Below the pieces are notes generated by a model, which was not told the origin of the DNA, did not search any database, and saw only the letters and a program-made list of their open reading frames with translations. The translations under genes were made by a program, and so were the position numbers. DNA of 64,000 nucleotides from Pseudomonadota bacterium (GTDB lineage: Bacteria; Pseudomonadota; Alphaproteobacteria; Rhodobacterales; Rhodobacteraceae): the NCBI GenBank assembly GCA_020161615.1, contig JAIUPD010000011.1:124001-188000 (forward strand), in the 5' to 3' direction. Shown here one piece after another: positions 1 through 64,000 of the stretch (position 1 is its first letter; every line of letters starts with the position of its first letter).

Positions 1-128
1 CGATCTTCGTCGGCGACACACTCCTGACCACCGGCAACCCGGCGGCCTGGAAGGATCAGGACCTGCTGGCGCGGCTCGGGATGCACATCGCCCCCGCGCA
101 GGCCCGCCCCTGGGTCGCGGCGGAATAG
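1..128 (+). CDS. bioB: Biotin synthase, C-terminal fragment
   Basis: The window opens inside a plus-strand reading frame (codons from base 3) that stops with TAG at 126-128. The visible 41 residues contain [13 protein letters not shown] followed by a DLLARLGM segment, which matches the conserved C-terminal end of biotin synthase, the radical-SAM enzyme that inserts sulfur into dethiobiotin. The radical-SAM CxxxCxxC motif would lie upstream, outside the window. The call rests on a short tail only. About 140 bases without an evident gene follow before the LysR gene on the other strand. Confidence 0.7.
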
Positions 129-268
129 GCGCAGCCCGGAACGCTTCGGGCGGGGATAGCCAACGCCCGAACGATCTGCCCCCGGGGCAGCGCCGCCGTT
201 CCGGTTCCCATCCGGTCACCCGCCTGCAGCGGTCAACGCCGCCAACCGCGGCGCGGTAGAGCCTCCGA

Positions 269-1180
269 TCACTCAACGCCTTCCAGTCCGAGCGTCCTTG
301 CTGCCAGCCGCAGCGTTTGGGTGAGGAGATCGAAGCTGGCCGTGGACTGCTCGCTTCCCGGGAACAGGAGGGCAATGGTCCGGTGGGCATCGGGCATGCG
401 CAGCGGCCGCAGCACCACCTCCTCGCGGTGCACGGCCTGACGGCGCGCGAACAGATCCGGGATCACCGCCACCCCGGCCCCGGTCGCGGCCATGAGCAGG
501 ATGGAATCGAGGCTTGTGCCCTCGTAGTCGGTCGACACGATGGCCCCCGCCTCGCCCGCCAGGGCGTAGACGATGCGCGACAGCCGGTGCCCTGTATCGA
601 GCGTCAACAGGCGCAGGGTCGACAGATCCGCCGCCTCGACCACCTCGCGCTGCCGCAGCGGATGATCCGTCGCCACGGCCACCCAGAGCCGTTCGACGAA
701 CAGCGGCCGCTGCCAGGTGTTGGGGTGATCCTCGGGCGTGGAGAGGATGGCATCGAAGCGCCCGTTGCGCAGACCCTCGTCCAGGCTCAGCGTGTTCTCC
801 TCGCGCACGATGACCCTCAGCGCGGGCAGCGTGCGATGCAGCTCGCGCATCACCTGCGGCAGCAGATAGGGCCCGATCGAGGGCAGCACGCCCAGCCGCA
901 GCCGGCCGTCGAAGGGAAGCGATGCGGTCATGGCGCTGCGCAGGTTTTCGACCTCGGACAGGATCCTGCGCGCCCGGCTGACGAATTCCAGCCCCTTGGC
1001 CGTCGTGCTGGCGCCGTTCCGCCCGCGGGTGAACAGCCGGATGTCCAGTTCGGCCTCGACCGTCGCCACCTGGGCGGAGAGGCTGGGCTGGCTGACATGG
1101 AGACGCTCCGCCGCCAGGCCGAAGCTGCCGAGTTGGTGGATCGTCACGATGTATTCGAGTTGCCGCAGGGTCGGCCTCAT
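269..1180 (-). CDS. OxyR-like LysR-family regulator lacking the redox cysteines
   Basis: 303 residues, normal LysR length. An N-terminal winged helix (about residues 1-65, with SQPSLSAQVATVE as recognition region) is followed by an effector domain (about 90-295). The stretch around GHRLSRIVYALAGEAG aligns without gaps to the redox loop of E. coli OxyR, but positions 199 and 208, cysteines in OxyR, are Arg and Ala here, and the protein has no cysteine at all. Disulfide peroxide sensing is therefore excluded and the effector is unknown. It is divergent from the SbtA-type permease with 94 bases between the starts, the usual arrangement of a LysR regulator and its target. Confidence 0.9.
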   Translation of the reverse strand: MRPTLRQLEYIVTIHQLGSFGLAAERLHVSQPSLSAQVATVEAELDIRLFTRGRNGASTTAKGLEFVSRARRILSEVENLRSAMTASLPFDGRLRLGVLPSIGPYLLPQVMRELHRTLPALRVIVREENTLSLDEGLRNGRFDAILSTPEDHPNTWQRPLFVERLWVAVATDHPLRQREVVEAADLSTLRLLTLDTGHRLSRIVYALAGEAGAIVSTDYEGTSLDSILLMAATGAGVAVIPDLFARRQAVHREEVVLRPLRMPDAHRTIALLFPGSEQSTASFDLLTQTLRLAARTLGLEGVE

Positions 1181-1182
1181 TC

Positions 1183-1197
1183 ATAGCTCCAGACTAT
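1183..1197. promoter_or_regulatory. Candidate LysR/OxyR-type operator ATAG-N7-CTAT
   Basis: In the space between the divergent LysR and permease genes lies ATAG CTCCAGA CTAT, a perfect inverted repeat with 7-base spacing. It fits the LysR T-N11-A rule and the half-site form of OxyR operators (ATAG-N7-CTAT). It sits 3 bases upstream of the LysR start codon, which suits autoregulation. AT-rich sequence at 1205-1228 may hold the permease promoter. Confidence 0.5.
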
Positions 1198-1274
1198 GGG
1201 TCAATGATATTCTTTGTATTAAAACTATCGGAAGGGATGTGGCAATCCGCGGCTCGTTCCATCCGGAGTCCGCC

Positions 1275-2252
1275 ATGCCCGCCTTCCTCGACCCGCTGAT
1301 CGGCAACCTCATGGTGCCGACGATCCTGTTCTTCGTGCTCGGCCTGATCGCCGCGCTGGTCCGCAGCGACCTCACCATCCCCGACGGGGCCGCCAAGTTC
1401 CTCTCGCTCTATCTCCTCCTGTCCATCGGCTTCAAAGGTGGGCACAGCCTCGCCGCGCATGGCCTCGGCGCCGACCTGTTCCTGGCCATCGGGGCCGGGC
1501 TGGTGCTGTCCTTCGGCCTGCCGTTCCTGGCCTTCGCCCTCTTGCGCGCGATGACCGGGCTCGACCGCACGAACGCGGCGGCCGTCGCCGGGCATTATGG
1601 CTCGATCTCGATCGTCACCTTCGTGGCCGCCGTCAGCCTGCTGGACCTGACGGGCACCGCGCATGACGGCTACATGGTCGCCGTCGCCGCCGCGATGGAG
1701 GTGCCCGCGATCCTGTCGGCCCTGTGGATCGCGTCGCGGGCGCCCGGGGCGGCGGCCGCTGGGGCAGGCCATGTCTCGACGCGCGAGCTTTTTGCCAACG
1801 GGTCGATTGTCCTGCTCACCGGCGCCTTCGTCATCGGCGCCCTGACGCAGGAGCGGGGCATGCAGATGGTCGCGCCCTTCGTCGTAACCCCCTTCACAGG
1901 CATCCTGTGCCTGTTCCTGCTGGACATGGGTCTGAACGCGGGGCGCAGCCTGTTGCGGAACCGGCACATGCTGAGCCTCGGCCTGCTGGGCTTCGGGCTG
2001 GTGATGCCGCTCCTCGCCGCGCTCATCGCCTTCGGATTGGGCCAGGCCATCGGTCTGGGCATGGGAAGCCTGTTCCTGCTGATGGTGCTTGCCGCCTCGG
2101 CCTCGTATATCGCCGTGCCCGCCGCGATGCGCATCGCCCTGCCCCGGGCCGAGCCGGGGATCTACCTCACCCTGTCGCTGGGGGTAACCTTCCCGTTCAA
2201 CGTGGCCCTGGGCCTGCCGCTGTATCTGATGGTCGCGGGGCTGGGCAGCTAG
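1275..2252 (+). CDS. SbtA-type sodium-dependent bicarbonate transporter
   Basis: 325 residues, nearly all hydrophobic, with about ten predicted membrane segments. The opening (FLDPLIGNLMVPTILFFVLG), the KFLSLYLLLSIGFKGG segment and the GHYGSISIVTFVAA repeat motif are typical of the SbtA/DUF897 family, whose cyanobacterial members take up bicarbonate with sodium. The start at 1275 has a GGAG six bases upstream; a longer in-frame opening from 930 runs antisense through the LysR gene and is not used. The cyanobacterial PII-like partner SbtB is not seen nearby. The divergent LysR gene probably controls it. Substrate is inferred from the family. Confidence 0.85.
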   Translation: MPAFLDPLIGNLMVPTILFFVLGLIAALVRSDLTIPDGAAKFLSLYLLLSIGFKGGHSLAAHGLGADLFLAIGAGLVLSFGLPFLAFALLRAMTGLDRTNAAAVAGHYGSISIVTFVAAVSLLDLTGTAHDGYMVAVAAAMEVPAILSALWIASRAPGAAAAGAGHVSTRELFANGSIVLLTGAFVIGALTQERGMQMVAPFVVTPFTGILCLFLLDMGLNAGRSLLRNRHMLSLGLLGFGLVMPLLAALIAFGLGQAIGLGMGSLFLLMVLAASASYIAVPAAMRIALPRAEPGIYLTLSLGVTFPFNVALGLPLYLMVAGLGS

Positions 2253-2402
2253 GCAGGGATCGGGTTTTCGCGCCCGGTTATCCGGCTTGCACCGGCGCGG
2301 GAAGCCTGCGCCCGATCCGTGATCAGGTCGGGCAACCGGCCCCCATAGGCAAGCGGATCTTTCGCTCTACCTGATCCTCCGAACCGAAACCGGGAGGCCC
2401 GA

Positions 2403-2795
2403 ATGATACTCTACGCCGTGACTGTGGTCCTGTTCCTGCTGATCGACGCGGTCATGCTGACCTTCGTGATGAAGCCCCTCTTCACCCGCCACATCGGCGA
2501 TCAGATGCGAGACAGCCTGATGCTTGCCCCCGCTAGTCTGTTCTACCTGGCCTATGTGGCCGGTCTTGTGTTCCTGGTCTCGGCACCTGCGCTGCGCGAC
2601 GCGGCACCCGAGCGGGCGGCGCTGCACGGGGCGATGATCGGGGCCATGGCCTATGGCACGTATGAATTCACCTCGATGTCGATCATGCGGAACTGGTCCT
2701 GGAGCATGGTCGCCACCGATACCCTCTGGGGCGCGGTGCTCACCGGCTTCTCCGCCTGGGCGGGCGTCATGGTCCTGATGCGCTTCCAGAGCTGA
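2403..2795 (+). CDS. DUF2177 family membrane protein
   Basis: 130 residues with four predicted membrane helices. The N-terminal [18 protein letters not shown] and the central [17 protein letters not shown] are characteristic of the DUF2177 family, which has no established function. GGAGG precedes the ATG at a normal distance. It follows the permease after 150 bases and faces the tRNA-Arg gene on the other strand. No regulatory sequence is evident in the gap. Confidence 0.8.
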
Positions 2796-2833
2796 AAAAG
2801 GAAGGACGCCTGGCGGGATGGTTGAGGGAGAAG

Positions 2834-2910
2834 TGGCGCACCCAGCACGATTCGAACGTGCGACCTTTGCCTTCGGAGGGCAACGCTCTATCCAGCTGAG
2901 CTATGGGTGC
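2834..2910 (-). tRNA. tRNA-Arg (anticodon CCG), CCA encoded
   Basis: The reverse complement folds as a 77-base tRNA: acceptor stem GCACCCA/TGGGTGC, D-arm AGCTCAGCTGGATAGAGC, anticodon stem TTGCC/GGCAA with loop CTCCGAA (anticodon CCG), T-arm with GTTCGAATC, discriminator G and encoded CCA. It lies just downstream of sufS, where related genomes usually continue with other suf genes. Confidence 0.97.
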
Positions 2911-3012
2911 TTCCTGCGCCCCGTATAGCGCCGGCATGGCGGGGCTGCAACGGGGGAAATGGCCTTGGGCGGCGATGGTGTCCCGGTTCAGGGCCGGGAC
3001 GCCGGGATGCCC

Positions 3013-4233
3013 TCAGCCGAAGAGGTCGTGGCAGAATTCCAGCGCCTCGACCAGCGCATCGACCTCGGCCTCGGTGTTGTAAAGCGCGAAGGAAGCGCGG
3101 CAGGAGGCGTTGATGCCCAGATGCTCCATCAGCGGGCCGGTGCAATGCTGCCCGGCCCGGACCGCGACGCCCTTCTTGTCCAGAACCGTCGAGATATCAT
3201 GGGCATGCGCGCCGTTGTTCATGGTGAAGCTGAAGATGCCGCCCTTGCCCGGCGCGTCGCCTTGCAGGTTCAGCCAGTTCAACCCTTTCAGCCGCTCGCG
3301 GGCATAGGAGGCGAGCGCGCGCTCATGCGCGGCGATATTCTCCATGCCCAGACCCATCATGTAGTCCAGCGCCACCCCCAGACCGATTTGCTGAACGATT
3401 CCGGGGGTTCCCGCCTCGAACTTATGGGGCGGGTCGTTATAGATCACGTCGTCGCGCGTGACCTCCTTGATCATGTCGCCGCCGCCGATGAAGGGCCGCA
3501 TCTCGGCCTGACGCTCGCGGGTGACATAGATCGCGCCCGAGCCCGAAGGCCCGTAGAGCTTGTGTCCGGTGATCGGATAGAAATCGACACCCAGATCCCG
3601 CACATCGACCGGCATGTGAACGGCCGCCTGCGAGCCGTCCGCCAGGATCGGCACGCCCCGCGCCCGGCACCCGGCGGCGATGGTCTTGATATCGACCACC
3701 GTGCCCAGCACGTTCGACATATGCGTGACCGCCACCAGCTTCGTGCGGGGCGTGATCGCCGCCAGCACCCGAGCGGGATCGAGCGAGCCATCGGCCTCGG
3801 GCTCGACCCAGACCAGTTTCACCCCCTGCCGCTCGCGCAGGAAATGCCAGGGCACGATATTGGCGTGATGCTCCAGGACCGACAGGACGATCTCGTCCCC
3901 CGCCTGCATCCGGGGCGCGGCCCAGCCATAGGAGACCAGGTTGATCCCTTCGGTGGTGCCCGAGTTGAACAGGATCTCGTCCTCATGCCCGGCGTTCAGA
4001 AAACGTCTGACAATACCGCGCACCGCCTCGTATTTGTCGGTGGCCAGGTTCGAAAGGTAATGCAACCCGCGATGGACATTGGCATATTCCATCGAATAGG
4101 CCTGCGCGATGGCATCAATCACCACCTGCGGCTTCTGGGCCGAGGCGCCGTTGTCGAGATAGACCAGCGGCTTGCCGTTCACCTGCCGCGACAGGATCGG
4201 AAAGTCGCGGCGGATCGCCTGAACGTCATACAT
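3013..4233 (-). CDS. sufS: Cysteine desulfurase SufS
   Basis: 406 residues, the usual length of group II cysteine desulfurases. PLP enzyme that removes sulfur from L-cysteine and carries it as a persulfide for Fe-S assembly. The PLP lysine is in ITGHKLYGPSGSGAIYV, and the persulfide cysteine is in the RAGQHCTGPLM segment near the C terminus. YLDNGASAQKP near the N terminus is typical. It is the last gene of the suf operon and overlaps the preceding Yip1-type gene by 8 bases. The usual alphaproteobacterial followers (sufT/DUF59, sufA) are missing; tRNA-Arg comes next. Confidence 0.96.
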   Translation of the reverse strand: MYDVQAIRRDFPILSRQVNGKPLVYLDNGASAQKPQVVIDAIAQAYSMEYANVHRGLHYLSNLATDKYEAVRGIVRRFLNAGHEDEILFNSGTTEGINLVSYGWAAPRMQAGDEIVLSVLEHHANIVPWHFLRERQGVKLVWVEPEADGSLDPARVLAAITPRTKLVAVTHMSNVLGTVVDIKTIAAGCRARGVPILADGSQAAVHMPVDVRDLGVDFYPITGHKLYGPSGSGAIYVTRERQAEMRPFIGGGDMIKEVTRDDVIYNDPPHKFEAGTPGIVQQIGLGVALDYMMGLGMENIAAHERALASYARERLKGLNWLNLQGDAPGKGGIFSFTMNNGAHAHDISTVLDKKGVAVRAGQHCTGPLMEHLGINASCRASFALYNTEAEVDALVEALEFCHDLFG

Positions 4234-4795
4234 TGGAAATCTCCGGCGGGGCGAAGCCCAGGAACAGCAAGACCATCGACAGCAGGAAGCTGAGCACGAC
4301 CAGCGTCATGAAACCGCCGACCAGCACGGTGACGCGCGACTGGAACCCGTGCAGGGCGCAGACATAGCCGACCAGCACCCAGATCGACAGCGCGACCGAG
4401 GCCACACCGATCGGGATGTTGAGGAAGGGCAGCACCAGAAGCGCCACGACCTGCACCAGCAGCAGCGCCGCCGTCACCATCTGCATCCAGCCGATCAGCC
4501 AGACCGCATCGAGGAAATTGCCCGTCCCGCCGAAAGCACGGCCGACGAAGGTGACCACGGCAATGACGATTAGGTTCATCACACCCTGCGTCGCGGCAAA
4601 GGCGAAGGGCGCGGGCAGCAGGGTGTGTTCGCCCATCAGGACCGGCAGCACATAAAGCAGCACGACCGAGACCAGCACCGCCGCCCCCAGCAGCATCCAG
4701 CGGATGACCGGCGGGGGATTGAGGGCGATGATGCGCCGCCCGCCCTCGACCGGATCGGCGAGCGAGAGGCGGATCAGCGGAAAAACCTCGGTCAT
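4226..4795 (-). CDS. Yip1-family membrane protein
   Basis: 189 residues. A short cytoplasmic N terminus (TEVFPLIRLSLADPVEGGRRI) leads into about five hydrophobic segments, the Yip1 domain layout. The ATG at 4793-4795 is chosen because the upstream part of the open frame is antisense-like and reads as arginine/serine-rich noise. It lies between sufD and sufS beside a second Yip1-type gene; such pairs of membrane proteins are common in Rhodobacterales suf operons, but their function is unknown. Confidence 0.8.
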   Translation of the reverse strand: MTEVFPLIRLSLADPVEGGRRIIALNPPPVIRWMLLGAAVLVSVVLLYVLPVLMGEHTLLPAPFAFAATQGVMNLIVIAVVTFVGRAFGGTGNFLDAVWLIGWMQMVTAALLLVQVVALLVLPFLNIPIGVASVALSIWVLVGYVCALHGFQSRVTVLVGGFMTLVVLSFLLSMVLLFLGFAPPEISNV

Positions 4796-4805
4796 GGTGG
4801 GTTCC

Positions 4806-5297
4806 TTAGGCCGGCTGCGAGCCGGGCTCGAGCGCGACCCTGAGGGCCGCGACGAGGATCGAGATGAAGACGGCCAGCGCCGGCAAACCCAGCACGAGGC
4901 TTTGCACCCCCGGCCCGATGAAGCCCGCGGCCAGCCCGTAGAGCAGGAACAGCGGCGCCGCCGCCAGCACCGCCCAAAAGAGGCCGAGCCGCAGCGCGAA
5001 AGCATCGACAGGCCCCGCCAGCCGCAAGACCAGCGACAGGATCCCCCCGAGGGCATAGAACGCCAGGGGCGCGATGAAGACCCAGGCGAACAGCGCCCCC
5101 GCCAGCAGCGCATCCAGCGGCACGCTGTCGTCCAGATGCGCCTCACGCGCCAGACGCGGCCATTGGGCGATGAAGATCAGCCCGCAGCCCAGCATCAGAT
5201 AGACCAGGATGCGCGCCTCACGCCGGTCGCCCAGCAGGCGGCGCAGCACCGACCGGGGACGGCGATAGCTGGCGAGGATGTCGGTGGTCAGCGCCAT
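4806..5297 (-). CDS. Yip1-type membrane protein of the suf operon
   Basis: 163 residues with a basic N-terminal stretch (SYRRPRSVLRRLLGDRREAR) and about four hydrophobic segments. Length and layout resemble the next gene, with which it forms a tandem pair separated by 10 bases. It starts 3 bases after the sufD stop, so it is clearly cotranscribed with the Fe-S genes. No catalytic residues can be recognised and the function is unknown. Confidence 0.75.
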   Translation of the reverse strand: MALTTDILASYRRPRSVLRRLLGDRREARILVYLMLGCGLIFIAQWPRLAREAHLDDSVPLDALLAGALFAWVFIAPLAFYALGGILSLVLRLAGPVDAFALRLGLFWAVLAAAPLFLLYGLAAGFIGPGVQSLVLGLPALAVFISILVAALRVALEPGSQPA

Positions 5298-5300
5298 GGC

Positions 5301-6604
5301 CTAGTGCGAATGCCTCTCCAGCCAGCGGCGCAGCCTCAGCCGCATGTCGTTGGCGATGTCCTCGTCGTCGATCTCGTCCAGCGCCTCGGCCAGGAAGGCC
5401 AGAACCAGAAGCAGCTTCGCCTCTTCCTCGGGCACGCCGCGGGCGCGCAGGTAGAAGAGGTGATCGGCGCTGATCTCGCCCGAGGTCGAGCCATGCGAGC
5501 ATTTCACGTCATCGGCATAGATCTCCAGCTCGGGCTTGGCCAGGAACTGGCAGCGCTCGTCCATCAGAAGCGACTGGCTGAGCTGGTAGCCATCGGTGAG
5601 CTGGGCGGGCTGTTCGACCAGGATCTTGCCCTGAAAGACGCCGACCGCGCCGTCGCGCAGCACCTTCTTGAACACCTGGCGGCTTTCGCAGCCGGGCGCC
5701 TGATGGGCCACGAAAACGGTATCGTCGTGATGGAAGACCCCTTCGCCCAGCGCCGCACCGGCGACATGGGCGGTGCCGTCCTTGCCCGCGAGCCAGACCA
5801 TCACCTCGTTGCGCATCAGGCGACCGTTCATCGACAGCGAGAAGGACTTGAGCGTCGCCTTCTCGGCCACCCGGGCGAAGACATGCGTCACCGCCTTGCG
5901 CTCGTGGTCCCGGCCCATGGTGCGGACATGGTGCAGCGCCGCGCCCTCGCCCACCTCGGCCTCGATGACCATCGAGGCGCGGGCGGCCACAGGACCGTTT
6001 TCCAGAAGCGTGAGTTCGGCGCCCTTCTCCAGCTTCACCACATGGTGCAGCGTGACGGCGCTATCGCGGCCCGCGCGGCGATAAATCAGCGAGACCGGGC
6101 GCTTCACCTTGCCGGTTGCGCGGATCAGCACGCCATCGGTCGCGAGCGCGCTGTTCAGCGCCGCCAGCGGGCGCGGCACCGGGCTCTGGCCCGCGGCCTC
6201 GAGCGTGCCGTAGAGGTCCTTCGCCCAATGGATATCGGCCGAGTCGGCCAGCCGGGTGATCTCCAGCCCCTCGCCCGCCAGCGGATCGCTGTCCGCGGCC
6301 GAGAAGACGCCATCCACGAAGACGATCTTCAGCCGGTCGATGCCCTGATACATCGGCGGCTCGTCGGTGATCTTGAACACCTCGGCCGGGCGCACCTCGG
6401 CCGAGATCAGCTTCTCGGGGTTGGTGTAGGACCAGTATTCGTCGCGCCGGTCGGGCAGCGTCAGCTCGGCCACACGGGCCATCGCCGCCTCACGCGCGGG
6501 CTTCAGCCAGGCGGGGGCGGCGGGCAGGGTCAGCGTGGCCAGCCGCTCGGCCGTGGCCTGCTGGCGCGCCGCACGCCGGGCCGCCCTTGGGCTTGCCACT
6601 GCGC

Positions 6605-6608
<4 letters not shown>
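5301..6608 (-). CDS. sufD: Fe-S cluster assembly protein SufD
   Basis: 435 residues. SufD is the SufB paralogue that completes the cytoplasmic SufBC2D scaffold. The N-terminal helical region (EYWSYTNPEKL) is followed by the beta-helix core; the C-terminal third carries the SufB/D signature with YADDVKCSHGSTSG and DHLFYLRARGVPEEEA. The start at 6606-6608 overlaps the sufC stop in an ATGA arrangement, indicating translational coupling; the longer open frame upstream runs out of frame through sufC. Confidence 0.96.
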
Positions 6609-7363
<755 letters not shown>

Positions 7364-7405
7364 TCTTTCCTCATTCCGGCCGTCGGGCCGAGCTTGTCCG
7401 CCGCC

Positions 7406-7600
7406 TCAGCGACGCATCACGAATTTCGCCGACAGGTGGCTCAGGATCACGGCGATCACCGCCGCGAAAGCTGCCATGCCCCGGCCGCCCGGGTACCAGA
7501 TCGGATAGGTCAGCGACATCATCAGGACCACGCCGATGCTCACCAGAAGCACATAGCGCGGGCGGGGTTCCCCGGCCGAGAGCAGCCATTTCACATTCAT
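7406..7600 (-). CDS. Small two-helix membrane protein in the suf operon
   Basis: 64 residues with two hydrophobic segments (about 17-36 and 42-57) and a basic C-terminal end. The ATG at 7598-7600 overlaps the stop of the preceding FkbM gene (ATGA), so the two are probably translated together. The family is not recognised. Position just before sufC suggests a role at the membrane linked to this operon, but nothing in the sequence proves it. Confidence 0.6.
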   Translation of the reverse strand: MNVKWLLSAGEPRPRYVLLVSIGVVLMMSLTYPIWYPGGRGMAAFAAVIAVILSHLSAKFVMRR

Positions 7601-8547
7601 GTCCTCAGCTCCGTTTCTCCAGGCCGGCGGCGCGCGCGGCCCTTCCGGCTCTCCCGCAGATCGGCCGGCAGCGCATCGACATAGGCCTCGGCCAGATCGG
7701 CGGGCGCGGCGCTGCGTTCGACCAGGCGGTCCAGCAGATGCGCCACCACCGAATGACTGTAAAACACGCTCGCCGCAAGCAGGCACATCTGCGCCAGTTC
7801 CTCGGTCCCGATCAGGTCGGGCCGCGACAGGTCGCGCAGATAGACGCAATCGCCGTCGATCAACTGGTCGCGCACCTGACGGCGCCGGAAGCGGTGGCTC
7901 TGGGACGAGGCGACGGGCCGCGCGGTTGGTTGCAGGAACCTGTGCAGCCGGAAGCCCTGCCGCCGCAGTTCAAGATCCACCTCGGCGAACAGCGGCTCGC
8001 CCTGATAGAGCGGGAAGAAACGCTGTTCGATAATCACCGCGCCGGTTTTCGCCAGCGTGGCCTCGCCCCCCTTCAGCGCGTCGAGTTCGGCGCCTTGGAT
8101 GTCGATCTTCAGCAGATCGACCGGCGCCAGCCCCGGCACCTCGTCCAGCCGCAGGGTCTTGACCTCCAGCGTCCCGCGCAGCCCCTCCCAGCCGCTCAGC
8201 CCGTGGAAGGGCAGCCCGGCCAGATAGGGGTCGAAGATCGAGTTGAAACCGGAGTGCTCGTAGAGCCTCAGCCGCTGCACCTGCCCGTCGCCAATCGCGG
8301 CCGGATGATAGGTCTCGCCGGGGGCGGGGTCGGCCATGAGTTTTTCATAGGCCTCGGGGTCGGGCTCGAAGCCGACCAGATCGCAGGCGCCCCCCGCCAG
8401 CAGCGCGGCATAGGGCGGGGGATACAGCGGATTGGCCCCCACATCGACCACGCGCAGCCGCCGCGCGCGCGGTAGCCGCTCCAGGATCAGCCGCGCCGCC
8501 GGGGGCAGCGGCTCGACCTCGGGAACGATGCGTCGGGGCTGGTTCAT
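7597..8547 (-). CDS. FkbM-family SAM-dependent methyltransferase
   Basis: 316 residues. The SAM-binding motif is VVDVGANP (about residues 33-40) followed by an acidic FEPDPEAY segment, and the FkbM signature DLLKIDIQGAELDALKGG sits in the middle. These enzymes methylate hydroxyl or amine groups on sugars and small molecules. A methyltransferase gene inside a suf operon, between ybjQ and sufC, is unusual. It overlaps the next gene by 4 bases, so it is expressed with the Fe-S genes. Substrate unknown. Confidence 0.85.
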   Translation of the reverse strand: MNQPRRIVPEVEPLPPAARLILERLPRARRLRVVDVGANPLYPPPYAALLAGGACDLVGFEPDPEAYEKLMADPAPGETYHPAAIGDGQVQRLRLYEHSGFNSIFDPYLAGLPFHGLSGWEGLRGTLEVKTLRLDEVPGLAPVDLLKIDIQGAELDALKGGEATLAKTGAVIIEQRFFPLYQGEPLFAEVDLELRRQGFRLHRFLQPTARPVASSQSHRFRRRQVRDQLIDGDCVYLRDLSRPDLIGTEELAQMCLLAASVFYSHSVVAHLLDRLVERSAAPADLAEAYVDALPADLRESRKGRARRRPGETELRT

Positions 8548-8561
8548 CGCGCGCCGCCCCG

Positions 8562-8876
8562 TCAGCCCAGGCTCACCGCGGTGCCCGAGGCCGAGACCAT
8601 CAGCATGGAATTTCCGACAACCTCGTAATCGAGGTCCACGCCGACCACCGCATTGGCGCCCATCCGCGCCGCGCGGTCCTGCATTTCCCTCAGCGCGACC
8701 TCGCGCGCGTCCTGCAGCTTCGATTCGTAGGCGCCCGAACGCCCGCCGATCACATCCGTCACCGAGGCGAAGAAATCGCGCACCACATTGGCGCCCATGA
8801 TCGCCTCTCCCACCACGATACCGTGGTAGGTGCGGATCGGCCGGCCTTCGACATTGGGGGTGGTGGTGACGATCAT
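8562..8876 (-). CDS. YbjQ/UPF0145 family protein
   Basis: 104 residues, full length for the YbjQ (heavy-metal-binding-domain-like) family. The N terminus [21 protein letters not shown], the GGRSGAYE motif and [15 protein letters not shown] are typical. Members form pentameric rings; their role is unresolved. The ATG at 8874-8876 overlaps the stop of the preceding 50-residue gene (ATGA). Its presence inside a suf operon is not standard and suggests a link to redox or metal handling, which is inference only. Confidence 0.85.
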
Positions 8877-9025
8877 GACAAGGCTCCGTTGACGCGCAAG
8901 ACAGTCCAGAGGGCGGCGGCGAGGGCGCTCAGCAGGATAGCCGCCAGCGTGAGCCCCGCAACGCGACGCATCGACGCCGGCAGAGCGGCCTGGACGAGGG
9001 GTTCGCCACCGCGCCCCTGGGTCAT
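8873..9025 (-). CDS. Small single-helix membrane protein following sufB
   Basis: 50 residues with one hydrophobic segment (about 23-42, [17 protein letters not shown]). Its ATG overlaps the sufB stop by 4 bases and its stop overlaps the ybjQ start by 4 bases, which supports real translation despite the small size. A small membrane protein gene after sufB is seen in other Rhodobacterales operons. Function unknown. Confidence 0.6.
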
Positions 9026-10548
9026 CCCACCGAGCCCTCCAGCGAAATCGCCACCAGCGCCTGCGCTTCCATGGCGAATTCCATCGGCAGGGCCTGCAGC
9101 ACCTCGCGGCAGAAGCCATTGACCACCAGCGCCACGGCCTCTTCCTCGTCCATGCCGCGCTGGCGGCAATAGAAGAGCTGGTCGTCATCGACTTTCGAGG
9201 TGGTAGCCTCGTGCTCGACCCGGCTCGAGGCGTTCTTCACCTCGATATAGGGCACCGTATGCGCGCCGCATTGATCGCCGATCAGCAGGCTGTCGCATTG
9301 CGTGTAGTTGCGCGAATTGATGGCCTTCGGGTGCATGCTGACCAGCCCCCGATAGGTATTCTGCGCATGCCCCGCCGAGATCCCCTTCGACACGATCCGC
9401 GAGCGCGAATTCTTGCCCAGATGGATCATCTTGGTGCCGGTATCGGCCTGTTGCCAGTTGTTGGTGATGGCGATGGAATAGAACTCGCCCGAGGTATCGT
9501 CACCGCGCAGGATGCAGGAGGGATATTTCCAGGTGATGGCCGAGCCGGTCTCGACCTGGGTCCACATCACCTTCGCCCGATCCTCGCGGCAATCGGCGCG
9601 CTTGGTGACGAAGTTGTAGATGCCGCCCTTGCCGTCCTCGTCGCCCGGATACCAGTTCTGGACGGTCGAATACTTGACCTCGGCATCCTCGAGGATGACG
9701 ATTTCCACCACCGCCGCGTGCAGCTGGTTGGTGTCGCGCTTGGGCGCGGTGCAGCCCTCAAGGTAACTTACATATGCACCTTTATCGGCAATAATGAGCG
9801 TGCGCTCGAACTGGCCGGTATTCTCCGCGTTGATGCGGAAATAGGTGCTCAACTCCATCGGGCATTTCACCCCCGGCGGCACATAGACGAAGGACCCGTC
9901 CGAGAAGACGGCGCTGTTCAGCGTGGCGAAGAAATTGTCCGAGACCGGCACGACCGAGCCCAAGTATTGCTTCACCAGCTCGGGGTATTCGCGGATCGCT
10001 TCCGAGATCGAGCAGAAGATGACGCCGGCCTTCTTCAGCTCTTCCTTGAAGGTCGTGCCGACGCTGACGGAATCGAAGACCGCATCGACCGCGACCTTGC
10101 GCGGCGGCGCGACCTCGCCCTCGGCGCCCTCGACCCCGGCCAGAACCATCTGTTCCTTCAGCGGGATGCCCAGCTTCTCATAGGTCGCCAGCAGCTTCGG
10201 ATCCACCTCGTCCAGCGACTTCGGCTTTTCCATCATGCTCTTGGGTTTGGCGTAATAATAGACGTCCTGATAGTCGATCGCCGGGATCTCCAGCATCGCC
10301 CAATCGGGTTCTTCCATCTGCTGCCAGCGGCGGAAGGCCTGCAGGCGCCAGTCGGTCATCCATTCCGGCTCGCCGTTCTTGGCCGAGATGAGACGCACGA
10401 TGTCCTCGTTCAGCCCCTTGGGGGCGAAGTCCATCTCGATCTCGGTTTCCCAGCCGTACTTGTACTTGCCGGCCATCGACTGAACGGTTTCCACCGTCTC
10501 GCGGTCCACGCCGTCGCGCACCTCCGCCGTATTGTCCAAAGCCGCCAT
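9022..10548 (-). CDS. sufB: Fe-S cluster assembly scaffold SufB
   Basis: 508 residues, close to the family's usual length. SufB is the main scaffold on which the Fe-S cluster is built. The N-terminal region ([11 protein letters not shown]) and the core with [21 protein letters not shown] are diagnostic. The C-terminal [19 protein letters not shown] and [19 protein letters not shown] motifs are conserved. The gene follows a cysteine desulfurase by 15 bases and precedes a coupled small membrane protein gene. Confidence 0.97.
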
Positions 10549-10563
10549 ATCGTCGTCTTCCCG

Positions 10564-11634
10564 TTATCGCGGCAGGTCTGCGCCTGCCTGTTTCATGCGT
10601 TCACCGGCCCGTTTGAAGGCCCGGCCATAGGCTGCGGCAAAGCGCAGCGCGTCTTCCTTCGTCACCCCCGGGCCGATCGAGACCCTGAGGGCCGCGCCCG
10701 CCTCGGCCTCGGAATAGCCCATCGCGCGCAGCACGCGGCTGGACGTGACCTTGCCCGAGGAACAGGCGGACCCGGCCGAAACCGCGAAGCCCTGAAGGTC
10801 CATGGCCATGACCTGCGTCTCGCCCTTCCAGCCGGGCGCGATCAGGCTCAGCGTGTTGGGCAGGCGTGGGAGGCCCTTGGCCACCAACATAATCCCGTCA
10901 CAGGCGTCTTCCAGAGCCAATTCTAGAAGATTTCTAATCTCGGCGACCTCGTCCCAGACCCCATTGGCAAGGTCAAGGGCCGCAGCCTCGGCCGCGGCGC
11001 CGAAACCGGCGATGCCGATGACATTCTCGGTCCCGGCCCGGCGGCCCATTTCCTGCCCGCCGCCCCTGATCTGCGCCGCCACGTCCAGCCCCCGGCGCAG
11101 CGCCAGCGCGCCCACGCCCTTGGGCCCGCCCAGCTTGTGCGCGCTGACCAGCCCCATGGCGCAGCCCAGCCAGTTGAAGGCCAGCGGGATCTTGCCGAAA
11201 GCCTGGGTCAGGTCGCTGACCGCCAGCCCCTCGGGCAGGTCCTGCATGATGCCAGTCTCGGAATTGGCCAGTTGCAGGCTGGCCCCGGCCGGGTCCGGCA
11301 CCGAAACCGACCCGTCGCGCGCCACCGGCAAAACGCTGCGACACCAGGCCGCAACCGCGTCATGCTCAACCCCGGCGCAGGTCAGATCCCGGCCCGCATG
11401 GGCCAGCGCCGCCGCCTCGGTCGCGCCCGAGGTGAAGACGATATCCGCGCCATCCGCGCCCAGCGCCGCCGCGACCTGCGCCCGCGCCCGTTCGATCAGC
11501 CCGCGCACCGCCCGCCCCTCGGCATGGATGGAACTGGCGTTGCCCACCAGATCCATCGCCGCGATCATTGCGGCGCGCGCCTCGGGCCTGAGCGGCGCCG
11601 TGGCGTTCCAGTCGAGGTAGAGCCTTGCGCTCAT
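10564..11634 (-). CDS. IscS/NifS-like cysteine desulfurase of the suf operon
   Basis: 356 residues, about 40 shorter than IscS. Group I desulfurase features: YLDWNATAPLRPEA at the N terminus, the NSETGIMQ motif (usually NNEIGT), the PLP lysine in SAHKLGGPKGVGAL and the loop cysteine in SAGSACSSGKVTSS. It is the second cysteine desulfurase of the operon besides SufS. The start at 11632-11634 overlaps the iscR stop by 4 bases. It probably supplies sulfur to SufBCD, but the shortened length leaves room for a different acceptor. Confidence 0.9.
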   Translation of the reverse strand: MSARLYLDWNATAPLRPEARAAMIAAMDLVGNASSIHAEGRAVRGLIERARAQVAAALGADGADIVFTSGATEAAALAHAGRDLTCAGVEHDAVAAWCRSVLPVARDGSVSVPDPAGASLQLANSETGIMQDLPEGLAVSDLTQAFGKIPLAFNWLGCAMGLVSAHKLGGPKGVGALALRRGLDVAAQIRGGGQEMGRRAGTENVIGIAGFGAAAEAAALDLANGVWDEVAEIRNLLELALEDACDGIMLVAKGLPRLPNTLSLIAPGWKGETQVMAMDLQGFAVSAGSACSSGKVTSSRVLRAMGYSEAEAGAALRVSIGPGVTKEDALRFAAAYGRAFKRAGERMKQAGADLPR

Positions 11635-12095
11635 ACCGTGACCTGAAAGAGCGTCGGCACCGCCGGGCAAGGCTTCAGCCCGTTTGCCGCCACATCGGCC
11701 AGCGTCGTCTGGTGCAGGAAGACATAGACCTGGGCCGAGAGCGATTCCCACAGCCGGTTGGTCATGGATTGCGCCTGGCTGCCCGACACCCCGCCCGAGG
11801 CCCCTGCCCCAAGCTCCAGCGCGCTCACCGTCTCCTCGACCGCTTCCAGCACTTCGGCCACGCGAATCTCTTCGGGCTCGCGCGCCAGACGATAGCCGCC
11901 GCCCGGACCGCGGACGGATTCGACCAGCCCCGCGCGGCGCAGCTTGACGAAAAGCTGCTCAAGATACGGCTGGCTCACGTCCTGGCGGCGCGCAATCTCG
12001 GCCAGCGAGACATGGCGCACCCCCGGCCGGCGCTGCAACAGCGCCAGATCCACCATCGCCACCGTTGCATAGCGGCCCTTGGTCGACAGTTTCAT
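11631..12095 (-). CDS. iscR: Rrf2-family regulator IscR with a single cysteine
   Basis: 154 residues. N-terminal winged helix (MKLSTKGRYATVAMVDLA, then SQPYLEQLFVKLRRAGLV) as in IscR. The three clustered Fe-S ligands of E. coli IscR (C92, C98, C104) are missing; the region is ELGAGASGGVSGS, and the only cysteine is C143 near the C terminus. Rhodobacter IscR proteins are known to hold a cluster with one cysteine, so the protein probably still senses Fe-S status. It leads the suf operon, and a palindrome overlapping its promoter fits autoregulation. Confidence 0.93.
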   Translation of the reverse strand: MKLSTKGRYATVAMVDLALLQRRPGVRHVSLAEIARRQDVSQPYLEQLFVKLRRAGLVESVRGPGGGYRLAREPEEIRVAEVLEAVEETVSALELGAGASGGVSGSQAQSMTNRLWESLSAQVYVFLHQTTLADVAANGLKPCPAVPTLFQVTV

Positions 12096-12219
12096 CGTGC
12101 AACCCCTCGGTGAATGCCCCTGGCCCGCGGCGAAACGCGCAAAAAGATTGACGGGCCGGGCCGCCTTGCTTAACTGCTATCCCGCCCAACCCGACTCCGA
12201 AAGAGCCGGGAGCGCAACT

Positions 12220-12232
12220 TAGAAACGTTCTA
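12220..12232. promoter_or_regulatory. Candidate IscR / iron-responsive operator
   Basis: TAGAA ACG TTCTA is a perfect inverted repeat between iscR and the divergent hydrolase gene. It contains the -10 hexamer of the predicted iscR promoter, so a bound repressor would block RNA polymerase. Its position fits the iron-regulated palindromes reported upstream of rhodobacterial iscR-suf operons; assignment to IscR is inference. Confidence 0.6.
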
Positions 12233-12255
12233 GATTAGGCGACTTCTTTTGTCAA
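12227..12255 (-). promoter_or_regulatory. Predicted iscR-suf operon promoter
   Basis: On the minus strand TTGACA (12250-12255, perfect -35) is followed by a 17-base spacer and TAGAAC (12227-12232) as the -10. A TAATCT within the spacer could be an alternative but leaves only 12 bases. The 5' leader to the iscR start is about 125 bases. Confidence 0.6.
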
Positions 12256-12301
12256 CAAAGGAACGCCCGCTGGAACCCGTGAGGCAGCAGAAGGTCCGTT
12301 T

Positions 12302-12961
12302 ATGCCTGAAGTGATTTTTGCCGGTCCCGATGGCCGCCTCGAAGGACGTTACCATCCGCAACCGAACCGCGACGCGCCGATCGCCATCGTGCTGCATCCG
12401 CATCCGCAGTTCGGCGGGACGATGAACAACAAGGTTGTTTACAACCTGCATTATGCGTTCCATTCGCTGGGCTTCTCGGTGCTGCGGTTCAACTTCCGCG
12501 GCGTGGGCCGCAGCCAGGGCGAATACGACCAGGGCATCGGCGAGTTGTCGGATGCCGCCTCGGCGCTGGATTACCTGCAGTCGATGAACCAGAACACGCG
12601 GCATTGCTGGGTCTGCGGTTTCTCCTTCGGGGCCTGGATCGGCATGCAGCTCTTGATGCGCCGGCCCGACATCACCGGCTTCGTCTCGGTGGCGCCGCCC
12701 GCCAATCTCTATGACTTCAGCTTCCTCGCGCCCTGCCCGGCCTCGGGCCTGATCATCAACGGCACCGCCGACCGCGTGGCGCCGCCCAAGGATGTGACGG
12801 GCCTGGTGAACAAGCTGCACGAGCAGAAGGGAATCACCATCACGCACGAGCAGATCGAAGGCGCCGACCACTTCTTCCGCGATGAAGAGGCGCATATGAA
12901 CCCGATGCTCGACACCGTGAAAGCCTATGTCAAACGCCGCCTCTCCGAGGCCTCGCGCTGA
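12302..12961 (+). CDS. Alpha/beta hydrolase, intracellular
   Basis: 219 residues with no signal peptide. The oxyanion region HPHPQFGGTMNNKV and the nucleophile elbow GFSFG (Ser at about residue 108) are typical of the short-chain alpha/beta hydrolase subgroup found in most Proteobacteria. The acid and base are likely in GTADRVAPP and GADHFF. Substrate unknown. It is divergent from iscR with 206 bases between, and the shared palindrome could affect both genes. Confidence 0.88.
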   Translation: MPEVIFAGPDGRLEGRYHPQPNRDAPIAIVLHPHPQFGGTMNNKVVYNLHYAFHSLGFSVLRFNFRGVGRSQGEYDQGIGELSDAASALDYLQSMNQNTRHCWVCGFSFGAWIGMQLLMRRPDITGFVSVAPPANLYDFSFLAPCPASGLIINGTADRVAPPKDVTGLVNKLHEQKGITITHEQIEGADHFFRDEEAHMNPMLDTVKAYVKRRLSEASR

Positions 12962-13147
12962 CCCCAGGGCGGCGGGGCGTGTCGCAATTGCGGCAAGGTG
13001 CCCCGCTGCGGCTGCAAAAAACCCTGCTTTTGTCGCCAAACCATGCCATGACTGCCCGGTTTTGGCCCTCTTCGCCCCTGATATCCGATCCTGAGGCGGC
13101 CCGGGAACAGGGCGCCATGGACAGGGCATGCGAAACAGGAGCAGGGA

Positions 13148-15613
13148 ATGCGGACGAACCGATCGATGACTTTCGACAAGGGCACCAACAGCCTGAGCGG
13201 CTGGCACCCGACGTTGATCAGCAAGGACACCTCGCCGATGAATGCCAATGAACTGCGCGAAGCCATCCTGCGGCATCTGGAATTCTCGCAAGGCAAGGAT
13301 CTGGCGCATTCCAGCACCTATGACATGCGCATGGCGCTGACACTGGCGATCCGCGACCGGGTGATCGAGCCCTGGTTCCGCGCCACCCGCGCCACCTATG
13401 CCGCCCAGTCGAAGCGCGTCTATTACCTGTCGATGGAATTCCTGATCGGCCGCCTGCTGGAAGACGCGGTGATGAACCTCGGGCTGACCGAGATGGCGCA
13501 GGAAGCGGTCACCGGCCTCGGCTTCGATTTCCGCGCCGTGCTGGACGATGAGCCGGACGCCGCGCTGGGCAATGGCGGGCTCGGGCGTCTCGCCGCCTGT
13601 TTCCTCGATTCGCTGTCGACGCTCGGCTGCCCGGCCTATGGCTACGGCATCCGCTACGAACACGGCCTCTTCCGCCAGAGCTTCGGCCCCGATGGCCGCC
13701 AGGTCGAGGATGCCGAGGAATGGCTGCGCCAGTCGCATGGCTGGGAATTCGAACGCCCCGAGGCGAGCTTCCGCATCGGCTTTGGCGGGACTGTCGCCGA
13801 AAGCGGCCGCAGCGCCGTCTGGACGCCGGAATCGGCGGTTATGGCCAAGGCTTTCGATACGCCGGTCGTGGGCTGGCAGGCGAAATGGGCCAATACCCTG
13901 CGCCTGTGGAGCGCGGAACCGCTGCGCGCCTTCGACCTCGCCGCCTTCAACGCCGGTGATTTCACCGCCGCCGCCGCGCCCGAGGCGCTGGCCCGCACCA
14001 TCAGCCGCGTCCTCTATCCCGACGACACCACCGCGCAGGGCAAGGAACTGCGGCTGAAGCAGGAATTCTTCTTCACCGCCGCCTCGCTGCGCGACATCCT
14101 GCGCCGCTTCTCGGCCGAGAACAGCGACCTCTCCGCCCTGCCCTCGCGCGTTGCCATCCAGATGAACGACACCCACCCGGCCATCGCCGGCCCGGAACTG
14201 GTGCGCCTGCTGACCGACGAACGCGGGATGGAGTTCGAAACGGCCGTCGACACCGCCCGCGCCTGCCTTGGCTACACCAACCACACGCTGTTGCCCGAGG
14301 CGCTGGAACGCTGGTCGGAAAGCCTGATGGGTGCCGTCCTCCCGCGCCACATGCAGATCATCGAGCGGATCGACGATCTGCACGCCCGCCAGAACCCGAC
14401 CCGCAAATCCTCGATCCTCGAGAATGGCGAGGTGAAGATGGGCGATCTGAGCTTCATCATGGCGCACCGGGTGAACGGCGTCTCGGCGCTGCATACCGAG
14501 CTGGTGAAATCCACCGTCTTCGCCGACCTGCACGCCCTGCACCCCGAGCGCATCGTCAACGAAACCAACGGGGTCACCCCGCGGCGCTGGCTGAAGGGCT
14601 CGAACCCGGGCCTCGCGACCCTCATCACCGAGACCATCGGCGAGGGCTGGGAGGACGATCTGGAGCGTTTGGTCGAGCTGGAGCCGGCCATCGCGGACCG
14701 CGCCTTCCGCGACAGCTTTGCCGCGGTGAAGGCGAAGAACAAGGCGCATCTGGCGCAATGGGTCAAGGGCGAGATGGGCATCGCCCTCAACCCCGACGCC
14801 ATGTTCGACGTGCAGATCAAGCGCTTCCACGAATACAAGCGCCAGCATCTGAACATCCTGGAGACCATCGCCCTCTGGCAGGAGATCCGCCAGAACCCGA
14901 CCGCCGACTGGGCGCCTCGGGTCAAGATCTTCGGCGGCAAGGCGGCCCCGGGCTATGTCATGGCCAAGGAGATCATCCACCTCATCAACAACGTGGCCCG
15001 GGTGGTCAACGCCGATCCCTTGACCCGCGATCTGCTGACCGTGGTCTATCCGGCCAACTACAACGTCACCATGGCCGAACGGCTGATCCCGGCCTCGGAC
15101 CTGTCGGAACAAATCTCGACCGCGGGCAAGGAGGCTTCGGGCACCGGCAACATGAAGTTCAGCCTCAACGGCGCGCTGACCATCGGCACGCTGGACGGCG
15201 CCAATGTGGAAATCCGCGACCTGGTGGGGCCCGAGAACTTCTTCCTCTTCGGCATGACCGCCGAGGAGGTCGTCGAGCGCCGCCGCCATCCCGACCATGC
15301 CTCCAGCGCCATCGCCGCCAGCCCGCGCCTCAGCGGGGCCATCGACGCCATCGAGGCCGGCACCTTCTCGGACGGCGACCGCGGCATGTACCGGATGATC
15401 ACCCAGAACCTGCGGGCGCATGATTACTTCACCGTCTGCGCCGATTTCGACAGCTACTGGGAAGCCCAGCGCCGCGTCGATCAGGCCTGGTTCGACCGCG
15501 ACCACTGGACCCGGATGGCGGCGCTGAACACCGCGCGCTCGGGCTGGTTCTCGTCCGACCGGACCATCAAGGGTTACATGAATGACATCTGGAACATCAC
15601 GCCGATGATCTGA
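13148..15613 (+). CDS. glgP: Glycogen phosphorylase
   Basis: 821 residues, full length. Releases glucose-1-phosphate from alpha-1,4-glucan ends. The family core YYLSMEFLIGRLLEDAVMN, the NGGLGRLAACFLDSL motif and the PLP-lysine region EASGTGNMKFSLNGALT are present. The ATG at 13148 has a strong AGGAG upstream; an ATG at 13166 is a weaker alternative. It is the first gene of a seven-gene glycogen operon on the plus strand. The 186 bases before it show no clear regulatory site. Confidence 0.97.
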   Translation: MRTNRSMTFDKGTNSLSGWHPTLISKDTSPMNANELREAILRHLEFSQGKDLAHSSTYDMRMALTLAIRDRVIEPWFRATRATYAAQSKRVYYLSMEFLIGRLLEDAVMNLGLTEMAQEAVTGLGFDFRAVLDDEPDAALGNGGLGRLAACFLDSLSTLGCPAYGYGIRYEHGLFRQSFGPDGRQVEDAEEWLRQSHGWEFERPEASFRIGFGGTVAESGRSAVWTPESAVMAKAFDTPVVGWQAKWANTLRLWSAEPLRAFDLAAFNAGDFTAAAAPEALARTISRVLYPDDTTAQGKELRLKQEFFFTAASLRDILRRFSAENSDLSALPSRVAIQMNDTHPAIAGPELVRLLTDERGMEFETAVDTARACLGYTNHTLLPEALERWSESLMGAVLPRHMQIIERIDDLHARQNPTRKSSILENGEVKMGDLSFIMAHRVNGVSALHTELVKSTVFADLHALHPERIVNETNGVTPRRWLKGSNPGLATLITETIGEGWEDDLERLVELEPAIADRAFRDSFAAVKAKNKAHLAQWVKGEMGIALNPDAMFDVQIKRFHEYKRQHLNILETIALWQEIRQNPTADWAPRVKIFGGKAAPGYVMAKEIIHLINNVARVVNADPLTRDLLTVVYPANYNVTMAERLIPASDLSEQISTAGKEASGTGNMKFSLNGALTIGTLDGANVEIRDLVGPENFFLFGMTAEEVVERRRHPDHASSAIAASPRLSGAIDAIEAGTFSDGDRGMYRMITQNLRAHDYFTVCADFDSYWEAQRRVDQAWFDRDHWTRMAALNTARSGWFSSDRTIKGYMNDIWNITPMI

Positions 15614-15643
15614 CGGGGCAGCCTGTCGTCAATCCGTCAACAA

Positions 15644-15673
15644 TGCCCCGGGCGCCCCGCGCGACCCGGGGCA
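15644..15673 (+). other. GC-rich hairpin between glgP and glgB
   Basis: TGCCCCGGG (15644-15652) pairs perfectly with CCCGGGGCA (15665-15673) over a 12-base loop. No T-run follows, so it is not a standard intrinsic terminator. It may stabilise or separate the glgP part of the transcript. Confidence 0.4.
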
Positions 15674-15724
15674 AATGTTAACAAATCCATTGCCATTCCC
15701 CCGCAGAAGCGCAAAGAATCGCGC

Positions 15725-17911
15725 ATGGTTCGAGCGTCCTCCCCCCTGTTTCGCGGTATTTCTTCCGACGATGTGACCGCTATCGCCGAGGGTCGCGTCA
15801 TCGATCCCTTCACCGTTTTCGGCCCCCGTCACCGGGGCCGGGCCGGGCTGCTGGTGGCCTTCGATCCGCATGCGGTGAGCATGGAGGCGGTCACCCCTTC
15901 GGGCGCCGTGCCGCTCGCACCGCAGGGGCATGGCGTCTTCGCCGGAGACATCGGACGCCGGCGCAAGTACCGGCTGGCGGCCACGGACGGGTCGCGCCAC
16001 TGGGAGTATGACGACGCCTATCGCTTCGGCCCGGTGCTGGGCGATCTGGACCTGCATCTGATCGCCGAGGGCACGCATCGACGGCTCTGGCAGGCGCTGG
16101 GGGCGCATCCGATAAGCCATGAGGGGACGCCGGGCGTGCATTTCGCCGTCTGGGCGCCCAATGCGCGCCGGGTCTCGGTCGTCGGCGGCTTCAACGGCTG
16201 GGATGGCAGGCGCCATCCGATGCGGCGGCGCGGTGCGGGCGTGTGGGAAATCTTCCTGCCCGGCCTGCAACCGGGCGAATCCTACAAATACGAGATCGCG
16301 CCGCCCGAGGGCGCGCCGTTCCTCAAGGCCGATCCGCTGGCCCGCAGCACAGAGCTGCCCCCCGCCACCGCCTCGCGCATCCCCGATCCCGCACCCCGGC
16401 CCTGGCAGGACGCGGCGTGGATGCAGACCCGCGCCGCCCGCAACAACCGCGAGGCGCCGATCAGCATCTATGAGGTTCATCTGGGCAGCTGGCGCCACCG
16501 CGACGGCCGCGCGTTGACCTATCGGGAAGCCGCGGTCGAGTTGGTCGAGTATGTCCACGACATGGGCTTCACCCATCTGGAGCTGATGCCCATCGCCGAA
16601 TACCCCTTCGGCGGCTCCTGGGGCTATCAGCCGACCGGGATGTACGCGCCCACCAGCCGCTACGGCAGCCCCGACGATTTCCGCGCCCTGGTCGAGGCCG
16701 CGCATGCCAAGGGGCTGGGCGTGCTGATGGATTGGGTGCCCGCGCATTTCCCTAACGATGCCCATGGCGTCGCGCATTTCGACGGCACCGCGCTTTACGA
16801 ACACGCCGACCCGCGCGAAGGGTTCCACCCCGACTGGAACACCCATATCTACAACCTCGGCCGCAACGAGGTGCGCAACTTCCTCACCGCCAACGCCCTC
16901 TATTGGCTGGAGGATTTCCACCTCGACGGGCTGAGGGTCGATGCCGTCGCCTCGATGCTCTACCGCGATTATTCCCGCGGGCCCGGCGCCTGGATCCCCA
17001 ACAAGGACGGGGGCCGCGAGAATTACGAATCCATCGCCTTCCTGCGCGAGATGAACACGCTGGCTTACGGCGAGGGCCCTGCCGGTCTGATGACCGTGGC
17101 CGAGGAATCGACCGCCTGGCCCGGCGTCACCCAGCCCGCCCATACCGGGGGGCTGGGCTTTGGCTTCAAATGGAACATGGGCTGGATGAACGACACGCTC
17201 CGGTTTGTCGAACACGACCCCGTCCACCGCCGCCACCACCACGACCTGATGACCTTCGGCCTCGTCTACGGGTTCTCTGAAAACTACGTCCTGCCGATCA
17301 GCCATGACGAGGTGGTGCACGGCAAGGGCTCGATGCTGCAGAAGATGCCGGGCGATCCGGCGGCGAAGCTGGCCAACCTCAGGGCCTATTACGGCTTCAT
17401 GTGGGGCCATCCCGGCAAGAAACTGCTGTTCATGGGCTGCGAATTCGGCCAGGGGCACGAATGGAACCACGATCAGGCGCTGGACTGGGGCGTACTGGGG
17501 ATCGAGGGGCACGCGGGCCTGCAACGGCTGGTGCGCGACCTCAACACACTTTATCGCGCCGAGCCCGCGCTCCATGCCCGCGACGCCGACCCCGGCGGCT
17601 TCGTCTGGATCGACCGCGAGGCGCGGGCGGAATCGCTGTTCTCCTGGCTGCGGCTCGGCCATGACGGCCAGCCCCCCGTCGCCATCATCGCCAATTTCAC
17701 CCCGGTGGAGCGCCGCTGGCGCCTTGGCCTGCCCCGCCCCGGTCGCTGGCGCGAGGCATTGAACACCGATGCCGGGCTCTATGGCGGCGGCAACCGGGGG
17801 AACCTTGGCGCCGTCCTCGCCGATGGTCCGGCCCATGCCGGCCAACCTTTCAGCGCGGAGGTCACGCTGCCGCCGCTCTCCACCCTGTTCCTGATTCCGG
17901 AGGAATCGTGA
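15725..17911 (+). CDS. glgB: 1,4-alpha-glucan branching enzyme
   Basis: 728 residues, full length. An N-terminal beta-sandwich (CBM48-like, [21 protein letters not shown]) is followed by the GH13 barrel. GH13 regions visible: the [10 protein letters not shown] block, the catalytic nucleophile region [17 protein letters not shown], the acid/base region [12 protein letters not shown] and [17 protein letters not shown]. It creates alpha-1,6 branches in glycogen. The stop overlaps the glgC start region. Confidence 0.97.
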
Positions 17912-19176
17912 TGCCCAGTGCCCCGCAGCGACTGTCCAGCCGGACCATGGCCTTCATCCTCGCCGGGGGGCGCGGCTCGCGCCTGCACGAATTGACCGAC
18001 AACCGCGCCAAGCCCGCGGTCTATTTCGGCGGCAAGACGCGGATCATCGATTTCGCGCTGTCGAACGCGCTGAACTCGGGCATCCGCAAGATGGCCATCG
18101 CCACGCAATACAAGGCCCATTCGCTGATCCGCCATTGCCAGCGCGGCTGGAACTTCTTTCGCGCCGAACGCAACGAATACCTCGACATCCTGCCCGCCTC
18201 GCAGCGGGTGGACGAGACGCATTGGTACGAGGGGACGGCCGACGCGGTGTATCAGAATATTGATATCGTCGACAGCTATGACATTGATTACGTGATCATT
18301 CTGGCGGGCGACCATATCTACAAGATGGATTACGAGGTGATGGTCCGCGAGCATGTGGATTCGGGCGCCGACGTCACCGTGGGCTGCCTGACCGTGCCCC
18401 GCGCCGATGCCTCGGCCTTCGGCGTCATGGCCGTGGATCACTCGGGCCGCATCACCGATTTCGTGGAAAAACCGAAGGACCCGCCCAGCCTGCCCGGCGA
18501 TCCCGAACGCTCACTGGCCTCGATGGGGATCTATGTCTTCCGCTGGAAATTCCTGCGCCAGCTGCTGATGGACGATGCCCATGACCCGAATTCGAAGCGC
18601 GATTTCGGCGGCGACATCATCCCCAACGTGGTGCGCAACGGCAAGGCGATGGCGCATCGGTTCGAGGAAAGCTGCGTGCGCCACAAGCCCGAGGCGACCG
18701 CCTATTGGCGCGACGTGGGCACGATCGACGCGTTCTGGAAGGCCAATATCGACCTGACCGACTTCGACCCGGAACTCGACCTCTGGGACCATGACTGGCC
18801 GATCTGGACCTATTCCGAGGCCGTGCCGCCCGCGAAATTCATCCATAACGAGGAGAACCGCCGCGGCGTGGCGCTGAGCTCTCTGATCTCGGGCGGCTGC
18901 ATCATCTCGGGGACCGAGGTGCGCAACTCGCTCCTCTTCACCGGGGTGCATTCCAATTCCTGGTCCTCGCTCGATCAGGCAGTGGTGCTGCCCTATGTGA
19001 CGGTGAGCCGCCACGCCCGGCTGACCCGGGTGGTGATCGACCGCGGCGTGGTGATCCCCGAGGGGCTGATCGTGGGCGAGGACCCGGTCGAGGACGCCAG
19101 ATGGTTCCGCGTCAGCCCCGGCGGCGTCACGCTCATCACCCAGGCGATGCTGGACCGCCGCGCGGGCAAGGCATGA
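17911..19176 (+). CDS. glgC: Glucose-1-phosphate adenylyltransferase
   Basis: 421 residues. Makes ADP-glucose, the glycosyl donor for glycogen synthesis. The nucleotide loop [28 protein letters not shown], the [10 protein letters not shown] segment and [16 protein letters not shown] are conserved, with a left-handed beta-helix at the C terminus. A GTG at 17908 is possible, but GGAGG at 17899-17903 is better spaced for the ATG at 17911, which shares one base with the glgB stop. Confidence 0.97.
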
Positions 19177-20630
19177 GCGTGACCACGGCTCGCCCGGTCC
19201 TCGCCGTCGCCTCGGAATGCGCGCCCCTGGTCAAGACCGGGGGCCTTGCCGATGTCGTGGGCGCGCTGCCCCAGGCGCTGGCGGCCGAAGGCTGGGCCAT
19301 CCGCACCCTGATCCCTGGCTATCCCCGCGTCATGGCCGCCCTGAAAAAGCCCAAGGCGGTGATGGTCCTGCCCGACCTGCTGGGCGTGCCGGCGCGGGTG
19401 CTGGCGGCGCCGGTGGCGGGGCTGGACCTGCTGATCCTCGACGCGCCCGCGCTCTATGACCGCGAGGGTTCGCCCTATCTCGACGCGGCAGGCCATGACT
19501 GGACCGACAACGACCTGCGTTTCGCCGCGCTGGGCAAGGCGGCAGCGCTGATCGCGGCCGGGGGGATCGCCGGCTGGCGGCCCGAACTTCTGCATCTGCA
19601 CGATTGGCAGGCGGGTTTCGCCCCGGTCTATCAGCGGCTTCTGGGCGCGACCCAACCTTCGCTGATGACGATCCACAACATCGCCTTCCACGGGCTGACC
19701 GGCGCCCATCGCCTGACCGCGCTGAAACTGCCGGACGAGGCCTTCACCCTCGACGTGGCCGAGTTCTACGGCCATCTCTCGGCGCTGAAGGCGGGGTTGA
19801 CCGGGGCGACGGCGATCAATACCGTCAGCCCGACCTATGCGCAGGAACTCTGCACACCCGAATTCGGCATGGGGCTGGAGGGGCTGATCCGGGCCCGTGC
19901 CGCCGATATGTCGGGGATCCTGAACGGCATCGACACCCGGAGCTGGGACCCGACCAGCGACCCGCTCATTTCCCCCTTCGCGACCCCCGCCGCCAAGGCG
20001 GCCAATACCCGCGCGCTCAGGGCCGAATTCGGCCTCGCCCCCGCCGAGGGGCCGCTGGCCGTGGTCGTCTCGCGGCTGTCGGACCAGAAGGGGCTGGACC
20101 TGCTGCTGACTGCCCTGCCCGCGCTGGTCGAGAATGGCGGGCAACTGGCGATGCTTGGCTCGGGCGACCGGCGGCTGGAAAACGCCTGGCTCGCCGCCGC
20201 CGCCGCCCATCCCGGCAAGGTGGCTGTCCGCGTGGGCTATGACGAGGCGCTGTCGCACCGGATCTATGCCGGCGCCGATGCGGTGCTGGTGCCCTCGCGG
20301 TTCGAGCCCTGCGGACTGACGCAGATGTACGGGCTGCGCTATGGCGCGGTGCCGGTGGTGGCACGGACCGGCGGGCTGGCCGACACGGTGATTCACGCCA
20401 ATGCCGCGGCGCTGGCCGCGGGCTGCGCCACCGGCATCGTCCACGACCCCCACAGCGCCGAGGCCCTGGCCCAGGCCCTGCGCCAGCTCTGCGCGCTCTG
20501 GGCCGACCGCGCCGTCTTTCGCAAGATCCAGAAGAACGCCATGAAACACCCGGTCGGCTGGGAAGCCAGCGCGCCGCTTTATGCCGCGCTCTACGCCCGC
20601 CTCGCCGCCCTCCCGCAGGAGCCCGCATGA
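19173..20630 (+). CDS. glgA: Glycogen synthase (ADP-glucose dependent)
   Basis: 485 residues, normal GT5 length. The ADP-glucose motif [16 protein letters not shown] is near the N terminus (about residues 20-35), the HDWQAGF segment is conserved, and the C-terminal domain has [17 protein letters not shown]. The ATG at 19173 overlaps the glgC stop (ATGA), and its own stop overlaps glgX in the same way, so the three are translationally coupled. Confidence 0.97.
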
Positions 20631-22708
20631 CCCTGACCATCGAGCGCGGCCGCCACGACCGCATCGGCGCCACTTTCGACGGCGACGGCGTGAATTTCGC
20701 CCTCTTCTCGGAACATGCCACCGCCGTGGACCTGTGCCTCTTCTCGCCCGACGGCATGCGCGAGACGCACCGCCTGCGTCTGCCCGAACGCACGGGTTAT
20801 GTCTGGCACGGCCGCGTCTCGGGCCTGTTTCCCGGGCAGCAATACGGCTACCGCGTGCACGGCCCCTACGCGCCCGAGGAAGGGCACCGCTTCAACGCCA
20901 ACAAGCTGCTGCTCGACCCCTATGCCAAGCGCCTGACCGGGCATCCGCGCTGGTCGGATGCGGTCTTCGGCTACAACCCCGGCGCCAAGACGCAGGATCT
21001 GACCTTCTCGACCCGCGATTCTGCCCGCTTCATGCCGAAATGCGTGGTCGAGGATCCCAGCTTCTATTGGGGCAACGACCGCCCGCCCGCCAAGCCTGCC
21101 AACGAGACGATCATCTACGAGGCGCATGTGAAGGGGCTGACCCAGCTTTCCGGCGTGGTCAATGCGGGCAAGTTCCTGGGTGTGGCCTCGGACCGGATCA
21201 TCGACCATCTGGTCGATCTGGGCGTGACCGCGATCGAACTGCTGCCGGTGCAGAGCTTCCTCAACGACCGCTGGCTGATCGAGAAGAAGCTGACGAATTA
21301 CTGGGGCTATCAGACGCTGGGCTTCTTCGCCCCCGACCCGCGCTATCTGGTCAATGGCCAGATCAACGAATTCCAGCACATGGTCGCGCGCCTCCATGCC
21401 GCCGGGATCGAGGTGATCCTCGATGTGGTCTACAACCACACCTGCGAAGGCTCGGAACTGGGCCCGACGCTCAGCTTCCGCGGCATCGACAACCGCAGCT
21501 ATTACCGCCTCGCCCCCTATCCGCGGCATTACATCAACGACACCGGTTGCGGGAACACGCTGAACCTCGATCATCCCATGGTGCTGAGGATGGTCATGGA
21601 CAGCCTGCGCTATTGGGTCGAGGTGATGCATGTGGACGGCTTCCGCTTCGACCTCGCGTCCACGCTGGCCCGCGACGATGCGGGGTTCCAGCCGAACTCG
21701 GCCTTCTTCGCGGCGATCCGGCAGGACCCGGTGCTGAACCGCGTGAAGCTGATCGCCGAGCCCTGGGACATCGGCCCCGGCGGCTATCAGCTGGGCGCCT
21801 TCCCGCATCCGTTCCACGAATGGAACGACAAGTTTCGCGATGGCGTGCGCCGCTTCTGGCGCCGCGATGCGCGCCCGGCGCCGGAACTCGCCGCCCGGAT
21901 CACCGGCTCCGCCATCCAGTTCGACCATTCCGGCCGCGGCGCAACCAGCTCGATCAACTTCCTGACCGCGCATGACGGCTTCAACCTGATGGATCTGGTC
22001 AGCTACAACCAGAAGAACAACATCGCCAATGGCGAGGACAACCGCGACGGCCATTCCGAGAATTACTCGGACAACATGGGGCACGAGGGGCCGACCGACG
22101 ATCCGCAGATCCTGCAGGCGAGGGCGCTGAGGCGGCGCAACCTGATGGCCACGCTGCTCCTCAGCCAGGGCACGCCGATGATCCTGGCCGGTGACGAGAT
22201 GGGCCACAGCCAGCAGGGCAACAACAACGCCTATTGCCAGGACAGCCCGATCTCCTGGCTGGATTGGGGCAAGATGGATGCCGACATGCTGGCCTTCACC
22301 CGCCGCCTGATCCAGTTCCGCAAGAACCACCCGATCCTGCGCCAGAAGCTGTTCCTGCATTCGAAGGCGCGCTCCTCGGACGGCAAGGCGGATGTCCTCT
22401 GGTGGCACCCCGAGGGGCGGCGCATGACGCCCGCCGATTGGGAGGACCCGGCGCTCAGCCATGTCTGCGTCGAATTGCGCACCGCTTCGGGCACGCCCGC
22501 CTATGCCGATCTGGAAGATGCGATCTTCCTCGTCTTCAACGCGGGCGGGCAGCTTGACGTGACCCTCACCCCCGCCCCCGATGGCAAGGCCTGGTCGCGG
22601 CGCATCAACACCTATGCCCCGACCGCCCCGCATGAGCGGATCCTCTCGGGCAAGCTGGTGGTGCCCGCGCATTCCGTCTCGGCCCTGGTTCTGGAAAACC
22701 TGCGATGA
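20627..22708 (+). CDS. glgX: Glycogen debranching enzyme GlgX
   Basis: 693 residues. An isoamylase-type GH13 enzyme that removes short alpha-1,6 branches left by GlgP. The N-terminal CBM48-like domain is followed by the barrel with EVILDVVYNHTCEGSE, DGFRFDLASTLARDD (nucleophile Asp), KLIAEPWDIGPGGYQ (acid/base Glu) and FLTAHDGF. Coupled by 4-base overlaps with glgA upstream and malQ downstream. Confidence 0.97.
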   Translation: MTLTIERGRHDRIGATFDGDGVNFALFSEHATAVDLCLFSPDGMRETHRLRLPERTGYVWHGRVSGLFPGQQYGYRVHGPYAPEEGHRFNANKLLLDPYAKRLTGHPRWSDAVFGYNPGAKTQDLTFSTRDSARFMPKCVVEDPSFYWGNDRPPAKPANETIIYEAHVKGLTQLSGVVNAGKFLGVASDRIIDHLVDLGVTAIELLPVQSFLNDRWLIEKKLTNYWGYQTLGFFAPDPRYLVNGQINEFQHMVARLHAAGIEVILDVVYNHTCEGSELGPTLSFRGIDNRSYYRLAPYPRHYINDTGCGNTLNLDHPMVLRMVMDSLRYWVEVMHVDGFRFDLASTLARDDAGFQPNSAFFAAIRQDPVLNRVKLIAEPWDIGPGGYQLGAFPHPFHEWNDKFRDGVRRFWRRDARPAPELAARITGSAIQFDHSGRGATSSINFLTAHDGFNLMDLVSYNQKNNIANGEDNRDGHSENYSDNMGHEGPTDDPQILQARALRRRNLMATLLLSQGTPMILAGDEMGHSQQGNNNAYCQDSPISWLDWGKMDADMLAFTRRLIQFRKNHPILRQKLFLHSKARSSDGKADVLWWHPEGRRMTPADWEDPALSHVCVELRTASGTPAYADLEDAIFLVFNAGGQLDVTLTPAPDGKAWSRRINTYAPTAPHERILSGKLVVPAHSVSALVLENLR

Positions 22709-24537
22709 GCGACCTGGACGATGCCTGCCGCGCCCTTGGCCTGATCTGGGTCTACCGCGATGGCGCTGGCCGGATGCAGGAGGCGCCCGAGGAAAGCCGC
22801 CGCGCCGTGCTGGCGGCGCTGGGCCAGGGCAATGCCGAAGCCGCGCTGCCCGTGGCGCTGCAACGCTCGACCTCGCGGGCCATTCCGGCGGGCGCGCCGA
22901 CCGATTGGGGGCCGGGCCCCTGGGTGATCCTGACCGAGGACGGTGGCGAGATCCGGGGCGAAGGTCCGCTGCCCGCCCTGCCGATGGGCTATCACCGCAT
23001 CCTGCATCAGGGCTGGACCGTGCACCTGCTGGCCGAACCCCCGCGCCTGCCGATGCCGCCCCGCCGATGGGGCGTGACCCTGCCGCTCTTTGCGCTGTGG
23101 GAGGGGGCCGAGGCCGGGATGGGCACCTATCCGCAACTCGGCGCGCTGGCCGAAGGGCTGGCGGGCCACGGTGCCGCCTTCCTCGGCATCAATCCGATCC
23201 ATGCGGGCTTTCCCGCCGATCCCGGCAATTACTCGCCCTACGCCCCCTCGCACCGCCGCCGCCTGAACACGATGCATGTGGAAACCGGGCTGAAACTGCC
23301 CGAAAGCGGCGCGCTGATCGATTACGCCCGCGCCATCCGCGCCCAGCGCGCGGCGCTGGAAGAGGCCTTTGCCGAGTTCCACGGCGATCCCGATTTCGAG
23401 GCCTGGCGCGGCGAGGGCGGCGCGGCGCTGGAGGAATTCGTCACCCATCAGGCGCTGAGCGAGGTGCACGGCGCCTATTGGGGCGGCTGGCCGCTGGCCT
23501 ATCAGGACCCCCGCAGCGCCGAGGTTCAGACCTTCGCGCGCGAGCGCTGGCAGCGGCTGCGGTTCCACGCCTGGGCTCAATGGCAGGCCGAGATGCAGCT
23601 GCACGACGCACAGATCCGCGCCCGCTCGGCCGGGATGAACTTCGGGCTCTATCTGGATATCGCCGTGGGCACCCATCCCCATGGGGCCGAGACCTGGGCC
23701 GAGCGCGGCTCCTTCGCACAGGGCGTCAGCCTCGGCGCACCGCCCGATCTGCTGGGTCCCTCCGGCCAGCGCTGGGGCCTGGCACCGCTGCGCCCCGATG
23801 TGCTGCGCGCCACCGGCTACGCGGCCTTTGCCCAGACACTCCGCGCCCAGCTCAAATTCTGCGGGCTGCTCAGGATCGACCATATCCTCGGCCTCGAACG
23901 CAGTTTCTGGCTGCCCGACGGCTTGCCCGGCCTCTATGTCACCATGCCGCGTGAGGAGCTGCTGGCCGTCCTCAGGATCGAGGCGACGCGCGCCGGGGCC
24001 TCGGTCATCGGCGAGGATCTGGGCACCATCCCCGAGGGGCTCAGGGCCGCGCTCGACGCCTCGGGCGTGATGGGCTGCCGGGTGGCGATGTTCGAACGGG
24101 ATTGGGAGGGCACCCGCGATTTCCTGCCGCCCGAGGCTTATACGCCGACCGCGCTGGCCTCCTGGGCGACGCATGACCTGCCGACCTGGGCCGGCTGGCG
24201 CCAGGGCCGCGACATCGACTGGCGCGCGCAACTGGGCGAGGTCCCCGACGAACCCGCCGCGCGCGCGGCCCGCGCCGCCGAGGTCGCGGCCTTCGACGCG
24301 CTTTCGGGCGGGTCGGACCTTTCGGCCATGCACCGCCACCTCGCCCGCACCGCGAGCCATCTGGTCGCCGTCCAGGGCGAGGATCTGGCGGGCGCCGTCG
24401 AGCAGGCTAACTTGCCCGGTACGATCTACGAACACCCGAATTGGTGTCGCCGCCTGCCTTTGCCGCTGTCGGGCCTCATTTCCGCCCCGAGCCTCGACCA
24501 GACCGGCGCCATCATGGCCGAAGCCGGAAGGACCTGA
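22705..24537 (+). CDS. malQ: 4-alpha-glucanotransferase (amylomaltase)
   Basis: 610 residues, within the GH77 range. Transfers maltooligosaccharide units, recycling short chains freed by GlgX. Motifs: NPIHAGFPADPGNYSPYAPSHRR, GLLRIDHILGLERSFWLPDG (nucleophile Asp region), VIGEDLGTIPEGLR (acid/base Glu) and SWATHDLPTWAGW. The N-terminal 80 residues form an extra domain seen in proteobacterial MalQ. Overlaps glgX by 4 bases; pgm starts 3 bases after its stop. Confidence 0.94.
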   Translation: MSDLDDACRALGLIWVYRDGAGRMQEAPEESRRAVLAALGQGNAEAALPVALQRSTSRAIPAGAPTDWGPGPWVILTEDGGEIRGEGPLPALPMGYHRILHQGWTVHLLAEPPRLPMPPRRWGVTLPLFALWEGAEAGMGTYPQLGALAEGLAGHGAAFLGINPIHAGFPADPGNYSPYAPSHRRRLNTMHVETGLKLPESGALIDYARAIRAQRAALEEAFAEFHGDPDFEAWRGEGGAALEEFVTHQALSEVHGAYWGGWPLAYQDPRSAEVQTFARERWQRLRFHAWAQWQAEMQLHDAQIRARSAGMNFGLYLDIAVGTHPHGAETWAERGSFAQGVSLGAPPDLLGPSGQRWGLAPLRPDVLRATGYAAFAQTLRAQLKFCGLLRIDHILGLERSFWLPDGLPGLYVTMPREELLAVLRIEATRAGASVIGEDLGTIPEGLRAALDASGVMGCRVAMFERDWEGTRDFLPPEAYTPTALASWATHDLPTWAGWRQGRDIDWRAQLGEVPDEPAARAARAAEVAAFDALSGGSDLSAMHRHLARTASHLVAVQGEDLAGAVEQANLPGTIYEHPNWCRRLPLPLSGLISAPSLDQTGAIMAEAGRT

Positions 24538-26169
<1,632 letters not shown>

Positions 26170-26180
26170 GACCGGGAAAG

Positions 26181-26266
26181 CTGTCCCATGCATGGGACAG
26201 CACCCTGCCCTGAGACTTATCAAGGGCTTGGTGGGTGCGTTTAACCTTTTGGCAACCCGTCCCACG
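26181..26266 (-). repeat. Copy 1 of a two-copy 85-86 bp intergenic element
   Basis: Read on the minus strand: CGTGGGAC, four bases, TGCCAAAAGGTTAA, exactly 40 variable bases, then the perfect 20-base palindrome CTGTCCCATGCATGGGACAG (26181-26200). The same blocks with the same 40-base spacer occur at 42879-42963. It lies between the convergent pgm and ferredoxin genes. No T-run follows the palindrome, so it is not a plain intrinsic terminator. Confidence 0.85.
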
Positions 26267-26307
26267 CGCCATGGCCGGGACAAGGGACCGCGGGGCTTGC
26301 CCCCGCC

Positions 26308-26350
26308 GGCGCGGCGAGTGGCCCCCCTTGCGGGGGGTCCGAGCCGCGCC
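26308..26350. terminator. Nested GC-rich hairpin between convergent genes
   Basis: Outer stem GGCGCGGC (26308-26315) pairs with GCCGCGCC (26343-26350); an inner stem of six C and six G lies at 26322-26337. Another hairpin, GCGGGG/CCCCGC, is just upstream at 26290-26306. Symmetric and without a T-run, it could stop or slow transcription from both sides. Confidence 0.45.
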
Positions 26351-26356
26351 GCCCCT

Positions 26357-26671
26357 TCAGACCGCCGGCACCCTGACCACGATCCCGTCGATCTGCGGCG
26401 CCATTTCCAGCTGGCAGGAGAGCCGCGAGCAACCCAGCCGCGGGGCGTCGGTCGCGTCGAGCATCGCCTCCTCGAAATCCGAGGGGGTGCCGGCCGCGTC
26501 CTGCCAGCCCTCCTCGACATAGACATGGCAGGTGGCGCAGCTCATCGTGCCGCCGCATTCGCCGATGATCCCGGGCACATTGCCGGCAACCGCCGCTTCC
26601 ATCAGCGACAGGCCGGGCTTGACCTCCAGCGCGATCTCGCGCCCGTCGGGCAGGATCCAGGTGGCTTTCAT
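26357..26671 (-). CDS. [2Fe-2S] ferredoxin, putidaredoxin type
   Basis: 104 residues, the length of adrenodoxin/putidaredoxin-type ferredoxins. Cluster cysteines are C39, C45 and C48 in ECGGTMSCATC, and C86 in SRLSCQ; C81 is extra. It ends with the common C-terminal VVRVPAV-like segment. It lies 10 bases after a glutamine-synthetase-like gene in an operon headed by a cytochrome P450 and probably delivers electrons to that P450. No ferredoxin reductase gene is present here, so one must be supplied elsewhere. Confidence 0.93.
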   Translation of the reverse strand: MKATWILPDGREIALEVKPGLSLMEAAVAGNVPGIIGECGGTMSCATCHVYVEEGWQDAAGTPSDFEEAMLDATDAPRLGCSRLSCQLEMAPQIDGIVVRVPAV

Positions 26672-26681
26672 CGCGTCCCCC

Positions 26682-27974
26682 TCAAACGAACCAGATGGCG
26701 AAATCGCGGGCGCCCTCGGGCGTCATGTCCCTGGTCTTGTCGACCTCGACCCGCTTCATATGGATGTGGTGGGCGCAATACTCGGCCCCCATCGCCGCGA
26801 CCAGCGCGCCATCCGCCTCCAGGTCGTCCAGCGCCCCAGTCAGCGTTTCGGCCACGCCGTATTCCGCGCTCTGGCCCGTGAAGCAATCGCCGGTCTCGGC
26901 CGGCGGCAGCGGATAGCCCTGTTCGTAGCCCAGAAGTGCCGCCTGCAGGACAGCGGCGACGGCCGCGTAGGGATTGGCCGAGGCATCGGCCATCCGGTGT
27001 TCCAGCCGCGCCTTCTTGCCGCCCTCGCCCGAGACGCGGGTGGTGACGCCGCGGTGATCCTCGCCCCAGTTGCACCAGAAGCCGGACATGGTGGCGGGCT
27101 GCAGCCGGGCGTAGGAATTGACCGACGGCGCGATCAGCCCGGCCAGCCCCTTGTGGTGCTTCATCCAGCCCGCAACGCAGCCCCGCATCAGGTCGTTCAT
27201 CGCCGCGATCCCGCCTGTCTCGCCAGTGGCGAAGGCGTTGTTGCCCGCCTTGTCGGCGAAGCTGAGGTTGATATGCATGCCCGAGCCGCCGCGGTCAAAG
27301 AAGGGTTTCGGCAGGAAGGTCAGGATGACCCCCTTGCGATAGGCGACCTCGCGGGCGAGTTGGCGGAACATCACCATCTCGTCCACCGCATCCAGCGCCT
27401 CCTCGAAGGCGAGGGTGAATTCGTATTGCGGCGTGTCGTATTCGGTGGTGACCAGTTCCAGCCGGAAGCCCGCGGCCTCGGCCGTTTCCCAGATGGCATC
27501 GGTGAAGCCCAGGGGATCGTTGAAAGGCCCGCCGCCATAGACATGCCCGCCCGGCACGTCATAGGGCGTGAGGCTGCCATCCTCGGCCCGGGTGAAGGCG
27601 AAGGCCTCCAGTTCCAGCCCGACCTTGGGGGTCAGCCCGTGCTTCTTCCAGCCGGCGATCGCCGCTTTCAGCGTGGCGCGGCCGGCGATCGGGATCAGCC
27701 GGTCGTGGCGGTCATAGAGGTCGCCCGTGACCATATGCACGCCCGGCTCCCAGCCCGGGCGGATGTCGGGGGCGTCCCAGCGCAATTCCATGTCGGGCAG
27801 CCCCTCCAGACAGGCGGTGCCGGGCGCATCGACGATCAGGTCCTTGTCGTAATGGACGGCAAAACAGGGCTGGGCGAAACGGGTCGCCCCCGCGCCGATC
27901 TTTTCCTGCGGCAGGTACTTGCCCCGCAGGATCGAGAGGTGATCGCACCAGACGGGGCGAAGGCGGTCGCGCAT
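26682..27974 (-). CDS. Glutamine-synthetase-like gamma-glutamyl-amine ligase
   Basis: 430 residues. C-terminal glutamine synthetase fold: ELEAFAF metal Glu region, GGSGMHINLSFADKAGN (metal His), PSVNSYARLQP, and EHRMADASANPYAAVAAVLQA with the usual Arg/Glu. Sequence features place it with PuuA/IpuC/AtdA1-type ligases, which join glutamate to amines using ATP, and not with housekeeping GlnA (no adenylylation-loop tyrosine motif seen). GGGAG precedes the ATG. Lies 82 bases after the P450 gene and 10 before the ferredoxin gene. The amine substrate is unknown. Confidence 0.88.
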   Translation of the reverse strand: MRDRLRPVWCDHLSILRGKYLPQEKIGAGATRFAQPCFAVHYDKDLIVDAPGTACLEGLPDMELRWDAPDIRPGWEPGVHMVTGDLYDRHDRLIPIAGRATLKAAIAGWKKHGLTPKVGLELEAFAFTRAEDGSLTPYDVPGGHVYGGGPFNDPLGFTDAIWETAEAAGFRLELVTTEYDTPQYEFTLAFEEALDAVDEMVMFRQLAREVAYRKGVILTFLPKPFFDRGGSGMHINLSFADKAGNNAFATGETGGIAAMNDLMRGCVAGWMKHHKGLAGLIAPSVNSYARLQPATMSGFWCNWGEDHRGVTTRVSGEGGKKARLEHRMADASANPYAAVAAVLQAALLGYEQGYPLPPAETGDCFTGQSAEYGVAETLTGALDDLEADGALVAAMGAEYCAHHIHMKRVEVDKTRDMTPEGARDFAIWFV

Positions 27975-28056
27975 ATCGTTAACTCCCTGTTTGTCTTATC
28001 GTCGCGGCTCCGGGGTTCGTTACGCCCCGGGCGCGCGTTTCGTGGATCTTTGTCTT

Positions 28057-29313
28057 TCAGGCGCGGGTCACATGGACCGGCAATTCCTTGATCCCGCCCA
28101 CGAAATTCGAGCGCAGGAATTTCTGCGGTCCCGCCGGCTCGATCCCCCTGATCCGCCGGGCCAGTTCCTGAAACAGTACCCGCACCTCCAGCCGCGCCAG
28201 ATGCATGCCCAGGCACAGATGCGGCCCCCCCTGCCCGAAGCTCAGATGCCGGTTCGGGGTCCGTGCCAGATTGACGCGGAACGGATCCTCGAAGACCGCC
28301 TCGTCCCGGTTGCCGCTGATGAACCAGTAAAGCACCTTGTCGCCCGCCCGGATCGTCTTGTCATGCATCTCATGGTCCCGCGTGGCGGTGCGGCGGAAAT
28401 AGAGCGCGGGCGTGGCCCAGCGGATGATCTCGTCGGGCGCCGTGTCCCAGATCGCGCCCTCCTGCATCTGGCCCAGCAGTTCCGGCTGATGCGCCATCGC
28501 CTGGATGCCGGCGGCGATGGAATAGCGCGTGGTGTCGTTCCCGGCCGCGACCAGCAGGCAGAAGAAGTTGCGGAATTCGGTTTCCGAGATGGTGCTGCCA
28601 TCGGGACCCGGTTGCAAGATCAGATGCAGCACGCCCTCGGTATCGCCGCGCGCCGCCTTGTCGGCCATCAATTGCTTTGCGTAGTCATAGAGTTCCGCAC
28701 CGGCGGGCGAGTTGAAGGGCATGAGCCGATAGGCATCGGTCGTCATGCGGTCCAGCACGTGATCGGTGAAATCGGGGTCGGTATTGGCGATGAGCGCATC
28801 GCCCTTTTCCACCAGCCAGGGCAGATCCGCATCCGGCGTGCCGATGATCCGGCCCAGCATGCGCATCGGCAATTGCCGGGCGATGGCCTTGGTGGCGTCG
28901 AACGTGCCCTGCTCCAGCGCCTCGTCCAGGATCTCGTCGCAGAGGTCGCGGATCTGGCCCTCGAACCCGGCGACAACCGGCTTGGAAAAGGCCTTGGCGA
29001 CCTTGACCCGGGTCATCGAATGCTCGGGCGGGTCGGTTTCCTGAAAGGTACGCCGGGCCAGATATTCCTCGTAGCTCTGATCCTCCATGCGGATCCCCCG
29101 GGCCGAGGACATCAGATCCGCCTGCCGGTTCAGCGCCAGGATATCCTCGTTGCGGGTGACCGACCAGAAGCCCTGCCCGCCGTCCCACTCCGTCCAGGAC
29201 AGAGGATCCTCGCGCCGGAGGCGGGCAAATGTGTTGTGCGGCGGGCCGTCCGTGAAGGTGTCGTGCGAGGTCAGATCGGCGTGTCCGTCGTCGGTCGGTG
29301 TCCAGATGGTCAT
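28057..29313 (-). CDS. Cytochrome P450, soluble bacterial class
   Basis: 418 residues, no membrane anchor. The I-helix oxygen-activation motif is AGNDTTR (about 257-263), the K-helix ExxR is EIIR (295-298) and the heme loop is FGQGGPHLCLG with Cys367. The heme loop has one residue more than the common FGxGxHxC form, as in CYP124/125-type P450s. The start at 29311-29313 follows AGGAG; the longer open frame runs into the divergent amidotransferase. It heads the operon with the gamma-glutamyl ligase and ferredoxin. Substrate unknown; an amine or its gamma-glutamyl derivative is inferred. Confidence 0.95.
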   Translation of the reverse strand: MTIWTPTDDGHADLTSHDTFTDGPPHNTFARLRREDPLSWTEWDGGQGFWSVTRNEDILALNRQADLMSSARGIRMEDQSYEEYLARRTFQETDPPEHSMTRVKVAKAFSKPVVAGFEGQIRDLCDEILDEALEQGTFDATKAIARQLPMRMLGRIIGTPDADLPWLVEKGDALIANTDPDFTDHVLDRMTTDAYRLMPFNSPAGAELYDYAKQLMADKAARGDTEGVLHLILQPGPDGSTISETEFRNFFCLLVAAGNDTTRYSIAAGIQAMAHQPELLGQMQEGAIWDTAPDEIIRWATPALYFRRTATRDHEMHDKTIRAGDKVLYWFISGNRDEAVFEDPFRVNLARTPNRHLSFGQGGPHLCLGMHLARLEVRVLFQELARRIRGIEPAGPQKFLRSNFVGGIKELPVHVTRA

Positions 29314-29383
29314 GCGACTCTCCTTGAATGCCCCGCCCAATATGTATATTATTGGACTTGCAACGTATGCAAATGGAAAATTC
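29314..29383. promoter_or_regulatory. Divergent promoter region of P450 and amidotransferase genes
   Basis: Only 70 bases separate the two starts, and they are far richer in A+T than the genes around them. TATGTATATTATTGG (29341-29355) and ACGTATGCAAAT (29363-29374) resemble the TGTATAC-like core found upstream of the nearby GntR gene (30946-30954). Shared control of both transcripts is likely; the exact operator is uncertain. Confidence 0.4.
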
Positions 29384-30094
29384 ATGCATATCGCCTTTCT
29401 GGACACCAACATCGACCGATCCGCGCTGGCCGCCCGCCATCCCGGCGAGGTGGACAAGTTCCGCACCCTGATGGGACCGGCGGCCCCCGGCTGGACCTAT
29501 GCCGATTTTCGCGTGACCGAAGGGCATTTTCCCGCGGCGCTGGCAGGGTTCGACGGGGTGATGATCTCGGGCAGCCCGGCCTCGGTCAACGATCCGACGC
29601 CCTGGATGGCGCGGCTGGAGGCGGTGATCCGCGAGGCGGTCGCGCAGGGCGTGCCCGTCTTCGGCGCCTGCCTCGGCCATCAGGCGGTGGCCAAGGCGCT
29701 GGGCGGCCGGGTCGGGCGCAATCCACAGGGCTGGGTGCTGGGCCGTGTCGAAAGCCGGATCCACGACCCCGCCCCCTGGATGGCGGGCGCCGGGCCCCGG
29801 ATCGCCCTGCATGCCGCGCATAACGAACAAGTGCTGACCCTGCCCCCGACCGCCCGGGTTCTGGGCGGGACGGACGCCACGCCCTATGGCCACCTGGCCT
29901 ATGGCGCGCGGGTCTTCACCACCCAGTACCACCCGGAACTGACGCGGGATTTCATGCTGGATCTGGTGGGCGAAATGACCCCGGGCCTCGATGCCGCCAT
30001 CGCCCGCACCGCGCGGGAATCGCTCGCCGCCCCCGTGGACGACGCCCGGATGGCGCGTTGGATCGCCGCTTTCTTCCACCAGGCGCGGGGCTGA
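29384..30094 (+). CDS. Class I glutamine amidotransferase-like hydrolase
   Basis: 236 residues, a single GATase-1 domain with no synthetase partner. Nucleophile Cys96 in FGACLGHQAVAKALGG, and His183/Glu185 in TTQYHPEL complete the triad. Free-standing proteins of this type include AtdA2/TdnT of aniline degradation, which acts with a glutamine-synthetase-like partner. It is divergent from the P450 operon that contains such a partner and may hydrolyse a gamma-glutamyl amide. The ATG at 29384 is chosen because the upstream part is antisense to the P450 gene. Confidence 0.9.
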   Translation: MHIAFLDTNIDRSALAARHPGEVDKFRTLMGPAAPGWTYADFRVTEGHFPAALAGFDGVMISGSPASVNDPTPWMARLEAVIREAVAQGVPVFGACLGHQAVAKALGGRVGRNPQGWVLGRVESRIHDPAPWMAGAGPRIALHAAHNEQVLTLPPTARVLGGTDATPYGHLAYGARVFTTQYHPELTRDFMLDLVGEMTPGLDAAIARTARESLAAPVDDARMARWIAAFFHQARG

Positions 30095-30268
30095 GGCGGG
30101 CCAAGCGTCGACGTGAAGCACGGCCCGCGCGCGAAAGCGCAAGGGCCGATCCCGCCACCTGTTGCCGAGAGCGCAAGGGGATGTCGCCTGGGGGGCCGCG
30201 CCGACACGGATCGCCGCGCCCGTCCGGCGGCGGACCGCCCCCTCACAACAGGAACGCGGGCAGCGCCC

Positions 30269-30919
30269 CTAGCCCAGCGCCGCCAGCAGATCCATGGCCG
30301 TGACCTGATCGAACTGCACATGCTGGCGCATTGCCGCCTCGGCGGCCTCGGAATCGCGCGCGACGATCAGCCCGGCAATCGCCCGGTGATCGCGGGCCGA
30401 GGCCTCGATCGATCCCGCATAGCGATAGCGCGCCCGGTAATAGGCCATCAATTTCCGCGCGTTGGTCTTGATCATGTCCAGCAGGAACGGATTGCCCGCG
30501 CTCTCCGCCACCGCGGCATGGAAGCGCAGGTTCAACTGGTAATAGGCATCGGGCTCGGCCTCGCCCCGGGTGGCGAAATGCGCCTCGCAGGCCGCCGTCG
30601 CCTCCTCCAGCGCCGCGGCCCCCGACGCCGAAAGCCGCCGCGCCGCCAGCCCCGCCGCCTGCCCCTCGAGCTTGGCATGAACCTCGAGGATCGCCAGGAA
30701 TTCGGTCAGCGTCGGCTTGAACACGACCGCGCCCTTGCGCGGCAGGCGGCGCACCAGCCCGGTCGCCTCGATCTGCATCAAGGCCTCGCGCACCGGGGTG
30801 CGCGAGACGCCGAAATGCTGGACCAGCGCCGCTTCCTCGATCTCGTCGCCGGGGTTGAGGCGGCCTGTGTCGATCCAGTCATGCAGCGTCCGCAGGATGG
30901 TTTCCGTCTGGCTGGCCAT
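30269..30919 (-). CDS. GntR-family regulator (FadR/FCD subfamily)
   Basis: 216 residues. N-terminal winged helix (EIEEAALVQHFGVSRTPVREALMQIEATGLV) followed by the all-helical FCD effector domain with the metal-binding His and Asp pattern (FHAAVAESAGNPFLLD, then a late DHRAIAGLI). FCD regulators usually bind organic acids or amino-acid-like effectors. It is convergent with the amidotransferase gene and is the obvious candidate regulator of the P450 cluster. The ATG at 30917-30919 is preferred over an upstream GTG at 30926-30928. Confidence 0.92.
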   Translation of the reverse strand: MASQTETILRTLHDWIDTGRLNPGDEIEEAALVQHFGVSRTPVREALMQIEATGLVRRLPRKGAVVFKPTLTEFLAILEVHAKLEGQAAGLAARRLSASGAAALEEATAACEAHFATRGEAEPDAYYQLNLRFHAAVAESAGNPFLLDMIKTNARKLMAYYRARYRYAGSIEASARDHRAIAGLIVARDSEAAEAAMRQHVQFDQVTAMDLLAALG

Positions 30920-30945
30920 GAAATGCACCCCGGGTTGAGGCTATC

Positions 30946-30954
30946 CGTATACAC
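30946..30954. promoter_or_regulatory. Possible GntR autoregulatory site (CGTATACAC)
   Basis: GTATAC palindrome 27 bases upstream of the gntR start, in a form common for FCD-GntR operators. A related TGTATA core is found between the P450 and amidotransferase genes. Short motif, so chance occurrence is possible. Confidence 0.3.
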
Positions 30955-31035
30955 ACCGCGGCGTCCTTTGTGCAATCCCGGACCCGCTCCTGCCCCCTTG
31001 CGCCGCCCCCCGCGCTTGGTTATTGCTGCGCCCAC

Positions 31036-31125
31036 GGACAGTTGGCCGAGTGGTCGAAGGCGCACGCCTGGAAAGTGTGTAGGCGGGGAACCGTCTCGAG
31101 GGTTCGAATCCCTCACTGTCCGCCA
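31036..31125 (+). tRNA. tRNA-Ser (anticodon GGA), CCA encoded
   Basis: 90 bases, class II. Acceptor stem GGACAGT/ACTGTCC, D-arm TGGCCGAGTGG, anticodon stem CACGC/GTGTG with loop CTGGAAA (anticodon GGA), a long variable arm, GTTCGAATC T-loop, discriminator G and CCA. Base composition drops just downstream, where the exopolysaccharide segment begins, so this tRNA may mark its border. Confidence 0.97.
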
Positions 31126-31506
31126 TTTACCCTCGCGAAAGCGTTCTCTCGATCTGGCTACGAGCGGATTTTCCCCTTGTTTTCGAGTGTTATGCGGGAC
31201 GTATTGTTGAGCGGTCCCGGTGCCAAGAGCCTCGGAAGCAGTACCTCAGGGCCGACACTCTCCGGAACTATTGACTTGGCGGACCAAGGTTTAGCCTTCG
31301 CGAGCCTTTGAATCATTAATCTCTAAATCAACGCGAAGCTGTTGACTTCGAGGACAGCGGCGGCGGCCTGAGACGGAACGGCAATCGAGCCTTCACCGAC
31401 GAGGCGACACCTCACTGTCGCTCCGCCGCGTGGCACTTGACCTCACCCCCGGGGAGCAGCGCGGATAAGGTTGGCAACCAACCACCTGTCTGTCTTTGAT
31501 CGGCGC
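31126..31506. other. Non-coding stretch after tRNA-Ser
   Basis: 380 bases without a supportable gene. Composition is clearly less GC-rich than the backbone, and the short open frames have no recognisable product. A 10-base copy of the tRNA 3' region (CCTCACTGTC) recurs at 31410-31419 but is too short to call an attachment site. It is the far end of the exopolysaccharide segment and may contain remnants. Confidence 0.4.
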
Positions 31507-32574
31507 TCAGAGTCCGACTTCTTCTTTTCCTGGTGGCTCTGCTGCAGCTTTGACCGTGCGTGCCATCACCAGTTGCCACGTATCGGCCCAATGCGTCGAA
31601 AAGGCATGCAGCGCCTCAGGACTATGAGCCGGGTGTCCACCGAAGACCTCATCGATATGCAGGCACATCTGATACACCTTCCGCGACTTCTGTCGTGCCC
31701 ATTGCGTGGGATCCGTCATCACCACGGGCTGAATGCCGCGCGCGTAGCTCTCGATGATCTTCGATGGCGAACTGTAGATCAGCCGCGCAGTCGAGATCGG
31801 CAATAGTACGGATTCACACTTTGAAAAGATCCGGTCAGTATCTTCGTTCCGCCAAGGGAACACGACCTCGAGGTCCGGCAAATCCGGGTCGGGCAGGTCT
31901 ATATCCCGCGAGGTTGCAATCAAGACGCGAACACCACGCTCCTTTGCCTGTTCGAAGAAATGTGGAAAGCCATCCCGCATCCACTGGCTCTCGATATTGC
32001 CGATGATGCCAATGGTATGAGTGCTTGATCGCGAAAGCTTCGTAGGTTGCTCTCGGCCCTTGATCGGCAACGGCACATAATGGGTTCGGGCTCTGATAGC
32101 CCGGCTTGACGGAGCGTGGTCGGCGAAAGCTTCATCAATTACGAAGATATTGCCGACGGACCGCTTGACGATCCACGACGCCAGATAGAACGGCAGCCAC
32201 CAGAACCACCAGTTCCGGGTGACGTACTTCAAGCAACCGGGATAACTGTCCATGATCCACAAATCGCAAGGGATGCGATGGCGCGCAAAAGTCGCGATGG
32301 CGAACAACTGCGACAGGGACCCGTTTAAATTCAACAAGCCCCGGTCGAAGGTTCCCTTCGCCAGCAGTTTGCCAAGTGTGCGGGCGTCCTGCAGCGTCTG
32401 CCGCAGGCTCCGAGCGTTCTCGAACAGCACCTTAACTTCCGCGCCGCTGTCGCGATAGCGGGCGGCAAGCTCACCGCTGGGATGCGAGCGCTCTGGAGAA
32501 ACACAACTGACAAACAGCAGCTTCCGCGGCTTTCCTGTGTCGTTGTCACCGGTTGAGGGGTTTCGATCAGTCAT
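31507..32574 (-). CDS. Probable GT-B glycosyltransferase of the EPS cluster
   Basis: 355 residues from the ATG at 32572-32574; an ATG at 32578-32580 adds two residues. Either start overlaps the manB stop. N-terminal KLLFVSCVSPERSHPSG and the C-terminal YSSPSKIIESYARGIQPVV are typical of GT-B donor-domain folds (GT4-like). No membrane anchor. It is last in the GDP-fucose operon, so it may transfer a GDP-linked sugar, but donor and acceptor are unknown. The longer open frame upstream is antisense to manB. Confidence 0.65.
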   Translation of the reverse strand: MTDRNPSTGDNDTGKPRKLLFVSCVSPERSHPSGELAARYRDSGAEVKVLFENARSLRQTLQDARTLGKLLAKGTFDRGLLNLNGSLSQLFAIATFARHRIPCDLWIMDSYPGCLKYVTRNWWFWWLPFYLASWIVKRSVGNIFVIDEAFADHAPSSRAIRARTHYVPLPIKGREQPTKLSRSSTHTIGIIGNIESQWMRDGFPHFFEQAKERGVRVLIATSRDIDLPDPDLPDLEVVFPWRNEDTDRIFSKCESVLLPISTARLIYSSPSKIIESYARGIQPVVMTDPTQWARQKSRKVYQMCLHIDEVFGGHPAHSPEALHAFSTHWADTWQLVMARTVKAAAEPPGKEEVGL

Positions 32575-33940
32575 CGGCATCCAGGAGTGTTCGCAGGTCC
32601 CCGATTTTTTCAGCGAGCAGAGTCGCATCGCCGCGCGTTTCGACGTTGAGCCGAAGCAACGGTTCGGTATTCGACCCACGCAGGTTGAAACGCCAGCGGT
32701 CGAACGACAGCGAAAGCCCATCGGTGTCGTCACGGGCGACGGATTTCGGGGCAAGTGCGGTCTCGACACGGGCGATTGATGCAGGCATGTCGGCGACACG
32801 GAAGTTGATCTCGCCCGATGACGGGAAGGCGGCGCGGCGAGCATCGACCAGGTCGGCCAGCTTGGCCCCGCGGCGGCTCATCAGATCGAGCACAAGAAGC
32901 CACGGAATCATTCCCGAATCGCAAGCCATGAAATCGCGGAAATAGTGGTGCGCCGACATTTCGCCGCCGTAGACTGCGCCGGTCTCTCGCATCACCTGCT
33001 TCACGAAGGCGTGGCCGGTGCGCGATTGCACGGGCTGGCCGCCAAGGCGGGTGACGATTTCCTGCGTGTTCCAGACGATGCGCGGATCGTGCACGATTTT
33101 CGCACCGGGTTCGCGAGCCAGAAACGCCTCCGCGAGCAGGCCGACAACATATTCGCCGGGAATGAACCGACCAGCACCATCGAACAGGAAACACCGATCG
33201 AAATCACCATCCCACGCAATACCGATATCAGCACCATTGGAGCGTACGGCCGTTGCCGTAACGGGCTGATTTTCCTCCAGCAGCGGGTTCGGAATGCCGT
33301 TGGGGAAGCGTCCATCGGGTTCGTGATGCATCCGAACGACTTCGAGGGCCGCGCCGCGAGATCGTAACTCAGCCAGCAAGGCATCAAAGGTCGGGCCTGC
33401 CGCGCCATTTCCAGCGTTGACGAGCAATTTCAGCGGGCGCAAGGCGTCCACGTCGATGAATGACAGCACGCAGTCCACATAAGCCGATCGCACCCCTTCG
33501 GAGGGCACAATCTTTCCAGGTTGCAGCGCGGCGTCAAACGTATTGGCTTCGGCGAGTTCCCTGACACGGGCTAGATCCGTTGCGGGATCCAGCGGAGCCG
33601 AACCGGCCTTCACCATCTTCATCCCGTTGTAGTCTATCGGGTTGTGCGAGGCAGTCACGCAGATGCCGCCATCAGCCCCAAGATGGCTGGTTGCGAAATA
33701 CATTTCTTCGGTGCCGGACAGGCCAAGGTCAAGCACTGCGACCCCTTGAGACGTGAGCCCTTCGGCCACTGCGGCGGCCAAGCTCTCCGACGAAGCTCGC
33801 ACATCGCGCCCCAGAACAACCCGCTGGGCGCCAAGGGCCACGGCAAAGCCAGCGCCAATTCGCCGCGCGATGCCCTCGTCAAGATCGACGCCAAGACGGC
33901 CGCGAATGTCATAGGCCTTGAAGCAGGTCAGCGATGTCAT
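32567..33940 (-). CDS. manB: Phosphomannomutase (ManB/CpsG type)
   Basis: 457 residues. Converts mannose-6-phosphate to mannose-1-phosphate for GDP-mannose. N-terminal FKAYDIRG, active-site serine in ICVTASHNPIDYNGMK, metal loop IAWDGDFDRCF, sugar loop GGEMSAHHYFRDF, and C-terminal LRGSNTEPLLRLN. Overlaps manC by 4 bases. Base composition is lower in GC than the flanking backbone. Confidence 0.95.
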   Translation of the reverse strand: MTSLTCFKAYDIRGRLGVDLDEGIARRIGAGFAVALGAQRVVLGRDVRASSESLAAAVAEGLTSQGVAVLDLGLSGTEEMYFATSHLGADGGICVTASHNPIDYNGMKMVKAGSAPLDPATDLARVRELAEANTFDAALQPGKIVPSEGVRSAYVDCVLSFIDVDALRPLKLLVNAGNGAAGPTFDALLAELRSRGAALEVVRMHHEPDGRFPNGIPNPLLEENQPVTATAVRSNGADIGIAWDGDFDRCFLFDGAGRFIPGEYVVGLLAEAFLAREPGAKIVHDPRIVWNTQEIVTRLGGQPVQSRTGHAFVKQVMRETGAVYGGEMSAHHYFRDFMACDSGMIPWLLVLDLMSRRGAKLADLVDARRAAFPSSGEINFRVADMPASIARVETALAPKSVARDDTDGLSLSFDRWRFNLRGSNTEPLLRLNVETRGDATLLAEKIGDLRTLLDADD

Positions 33941-35370
33941 CCCTTCGCTCCCTGACCGCGTGCATAGACGTCCTCGTACCGGATGATGTCGTCTTCTCCG
34001 AGATAGGACCCCGTCTGCACTTCGATCAGCACCATGGGAACCTTCCCTGGATTCTTCATCCGGTGCTTTTCACCGAGCGGAATGTAAACCGACTGGTTCT
34101 CGCTCACGAGCTTCACTTCGTCGCCGATTGTAATCTCGGCGGTACCGGAGACCACAATCCAGTGTTCAGCCCGATGATGGTGACTTTGCAGGCTGAGGGC
34201 CGCCCCAGGGTGGACGTGAATGCGTTTCACCTGAAAACGGTCGCCGATGACCAGGCTTTCGAACCAACCCCAGGGACGGTGATCGACGGGAAAGCTCTCG
34301 GCCTGCCGCGCGCTTTTTGCCTTCAGCGCCGCCACCGCCTTCTTCACCTCCTGCGCTCGAGAGGCGTCGGCCACCAGCACGGCGTCAGGCATGGCCACGG
34401 CGATGATGTTTTCGAGGCCCAGCCCCACCAGTTCCACCCTATCGTCTTCAGAGCGCAGAAGGGTGTTCCGGCAGTCGATGGCGACGACATGCCCGGCGGT
34501 GGAAACGCCCGCCGCGTCCGGTCCACTTTCCCGCCAAACGGCGTCCCAGCCGCCCAGGTCGGACCAGCCCGCAGAGAAGGGCACCACGACAAGATTGTCC
34601 GCCCGTTCCATGACTGCGTAGTCGATCGAGACATTCTCGGCCGCGCTCCAAGCTTCCGGCTCAAGACGCAGGAAGCCGAGGTCGAGGGTAGCATCTGCCA
34701 GCGCCTGCTCCACAGGCTTCATGAGGTCAGGTGCATGGGCAGCGAACGCGGCCTTCATCGTCGCCACGGAGAAAAGGAAAATGCCCGCATTCCACAAGTG
34801 CCGCCCCGACGCGATCATCTCCTCCGCCCGGGTGGTATCCGGCTTCTCGACGAAGCGGACAAGTTCGATTGCCCGCCCACCGTCGCCGGGGGCATCGGCA
34901 AGCTCAAGGTAGCCATAGCCCGTTTCTGCATGAGTAGGAGTAATCCCGAACGTCACGATCTTACCGGCCTGCGCCGCCTGGACACCCGTCTCGACCGCCG
35001 CACGGAAGGCTGCGGCGTCGGGCACCACATGGTCCGACGGCGCCACCAGCATCAGGGCATCCGGATCCTGCCGTTCAAGCCACAATGCCGCCGCGAGGAT
35101 TGCGGGCCCGGTGTTGCGCATCTCGGGTTCGATCAGGATCGCGCCCGGCCTGATGCCGACCTCGGCCAGTTGCTCGGTGACGATAAAGCGGAAATCGGCA
35201 TTCGTCAGAACAAGCGGCGGCGCATAGCCTGGCCCGCTCAATCGCCGCGCCGAGGCTTTGAAGAGGGTTTCCTCCCCGACCAGCGGAACGAACTGCTTCG
35301 GGTATGACTTTCGTGACAAGGGCCACAACCGCGTGCCGGAGCCGCCGGAGAGCAGAACAGGAGTGATCAT
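33937..35370 (-). CDS. manC: Mannose-1-phosphate guanylyltransferase / mannose-6-phosphate isomerase
   Basis: 477 residues, a two-domain protein. The N-terminal nucleotidyltransferase has LLSGGSGTRLWPLSRKSYPKQF and FVEKPD; the C-terminal type II isomerase cupin carries RPWGWFESL, VHPGAALSLQSHHHRAEHW and ENQSVYIPLGEKHRMKNPG. Makes GDP-mannose, the precursor for Gmd. It ends 4 bases inside manB and follows fcl by 58 bases. Confidence 0.96.
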   Translation of the reverse strand: MITPVLLSGGSGTRLWPLSRKSYPKQFVPLVGEETLFKASARRLSGPGYAPPLVLTNADFRFIVTEQLAEVGIRPGAILIEPEMRNTGPAILAAALWLERQDPDALMLVAPSDHVVPDAAAFRAAVETGVQAAQAGKIVTFGITPTHAETGYGYLELADAPGDGGRAIELVRFVEKPDTTRAEEMIASGRHLWNAGIFLFSVATMKAAFAAHAPDLMKPVEQALADATLDLGFLRLEPEAWSAAENVSIDYAVMERADNLVVVPFSAGWSDLGGWDAVWRESGPDAAGVSTAGHVVAIDCRNTLLRSEDDRVELVGLGLENIIAVAMPDAVLVADASRAQEVKKAVAALKAKSARQAESFPVDHRPWGWFESLVIGDRFQVKRIHVHPGAALSLQSHHHRAEHWIVVSGTAEITIGDEVKLVSENQSVYIPLGEKHRMKNPGKVPMVLIEVQTGSYLGEDDIIRYEDVYARGQGAKG

Positions 35371-35428
35371 GTCAATTCCTTGGTAATCGAAATGTAAGTG
35401 TCAGGACACGTTTCTGCAGACAGGCCGC

Positions 35429-36388
35429 CTATTTCATCCGCAGGCCGACTTCGCCCTGATCGAGGAACCATGCATAGGTGCTCTCGATCCCCGTCTCCAG
35501 CGCGATCGTCGCCTCCCAGCCGAGACGGGACAGTCGACTGACATCCATCAGTTTCCTGGGGGTGCCATCTGGCTTGGTCGCGTCAAAGGTGAGACGCCCT
35601 TTGAAGCCGGTCACGCGGGCAACGGTTTCAGCAAGCTCGCGGATGGTCACATCGGTGCCGGTGCCCACATTGATATGGCTCAACATAGGCTGAACCTCGC
35701 GCGCAAGAATCTCGCGGTTGAGATCGAGCACGAAGAGACAAGCGTCAGCCATATCATCCACATGCAGGAATTCCCGCATCGGCGTACCGGACCCCCAGAC
35801 CACCACCTCGTCAATCCCGGCGCGCGCCGCTTCGTGAAACCGGCGGATGAGCGCGGGCAAGACGTGCGAGTTCTCCGGGTGGAAATTGTCACCCGGACCG
35901 TAAAGGTTGGTTGGCATCACAGAGCGGTAGTCGGTTCCATACTGCCGGTTGTAGCTCTCGCAAAGCTTGATGCCCGCAATCTTGGCGATGGCATAGGGCT
36001 CGTTGGTGCTTTCCAGCAACCCTGTCAGCAAAGCATCCTCCCGCATCGGCTGGGGCGCCAGACGCGGGTAAATGCAGGAAGAGCCCAGGAATAGAAGCTT
36101 CTGAACCCCAGCTTCGTAGGCTTGGTGGATAATGTTCGCTTCCATCATCAGGTTATCATAGATGAACTCGGCCGGATAGGCGTTGTTGGCATGAATGCCA
36201 CCCACCTTGGCCGCAGCGATGATCACCCGATCTGGCCTTTCGCTTTGCATGAAATCGCGCACTGCCGCCTGATCGATAAGGTCGAGCTCGGCATGCGTTC
36301 GGGTCAGGGTTTCCTGTCCTCGATCCTTGAGCTTCTGCAAAATGGCACCACCGACCATTCCGCGGTGACCTGCAACATACGTCCTCAT
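35429..36388 (-). CDS. fcl: GDP-L-fucose synthase
   Basis: 319 residues, an SDR epimerase/reductase. Cofactor motif [12 protein letters not shown] at the N terminus, [13 protein letters not shown], and the catalytic Tyr-Lys pair in [17 protein letters not shown]. Converts the GDP-4-keto-6-deoxymannose made by Gmd to GDP-L-fucose. Starts 10 bases after the gmd stop. Confidence 0.95.
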
Positions 36389-36398
36389 CGCGAATCCC

Positions 36399-37520
36399 TT
36401 AATTGTCGATCGAAACCGGCAACTCCAACCCGTGCGCTTTCAGAAGTGCATGCCGCTTAGCGGATTTCAGGTCTTCGGATACCATCTCCGCGCACATTTC
36501 ACGCGCGGTGATGTGCGGCTCCCAGTCGAGTTGCTTCTTCGCTTTGGCCGGATCGCCCAGCAAGGTCTCAACCTCTGCCGGGCGGAAATACCGCGGATCG
36601 ATCCGCACGATCACATCGCCGGGCTTCACCTCGGGCGCTTTGTCCCCGGAAACCGCTTCAACGATACCGACCTCATCAATGCCTTCGCCCGCGAACCGCA
36701 GGGTAATCCCCAGCTCTTCGGCTGACCAATTAATGAACTCGCGCACCGAATACTGGACACCGGTCGCGATCACGTAATCCTCCGGCTGCTCCTGTTGCAG
36801 CATCAGCCATTGCATTCGGACGTAATCCTTCGCATGGCCCCAATCGCGCTTGGCGTCGATATTGCCCATGAACAAGCAATCTTCCAGGCCTTGTGCAATA
36901 TTAGCCAAACCGCGTGTGATCTTGCGCGTCACAAATGTCTCGCCGCGACGCGGGCTCTCGTGGTTGAACAGAATGCCGTTGCAGGCATACATGCCATACG
37001 CCTCCCGGTAGTTTACCGTGATCCAATAGGAATAGAGCTTGGCCACCGCATAGGGGCTACGCGGATAGAAAGGCGTGGTTTCTCGCTGCGGCATTTCCTG
37101 AACCAAGCCGAACAACTCGGAGGTCGACGCCTGATAGAACCGGGTCTTTTGATCCAGGCCGAGGAAGCGAATCGCTTCCAGCAGCCGAAGCGTGCCGAGA
37201 GCATCGACGTCAGCGGTATATTCGGGGCTTTCGAAGCTGACAGCCACGTGGCTCTGGGCGCCGAGGTTGTAAATCTCGCAAGGTTCGACTTCGCGAATGA
37301 TCCGCGTCAGGTTTGAGGTATCGCTCAGATCGCCGTAATGCAGCTTGAGCTTCGGGTTTGGTGTATGCGGATCCTGATAGATGTGGTCGATCCGCTGGGT
37401 ATTAAAGAGCGAGGCGCGCCGCTTGATGCCATGAACTTCATAGCCTTTATCGAGCAGAAACTCAGCAAGGTACGAGCCATCTTGTCCCGTGATGCCTGTA
37501 ATGAGTGCACGTTTTGTCAT
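36399..37520 (-). CDS. gmd: GDP-mannose 4,6-dehydratase
   Basis: 373 residues, full length. NADP motif [16 protein letters not shown] at the N terminus, STSELFG catalytic region, and the [19 protein letters not shown] active-site Tyr/Lys. First enzyme of GDP-L-fucose synthesis from GDP-mannose; its genomic partner fcl is directly downstream. About 150 bases upstream separate it from a hypothetical gene of the same strand. Confidence 0.97.
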
Positions 37521-37672
37521 TGTTCTCTTTCGGTTCAGCTTTTCGTGAGGTGATTATGGATCAGGAGTACGAAGGGGGCGTCGGGCCTTTCGGTGTACAA
37601 GAAATTCATAGCTACGATCAAAGACAATCCTGATTAGATCAAAGATGGAAGGCACACGCATGCTTGCAGCAA

Positions 37673-38266
37673 TCAAAGAACGGGTATCGAGAGGTCAGAT
37701 AGATTGCGATCCGATGGACCAGGGTTGAGGCTCATTCTCCGGTACAGCAAGAAGGTGACACTTGTAACGGTGGAGACGGTGAAGAGGAAGGTCTTGAGGC
37801 ACCTGCGATGACGGCCAGCTTCCTGTATCAGCCCTTCTATTGAGCGAACAGGGTCTCGAACCAGTGACAGCGCCGGTATCCTTGCTCGCCGATGCCAAAC
37901 GCGCCCCCTTGCGGCCAAAGGCCATGGGCAGTTAGGCGTGTTCCGCTGCCCAACAGGTACTTCCTTGCCAGAAGTCGCTCCGACCCTATGAGCGAGGATC
38001 CGCTCGCCCATGGGCAGACAGTCGTGGGGCGGGATGCTTCCGGTCTCATCGCCGCCGTCCCCGGCTCTCGGCACGACTGTCAGCAGACGAAGCAAGGCGC
38101 CTGTCGCATCGTAGCACTCGGTGCTAGGCCCGCCGCTGGCTTCAACAATCATGTCGATTGATCTGCAGGTCATCGTTCCCCCTTGCGGCGCTTGGTCAGG
38201 CCCGCCAAGGCAAGATGTCGACCTTTCTGGCCGCAAGCGCAGAAAGAGTTCCTGCAACGGAGTCAT
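37673..38266 (-). CDS. Hypothetical protein coupled to the EPS regulator gene
   Basis: 197 residues of unrecognised family. In favour of a real gene: its ATG overlaps the MarR stop by 4 bases (ATGA) and it runs on the operon strand between regulator and gmd. Against: composition is irregular, other frames are also open, and no domain is visible. One possible membrane segment near the C terminus (LKTFLFTVSTVTSVTFLLY). A decayed gene is equally possible. Confidence 0.3.
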   Translation of the reverse strand: MTPLQELFLRLRPERSTSCLGGPDQAPQGGTMTCRSIDMIVEASGGPSTECYDATGALLRLLTVVPRAGDGGDETGSIPPHDCLPMGERILAHRVGATSGKEVPVGQRNTPNCPWPLAARGRVWHRRARIPALSLVRDPVRSIEGLIQEAGRHRRCLKTFLFTVSTVTSVTFLLYRRMSLNPGPSDRNLSDLSIPVL

Positions 38267-38637
38267 TTGGCCAACAGCCTCAGGGAATTGGCATCATCCG
38301 GAGGCTCGATCTCCTTTTTCAGGACCTCTATCTCTTCTCTCAGCGCCTCATATTCCTCTATCTTTCGTCTCAGGAACGCATGGGTCAGCGCGGCTTTCCT
38401 GGCAACTCCCTTGGGCGTCAGGATATACGCGTAGCGCCGCTTGTCTTCGGCCGCGGTGAAGTTGCCTAACTTCACCAGCCCTTTTTCAATCAGAGCATTC
38501 AATACATAATGAATACCACCAACACTGACGCCGACGGCCTCTGCAAGCTCCCTCTGAGACATCTCGGAGTTTTCTCGCAAGAGTCGCAGAACGCGAAAAT
38601 GCGTATCTTCTTGTAGTTTGATGCGCTTGCTGGTCAT
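38263..38637 (-). CDS. MarR-type EPS-associated transcriptional regulator
   Basis: 124 residues. Winged helix at about 12-75 (FRVLRLLRENSEMSQRELAEAVGVS, then INYVLN-like VGGIHYVLNALIEKGLV), followed by a charged coiled-coil tail (about 88-115). This layout matches the EPS-associated MarR-like family often found at the head of polysaccharide clusters. It is the first gene of the minus-strand GDP-fucose cluster and probably controls it. Confidence 0.8.
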   Translation of the reverse strand: MTSKRIKLQEDTHFRVLRLLRENSEMSQRELAEAVGVSVGGIHYVLNALIEKGLVKLGNFTAAEDKRRYAYILTPKGVARKAALTHAFLRRKIEEYEALREEIEVLKKEIEPPDDANSLRLLAK

Positions 38638-39020
38638 TCAGGAACTTCCTCACGCTACCGCACGCGGACGGCCCCCAAATCGCCTGGCTGTGTGCGAGGG
38701 TGGCGGAAGCAACCACCGCCATATCGTTCGAATTCGAGCGGTAGCAAATGCTGCATGAGCAAACAAGGGGGATATGCAAATTTTCAGGAAGACCATGCAA
38801 CAGCTAACGTTGGAAGGGTCGCTGAACTTGGCGTGAGGGGCCCAGCCATCGCTCGGTCTCGTTCAGGGACCTCGGTATCAGGGCTCTCGCGCAGGAGTCT
38901 GATGGCCCGGCGCTTGGCCATTTTCCTGAGTCCCACACCCGGCAAGAGCGCCAGGAGATCAGGCCACATCAAAGCGTTACCGCCGGACGCCTGCGCCCTG
39001 CGGCGCCATTCCTCGTGCCA
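38638..39020. other. Upstream region of the EPS regulator, no firm gene
   Basis: About 380 bases between the MarR gene and the groEL terminator. It contains the near-perfect 16-base palindrome CGTTCGAATTCGAGCG (38725-38740, one mismatched pair), a candidate operator about 90 bases upstream of the regulator start. An 8-base inverted pair GCTACCGC/GCGGTAGC lies at 38654-38661 and 38738-38745. A minus-strand open frame (38784-38972, LLALLPGVGLRKMAKRRAIRLL) looks protein-like but is unrecognised and may be a gene remnant. Confidence 0.4.
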
Positions 39021-39049
39021 AAGGAAAGGGGCGGCCCGAAGGCCGCCCC
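39021..39049 (-). terminator. Intrinsic terminator of groESL
   Basis: On the minus strand, GGGGCGGCC, TTCG loop, GGCCGCCCC (39028-39049), then TTTCCTT. A 9-bp GC stem with a stable UUCG tetraloop about 30 bases after the groEL stop. Confidence 0.9.
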
Positions 39050-39076
39050 GTCCCGTATCCCGCGGTGAACCGCAGA

Positions 39077-40726
<1,650 letters not shown>

Positions 40727-40758
40727 TTAGGAATTTCGTTGAGGGAAGGGGGACAGGC

Positions 40759-41046
40759 TCAGGCGAGGATGCCGAGGATGTCGCTTTCCTTCATGATCAG
40801 CAGCTCTTCGCCGTTGATGGTGACCTCGGTGCCCGACCATTTGCCGAACAGGATGCGGTCGCCGGCTTTCACCGACATCGGGATCAGCTCGCCCGAATCC
40901 TTGCGCGCGCCTTCGCCGACCGCAACGATCTCGCCCTCGGCGGGCTTTTCCTTGGCGGAATCGGGGATGATCAGACCGCCCTTGGTCTTTTCGTCGCTGG
41001 CGACGCGGCGGACCGTCACGCGGTCATGGAGGGGTTTGAAAGCCAT
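40759..41046 (-). CDS. groES: Co-chaperonin GroES (10 kDa)
   Basis: 95 residues, standard length. [11 protein letters not shown] at the N terminus, the mobile loop around [17 protein letters not shown], and the [17 protein letters not shown] roof segment are conserved. First gene of the groESL operon, with the CIRCE element in its leader about 40 bases upstream of the ATG. Confidence 0.99.
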
Positions 41047-41082
41047 CTGTGAACACTCCCTAGGGTTCAGTGCGAATGGATC

Positions 41083-41109
41083 TTAGCACTCACTCAAGGC
41101 GAGTGCTAA
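41083..41109. promoter_or_regulatory. CIRCE element (HrcA operator)
   Basis: TTAGCACTC-N9-GAGTGCTAA, a perfect match to the CIRCE consensus, lies between the groES promoter and start codon. It indicates HrcA repression of groESL; hrcA itself is not in the window. Confidence 0.97.
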
Positions 41110-41117
41110 CGACGCCC

Positions 41118-41146
41118 TAGGTAGGCAGAGGTTTTCCGCCTGTCAA
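41118..41146 (-). promoter_or_regulatory. Predicted groESL promoter
   Basis: On the minus strand TTGACA (41141-41146), a 17-base spacer, then TACCTA (41118-41123). The CIRCE element begins 8 bases downstream of the -10, at the expected start of transcription. Confidence 0.75.
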
Positions 41147-41180
41147 CACTTGAAACCGAGGATTTTTTCGCAGTCGGGGC

Positions 41181-41447
41181 TCAGCCCCGAAGATGCTGCG
41201 ACGCAGCGTGAAACGCCGCCCAGGCACCGGGGCACAGCGCCTCGATCTCGGCCTCCGACAGCGCCCCGCCGCCCGGATCGAAGGCCCGGATTCCGGCCCC
41301 ATCGGCCAGCAGCAGCGCCACCGGCTCTTTCCGGCCCCAGCCCAGCAGGCGGGATTTCAGCCCCTCGACGCCGACCGAAGACCGGCTCAGCGCCGCGACC
41401 ATCCTGCCCTGCGCCTCCACCGGGCTTTCCATCACCACAGGGCTCAT
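41181..41447 (-). CDS. Small hypothetical protein after the DUF2953 gene
   Basis: 88 residues, soluble, unrecognised. The central RLLGWGRKEPVALLLADGAGIRAFDP is well ordered and codon use matches the backbone. Its ATG overlaps the stop of the DUF2953 gene by 4 bases, supporting translation as third gene of that operon. No motif suggests a function. Confidence 0.6.
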   Translation of the reverse strand: MSPVVMESPVEAQGRMVAALSRSSVGVEGLKSRLLGWGRKEPVALLLADGAGIRAFDPGGGALSEAEIEALCPGAWAAFHAASQHLRG

Positions 41448-41956
41448 CGCAGCCTCCAGACGAAGCGCAGCAGCACCGGCAGCAGGCGCGCCGGGACGAC
41501 CGAAAGCACGATCTCGCCCTCGCCTTCCAGCGTCTGCCTATCAAAGAGCGGCAGCAGACGAAACCCGCGCCAGGGCAGCGCCTGCAGGATCCCGCTGGCC
41601 TTGCCCCAGAATTCGCCGGTCAGGGCCGGATCGCCCAGGCCAATCCGTACCTCGCCCCTGAGCCGGTCGATGCGCACGCATCCCAGCGCCTCGAGCCCCG
41701 CTCGGGCGCCCGCGCGCAGCATCTTGGCCGAGGGGCGGCGCTTCTTCGCGGCCGGTTTCGCGGCGTCGGGCTTTGGCCCCGTCGGCTTGCGCGCCCGCGC
41801 GCTGTCCAGCAGCGCCACGGGCACCAAGCCGCCCAGAAGGCCAAGCTCCACCCGATACCGCGGCGGATCGCTGCCAGCCACGGCCTGCAACCGCAGCGGC
41901 GCCAGCAACAGCGCCGCCACCAGCAGGAACACCCCGGCCAGCGCCCAAAGCATCAT
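41444..41956 (-). CDS. DUF2953-like membrane-anchored protein
   Basis: 170 residues: one N-terminal membrane helix (about 3-20), a lysine/proline-rich linker (about 55-75), then a soluble domain with RIGLGDPALTGEFWGKASG and GEIVLSVVPARLLPVLLRF, features seen in the DUF2953 family. It overlaps the GerW-family gene by 4 bases upstream and the small hypothetical gene downstream. In Bacillus subtilis the DUF2953 protein YtfI is encoded beside the GerW protein YtfJ, the same pairing. Function unknown. Confidence 0.65.
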   Translation of the reverse strand: MMLWALAGVFLLVAALLLAPLRLQAVAGSDPPRYRVELGLLGGLVPVALLDSARARKPTGPKPDAAKPAAKKRRPSAKMLRAGARAGLEALGCVRIDRLRGEVRIGLGDPALTGEFWGKASGILQALPWRGFRLLPLFDRQTLEGEGEIVLSVVPARLLPVLLRFVWRLR

Positions 41957-42303
41957 GCCTCGGGCTTGCCCTTGGCCTTCATCACCTTGGCAACGGTCGA
42001 GCCCACGGCCTCGGCCATCGTCGCCATGTCGCCGCGCACCGGCTCGACCCTTGCGCCGCCCGCGTCGATGATGATGGCGCCGACCGGACGGATGCCGCCG
42101 CCCGCCGCCGTCCCCATGCCGTTGCCGGTCTGGCCCGCGACCCCGCCGGTGCCCCCGCCCGCGCCGAAACCGAAGCCGTAGCTGACGATGGGAATCACCG
42201 TCGCGCCGTCGCGGTCGATGGGATCGCCCAGCACGTTCTTGGCGTTGAGCAGCTTTTCCAGCTCGTCCACGGTGCCCTTGAGCAGTTTCACCACGTCGTC
42301 CAT
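41953..42303 (-). CDS. GerW/YtfJ family protein
   Basis: 116 residues. Hallmarks of the family: a helical N terminus (VVKLLKGTVDELEKLL), VLGDPI, then IPIVSYGFGFGAGGG with a glycine-rich stretch, and VGAIIIDAGGARVEPV. Named after spore proteins of Firmicutes, but this organism has no sporulation genes in view, so the role must be general. The start at 42301-42303 is preferred to an upstream in-frame ATG at 42367-42369. First of three overlapping genes. Confidence 0.85.
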   Translation of the reverse strand: MDDVVKLLKGTVDELEKLLNAKNVLGDPIDRDGATVIPIVSYGFGFGAGGGTGGVAGQTGNGMGTAAGGGIRPVGAIIIDAGGARVEPVRGDMATMAEAVGSTVAKVMKAKGKPEA

Positions 42304-42404
42304 GTGCCTCTCCTGTGCAGACAGCCCATTCTGGCGCATCCCGTGAGGCGCCGCCATGATCTGTGTCACTTGCCCGGAACGGCGCGCAGGGCTACGCCAT
42401 CGGC

Positions 42405-42863
42405 ATGTCGTTCGTGATCTCTCTCCTGCCCCTCCATCGCGGCACGCTGGCGCTCTGCGCCCTGCCCGCCTCGGCCGAGTCCCGGGCGGCCGTTCTGGAT
42501 TTCGCTCCCGCGCTGATCCTGTCGCTGACGCCCGAGGACGAACTCGCCCGGCTCCACGCCGCCGACCTGCCGGATTGGTGCGCGGCGGTGGGGATCCCCC
42601 GCCTCGCCTTCCCGGTCGAGGATTTCCAGACCCCGCCCGAGGGGGCCGACTGGGCGGCGATCAGCGCCCCGGCGACGGCTGTGCTGAAGGACGGCGGCCG
42701 CGTTCTGGTGCATTGCCGGGGCGGGCTGGGGCGCTCGGGCATGGTGGCACTGAGGCTGATGATCGAGGCGGGCGAAGCGCCGGACGCGGCCCTGCGGCGG
42801 CTGCGCGCGGCCCGTCCCGGCGCGGTCGAGACCGAGGCACAGGAACGCTGGGCGCAGGGCTGA
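42405..42863 (+). CDS. Small dual-specificity / tyrosine-type protein phosphatase
   Basis: 152 residues. The phosphatase loop HCRGGLGRSG fits HCX5R(S/T), with Cys as nucleophile (about residue 101); the general-acid Asp probably lies in FPVEDFQTPP. Resembles the CDKN3/KAP-like group of small phosphatases. The ATG at 42405 is preferred; an in-frame ATG at 42363 would add 14 unconserved-looking residues. Divergent from the GerW gene. Substrate unknown. Confidence 0.82.
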   Translation: MSFVISLLPLHRGTLALCALPASAESRAAVLDFAPALILSLTPEDELARLHAADLPDWCAAVGIPRLAFPVEDFQTPPEGADWAAISAPATAVLKDGGRVLVHCRGGLGRSGMVALRLMIEAGEAPDAALRRLRAARPGAVETEAQERWAQG

Positions 42864-42878
42864 GCCCCCCTTGGCAGC

Positions 42879-42963
42879 CGTGGGACTCCTGCCAAAAGGT
42901 TAATCGCGCAACCCAAAGCCTTGGAATTGCTGATCCAGACCCCCTGTCCCATGCGTGGGACAA
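42879..42963 (+). repeat. Copy 2 of the two-copy 85-86 bp intergenic element
   Basis: CGTGGGAC (42879-42886), three bases, TGCCAAAAGGTTAA (42890-42903), exactly 40 variable bases, then the imperfect palindrome CTGTCCCATGCGTGGGACAA (42944-42963). Same order, spacing and block sequence as 26181-26266 but with a different 40-base interior. Again it fills the gap between two convergent genes. Confidence 0.85.
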
Positions 42964-42964
42964 C

Positions 42965-43639
42965 TCAGTCCGGCAGCGCCCCGTCCCAATCGGCAAGCCC
43001 CTTCCGACCCGCCTCGGTCAGCCCGTAGACCCCGGTCGCAACCCGCGCGAACCAGCCGTAATGATTGTCCGCCATGATCCGCGTGGCCCCCGGCACGCCG
43101 GTATCCCGCGCCACCGCCGCCCCTTTCGCCGCACCGTATTCCGCCAGATAGGCCGCGCATCTGAGCGCATCCTGCCGGTAGCCCGTCACCAGCCCGTGCC
43201 GAGTCGCGCCGCCGGCGTTCGGATCGCCTTGCCGGCGGGTGAATTCCTTTTCCAGCCGCGCCCGCTTCACCTTCGAGCCGCGCGGCGCATAGGGCCCGGG
43301 CTCGGCCAGAACCTCAACGAACCCGTCGCGCGCCCGCACGGTGATCAACCCCATCCCCAGCCTGCGGCAGAGCGCCGTATTCTCGACCAGCATCCGCCGC
43401 GCCTGCCGCCCCTCGGGGCGCAGCACCGCCAGATAGACCTGCGGCGACAGCGCCAGCCGGGCGATGCCCTGGTGGTAAAGCGCCAGCGAGAACTTGAGCT
43501 TCATCTCGACGATGACCGGATCGGCGCCCCCCATCGCCACCAGATCCGCCGCTCCGATCTCGCCCTTGACCGACAGGCCCCGGCCTTCGAAATGCGCCTT
43601 GAGGGGCGGGTAGAGATCGGCTTCGCGCATCACGGACAT
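42965..43639 (-). CDS. DUF2161 family, PD-(D/E)XK nuclease-like protein
   Basis: 224 residues from the ATG at 43637-43639; an ATG at 43628-43630 would remove three. The N-terminal half carries YPPLKAHFEGRGLSVKGEIGAADLVAMGG and then VIVEMKLKFS, a D...ExK pattern as in PD-(D/E)XK folds. The C-terminal part (HYGWFARVATGVYGLTEAGRKGL) looks like a winged helix. Function unknown; possibly a DNA-acting enzyme. The repeat element ends 1 base beyond its stop. Confidence 0.78.
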   Translation of the reverse strand: MSVMREADLYPPLKAHFEGRGLSVKGEIGAADLVAMGGADPVIVEMKLKFSLALYHQGIARLALSPQVYLAVLRPEGRQARRMLVENTALCRRLGMGLITVRARDGFVEVLAEPGPYAPRGSKVKRARLEKEFTRRQGDPNAGGATRHGLVTGYRQDALRCAAYLAEYGAAKGAAVARDTGVPGATRIMADNHYGWFARVATGVYGLTEAGRKGLADWDGALPD

Positions 43640-43693
43640 GACCTCAGATAACCCGGGCCGGAACCGCAGGGAAAGCCCCGGCGTTGTGCCTTC

Positions 43694-44395
43694 ATGCTGA
43701 CCGCGCTGATCGTCCTTGCCCTGGTTGCCGCAGCGCTCCTGATCGGGGCGGCCTGGGGCCTTTGGGCGCCGCTGCCCGAAAAGCTGGAGGGGTTTCTCAT
43801 CGCGATGGCGGGTGGCGCGCTGATCGTGTCGATCATGTCGGAATTGGTGGAACGTGCCGCGCCCCAGATCCCCTGGCTGGTGCTGGCGGGCAGCCTGATA
43901 GCCGGCGCCTGCACCTTCGTGGCCCTGGACAAATTCATCAAGCGCAAGCTCGGCGCGGAATCGGGCGGCGGGCTGCTGGTTTCGGTCACGCTGGACGGCA
44001 TTCCCGAGAACCTGGCGCTGGGCGTCGCGCTGATCGGCGCCTCGGGGCTGGAGGTGGCGGCGCTGGCGGGCTCGATCTTCCTGTCGAACCTGCCCGAGGC
44101 CGCGGGCGGTGCCAAGGGAATGCTGGAGGACGGCTATTCGAAGGCCAAGGTCTTCGCCATCTGGGCCGCGACCGCGGTGCTGCTGGTCGGGGCTGCGCTT
44201 CTGGGCAACCTGGCACTGGCGGGCGTGGCGGCGCCGGCGCTGGCGACGATCCGCGTCTTTGCCGCCGGGGTCGTCGCGGCCTCGCTCGCCATCGAGGTCT
44301 TTCCCAAGGCCTATGATCAGGACCGCTATGCCACCGGATTCGCAGTGGCGCTGGGTCTGGTGGCGGCGCAGGGGCTGGGGCAACTGGGGGGCTGA
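43694..44395 (+). CDS. ZIP-like divalent metal transporter with altered metal site
   Basis: 233 residues with about seven or eight membrane helices and the ZIP arrangement. TM4 has LDGIPENLALG where ZIP proteins have HNxPEG, and TM5 has SNLPEAAGG where HExxH-like residues are usual, so both metal-site histidines are replaced (by Asp and Ser). Fold and glutamates remain. Either a divergent subgroup with different metal choice or a different transport role. Divergent from the DUF2161 gene. Confidence 0.7.
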   Translation: MLTALIVLALVAAALLIGAAWGLWAPLPEKLEGFLIAMAGGALIVSIMSELVERAAPQIPWLVLAGSLIAGACTFVALDKFIKRKLGAESGGGLLVSVTLDGIPENLALGVALIGASGLEVAALAGSIFLSNLPEAAGGAKGMLEDGYSKAKVFAIWAATAVLLVGAALLGNLALAGVAAPALATIRVFAAGVVAASLAIEVFPKAYDQDRYATGFAVALGLVAAQGLGQLGG

Positions 44396-44490
44396 ACCTG
44401 CGACCCCGGCGGCTAGTGACAAGCCCTGCCCCCGCGCCTATAAAACGCGCGCCAAATCGCCCCAGCCTGCGCATTCACGGGAAAACCCTC

Positions 44491-45408
44491 ATGACGATCC
44501 AAGTTTTCGGCCACAAATCGCCCGACACCGACTCGACCGGCTCGCCCATCGCCTGGGCCTGGTATCTGACGCACAAGGGGACGCCCGCCAAACCCGTGCT
44601 GCTGGGCGAGCCGAACACCGAAGCCGCTTTCGTGCTGAAACACTGGGGGCTGGACAAGCCCGAGATCATCCAGGGCGTCGAGGCCGGGGCGCCGGTCGTC
44701 ATCGTCGACACCAACAACCCGGCCGAACTGCCCGCCGACATCAACAAGGCCGATATCCGCGCCATCATCGACCACCACAAGCTGGTGGGCGGGCTGGAAA
44801 CCAAGGGGCCGATCGACATCACCGTCCGCCCGCTGGCCTGCACCGCCACCATCATGGCCGACCTGATGGGCGACGACCTCGTCGCCGCGCCACGCGGCGT
44901 GAAGGGGGCGATGCTGTCCTGCATCGTCTCGGACACGCTCGAATTCCGCTCGCCCACAACCACGCCGCATGACAGGGCCGTGGCCGAGGCGCTGGCCAAG
45001 GATCTGGGCGTCGATCTGCATGCGCTGGCCGCGGCGATGTTCGAGGCGAAATCCGACGTCTCGGCCTTTTCGGACGCGGAACTGCTGCGGATGGATTCGA
45101 AGGAATACACCGTCGCCGGGAAGGAGCTGCGCGTCTCGGTGCTGGAAACCACCGCGCCCAAGGTGGTACTGGACCGCAAGGCGAGCCTGATGGACTCGAT
45201 GGTGGGCGTCGCCAAGGAAGACGGCGCCGATCAGGTGCTGTTGTTTGTCGTCGACATCATCCGCGAGGAAGCGACGCTGCTGGTGCCCAACGCGCTGGTC
45301 AAGGAGATGGCCGAGAAGAGCTTCGGCGTCACCGTCACCGGCGATACCGTGGTGCTGCCGGGCGTGATGAGCCGCAAGAAGCAGATCATCCCGGCGCTGA
45401 CCCTCTGA
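44491..45408 (+). CDS. ppaC: Manganese-dependent inorganic pyrophosphatase
   Basis: 305 residues, family II pyrophosphatase of the DHH superfamily. GHKSPDTDS (metal His/Asp), VDTNNPAELP, IIDHHK (DHH motif) and the C-terminal SRKKQIIPAL substrate-binding region are conserved. Hydrolyses pyrophosphate in the cytoplasm. The ATG at 44491 matches the family N terminus; the earlier open frame adds unrelated residues. Confidence 0.96.
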   Translation: MTIQVFGHKSPDTDSTGSPIAWAWYLTHKGTPAKPVLLGEPNTEAAFVLKHWGLDKPEIIQGVEAGAPVVIVDTNNPAELPADINKADIRAIIDHHKLVGGLETKGPIDITVRPLACTATIMADLMGDDLVAAPRGVKGAMLSCIVSDTLEFRSPTTTPHDRAVAEALAKDLGVDLHALAAAMFEAKSDVSAFSDAELLRMDSKEYTVAGKELRVSVLETTAPKVVLDRKASLMDSMVGVAKEDGADQVLLFVVDIIREEATLLVPNALVKEMAEKSFGVTVTGDTVVLPGVMSRKKQIIPALTL

Positions 45409-45420
45409 CGGGGCCCGCGG

Positions 45421-45504
45421 GGGGCCAGCCCCCCGCACCCCCCGCCGGGAGGGTTTTGCACCCTCCCGGGCCCACCCGCAGGATATTTCCGGAACAAAGA
45501 TGAA
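45421..45504 (+). repeat. Dispersed GGATATTT repeat, copy A
   Basis: GC-rich run GGGCCAGCCCCCCGCACCCC, a stem-loop CCGGGAGGG/CCCTCCCGG (about 45443-45470) with loop TTTTGCA, then GGATATTTCCGGAACAAAGA (45481-45500). The same order occurs on the minus strand at 62150-62240 and, without the clear hairpin, at 59861-59910. It lies directly after ppaC. Confidence 0.7.
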
Positions 45505-45505
45505 G

Positions 45506-45537
45506 GGGCGCCGATGTCACCGGCGCCCTTTTTCCTT
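45506..45537 (+). terminator. Intrinsic terminator after ppaC
   Basis: GGGCGCCG (45506-45513), 7-base loop, CGGCGCCC (45521-45528), then TTTTTCCTTT. Good 8-bp stem and T-run. Confidence 0.9.
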
Positions 45538-45609
45538 TGCCGCGCGTGGGTTGCTTGCCCAGAAGCCCGCCTGTAGCCTGCGCCGAAACAAGACTCCGGG
45601 GGCAAGGGC

Positions 45610-46773
45610 ATGGCGGGCACGAACTGGCGGGCGGTGGTGCTGGCCTATGCGATCGGCGTGATCGGCGCAGTGCAGGTGGGGCGGCTGGCGCCGGCCACCG
45701 AGGAATTGCGCGACGGGCTGTCGATGAGCCTGGCAAGCCTGGGCTGGGCGATCTCGACCATCACCCTGCCCTCGGCCTTGCTGGGGGTGGCGGCCGGGCT
45801 CTGGGTCAGGCGGCGGGGCGCCCGCCAGGCGCTGCTTCTGGGCGCCGGGCTGCTGGCCGTGGCGGCGCTGGCGGCGAGCGCGGCGCCGAATGCGCTGCTG
45901 CTGACTCTGCTGCGCGGGGTCGAGGGGATCGGCTATCTGGCCATCGTCGTCGCGGCCCCCACGCTGATGGCCGAACAGGCGCAGGGCCGCGACCAGCAGG
46001 CGGCGCTGGCGCTTTGGGGCACCTTCTTCACCTTCGGGCTGAGCCTGGCGGCCATGGCAGGGGGCGGGCTGTCGGTCGCCTGGGGCTGGCGCGGCTGGTT
46101 TGCCGCCAATGCGCTGCTGGTGGCTGGCGCGGCGCTGCTGGCGCTCCGTGCCCTGCCTCGCGCGCCGGAACCCGTGCAGCTCGCGCCCGGGGCGGCGCCG
46201 GAACGCGGCCGCCTGGGGGCCGCCGCCTGGCTGCTGGGGGCGGCGTTCCTGGGCATGACGCTGGTCACGCTGGCGCTGATGAGCATGATGCCGAGTTTCC
46301 TGATCGAGATGCGCGGCTTCACCCAGGCCGAGGCCGGGCGGGCCACCGGCCTGGTGGCGCTGGCGGCGATTGCCGGCAGCCTGTCCTATGGGCTGATCGG
46401 CAGCCGGATCCGGCCCGGACTGCTGATCGGGCTGGCGGGGGCGCTGCTGCTGCTCTGCGCCCTGCCTGCCTTCGATCCGCGGCTGGGGCTGGGCGCGGCC
46501 ATGACGGCGGCGGTCATCGCGGTCTATGGGTCGGGCGTGCTGACGGGCTTCACCTTCGCCGCCGTGCCGCGCCTTGCCCCCTCGGCGGCCGAGGTCGGGC
46601 CGACCAATGGCCTGATCGCGCAACTGGGCAGCATCGGCGCCTTCCTCGGCCCGCCGCTGATCGGCGGGCTGGTCACGCGCTATGGCTGGCAGGCGCTGTC
46701 GCTTGCCATCATCGGCTTCACGCTGAGTTTTCTGATCCTGGGCTGGGCGGCGCTGAGGGCCGCTCAGAGGTAG
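45610..46773 (+). CDS. MFS transporter
   Basis: 387 residues with about twelve hydrophobic segments in two halves, separated by a cytoplasmic loop near residues 185-205. The loop 2-3 region LWVRRRGARQALLLGAG matches the MFS GxxxDRxGRR-type motif loosely. Resembles CynX/NimT-like or drug-type permeases, but substrate cannot be assigned. Its last 10 bases overlap the convergent PopZ-like gene. Confidence 0.88.
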   Translation: MAGTNWRAVVLAYAIGVIGAVQVGRLAPATEELRDGLSMSLASLGWAISTITLPSALLGVAAGLWVRRRGARQALLLGAGLLAVAALAASAAPNALLLTLLRGVEGIGYLAIVVAAPTLMAEQAQGRDQQAALALWGTFFTFGLSLAAMAGGGLSVAWGWRGWFAANALLVAGAALLALRALPRAPEPVQLAPGAAPERGRLGAAAWLLGAAFLGMTLVTLALMSMMPSFLIEMRGFTQAEAGRATGLVALAAIAGSLSYGLIGSRIRPGLLIGLAGALLLLCALPAFDPRLGLGAAMTAAVIAVYGSGVLTGFTFAAVPRLAPSAAEVGPTNGLIAQLGSIGAFLGPPLIGGLVTRYGWQALSLAIIGFTLSFLILGWAALRAAQR

Positions 46774-47456
46774 GAGCGCTCGTCCAGGGCCTTGGCGATC
46801 TCGGCCCGGACCAGCTTGCGGACTTGCTGGGTGATGCGTTCGCCCAGTTGGCCCTTCAGCTCTTCGCGGACGATCTGGGCGACCAGGAGGCGCAGGGTTT
46901 CCTCGTCCAGAACCGTGTCTTCCTCGCCCGTCAGTGCCGCATCGTCATTCGGCGCGGCATGGAGGTAATCGGCGACATCCGCGGCGGGTTCGACCGCCGG
47001 TTCAGCGGCGATTTCCGCGCCGGGCTCTGACGCAGGCTCGGCGGCGGGGATGTCGGCCACGGGCGCCTCCCCACCAGGAAGCTCGGCCGGGGCGGCCTGA
47101 TTGGCGACCTCGACCTCCTTGCCGCGATGGGCAAAGCTGAGCCGGCCGTAGAGTTCGGTCACGTTCGAGGCGCGCGGCGCCTCGCTGTCGGCGGCGTTGT
47201 CGCCCTCGAACTCGCTGGTGGCGAAGGCCGCTTCCAGCTCGGCGATCGTCGCCTCGAGCTTGCCGAAATCGGGGGCCGGGATGGCGACCTGCGCCTCGTC
47301 CGCCGCGGACTCGTCCTCGGGCGCCGCGTTGACGCGCTGGGCTTCGGTCAGGATCAGCCGCCCGGCTTCGGCACCCCGCCCGCCTTCCTGCGCGACCAGG
47401 CGACGGATCGACGTGAGAACGTCCTCAATCTCGCGATTGGTCATGGCGTCAGACAT
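46764..47456 (-). CDS. DUF2497 / PopZ-like protein
   Basis: 230 residues. N terminus REIEDVLTSIRRLVAQE resembles the N-terminal EEILASIRRI helix of Caulobacter PopZ; a long acidic, alanine- and proline-rich middle (about 100-175) resembles the PopZ PED linker; the C-terminal LRLLVAQIVREELKGQLGE and VRKLVRAEIAKAL helices match its oligomerisation region. It follows tolC on the same strand, as DUF2497 genes do in Rhodobacteraceae. A polar organising role is inferred. Confidence 0.65.
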   Translation of the reverse strand: MSDAMTNREIEDVLTSIRRLVAQEGGRGAEAGRLILTEAQRVNAAPEDESAADEAQVAIPAPDFGKLEATIAELEAAFATSEFEGDNAADSEAPRASNVTELYGRLSFAHRGKEVEVANQAAPAELPGGEAPVADIPAAEPASEPGAEIAAEPAVEPAADVADYLHAAPNDDAALTGEEDTVLDEETLRLLVAQIVREELKGQLGERITQQVRKLVRAEIAKALDERSYL

Positions 47457-47536
47457 GGGGGGCCTCTGCTCGTTTTGAGACGAGGATAGCGCGGGAAGGC
47501 CCTCGAAACAATGGCGGATCGGCCGTGGCGTGACGC

Positions 47537-48934
47537 TCAGGGGGCCGAGTTGCGGTAGCGCCCCATGATCCGGTCCAGCGCCGCGCCCTGCGCCGAGGGC
47601 GTGCTGCCCGGGGTCGCATGCGGCAGGGTCGCGGAATAGGCCTCGACGTCATAGGTCGGGATCCCGAGATTGAGCGCCGAGACCGTCAGTTGACCCATCG
47701 ATTCGAGCAGGCTGTAGGCCGCAAGCTGCACATTCGCCGCCGCCAGGATGCGCGAAGAGCGGGCATCCAGCAGCTCCTGCTCGGCATCGAGCACGTCGAG
47801 CGTGGTGCGCGAGCCCAGCTCGGCCTCGGCGCGGACCGCATCATAGGCCGATTGCGCGGCGGAAATCTGCAGATCCCCGGCGCTGAGCGTGGCGCGGGCG
47901 ATCTGCAGCTGGGCCCAGCTGGCCGCGACCGATTGCTGGACGATGGCCACGGTCTGATGCAGGGCGGCGCGGCGTGACTGCGCGCGGGCGACGCCCTGAC
48001 GCTCGACCGAGCGCAGGCGCCCGGCCGTGTAGAGGGGCACCTGATAGGTGACCGAGGCACTGAGGTCGCTGTCCCGGGTTTCCGGCAGCGGACGGGCGCG
48101 GGTGATATCGGCGCTCAGCCCGACCGAGCCCGTGACCGTGCCGCGGCGTTGCAGACCGGCGATCTCGGTCGAGATATCGGCGGCGGTGACCTCATGCTGG
48201 GCCTGGGTGATGGCCGGATGATTGCGCCGGGCGATGTCCTGCGCTTCCTCGAGCGACGAGGGCAGGCGCGGCAGCCGGGGCGGCGCGGCCAGCTCGCTGG
48301 GATACTGGCCGACGGCGAGGTTGTATTGCTCGCGCGAGATGGCGACATCGCCCTGGGCTGCGGCCAGCGCCGAGCGCGAGGCGGCAAGGCGGGCCTCGGC
48401 CAACGCCACATCGGTGCGGGTGGAATCGCCCAGCTCGAACCGCTCGCGCGCGGCGCGCAGCTGTTCGCTGATCACGCCCACGTTGTTGCGCTGCAATTGC
48501 AGGGTCTGGAGATCGGTATAGAGCCCCATATACGAGGAAACGGCGTTCAGCAGCACGTTCTGTTCGACCACCACCAGCGCCGAACGGGTCGAGAGCACCA
48601 TCTCATGCGTCATGTCGACGGCGCGGCGGTTGCGGCCGAAATCATAAACCGGGATCGAGGCGGTGATGCCGAAGCTCAGCCGGTAATCCGGCGTGCCGGA
48701 GGCGGTGCTGAGGGCGGTGGTGGCGAAATTCACCACCGGATAAAGGGCCGAGATCGCCTGCTGCACATCCTCGTCTGCGGCGCGCAAGAGGGCGCGGTTC
48801 TGCTCCAGCAGGTTCGAGTTGCGATAGGCCGCAACCAGCGCATCCGCCAGCGAATCGGCCGACGCGGGGGCGGCCAGCGCCAGAGCCAGCGCGCTCGCAC
48901 TGAGGGCAGCGCGTATCCGTTTGCGAACGCTCAT
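47537..48934 (-). CDS. tolC: TolC-family outer membrane efflux protein
   Basis: 465 residues. A signal peptide (about 1-26, ALSASALALALAAPASA) is followed by two repeated halves with long coiled-coil helices (LRAARERFELGDSTRTDVALAEARLAAS and RAEAELGSRTTLDVLDAEQELLDAR), the TolC hallmark. Forms the outer membrane channel for type I secretion or efflux. Upstream is pcm, downstream the PopZ-like gene. The ATG at 48932-48934 begins a good signal peptide. Confidence 0.94.
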   Translation of the reverse strand: MSVRKRIRAALSASALALALAAPASADSLADALVAAYRNSNLLEQNRALLRAADEDVQQAISALYPVVNFATTALSTASGTPDYRLSFGITASIPVYDFGRNRRAVDMTHEMVLSTRSALVVVEQNVLLNAVSSYMGLYTDLQTLQLQRNNVGVISEQLRAARERFELGDSTRTDVALAEARLAASRSALAAAQGDVAISREQYNLAVGQYPSELAAPPRLPRLPSSLEEAQDIARRNHPAITQAQHEVTAADISTEIAGLQRRGTVTGSVGLSADITRARPLPETRDSDLSASVTYQVPLYTAGRLRSVERQGVARAQSRRAALHQTVAIVQQSVAASWAQLQIARATLSAGDLQISAAQSAYDAVRAEAELGSRTTLDVLDAEQELLDARSSRILAAANVQLAAYSLLESMGQLTVSALNLGIPTYDVEAYSATLPHATPGSTPSAQGAALDRIMGRYRNSAP

Positions 48935-48998
48935 CGCGCCCTCCGTGCTTTGGTTCCGGCCCGCGCCCGAGCGGGCGCGCGTCAATGTTATGCCTGTG

Positions 48999-49652
48999 TC
49001 AGAGGGCGAAGCCCCTCTCGGCGACGAAGCCGTCAAGCACCGGCGCCGCCGCATTGAACGCATCACGCCAGCGGATTCCGTCGCCGTGACGTACGCCCAG
49101 CCGAACAGTGCCGAGCGCGCCCTGCATGAAGATGGCGACGACGCGGCCGCCCTCTTTCAACTGCGATTCCAGCGCGGCCGGAAAGACCTCGATTCCGCCT
49201 TCGACGATGATCGCATCATAGGGGCCATGCTCCGGCGCGCCCGCGGTCGGTGTGCCCGTCTCCAGCGCGACATTGGTCACGCCGATCGCTTCGAGCGCGG
49301 CCTCCGCTTCGGCGGCAAGGCTCTCATCGGCTTCGACGGCGACGACCGCCTGCGCCATATGGGCGATGACGGCGGTGGAATAGCCGGTGGCCGGGGCCAG
49401 GTCGAGCACCAGGTCCGTCGGCTTGATATCCAGCGTATCCAGCATCTTGGCCAGCGTCCGAGGCTCCAGCAGCACGCGCCCGCCCCCCAGCGAGACATTC
49501 TCGCCGACATAGGCGGCCTCGACCATCGGCCCGGGCACGAAACGCTCGCGCGGGATGGTGAGCATCGCCTGGATGATCGGCAGCTTGGTCACGTCCGAAG
49601 GGCGAACCTGAGTGTCGACCATCACGGTACGGCGGGCGGCGAAAGCGGGCAT
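48999..49652 (-). CDS. Protein-L-isoaspartate O-methyltransferase family protein
   Basis: 217 residues. N-terminal MVDTQVRPSDVTKLPIIQAM and ERFVPGPMVEAAYVGENVSL match the PCMT family; the SAM motif is VLDLAPATGYSTAVIAHMA. Conserved Rhodobacteraceae member lying just upstream of tolC. The usual PCMT substrate-loop motif is altered (LGGGRVLLEP), so isoaspartyl repair activity is likely but not certain. The start at 49650-49652 is chosen from family length. Confidence 0.85.
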   Translation of the reverse strand: MPAFAARRTVMVDTQVRPSDVTKLPIIQAMLTIPRERFVPGPMVEAAYVGENVSLGGGRVLLEPRTLAKMLDTLDIKPTDLVLDLAPATGYSTAVIAHMAQAVVAVEADESLAAEAEAALEAIGVTNVALETGTPTAGAPEHGPYDAIIVEGGIEVFPAALESQLKEGGRVVAIFMQGALGTVRLGVRHGDGIRWRDAFNAAAPVLDGFVAERGFAL

Positions 49653-49832
49653 GGCACGGGCTCCGTCTGGGTCTGTCAGCCCCTCTTGCCACAGGGGCCG
49701 CGCGCTTGGCAATGCCGCCCCCCGGGGCGGGGTCAAGCACCCGGTGGACTGTGGCTTCGTGACACGCGGAAAGGCCGGGCGCAAGCAGAATGTTCAGCCG
49801 CGACTGAACGAAGAGGCCGCGCCCTGCCCCGC

Positions 49833-50549
49833 TCAGCCCGCGACCGGAACGTCGAGGCCGCGCTGGACCGCGGGCCGCGCCAGGAATCGCTCCATCCAGG
49901 CGGGCACGTTCCTCAGCCTGTCCCAGCCGACCAGGGGTCCCGCCTCGTAGAACCCGGTCAGCGACCGGACCCAGGGCGCGACGGCAATATCGGCCACGGA
50001 ATACTCGCCCACGATCCAGTCGCGGCCCTCGAGCTGACCGTCCAGCACCTTGAGCAGGCGCTCGGATTCGGCGCGGTAGCGTTCGAAGGGCCGCTTGTCC
50101 TCAATGTCCTTACCGGCGAACTTGTGGAAGAAGCCCAGCTGCCCGAACATCGGCCCGACGCCGCCCATCTGCCACATCAGCCATTGCACCGCCTGCCAGC
50201 GCAGCGCGGGATCCTCGGGCAGGAATTTCCCCGATTTCTCGGCCAGATACATCAGGATTGCCCCGGATTCGAACAGCGCGAGCGGCGCACCCCCCGGCCC
50301 GTTCGGGTCCAGGATCGCCGGGATCTTGTTGTTGGGATTGAGGGACAGGAATTCGGGCGTCATCTGGTCGTTGTCGCCGAAACTGATGCGATGCCCCTCG
50401 TAGGGGATGCCGGTTTCCTCCAGCATCACGCCCACCTTGATGCCATTGGGCGTGGGCAGGGAATACAGCTGCAGGACCTCAGGATTGGCGGCGGGCCAGC
50501 GGCGGGTGATCGGGTGATCGGTCAGGCGGGTCACGGTGGAACGGGTCAT
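49833..50549 (-). CDS. Glutathione S-transferase, YghU/YfcG type
   Basis: 238 residues. N-terminal thioredoxin-like domain with LYSLPTPNGIKVGVMLEE (the PTPNG loop with Asn replaces a catalytic Tyr/Ser in this class) and NPNNKIPAILDPNG, then LFESGAILMYLAEKSGKFLP and a helical C-terminal domain. This class acts as a disulfide-bond reductase with glutathione. The ATG at 50547-50549 follows GGAG. Divergent from mscL. Confidence 0.92.
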   Translation of the reverse strand: MTRSTVTRLTDHPITRRWPAANPEVLQLYSLPTPNGIKVGVMLEETGIPYEGHRISFGDNDQMTPEFLSLNPNNKIPAILDPNGPGGAPLALFESGAILMYLAEKSGKFLPEDPALRWQAVQWLMWQMGGVGPMFGQLGFFHKFAGKDIEDKRPFERYRAESERLLKVLDGQLEGRDWIVGEYSVADIAVAPWVRSLTGFYEAGPLVGWDRLRNVPAWMERFLARPAVQRGLDVPVAG

Positions 50550-50681
50550 GGGAACTCCGGGTAAGGCGGCGAATGGGCCTTGGAATTGGCCTGCGCCGCG
50601 CGCATCATCGCCCGGGACGAGGTAAACAGCCGGTGAACCCGGTTCAAGCGTCACACGGAAGAAACGCAGAGGGGACAATCT

Positions 50682-51137
50682 ATGCTCAAGGAATTCAGGG
50701 ACTTCATCGCCCGGGGCAATGTCATGGACATGGCCGTGGGTATCATCGTCGGGGCGGCCTTCACCGCCATCGTCAGCTCCATGGTCGCCGATCTGATCAA
50801 CCCGATCATCGGCCTGATCATCGGCGGCATCGACTTCAAGAACATGTATTGGGTGATGTCGGGCGACGTGCCCGCCAATGCGGGCCTCGACACCGCGCGC
50901 GAAGCGGGCGCGGCTGTCTTTGCCTATGGGTCCTTCATCACCGCGGTGATCAACTTCGTGATCATCGCCTGGGTCGTGTTCATGCTGGTCAAGGGCGTGA
51001 ACAAGATCAAGGATTCGGCCATGCGCGCCGAGAAGGTCCAGGCCCCCGCCGCCGAGGAACCCGCCGCGCCCCCGCCCCCCTCGACCGAGTCGCTGCTGGC
51101 CGAGATCCGCGACCTGCTGAAGGACCGCGCCGCCTGA
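50682..51137 (+). CDS. mscL: Large-conductance mechanosensitive channel MscL
   Basis: 151 residues. N-terminal [26 protein letters not shown] is the MscL signature (cytoplasmic helix and first pore helix), then [15 protein letters not shown], a second membrane segment ([17 protein letters not shown]) and a C-terminal helix bundle with KDRAA end. Protects against hypo-osmotic shock in the inner membrane. AGAGG-like sequence precedes the ATG. Confidence 0.98.
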
Positions 51138-51144
51138 GCGCCCG

Positions 51145-51172
51145 CCCCCGCCGGTCCGCCCGGCGGGGGTTT
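51145..51172 (+). terminator. Intrinsic terminator after mscL
   Basis: CCCCCGCCG (51145-51153), 7-base loop, CGGCGGGGG (51161-51169), then TTT. Strong stem with a short T-run; may also serve the convergent NYN-domain gene. Confidence 0.7.
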
Positions 51173-51176
51173 CCCG

Positions 51177-51878
51177 TCAATCCTTGCGCCGGACCTCGAC
51201 CTGCGCGCCGACGCGCCGCATCTGATAGCGCCCCGCCTTTTCCACCAGATCGGACAGTTTCCCACAGCCGAAGGACCGGCTGTCGAAATCGGGATGCGTC
51301 GACTGGATGGTCTGCCCGATCAGCCCCAGCGGGAACCATTCGCCCTCCGGGTCCAGCGCATTCATCGCCGCGTTGATCAGGGGCACGGCGTCGCGCGGCG
51401 CGGCCTTCGAGGGCAGCGGCACCTGCGGTTCAGGCTCCTTGATCAGGTTCTCCACGAAGATGAAGCGCTTGCAGGCCTTGCGGAAGGCCTCGGGCGTCTT
51501 CTGCTGGCCGATACCATAGACATCGAGCCCCTGCTCGCGGATCCGGCTGGCCAGGCGGGTGAAGTCGCTGTCCGAGGAGACGAGCACGAAGCCGTCGAAT
51601 CGGCCGGAGTGCAGCAGATCCATCGCATCGATCACCAGGGCAATGTCAGACGAATTTTTCCCCACGGTATTCGCGGGTTGATGATGCGGCACCAGCGCCA
51701 GCGCCGGCAATCTCTCCTGCCAGCCGGACATCTGCTGGCGCGAGAAATCGCCATAGATGCGCCGCACCGAGGCTTCGCCCAAGCTGGCGATCTCTTCAAA
51801 GATCGACTCCGCCCATTTGGGCGAGGAATTGTCGGCGTCCACCAGGACGGCCAGGATCGGGGTTCCGTTTCGGGCCAT
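51177..51878 (-). CDS. NYN-domain protein with C-terminal OST-HTH/LOTUS domain
   Basis: 233 residues. The NYN (LabA/DUF88) PIN-like nuclease domain spans about 8-140: VLVDADNSS, SSDIALVIDAMDLL and FVLVSSDSDFTRLASRIRE give the conserved Asp residues. About 160-230 resembles an OST-HTH/LOTUS RNA-binding domain (YQMRRVGAQVEVRRKD at the end). Such proteins likely cut or bind RNA; the target is unknown. It lies 72 bases downstream of mfd on the same strand. Confidence 0.88.
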   Translation of the reverse strand: MARNGTPILAVLVDADNSSPKWAESIFEEIASLGEASVRRIYGDFSRQQMSGWQERLPALALVPHHQPANTVGKNSSDIALVIDAMDLLHSGRFDGFVLVSSDSDFTRLASRIREQGLDVYGIGQQKTPEAFRKACKRFIFVENLIKEPEPQVPLPSKAAPRDAVPLINAAMNALDPEGEWFPLGLIGQTIQSTHPDFDSRSFGCGKLSDLVEKAGRYQMRRVGAQVEVRRKD

Positions 51879-51950
51879 GTCAGGCTCCTTTCGGGGGAAT
51901 GATGGGCCGGGGCCGCCAGGAGCGCAAGCACCCAGACGCGGCGCAAGCGC

Positions 51951-54900
51951 TCAGACGGCGGCTTTCTCGGCAAGGTCCCGGGCGATGGCGAAAGCGCCGC
52001 GCAGGCGATCCTTCTCGGTGGTCCAGTCTTGCGGCAGGACCAGCTTATTGTCGCGGATCTTCGCGCCCGGGTGCGTATGAAGAAACTCGACCAAACCCTT
52101 GGGATTGGGGAATTTGTCGAGGTGGAATTGCACCGTGGCGCCCTTCGGCCCCGCGTCCAGCCGCGCGATCTGCGCCTTCTTGCACAGCGCCTTGATGCGG
52201 ACCACGGCCAGAAGCGTGTTGACCTCGCGCGGGAGGTCGCCGAAGCGGTCGATGAGCTCGGCGGCGAAGCCCTCGAACTCGACCTTCTTCTCCAGCGTGG
52301 CGAGGCGCCGGTAAAGCCCCAGCCGCACGTCCAGATCGGTGACATAGGTATCGGGAATCAGCACCGGCACGCCGAGGTTGATCTGCGGCGCCCAGGCGCC
52401 ATCGGTCAGGTCCTGCAACTCGCCCGAGCGGAGTTTCGAGATCGTCTCTTCCAGCATCTGCTGGTAGAGTTCGTAGCCTACCTCGTTGATATGGCCCGAT
52501 TGTTCCTCGCCCAGGATGTTGCCCGCGCCCCTCAGATCCATGTCCTGCGAGGCGATGGTAAACCCGGCGCCCAGGCTGTCGATGGAGCCCAGAACCTTCA
52601 GCCGCCGCTCGGCCTGCGGGGTCAAGGGCGTGCGGGGTTTCGTCGTCAGATAGCAATAAGCGCGGGTCTTCGAACGCCCCACCCGGCCCCGGATCTGATA
52701 GAGCTGCGACAGGCCGAACATATCGGCACGGTGCACGATCATCGTGTTGGCCCGGGGAATGTCGAGGCCGGATTCGACAATCGTCGTGGCCAGAAGCACG
52801 TCATACTTGCCGTCGTAGAAGGCGTTCATCCGCTCGTCCAGCTCGCCCGCGGCCATCTGGCCATGGGCGACCAGAACCGAAACCTCGGGCACCTGGGTTT
52901 TCAGGAAATCCTCGATATCCGGCAAGTCCTTGATGCGGGGCACGACATAGAAGCTCTGCCCGCCGCGATACCGCTCGCGCAGCAGCGCCTCGCGGATCGT
53001 CACCGTGTCGAACTCGCTGACATAGGTGCGGATCGCCAGCCGGTCGATGGGCGGGGTCGAGATCAGCGACAGGTCCCGAACCCCGGTCAGCGACAATTGC
53101 AGCGTGCGGGGGATTGGCGTGGCGGTGAGGGTCAGGACGTGAATGTCAGACCTCATTTCCTTCAGCCGTTCCTTGTGCGTCACGCCGAAATGCTGCTCCT
53201 CGTCGATGACCATCAGGCCCAGGTTGCGGAACTTGACCGCCTTGGCCAGCAGCGCATGGGTGCCGACGACGATATCGACCGTCCCGTCGGAAATCCCCGC
53301 ACGGGTGGCCGCGGCTTCCTTGGCCGAGACGAAGCGCGACAATTGTCTGACAACAAGAGGAAAGCCGCGGAACCGCTCGGAAAAGCTGTGGAAATGCTGG
53401 CGGGCCAGAAGCGTCGTCGGGCAGATGACGGCCACTTGCAGGCCCGACATGGCGGCGATGAAGGCCGCGCGCATCGCCACCTCGGTCTTGCCGAAGCCCA
53501 CGTCGCCCACCACCAGCCGGTCCATCGGCCGGCCACGGTCGAAATCCTCGATCACGTCCTCGATGGCTTTGAGCTGATCCTCGGTCTCGGCATAGGGGAA
53601 GCGGGCGGCGAAGGCTTCCCACATGCCTTCGGGCGGATTCAGGACGGGCGCCTTGCGCAATTCCCGCTCGGCGGCGATGCGGATCAATTTGTCGGCGACC
53701 TCGCGGATGCGCTGCTTGAGGCGGGCCTTCTTGGCCTGCCAGGCGCCGCCACCCAGCTTGTCGAGCAGCCCTTCCTCATGGCCATAGCGGCTGAGGAGTT
53801 CAATGTTTTCAACGGGCAGATAGAGCTTGTCGCCCCCCGCATATTCCAGCGCCAGGCATTCATGCGGCGCCTTCATCGCGGTGATGGTCTCGAGCCCCAG
53901 ATAGCGGCCGACCCCGTGCTCCACATGCACCACCAGATCGCCGGGCGAGAGGCTTTGCGCCTCGGACAGGAAATTCTCGGCCTTCTTGCGCCGGGGACCG
54001 CGCACCAGCCGCTCGCCCAGCACGTCCTGTTCCGAGATCACCGCCAGATCCGGCGTCACGAAGCCGGCCTCCAGCGGCCAGACCACCAGCGAGACCTGAC
54101 CCTTGCCCCCGATCCCGCGGGCGTCGGTGACGAGCTTGGCGTCCTTCAGCTTGTGTTCGGCCAGAAGCCCCTGCAGCCGGTCGCGCGCCCCCTCGGACCA
54201 CGACGCGATGACCACCGCGCGGGCCTCGCGCTCTTTCTGAACATGGTCGCGCAGGGCCTTGAAGATATTGACGTTATCCTGTTGCCTCTCCAGCGAGAAA
54301 TTACGCCCGGCACGGCCTTGGGCATCCAGCACCCCGGGCCCGGGCGGCTGCGGCAGCGGCGAGAGCTGTACCACCCTGAGCGGCGCCAGCGCCGCGTCCC
54401 AGGCGGCATCGTCGAGATAGAGCGTGTCGGGCGCGGCGGGTTTGTAGACGGTATCGACGCGCGCCTTGTGGCTCAGCGCCTCCTGCCGGTTCTGGTACTG
54501 ATCGGCGATCGTCTCCCACCTGGCGGCGCGCACCGCATCCGACTGGTCGTCCAGCAGGACGCTGGCACCGGGGAGATAGTCGAAGATCGTCTCCAGCCGG
54601 GCGTGGAAATAGCCCAGCCAATGCTCCATCCCCTGATGCTTGCGCCCGGCGCTGACCGCCTCGTACAGGGGATCGTCGGTGCCGGCTGCGCCGAATTCCA
54701 CGCGATAGGTCTGGCGGAAGCGGGCGATGGAGGGCTCATCCAGGATCACCTCGGACGCGGGCGCCAGTTCCAGCCGGTCGAGCTTGCCGGTGGTGCGCTG
54801 CGTCGCCGGATCGAAATGCCTGAGCCCGTCCAGCGTATCGCCGAACAGGTCCAGCCGCACCGGTTCGGCATCGCCGGGCGGATAGATGTCGACGATCCCG

Positions 54901-55370
54901 CCCCGGACGGCGAAATCGCCGGGCTCGGTCACCGTGGGGCTGGGGGAATAGCCCATGCGCGCCAGATAGTTACGCAGCGCCCCTTCATCGACGCGGCGCC
55001 CCACCTCGGCAATGAAACTGGACGCGGCGACCGTCTCGCGCGCGGGCAGCTTCTGCATCGCCGCGTTGAGCGTGGTGAGCAACACGAAAGGCCCGGGCAC
55101 GCCCTGCGCCAGCGCGGCCAGGGTCGCCATGCGCCGGGCGACGATCTCGGGATTGGGGGACACCCGATCATAGGGCAGGCAGTCCCAGGCCGGCAGCGTC
55201 AGCACCACCAGATCGGGGGCGAAGAAGGCCAGCGCCCGGCGCATCGCCTCCAGCCGCTTGTCGTCGCGCGCCACATGGATCAAGGGCGCGCCGCGCTTCG
55301 CGACCTCGCGGCGCAGGAGTTCGGCGTCAAAGCCCTCCGGGGCGCCGCCCAATAGGATCCGCTCAGCCAT
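51951..55370 (-). CDS. mfd: Transcription-repair coupling factor Mfd
   Basis: 1139 residues, full length. N-terminal UvrB-like part, the RNA-polymerase-interacting domain (LSPGDLVVHVEHGVGRYLGLE), then the RecG-like translocase with Walker A VVGDVGFGKTEVAMRAAF, Walker B VIDEEQHFG, LTATPIPRTL and QIRGRVGRSKTRAYCYL, and the C-terminal TRCF domain. Removes stalled RNA polymerase and recruits UvrA. Starts 3 bases after a small membrane protein gene's stop. Confidence 0.98.
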   Translation of the reverse strand: MAERILLGGAPEGFDAELLRREVAKRGAPLIHVARDDKRLEAMRRALAFFAPDLVVLTLPAWDCLPYDRVSPNPEIVARRMATLAALAQGVPGPFVLLTTLNAAMQKLPARETVAASSFIAEVGRRVDEGALRNYLARMGYSPSPTVTEPGDFAVRGGIVDIYPPGDAEPVRLDLFGDTLDGLRHFDPATQRTTGKLDRLELAPASEVILDEPSIARFRQTYRVEFGAAGTDDPLYEAVSAGRKHQGMEHWLGYFHARLETIFDYLPGASVLLDDQSDAVRAARWETIADQYQNRQEALSHKARVDTVYKPAAPDTLYLDDAAWDAALAPLRVVQLSPLPQPPGPGVLDAQGRAGRNFSLERQQDNVNIFKALRDHVQKEREARAVVIASWSEGARDRLQGLLAEHKLKDAKLVTDARGIGGKGQVSLVVWPLEAGFVTPDLAVISEQDVLGERLVRGPRRKKAENFLSEAQSLSPGDLVVHVEHGVGRYLGLETITAMKAPHECLALEYAGGDKLYLPVENIELLSRYGHEEGLLDKLGGGAWQAKKARLKQRIREVADKLIRIAAERELRKAPVLNPPEGMWEAFAARFPYAETEDQLKAIEDVIEDFDRGRPMDRLVVGDVGFGKTEVAMRAAFIAAMSGLQVAVICPTTLLARQHFHSFSERFRGFPLVVRQLSRFVSAKEAAATRAGISDGTVDIVVGTHALLAKAVKFRNLGLMVIDEEQHFGVTHKERLKEMRSDIHVLTLTATPIPRTLQLSLTGVRDLSLISTPPIDRLAIRTYVSEFDTVTIREALLRERYRGGQSFYVVPRIKDLPDIEDFLKTQVPEVSVLVAHGQMAAGELDERMNAFYDGKYDVLLATTIVESGLDIPRANTMIVHRADMFGLSQLYQIRGRVGRSKTRAYCYLTTKPRTPLTPQAERRLKVLGSIDSLGAGFTIASQDMDLRGAGNILGEEQSGHINEVGYELYQQMLEETISKLRSGELQDLTDGAWAPQINLGVPVLIPDTYVTDLDVRLGLYRRLATLEKKVEFEGFAAELIDRFGDLPREVNTLLAVVRIKALCKKAQIARLDAGPKGATVQFHLDKFPNPKGLVEFLHTHPGAKIRDNKLVLPQDWTTEKDRLRGAFAIARDLAEKAAV

Positions 55371-55373
55371 CGG

Positions 55374-55895
55374 TCACAGCATCCGGGCCGTCAGGTTATG
55401 CCACATGCCCCACATCGTGGTGACAAAGATCGCCACCAGGCCGATCGACTGGATCAGCACGCGGGTCCAGAAGATCGCCTTGACCAGCGCCTCGCCCTGA
55501 AGCGCCTGCGCCTCGACCCGCGCGGCCAATCTGAGGCCGAGCCAGGCGCCGAGCGTCAGCGGCCCCAGAAGCAGGAACAGCGCCTGGGACAATTCGTAGC
55601 CATACCAGAAGCCCAGCACCGCCAGCGAACTCAGCACCGTCAGCCAGAACCCCAACAGCAGGGCACCCGAACTGCGCAGGATCGTCATCCGCCGCCGGGC
55701 CTGGATCAGGGCCAGGGTATTCAGATCCTCCATCACCGCGCCGCCGCGTCGGCGGGCACGCTGCACCAGGTCGAAGGGAACGCCCATGACGAAATGGGTG
55801 ACGTTCGACCACGCCACCGCCAGCACCAGCCAGAACCACAGGTTCGAAAAGGACCTGAGGTCGATGGTAGAAAAAAGCGAGTCCGTCAGATTCAC
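55374..55895 (-). CDS. Conserved Rhodobacterales membrane protein upstream of mfd
   Basis: 173 residues with about four hydrophobic segments. N-terminal LFSTIDLRSFSNLWFWLVLAVAWS and VTHFVMGVPFDLVQRARRRGG are conserved in a family that public annotation sometimes labels a component of the SufBCD complex, a label for which I know no experimental basis. Its stop is 3 bases before the mfd start, so the two are cotranscribed. Function unknown. Confidence 0.75.
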   Translation of the reverse strand: MNLTDSLFSTIDLRSFSNLWFWLVLAVAWSNVTHFVMGVPFDLVQRARRRGGAVMEDLNTLALIQARRRMTILRSSGALLLGFWLTVLSSLAVLGFWYGYELSQALFLLLGPLTLGAWLGLRLAARVEAQALQGEALVKAIFWTRVLIQSIGLVAIFVTTMWGMWHNLTARML

Positions 55896-56022
55896 CCGGA
55901 GCCCCTTGCCTGATGCCCTCTGATTAGTCGCCTTTCACGCCGGGGCCAAGCCGGGAAACCCGGCCGGGCTTGAGCTTGCCGCCCGCGCATGGCACCAAAG
56001 CGCCGCAGACCGGAGAGACTTC

Positions 56023-57021
56023 ATGCCCGTCCACACCCCCGCCCCCTATCCCGCCGCCCGCCTCCGCCGCCTGCGCCGTACCGGCGCGCTGCGCGATCTG
56101 GTGGCCGAGAATGCCGTGACCGCCGCCGATCTGATCTGGCCGGTTTTCATCCGCGAGGGCGAAGGGGTCGAGGAAAAGATCCCGTCGATGCCCGGGGTGA
56201 ACCGGCTGTCGCTGGACGTCATGCTGCGCAAAGCCGAGGCCGCGCACAGGGACGGCGTGGGGGCGATCTGCCTTTTCCCCTATACCGCCGCCGAACTCCG
56301 CACCGAGGATTGCGCCGAGGCCTGGAACCCCGAGAACCTGACAAACCGTGCCATCCGGCTGCTGAAGGCCGAGCTGCCTGAGATGGCGGTGATGACCGAT
56401 ATCGCGCTCGACCCCTACAACATCAACGGCCATGACGGCTTCGTTGTGGACGGCCAGATCCTGAACGACGAGACGGTCGAGGCGCTGGTCAAGATGGCGC
56501 TGGCGCAATGCGAGGCGGGGGCCGATATCCTCGGCCCCTCGGACATGATGGACGGCCGCATCGGCGCGATCCGCACGGCGACCGAGGGCGCCGGGTTCCA
56601 GAAGGTCGCGATCCTGAGTTACGCCGCGAAATTCGCCAGCGCCTTCTACGGCCCGTTCCGCGATGCGGTCGGCGCCTCGGGGCGGCTGGTCGGCGACAAG
56701 AAGACCTATCAGGTGAATCCGGCCAACCGGCTGGAGGCCCTGCGCTGCGTCGCCCGCGATCTGGACGAGGGCGCCGATATGGTGATGGTCAAGCCCGGCA
56801 TGCCCTATCTCGACATCTGCCGGTCGGTGAAGGACGAGTTCGGCGTGCCGACCTTCGCCTATCAGGTCAGCGGCGAATACGCGATGTTGGCTGGCGCGAT
56901 GGAGCGCGGCTGGCTGGGCGAGGCGGTGATGCTGGAGAGCCTTCTGGCCTTCAAGCGCGCGGGCTGCGACGGGGTGCTGACCTATTTCGCCCCGGCGGCG
57001 GCGAAAGCGCTGAAGGTCTGA
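56023..57021 (+). CDS. hemB: Delta-aminolevulinic acid dehydratase (porphobilinogen synthase)
   Basis: 332 residues. Joins two aminolevulinate molecules in heme and bacteriochlorophyll synthesis. RLRRLRRTGALRDLVAEN near the N terminus, LDPYNINGHDGFVVDG, the Schiff-base lysines in SYAAKFASAFYGPFRDA and MVKPGMPYLDI are conserved. The zinc-binding cysteine triad is replaced by an Asp-type sequence (MTDIALDPYN), the metal-independent or Mg form known from Rhodobacter. Confidence 0.98.
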   Translation: MPVHTPAPYPAARLRRLRRTGALRDLVAENAVTAADLIWPVFIREGEGVEEKIPSMPGVNRLSLDVMLRKAEAAHRDGVGAICLFPYTAAELRTEDCAEAWNPENLTNRAIRLLKAELPEMAVMTDIALDPYNINGHDGFVVDGQILNDETVEALVKMALAQCEAGADILGPSDMMDGRIGAIRTATEGAGFQKVAILSYAAKFASAFYGPFRDAVGASGRLVGDKKTYQVNPANRLEALRCVARDLDEGADMVMVKPGMPYLDICRSVKDEFGVPTFAYQVSGEYAMLAGAMERGWLGEAVMLESLLAFKRAGCDGVLTYFAPAAAKALKV

Positions 57022-57154
57022 CCTATATCAGCGGCGATTCGCCCAGCGAATCGCCGCGCGCGTGACAAGCGCGTGATGGCGCCGTATACTTCCGCCACAG
57101 GCATTTTCCGGTGACAGGGGCGACAGATCCCGCGCCAAACCTTTGAGGATGAGC

Positions 57155-57733
57155 ATGACCCAGACCTTGCGCCTTTCGCGCCCGCTTTCGCGTCGCAGCC
57201 TGCTGGTTGGCGGCGCCGCCACCTCGCTTCTGGCCGCCTGCGGCAATCCGGTGGGCAATTTCAACGCTGAACGCCTGGACGCGCGCGTCGATGCCACCCG
57301 CGACTATCTGCGCCAGAACCACCCCGAGTTGAGCAACCTCTTCGCCAACGCCCAGGGCATCCTTTACATGCCGCTGGTGACCGAGGCCGGGTTCTTCGTC
57401 GGCGGCTCGTTCGGACAGGGTGCGCTGCGGATCAACGATGCCACCGTCGATTATTATTCCGCGACGCGGTTGAGCGCGGGGCTGCAGATCGGCGCCCAGC
57501 AATATGCGCATGTCCTCTTCTTCATGACGCCCCAAGCGCTGCAGGATTTCCGTGCCGGCGAGGGTTGGGCAGCCTCGGCCGACCTGCGCTATGCCACGCC
57601 CGAGATGGGCGGCTCGGCCGGGGTGCAGACCACGACCATGTTCTCGCCCGTGATCGCCGTGGTCTTCGGGCAGGCCGGTCTCATCGCCGGGGCCTCGCTG
57701 GCCGGCGTGCGCTATCAGCGCATCATTCCCTGA
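57155..57733 (+). CDS. SYLF/YSC84-domain lipoprotein
   Basis: 192 residues from the ATG at 57155, which has GAGG six bases upstream; ATG 57149 and TTG 57143 are alternatives. N-terminal RRSLLVGGAATSLLAACG gives a lipobox with Cys29, so it is probably lipid-anchored facing the periplasm. The rest is a SYLF (lipid-binding YSC84) domain: ANAQGILYMPLVTEAGFFVGGSFGQGAL and SPVIAVVFGQAGLIAGASLAG. Role unknown; family members bind phosphoinositides or membranes. Confidence 0.88.
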   Translation: MTQTLRLSRPLSRRSLLVGGAATSLLAACGNPVGNFNAERLDARVDATRDYLRQNHPELSNLFANAQGILYMPLVTEAGFFVGGSFGQGALRINDATVDYYSATRLSAGLQIGAQQYAHVLFFMTPQALQDFRAGEGWAASADLRYATPEMGGSAGVQTTTMFSPVIAVVFGQAGLIAGASLAGVRYQRIIP

Positions 57734-57853
57734 TCCGCGAAACGGCGTTTCCGATCGGCGTCCCGGTCGGGGCGCCCTTTTTCGTATCCGCGGAAAATAT
57801 CCATTTACGGCTTCGCGCCGCCTGATAGCCTGCCGGTCAAACGGGAGGACATC

Positions 57854-59497
57854 ATGATCACCATCAGCGGCGAGGGCCTGACCCTCGCGGATATCGTGGC
57901 CGTATCGCAGGGCGCCGAGGTTCGGCTGTCGCAGGACCCCGCCGTCCTTGGCCGGATCGAAGCCAGCCAGGGCCGGATCGAGGCCGCCGTGGCGGCGGGC
58001 GAGCAGGTCTACGGCGTGACCACGCTTTATGGCGGCATGGCCGACCAATACGTGCCCGTCGAGCGGATGGTCGAGTTGCAGCATATCGCGCTGTGGCACC
58101 ACAAGACGGCCACCGGCCCCCGCCTGCCCGAGGCGGATGTGCGGGCGGCCATGCTGCTGCGCGTAAATTCGCTGATGAAGGGCTATTCCGGTGTCCGGCT
58201 GGAGCTGATCCAGCGCTACGTCACCTTCCTCAACGCGGGTGTGACGCCCCATGCCTATCAGCGCGGCTCCATCGGCGCCTCGGGCGATCTTGTCCCGCTC
58301 AGCTATATCGGCGCCTCGGTCATCGGCCTCGACCCGGCGTTTCTGGTCGATTGGAACGGCGAGACGCTCGATTGCCACACGGCGCTCTCCCGGCTGGGGC
58401 TGGCGCCGCTGACGCTGCGCCCCAAGGAGGGGTTGGCGATGAACAACGGCACCACCGCCTCGACCGGTGTGGCGGCCAATGCGATGGGCCGGGGCGTCAC
58501 CATCTTCGCGCTGTCGATGGCGGTGCAGGCGATGCTGGCCGAGGCATTGCTGGCCACCAACCAGAGCTTCCACCCGACCATCCAGGCGGTCAAGCCGCAT
58601 CCCGGGCAGATCTTCGTGGGTTCCCTGTTCCGCGACCTGCTGGAGGGCTCGCAGCTCATCCGTTCCGAGGCGGCAGGCGCCCGCGGCCATCGTCAGGGCA
58701 AGCTGATCCAGGACCGCTATTCGCTGCGCTGCCTGCCGCAATACACCGCCCCCATCGCCGATATGCTGGCCGTCGCCGCCCGTCAGATCACCACCGAGGC
58801 CAATTCGGCGAATGACAACCCGCTGGTTGATCCCGACACCGGCGAGGTCTATCACACCGGCAATTTCCTGGCGCAATATACCGGGGTCGCCTGCGACACC
58901 CTGCGGGCGCAACTGGGGATGCTGCTGAAACACCTCGACGTGCAGATCGCCATGCTGGTGACGCCTGAGTTCAACAACGGCCTGCCGCCGTCGCTGGTCG
59001 GCAACACCGGGCACGGGCTGAACATGGGGCTGAAATCCTTGCAGCTGACCTGCAACTCGGTGGCGCCGCTGGTGCAGTTCTACGGCCGTTCGATGGTGGA
59101 CCTCTACCCGTCTCACGCCGAGCAGTTCAACCAGAACATCAATTCGCAGGCGATGAACGCGGCCAATCTGGCGCGCGAGGCGGTCGAGGCGTCCGAGCAT
59201 TTCCTCGCCGCGGCGCTGGTCTTTGCGGTGCAGGCGGTGGAACTGCGGGCGCATTCTGTCCGCCCGGGCTATGACGCCTCGGACCTTTTGTCCCACCGCA
59301 ACGCCGTCCTCTACCGCGCCGCCCGGACGGTTGCGCTGGGTGCCCCTGATCCCGCGCGGCCGATGCTCTGGGACGATACCGAGGGCTTCATCCAGGACAA
59401 GGTGGAAGGCATCCTCACGGACCTGCGCCAGGGCACGGCGATTCGCGCGGCCCTCGCGCCCACGCTGGCGGATGTCGAGGCCTTCCTCGCCGCCTGA
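57854..59497 (+). CDS. Aromatic amino acid ammonia-lyase (HAL/PAL/TAL family)
   Basis: 547 residues. The MIO cofactor triad is Ala142-Ser143-Gly144 in GSIGASGDLVPLSYIGA; YGVTTLYGG holds the active-site Tyr. The substrate-selectivity pair is His82-His83 (LWHHKTATG); it lies 61 residues before the MIO serine, exactly as His89 does in Rhodobacter tyrosine ammonia-lyase. TAL has His-Leu, HAL has Ser-His, PAL Phe-Leu there, so this His-His pair is unusual and substrate is uncertain. No hut genes and no photoactive yellow protein gene are near. GGGAGG-type ribosome site precedes the ATG. Confidence 0.85.
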   Translation: MITISGEGLTLADIVAVSQGAEVRLSQDPAVLGRIEASQGRIEAAVAAGEQVYGVTTLYGGMADQYVPVERMVELQHIALWHHKTATGPRLPEADVRAAMLLRVNSLMKGYSGVRLELIQRYVTFLNAGVTPHAYQRGSIGASGDLVPLSYIGASVIGLDPAFLVDWNGETLDCHTALSRLGLAPLTLRPKEGLAMNNGTTASTGVAANAMGRGVTIFALSMAVQAMLAEALLATNQSFHPTIQAVKPHPGQIFVGSLFRDLLEGSQLIRSEAAGARGHRQGKLIQDRYSLRCLPQYTAPIADMLAVAARQITTEANSANDNPLVDPDTGEVYHTGNFLAQYTGVACDTLRAQLGMLLKHLDVQIAMLVTPEFNNGLPPSLVGNTGHGLNMGLKSLQLTCNSVAPLVQFYGRSMVDLYPSHAEQFNQNINSQAMNAANLAREAVEASEHFLAAALVFAVQAVELRAHSVRPGYDASDLLSHRNAVLYRAARTVALGAPDPARPMLWDDTEGFIQDKVEGILTDLRQGTAIRAALAPTLADVEAFLAA

Positions 59498-59608
59498 GCC
59501 CGTGGACCCTTCGACTTTGCCCGGGCGGACCCCTTGCCGGGGGACCCTGGCCGGGCATAGGATCAACGCAGGAGGAACGGGCAAGGGGGAAGACGCAGTC
59601 GACAGGCC

Positions 59609-59824
59609 TTGATCGGCTCCTTTTCCGGCCTCTTGTCGGCGTGCGCCACCGCTGCGGAAACGCCGCCTGCGGGCGGCCTCTGGCTACAGATCCTCAGCCA
59701 GATCCCCCACCCGGCGCCCGCCTCCTGCTGCCGGGTCTGCCATCAAGGCCAAGCCTGCGGCAATTCCTGCATCAGCCGCACCCGCTGCTGCCACCAGCCC
59801 CCGGGCTGCGCCTGCGACGGATGA
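59609..59824 (+). CDS. Small cysteine-rich protein
   Basis: 71 residues from a TTG start; no ATG or GTG is available in the frame, which opens at 59561. The second half, CCRVCHQGQACGNSC and TRCCHQPPGCAC, has ten cysteines in a pattern I recognise from small exported bacterial proteins (CxxCxxGxACGxSC..C..GCAC). LLSAC near the N terminus could be a lipobox. The unusual start leaves open that the true start is lost or that the gene is decayed. Confidence 0.45.
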   Translation: MIGSFSGLLSACATAAETPPAGGLWLQILSQIPHPAPASCCRVCHQGQACGNSCISRTRCCHQPPGCACDG

Positions 59825-59860
59825 AGGCCTCTCGGCCGCCCAAAGCCTCCCGGCCCCGCC

Positions 59861-59910
59861 TTTCTTTGCGCTAAAAATATCCTTGCGGGGTCCGGGGGGT
59901 GGAAACGCCC
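59861..59910 (-). repeat. Dispersed GGATATTT repeat, copy B
   Basis: On the minus strand: GGGGCGTTTCCACCCCCCGGACCCCGCAAGGATATTTTTAGCGCAAAGA type sequence, i.e. a C-rich run, then AAGGATATTTTTAGCGCAAA (59866-59885). Matches copies A and C in the GGATATTT...CAAAGA core. It lies between the Cys-rich ORF and the convergent YeeE-type gene. Confidence 0.6.
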
Positions 59911-59940
59911 CGTTTCCGCAGCCCCCACCAGCGCCGCCGC

Positions 59941-60984
59941 CTATTCCGCCGCCACCCCGATCAGGCGCCTGAGCCCGAAAACCGCCCCCGCGGCGATGGC
60001 GGCCAGCGTCACCGGCCCGGACCAGGCCAGCGTGGCGAAGGCGCTCACGCCCTGCCCCACCGAACAGCCCATGGCGATGACTCCGCCCACGCCCATCAGC
60101 GCAGCCCCCCCCACCTGGCGGCCGAGTTCGCGCGGATCCTCGCAGGCCTCCCAGCGGAACATGCCGCGCCAGAGCGAGCCTGCCAGCGCCCCCGCCATCA
60201 CCCCCAGCACCGCACCGACGGAGAAATTGATCCCGCCGGCGGTCGAGGTCATGAGGTACAGGATCGTCCGCCCCACCGGCGCGGTGAAGGACAGCCCCTC
60301 GACCCCGATCTCGCCGAAACTCTCGTGGCTGATCCAGCCGGTGCCCCAGAAGGCCAGCACCACCGCCCCCCCGGCGACGGCCCCCCAGGCCATTTCGCCG
60401 GGGCGCCCCCGCAGCGGTCCATAGGCCAGCGCCCAGATCAGCAGGGCCGCGGCGACGACCAGCGCGGTCACCAGCGGCGGCACGCCCGCCAGTCCCTGAA
60501 GCGCCGCGGTGATCCCCTGCTCGCCCGTCGCCGGATCCTGCGGGAACAGCATGACGCGCAGGGGCGCGAGGGGGCCCGACAGGGTGATGAAGCCGAAGAC
60601 CCCCATCACCACCACCACGACCAGCGACCGCAAGTCGCCGCCCCCGAACCGCACCAACGCGCCGAAGCCGCAATTGCCCGCCAGCGCCATGCCATAGCCA
60701 AAGAGCAGCCCGCCCGCGATCGAGGCCAGCGGGTTCCAGGCGATCTGGTGATAGAAGGTCTCGCCCAGCCGCAGGAAGCCCAGCTCGACGCCCAGGAAAG
60801 TGCCGGTGATTGCCACCGCCAGCACGATCCCCCAGAGCCTGAGCCGCCGCTGGTCGCCGCCATAGACCGCCATCTCCAGCGCCCCCAGCGTGCAGAAATT
60901 CCCCAGCCGCGCCGACAGGCCCAGCACGACCCCCGACACCAGCCCGACAAGGGCGGCCATCACACCATAGGAAATGCCGTCCAT
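59941..60984 (-). CDS. YeeE/YedE (TsuA-type) sulfur transport channel
   Basis: 347 residues, about nine to twelve hydrophobic segments in two pseudo-repeats. Conserved cysteine motifs of the family: LGNFCTLGALE, LAGNCGFGALVRFGGGDLRS and MGCSVGQGVSAFATLAWSG. Characterised TsuA takes up thiosulfate through such cysteines, so a thiosulfate or related sulfur substrate is likely. The ATG at 60982-60984 is chosen over a longer frame. A second member lies at 62325-63392. Confidence 0.88.
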   Translation of the reverse strand: MDGISYGVMAALVGLVSGVVLGLSARLGNFCTLGALEMAVYGGDQRRLRLWGIVLAVAITGTFLGVELGFLRLGETFYHQIAWNPLASIAGGLLFGYGMALAGNCGFGALVRFGGGDLRSLVVVVVMGVFGFITLSGPLAPLRVMLFPQDPATGEQGITAALQGLAGVPPLVTALVVAAALLIWALAYGPLRGRPGEMAWGAVAGGAVVLAFWGTGWISHESFGEIGVEGLSFTAPVGRTILYLMTSTAGGINFSVGAVLGVMAGALAGSLWRGMFRWEACEDPRELGRQVGGAALMGVGGVIAMGCSVGQGVSAFATLAWSGPVTLAAIAAGAVFGLRRLIGVAAE

Positions 60985-61224
60985 CCCCGCCTCCGGTTCC
61001 CTGACGGGCCGCCGCCCGATGGCGGGCCCCGCGATACCCCGCCAGAATCCCGATTCACCCCCCGGAATGCAAGCCCTCACGCCGTACCCTCCCGCGATTG
61101 CCCGGCAAAGGGGGCTTGCCTTTGCGCCCCGCGCGCCTAGACTGGGGTGACGGGCGTTTTCTCCCATCCGCACCGCACGGCATCACGCCCGCCCTTCCGG
61201 CGGGCCTTACCCATGGGAGTCATC

Positions 61225-62142
61225 ATGCAGATCACGCGACGCGCTTTCACCTCCGGCGGGCTCATGCTCGGCGGTCTCGCCCTGGGCCAGGGCCTTGTCC
61301 GGCCCGCCCGCGCCTCGGCGCAGCTGGGCGCCATGCAGATCGACATGGTCTCGGACGGCAATCTGGTGCTGCCCCGCGATTTCATCACGGGGCCGATGCC
61401 CGCCGACGAGGTCGCCGCGATCCTCACCCGCAACGGGGTGACGGGCGAGGCGCTGACGCCGCCCTGCAACATCACGCTCCTGCGCCACGAGGACCGCGTG
61501 ATCCTCTTCGATGTGGGCTCGGGCTCCGATTTCCAACCCTCGGCGGGCCTCCTGCCCGAGACGCTCGACAGCCTCGGCCTCGCGCCCGAGGACATCACCC
61601 ATCTGGTCATCACCCATGGCCATCCCGACCATATCTGGGGGCTGCTGGACGATTTCGACGAGCCCTTCCTGCCCCAGGCGCAGATCCTGATGGGACAGGC
61701 CGAATTCGACTACTGGATGGATCCCGGCACGCTCGACAGCATCGGGGCCGCCCGGCAGGCCTTTGCCATCGGCGCCCAGCGGCGGCTCGAGGCAGTGGCG
61801 GATCTGGTGACCTTCTTCGAGGACGGGGCCGAGATCCTGCCGGGTGTCGCCGCCCGCCTGACCCCGGGCCATACGCCGGGCCACATGTCTTTCGAACTGC
61901 GCGACGGGTCGGAAAGCCTGATGGTGCTGGGCGATGCCATCGGCAATCACCACGTCGCCTTCGAGCGCCCGCAATGGGAATCGGGCTCGGACCAGGACCC
62001 CGCCACCGCTGCCGCGACCCGCGTGGCGCTCTTCGACCAGTTGGCGAGCGCCCAGATGCCGATCGCGGGCTTCCACCTGCCCGGCGGCCTCGGCCGGGTC
62101 GAGGCCCATGCCGAGGGCGGCTACCGGTTCCTGCCCGCCTGA
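61225..62142 (+). CDS. Tat-exported metallo-beta-lactamase-fold hydrolase
   Basis: 305 residues. Twin-arginine signal (ITRRAFTSGG, then a hydrophobic stretch and ARASA cleavage region at about residue 32) indicates export of a folded protein to the periplasm. Metal motif HGHPDH (His131, His133, Asp135, His136), later His in TPGHTPGH and Asp in LGDAIGNHH complete a two-metal site. Placed between two YeeE-type channels, it may act on a sulfur compound, but quorum-lactonase-like roles are equally possible. Confidence 0.88.
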   Translation: MQITRRAFTSGGLMLGGLALGQGLVRPARASAQLGAMQIDMVSDGNLVLPRDFITGPMPADEVAAILTRNGVTGEALTPPCNITLLRHEDRVILFDVGSGSDFQPSAGLLPETLDSLGLAPEDITHLVITHGHPDHIWGLLDDFDEPFLPQAQILMGQAEFDYWMDPGTLDSIGAARQAFAIGAQRRLEAVADLVTFFEDGAEILPGVAARLTPGHTPGHMSFELRDGSESLMVLGDAIGNHHVAFERPQWESGSDQDPATAAATRVALFDQLASAQMPIAGFHLPGGLGRVEAHAEGGYRFLPA

Positions 62143-62149
62143 CCCGCCC

Positions 62150-62276
62150 TTCTTTGCGCTGGAAATATCCTCGGGAGGATTTTCAAGGAGGGTGGAAAAC
62201 CCTCCTTGAAGGAGGGGGTGCGGGGGGCGGCAGCCCCCCGCCCTTTGCGATCTCTGGGGGCGGCAGCCCCCCGCCT
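62150..62276 (-). repeat. Dispersed GGATATTT repeat, copy C, with a duplicated GC-rich arm
   Basis: On the minus strand: two copies of GGCGGGGGGCTGCCGCCCCC (about 62225-62276), then AAGGAGGGTTTTCCACCCTCCTT (stem-loop, about 62186-62208), then GAGGATATTTCCAGCGCAAA (62155-62174). Same order as copy A at 45421. Between the convergent hydrolase and second YeeE gene; the hairpin may end transcription from both. Confidence 0.7.
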
Positions 62277-62324
62277 CCGCGCACGGCCGCAACGCGCGTC
62301 TCGCCCCATGGGAGCGCCCTGGCC

Positions 62325-63392
62325 TCACGCCGCCGCCAGCCGCGCCCCCCGTTGATCGACCAGCAGATCCGTCGCCATCGCCCCGATCCAGAAGCAGAAC
62401 AGCGCGAGCCAGGCGGTCGCGGCAAAGATCGAGCCGCCGGTGACGCCGGCGCCGATGGCGCAGCCGCCGGCCAGCATCCCGCCGAAGCCCATCAGCACCG
62501 CGCCGAACATCGAGCGGCGCATATTGGCCTCGCCTTCGAAGCCCTGAAAGCGGAACTCGCGGCGGATCAGCGACATCAGGAAGGCACCCAGGAACACCCC
62601 CGGCACCAGCCCGATGTCGAAGTCCAGCGCGGGCGAGGGTTCGAGTAAGAACATGAGCGTATTGGCCGAGGGGCCGGTGAAGGTGGCCGAGGTCACGTTG
62701 ACCGGCTCCCAGGCGACCTCGGCCAGGGTCCAGGTCAGCACCCAGCCCATCGCCACGGCGAAGCCCACGCCCGAGGCGAAGATGAGCGTGCCGACGGGCA
62801 TCTTCGCCCGGATCGCCACGCCGATAGCCACCAGCGCAAGGATCAGCCCCAGCACCAGCCCCGCCTCGTCCGGCAGGCCGACCAGCGTCAGCAGGTTCAG
62901 GTTCTGCCCGTTCGGCGTGGTCCAGAGCCCGGCGAGCCAACTGCGCAGGGGCGCGAGCCAGCCGTGCAGGCTCATCTGCGCGACCACGGCAAATATCAGC
63001 CCCGAGACCACGCTGCGCAGGTTGCCGGTCGCGGCCAGAACCAGCAGCCGCCCCGAACAGCCCCGCGCCAGAACCATGCCCGCGCCGAACATCAGTCCGC
63101 CGATCACCGCGCCCGACCACGAGCCCGCAACGCCCATCATCCGCGAATCGCGCGCGTCGAAGAGGCCCAGCCATTGCGCGCCCTGCACCCAGACCATCGC
63201 GGTCGAGAAGGTCAGCAGCCACACGCCGACCTTGCCGCCCAGGATGCCGCGCGCGAATTCCACCGTCGCCGCGCGCAGGCAGAAGGACGAGCGTTGCGCG
63301 GCGATGCCGAAGACCATCCCCGTGAGCAGCCCGAACACGGCCCCGGCGCGGTCCTCGCCGATCCATTCGACAAAGGCGATGACACTCTCCAT
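62325..63392 (-). CDS. YeeE/YedE family sulfur transport protein
   Basis: 355 residues with about ten hydrophobic segments. Family cysteines in AQRSSFCLRAATVEFARG, LARGCSGRLLVLAATGNLRS and LAGGCAIGAGVTGGSIFAATAW. A divergent paralogue of the channel at 59941-60984. GGAGGAA precedes the ATG. It follows an ArsR regulator gene by 83 bases on the same strand and is probably its target. Confidence 0.88.
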   Translation of the reverse strand: MESVIAFVEWIGEDRAGAVFGLLTGMVFGIAAQRSSFCLRAATVEFARGILGGKVGVWLLTFSTAMVWVQGAQWLGLFDARDSRMMGVAGSWSGAVIGGLMFGAGMVLARGCSGRLLVLAATGNLRSVVSGLIFAVVAQMSLHGWLAPLRSWLAGLWTTPNGQNLNLLTLVGLPDEAGLVLGLILALVAIGVAIRAKMPVGTLIFASGVGFAVAMGWVLTWTLAEVAWEPVNVTSATFTGPSANTLMFLLEPSPALDFDIGLVPGVFLGAFLMSLIRREFRFQGFEGEANMRRSMFGAVLMGFGGMLAGGCAIGAGVTGGSIFAATAWLALFCFWIGAMATDLLVDQRGARLAAA

Positions 63393-63422
63393 GCGCGTTC
63401 CTCCGGTCCCGGGACGCCTGGC

Positions 63423-63443
63423 AAATATCGCAATATCGGAATA
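63423..63443. promoter_or_regulatory. AT-rich candidate ArsR operator
   Basis: AAATATCGCAATATCGGAATA stands out in the GC-rich gap between the arsR-type and yeeE-type genes. ATAT-CGCA-ATAT is an interrupted inverted repeat, and the minus strand reads CGATATTGCGATATT, a direct repeat. BigR/SqrR-type ArsR proteins bind AT-rich palindromes in such positions. Confidence 0.4.
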
Positions 63444-63475
63444 CCGGCCTTGATCTGGATCAGGCCCCGCGCCCC

Positions 63476-63868
63476 TCAGGGCAGGCGGAACAGCCGCTGG
63501 ATCACCATGACCATCTCGCGCACACGGGCATCGGCCAGGGAATAGATGATCTGATTGCCATCGCGCCGTGTCGTCACCAGCTTCTCATGCCTGAGACGCG
63601 CAAGCTGCTGGCTGACGGCGGCCTGCCGCGACATGATCAGCTGTTCCAGTTCGGTCACGGTGTGGTCGCGCTCGCAGAGGTGATAGAGCATCAGAAGCCG
63701 CCCCTCATGCCCCATCGCCTTGAGGAAATCGGCGGCCTGCCGGGCCTCCAGCGCCAGCGCCTCGGGCGAGGCGGCGGGGGCGCAGCTGCGATCGACCGGA
63801 CGCGCCATCGCCGCGCGCTCGGCAGGCGCGGCCTCCTCGTGATCGGCGTTTCGCCCGTCTGGCGCCAT
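63476..63868 (-). CDS. ArsR-family regulator, BigR/SqrR-like
   Basis: 130 residues. After a 45-residue polar N-terminal extension comes the winged helix: FLKAMGHEGRLLMLYHL, VTELEQLIMSRQAAVSQQLARLRHEKLV and RRDGNQIIYSLAD, close to the persulfide sensors BigR and SqrR. Those use two cysteines, one in alpha2 and one near the C terminus. Here alpha2 has Cys65 three residues later, the C-terminal Cys is missing, and Cys29 lies in the extension. Sulfur sensing by a changed cysteine pair is possible. Likely controls the adjacent yeeE-type gene. Confidence 0.88.
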   Translation of the reverse strand: MAPDGRNADHEEAAPAERAAMARPVDRSCAPAASPEALALEARQAADFLKAMGHEGRLLMLYHLCERDHTVTELEQLIMSRQAAVSQQLARLRHEKLVTTRRDGNQIIYSLADARVREMVMVIQRLFRLP

Positions 63869-64000
63869 ATGGTCCCACCCTGCCCCGCCGCTGGCGGCGA
63901 CAGCCCTCGTCCGTCATTCCGGCGACCCTAGCATGCCGCGACAGGGGAATCGAGCGCGCGAAGGCGGGAATGCGACCTTCCGGCGAGGCCCTCAGCCGTT

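Follow-up and report, generated by a model that had tools for sequence, protein, structure and literature searches.

A conserved gene module of Rhodobacteraceae encoding a P450, a glutamine synthetase-like protein and an amidotransferase-like protein, with a possible role in arylethylamine breakdown

The window analysed here is a 64,000-nucleotide stretch of a Rhodobacteraceae contig, and the cluster of interest within it consists of five genes. On the minus strand, a cytochrome P450 gene (29313-28057; 418 aa; PF00067) comes first in transcription order, followed after 82 bp by a gene for a glutamine synthetase (GS)-like protein (27974-26682; 430 aa; PF00120, 237.6 bits) and, after a further 10 bp, by a [2Fe-2S] ferredoxin gene (26671-26357; 104 aa; PF00111, 38.8 bits). 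The gene for a class I amidotransferase-like protein (29384-30094, plus strand; 236 aa; PF00117, 63.3 bits) is divergent from the P450 gene, with 70 bp between them, and a GntR/FCD transcriptional regulator is encoded next to it on the minus strand (30928-30269; 219 aa; PF07729, 92.9 bits, and PF00392, 62.2 bits). Mechanical ORF calls put the P450 and amidotransferase starts further upstream, and both proteins were scanned with an upstream overhang; the starts used here (MTIWTP and MHIAFL, respectively) were chosen by us in view of the spacing and of neighbouring relatives. A sequence-only reading of this DNA had named the same five families in the same layout, with three genes in a row, a divergent amidotransferase gene and an adjacent regulator, and both families and layout were recovered. 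None of the five cluster proteins matched a Rieske family in the Pfam scan; the oxygenase is the P450.

From its sequence, we read the interval 29314-29383 as a divergent promoter region. On the minus strand it carries the hexamers TTTGCA (29373-29368) and TAATAT (29351-29346) across a 16-nt spacer, and these are kept in relatives, the hexamer-N16-hexamer arrangement being present in 28 of 56 regions. A longer pattern, drawn up after the regions had been inspected, occurs in 25 of the 56, against a mean of 0.02 for shuffled sequences.

Relatives of the P450 were found in 72 of 394 Rhodobacteraceae genomes, a sample of about one genome per genus whose members are mutually related, a kinship that the Fisher and binomial values ignore. 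A scan of viral contigs with the window P450 found no relatives. We fetched 70 loci around the P450 relatives, leaving out the window's own genome and one contig-end fragment (G166); several of the 70 (e.g. L065, L097, L098, L108 and L109) themselves end at contig ends. A GS-like gene lies within 4 kb of the P450 in 68 of the 70 loci (67 downstream on the same strand), and an amidotransferase gene in 66 (54 divergent, and on the same strand 9 upstream and 3 downstream). At the same distance, a GntR gene is present in 37 loci and a ferredoxin gene in 35, 34 of these downstream on the same strand and one a weak opposite-strand match. The conserved core is the P450, the GS and the amidotransferase, which the ferredoxin and the regulator join in about half of the loci. 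The earlier reading depended on a neighbourhood kept in relatives, which these counts bear out; it had also proposed a search for co-occurrence of all five families, and such co-occurrence holds for the three core families but only in part for the other two. For the wider neighbourhoods, our own ORF picker was run on 78 loci, made up of the 70 fetched ones, seven from plasmids and the window itself, and its ORFs were clustered by single linkage. Some of these ORFs run too far or are in the wrong frame, the P450s of L054, L083, L100 and L114 were missed by the picker and recovered by tblastn, and two clusters are mixed, one (c3) merging the transaminase with a phospholyase-like protein and the other (c7) merging aldehyde dehydrogenases including HpaE.

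The GS-like protein scores under the cut-off of every NCBIfam equivalog that it matched. In a phylogenetic tree whose deep forks are weak and several of whose branches are long, it sits in a separate 100/100 clade, outside GlnA, GlnT, an aniline-type protein of plasmid pI2 and IpuC, the last represented by the 28% identical protein of Arthrobacter aurescens TC1. The Glu and His residues of the metal site are retained, and the GlnA loop Glu is substituted; in an alignment of 32 rows, Glu occupies the VPGYE column in the two GlnA rows alone. In standing apart from GlnA and being without the GlnA loop Glu, the protein resembles the gamma-glutamyl organic amide synthetases. GS-like synthetases that ligate organic amines rather than ammonium are covered as a class in PMC11335346, as far as its accessible part goes, and we propose that the window protein is a putative gamma-glutamyl amine ligase. 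One might still suppose that it makes glutamine and neighbours the P450 by accident, given that GS-domain proteins are common and occur at eight places in the window's own genome. However, one other of these (L132) already groups with GlnA, and we set the idea aside as scarcely credible on the position of the window protein outside the GlnA clade, its missing loop Glu and the P450 neighbour in nearly all loci. A grouping with GlnA, the outcome on which the sequence-only reading would have foundered, is not seen in the tree.

The amidotransferase-like protein has gamma-glutamyl peptidase 1 (9k7i, E 4.3e-17) as its best PDB sequence match, and a Cys-His-Glu triad is present, with Cys96, His183 and Glu185 invariant in 9 aligned rows. 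On this resemblance, we propose it as a putative gamma-glutamyl hydrolase. The best PDB sequence matches of the P450 are CYP125MRCA and CYP124, and its alignment with relatives shows many invariant residues, including C367 and A257-G258-x-D260-T261-T262. We propose the P450 as the candidate oxygenase for a gamma-glutamyl amide and the ferredoxin, which scores 42.8 bits against TIGR02007 (cut-off 132.1), as its candidate electron donor. Sequence comparison supports the view that the ligase-like, P450 and gamma-glutamyl-hydrolase-like proteins form a conserved module.

The first interpretation of this locus was an Atd-like aniline pathway in which the P450 replaces the Rieske dioxygenase. The module does resemble the Atd/Tdn/Dca systems in clustering a GS-like ligase with an oxygenase and a protein of the amidotransferase type, and genes of these three kinds are clustered on plasmid pI2. 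The pI2 GS-like protein, titled only 'glutamine synthetase family protein' in its record, is presumably DcaQ. It pairs, however, with a paralogue in the window's own genome (L138; 100/100), apart from the window protein, and the known systems use a Rieske dioxygenase where the window has a P450. The available text of PMC11335346 likewise gives ligase, amidotransferase and oxygenase as the make-up of the aniline system, and the principle of glutamate tagging stands. In the neighbourhoods, though, we recognised homoprotocatechuate and aromatic decarboxylase genes and no aniline-specific ones, so that the surroundings point to arylethylamines and homoprotocatechuate rather than anilines. With its GS apart from that of pI2 and none of its five proteins Rieske, an Atd-type aniline pathway is very unlikely, and we set it aside.

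The isopropylamine (Ipu) pathway of Pseudomonas sp. KIE171 and A. aurescens TC1 is described, in the portion of PMC6776027 available, as gamma-glutamyl ligation by IpuC, oxidation of the gamma-glutamyl amide by a multicomponent P450 and glutamate release in a postulated amidotransferase-type step. On plasmid pTC1, genes for the amidotransferase, P450, ferredoxin, ferredoxin reductase and IpuC lie in a row. The earlier statement that no characterised system has this exact set therefore has to be given up, since Ipu combines a ligase, a P450 system and an amidotransferase. The cluster in the window encodes a P450 and a ferredoxin but no ferredoxin reductase, and identity to the TC1 proteins is 26% for the P450, 28% for the GS and 27% for the amidotransferase. 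Plain Ipu orthology was set aside on these identities and on the GS falling in a different clade from IpuC. Ipu goes with alaninol genes, the window-type module with Hpa genes and with those for a transaminase and an aromatic decarboxylase, and it is this wiring that looks new. Piperidine and morpholine P450 clusters (PipA, MorA) are, by description, also alike in combining, for amine catabolism, a P450 and its redox partner with a glutamine synthetase gene close by, and PipA-type P450 genes neighbour glutamine synthetase genes in Gulosibacter; there, in the accessible part of PMC9477822, the GS is read as serving ammonium assimilation and no amidotransferase is mentioned.

The link to Hpa genes is seen both across genomes and within loci. 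The homoprotocatechuate dioxygenase HpaD exceeded its cut-off in 63 of the 72 genomes with the P450 (nine had none above it) versus 58 of the 322 without, an odds ratio of 31.9. The control paaA, a general aromatic marker, gave 56 of 72 versus 138 of 322 (odds ratio 4.7), and the HpaD association persists in genomes with paaA (14.5) and without it (92), although kinship among the genomes means that p-values overstate its strength. In 7, 11 and 12 of the 63 genomes, HpaD is no further than 10, 17 and 25 kb, respectively, from the P450, where 0.3, 0.5 and 0.8 would be expected, in a test that assumes a 4-Mb genome and was devised after the proximity had been noticed. Relatives of HpaD, HpaE, HpaF, HpaG and HpaH occur in the window's own genome and adjoin the module in some relatives, and at locus L115 HpaD and HpaE exceed curated cut-offs. 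A PLP decarboxylase cluster is present in 12 of the 78 loci, and the best PDB matches of the L115 member are DOPA, tyrosine and other aromatic-type decarboxylases. These data bear on a further explanation, that the substrate is a short aliphatic or cyclic amine, handled in the style of Ipu or of piperidine and morpholine, and that the Hpa link is a catabolic-island effect. Ipu's matching enzyme types in matching logical order and the Gulosibacter gene neighbours would fit it, but the low identities to TC1, the separate GS clades and an HpaD odds ratio that is far above that of paaA and survives stratification make it rather improbable.

A relative of the class III omega-transaminase was found in 69 of the 72 genomes with the P450 and, in a survey covering these and the HpaD-positive genomes without the P450, also in 46 of the latter 58, which makes it part of the Hpa branch rather than a specific companion of the P450. 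Genes for this transaminase also recur near the module. Twenty HpaD regions from those 58 genomes were inspected, at least half picked for a known nearby transaminase, and serve as illustrations, not as a frequency. The P450 is near paa genes in 7 of the 78 loci, which leaves room for a different end route.

In 4-hydroxyphenylacetate breakdown, HpaBC adds the second ring hydroxyl to the free acid. A prediction that the P450 replaces HpaB was not borne out: HpaB would then be expected to be rarer with the P450, and was found in 11 of 63 HpaD-positive genomes with it versus 11 of 58 without. HpaB has no match in the other 52 of those 63, nor in the window's own genome. There, HpaD is over its cut-off, the Hpa genes lie on contig C1, away from the contig of the P450, with a transaminase (81% identical), a transporter and an aldehyde dehydrogenase, and a decarboxylase homologue is on contig C5. 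The C1 island also encodes a phospholyase-like class III protein, whose best PDB match is the phospholyase 5g4i (395 bits), followed by ethanolamine-phosphate phospho-lyase, beside an APH-type kinase.

Taken at slightly better than even chances, our reading is that the module would glutamylate, hydroxylate and deglutamylate an arylethylamine and feed it into Hpa catechol breakdown. The GS-like ligase would use ATP to couple L-glutamate to a tyramine-like compound through its amino group, the P450 would hydroxylate the resulting gamma-glutamyl amide on its aromatic ring with electrons passed through the ferredoxin and a reductase encoded elsewhere, and the amidotransferase-like hydrolase would release glutamate and a dopamine-like catechol amine. 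The omega-transaminase and an aldehyde dehydrogenase would then yield homoprotocatechuate (3,4-dihydroxyphenylacetate), to be degraded by HpaD, HpaE and other Hpa enzymes, with the GntR protein as the presumed regulator of the module. The pathway would differ from that of known Hpa degraders, whose genes it shares, in taking its second ring hydroxyl from a P450 acting on a glutamylated amine. We infer which amine is used, that the P450 hydroxylates the ring, how the steps follow one another, the involvement of the reductase and the signal to which the regulator responds.

The same module and substrate class could instead be paired with another P450 reaction. Benzylic (beta) hydroxylation would give an octopamine-like amine; alternatively, phenethylamines bearing methoxy or N-methyl groups could undergo O- or N-demethylation. 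The P450 sequence gives no indication of the hydroxylation site, and the phospholyase-like protein and kinase on C1 might suit amino alcohols; yet just 4 of the 78 loci yielded the APH cluster, the genes associated with the module are those of catechol ring cleavage, and where HpaD and the P450 co-occur there is mostly no match to HpaB, which normally supplies the second hydroxyl. We regard such a reaction as unlikely, if less so than the other alternatives. Returning to ring hydroxylation, a more specific version can be put forward tentatively, namely a Rhodobacteraceae tyrosine/tyramine route in which the P450 converts gamma-glutamyl-tyramine to gamma-glutamyl-dopamine. Catabolism would then pass through dopamine as a genuine intermediate, and glutamate would be a tag that can be used again, serving as a handle for the P450 and masking the amine until the catechol is made, and the module would plug into an aromatic decarboxylase, transaminase, aldehyde dehydrogenase and Hpa core that also exists without it. 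Among the matches listed in a literature search of titles and abstract beginnings, with most subscription journals outside it, we recognised no description of P450 oxidation of gamma-glutamyl-tyramine or -dopamine, or of a window-type cluster.

If this reading is correct, the strategy of tagging with glutamate, oxidising and untagging that is used for isopropylamine and anilines would also be used naturally for aromatic biogenic amines, with a reach indicated by the P450 relatives among the Rhodobacteraceae genomes. It would assign a function to an uncharacterised P450 subfamily, making it a candidate biocatalyst for catechol amines, and would give a pathway context to the uncharacterised family UPF0261. 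Genomes without HpaB would, in addition, have a source of homoprotocatechuate.

The five genes predicted by the sequence-only reading were all found in place and in the orientation it had described. On the minus strand, the P450 gene (29313-28057) is followed after an 82 bp gap by that for a glutamine synthetase (GS)-like ligase (27974-26682) and, 10 bp further on, by that for a [2Fe-2S] ferredoxin (26671-26357). A class I amidotransferase gene (29384-30094) is divergent from these three, and beyond it lies a GntR/FCD regulator gene (30928-30269, minus). Beside the latter is a tRNA-Ser (31036-31125), followed by sugar-nucleotide genes (PMM/PGM, ManC-like, epimerase, GDP-mannose dehydratase) up to 37520. 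G+C is lower in that stretch (0.56-0.64, 2-kb steps), and the segment 31036-37520 was perhaps acquired. The starch-synthase-type, isoamylase-type, 4-alpha-glucanotransferase and phosphoglucomutase genes at 19101-26169 are an ordinary glycogen gene group.

The module is real and conserved. P450 relatives (E <= 1e-90) occur in 72 of 394 Rhodobacteraceae genomes, at 48-87% identity leaving out the window itself; Ruegeria sp. TM1040 is a named carrier. Neighbourhoods were retrieved for 70 of the 72, and within 4 kb of the P450 we found the GS-like gene at 68 loci, the amidotransferase gene at 66, the GntR gene at 37 and the ferredoxin gene at 35; for P450, GS-like and amidotransferase genes this bears out the conserved co-occurrence that had been proposed as a check. 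A pattern scan gave 439 confirmed relatives in named genomes, and among the best 80 of these the closest P450 is that of Pararhodobacter aggregans (98%), which suggests that the window comes from a Pararhodobacter. The P450 of Novosphingobium sp. EMRT-2 is 59% identical and its neighbours differ. The divergent promoter region is also conserved, with a hexamer-N16-hexamer in 28 of 56 regions. Among the relatives (L048-L117) the amidotransferase has changed far more quickly than the P450: in most clade-1 loci, for example, it is 38-52% identical to that of the window, against 75-84% for the P450. One locus, L053, is rearranged: its P450 belongs to the window's clade and its GS to another, on the opposite strand.

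The GS-like protein matches five NCBIfam models, under the cut-off of each. In a 32-row tree it falls within a 100/100 clade made up of module proteins, to which GlnA, GlnT, IpuC of Arthrobacter aurescens TC1 and the aniline-type protein of plasmid pI2 do not belong; the proposed phylogeny gave no grouping with GlnA or IpuC, and the suggested analogy with the aniline (Atd) system does not extend to the ligase clade. Of the residues with known functional roles, the protein retains those of the GS metal site and, like the other non-GlnA rows of the alignment, lacks the GlnA-loop Glu. The amidotransferase keeps Cys96, His183 and Glu185, and among PDB sequences it matches gamma-glutamyl peptidase 1 best. 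Because of these features, the two proteins fit a predicted amine-tagging ligase and a predicted tag-removing hydrolase, respectively. The P450 is by sequence of the CYP125/CYP124 type, a resemblance uninformative about substrate.

To the knowledge of the sequence-only reading, no characterised system had this exact set. The isopropylamine (Ipu) route of TC1 contradicts this: in the published account, ligation by IpuC comes first, a multicomponent P450 converts gamma-glutamyl-isopropylamide to gamma-glutamyl-L-alaninol, and an amidotransferase step is postulated (PMC6776027). The TC1 plasmid carries amidotransferase, P450, ferredoxin, reductase and ipuC genes in a row, and in Gulosibacter, GS genes adjoin PipA-type P450s (PMC9477822); the principle is therefore already known. 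The module proteins are only 26-28% identical to their TC1 counterparts. The module probably works like Ipu, yet is no Ipu orthologue. Plasmid loci of Sagittula stellata (L003, annotated order GS-amidotransferase-P450) and Novosphingobium humi (L018) show another arrangement, with P450s 38-40% identical and GS proteins that fall in a different clade; they may represent a second gamma-glutamyl/P450 pathway.

The module is probably catabolic, and its best-supported substrate class is arylethylamines, flowing into homoprotocatechuate. Across 78 loci (70 Rhodobacteraceae, seven plasmid loci and the window), neighbours include a class III aminotransferase cluster (44), with omega-transaminases as best matches, a transporter binding protein (37), aldehyde dehydrogenases (36), an IclR regulator (31), a UPF0261 protein (17), a PLP decarboxylase (12), and the homoprotocatechuate (Hpa) genes HpaD (6), HpaH (6) and HpaF (5). 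Counting against a homoprotocatechuate destination, paa genes are present at seven; two further clusters (7 and 5 loci) are presumably homogentisate-pathway genes. At one locus, L115, HpaD (410.8 bits, cut-off 321.4) and HpaE (749.1, cut-off 638.35) exceed their cut-offs, HpaH (342.0) is slightly below 351.5, and HpaF and HpaG are far below theirs; the first 16 PDB matches of its decarboxylase are DOPA, tyrosine, aromatic-amino-acid, histidine and tryptophan decarboxylases and related aldehyde synthases. Distant GS-P450 pairs in Streptomyces canus (L013) and Novosphingobium sp. EMRT-2 (L002) adjoin an annotated or matched extradiol-type ring-opening dioxygenase and lie beside an HpaE-like dehydrogenase (under cut-off), FAH-family and acetoacetate-decarboxylase-like genes; no amidotransferase was recognised near either pair.

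Genome-wide, HpaD exceeds its cut-off in 63/72 P450-positive vs 58/322 P450-negative genomes (odds ratio 31.9, p 3e-29, the genomes being related). The general aromatic control paaA is itself associated (56/72 vs 138/322, odds ratio 4.7), and the HpaD association persists after stratification by it (odds ratio 14.5 in paaA-positive and 92 in paaA-negative genomes). Of the 63 genomes having both, 7 have HpaD within 10 kb of the P450, 11 within 17 kb and 12 within 25 kb, where 0.3, 0.5 and 0.8 are expected assuming a 4-Mb genome. Against a homoprotocatechuate destination, nine P450-positive genomes have no HpaD over cut-off; six are 99-100% complete (G003, G095, G110, G241, G352, G373), G155 is 92% complete, and G166 and G181 are below 90%. 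A transaminase relative is found in 69/72 P450-positive genomes and also in 46/58 that have HpaD and no P450; in 20 selected HpaD regions of P450-negative genomes it is often clustered with Hpa genes, and five of the regions have the decarboxylase. Among HpaD-positive genomes, those with the P450 have HpaB no less often (11/63) than those lacking it (11/58), contrary to what replacement of HpaB by the P450 would predict. HpaB had no match in 47 of those 58 P450-negative genomes, where direct uptake of dopamine or DOPA would be a fitting source of homoprotocatechuate.

The window's own genome likewise gave no HpaB match (PF03241, E <= 1e-20). Its contig C1 carries HpaH, HpaG, HpaD, HpaE and HpaF (43.3-48.8 kb), and a gene for a LigB-type protein separates HpaD from HpaE; the location of these Hpa genes on another contig than the P450 counts against the reading. 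An aromatic decarboxylase homologue (57%) is on contig C5. At 23.1-33.3 kb, C1 encodes a transaminase, IclR, TctC-TctB-TctA, and an aldehyde dehydrogenase. These transporter and dehydrogenase genes are followed (29841-33302, in locus L126) by those for a phospholyase-like class III protein, with 5g4i as best PDB match (395 bits), for an APH-type kinase and for UPF0261. Together, the kinase and the phospholyase-like protein could process amino alcohols, for example octopamine. We propose that catechol amines, dopamine among them, would be processed through a core route of transaminase, aldehyde dehydrogenase and Hpa genes, into which the P450 module would feed from a non-catechol amine, for instance tyramine. 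The single most likely P450 reaction predicted is ring hydroxylation of gamma-glutamyl-tyramine. UPF0261 (Tm-1-like; 18074-19309 in L126) is an uncharacterised family, and its recurrence near the module offers a clue to a role for the family in aromatic amine breakdown.
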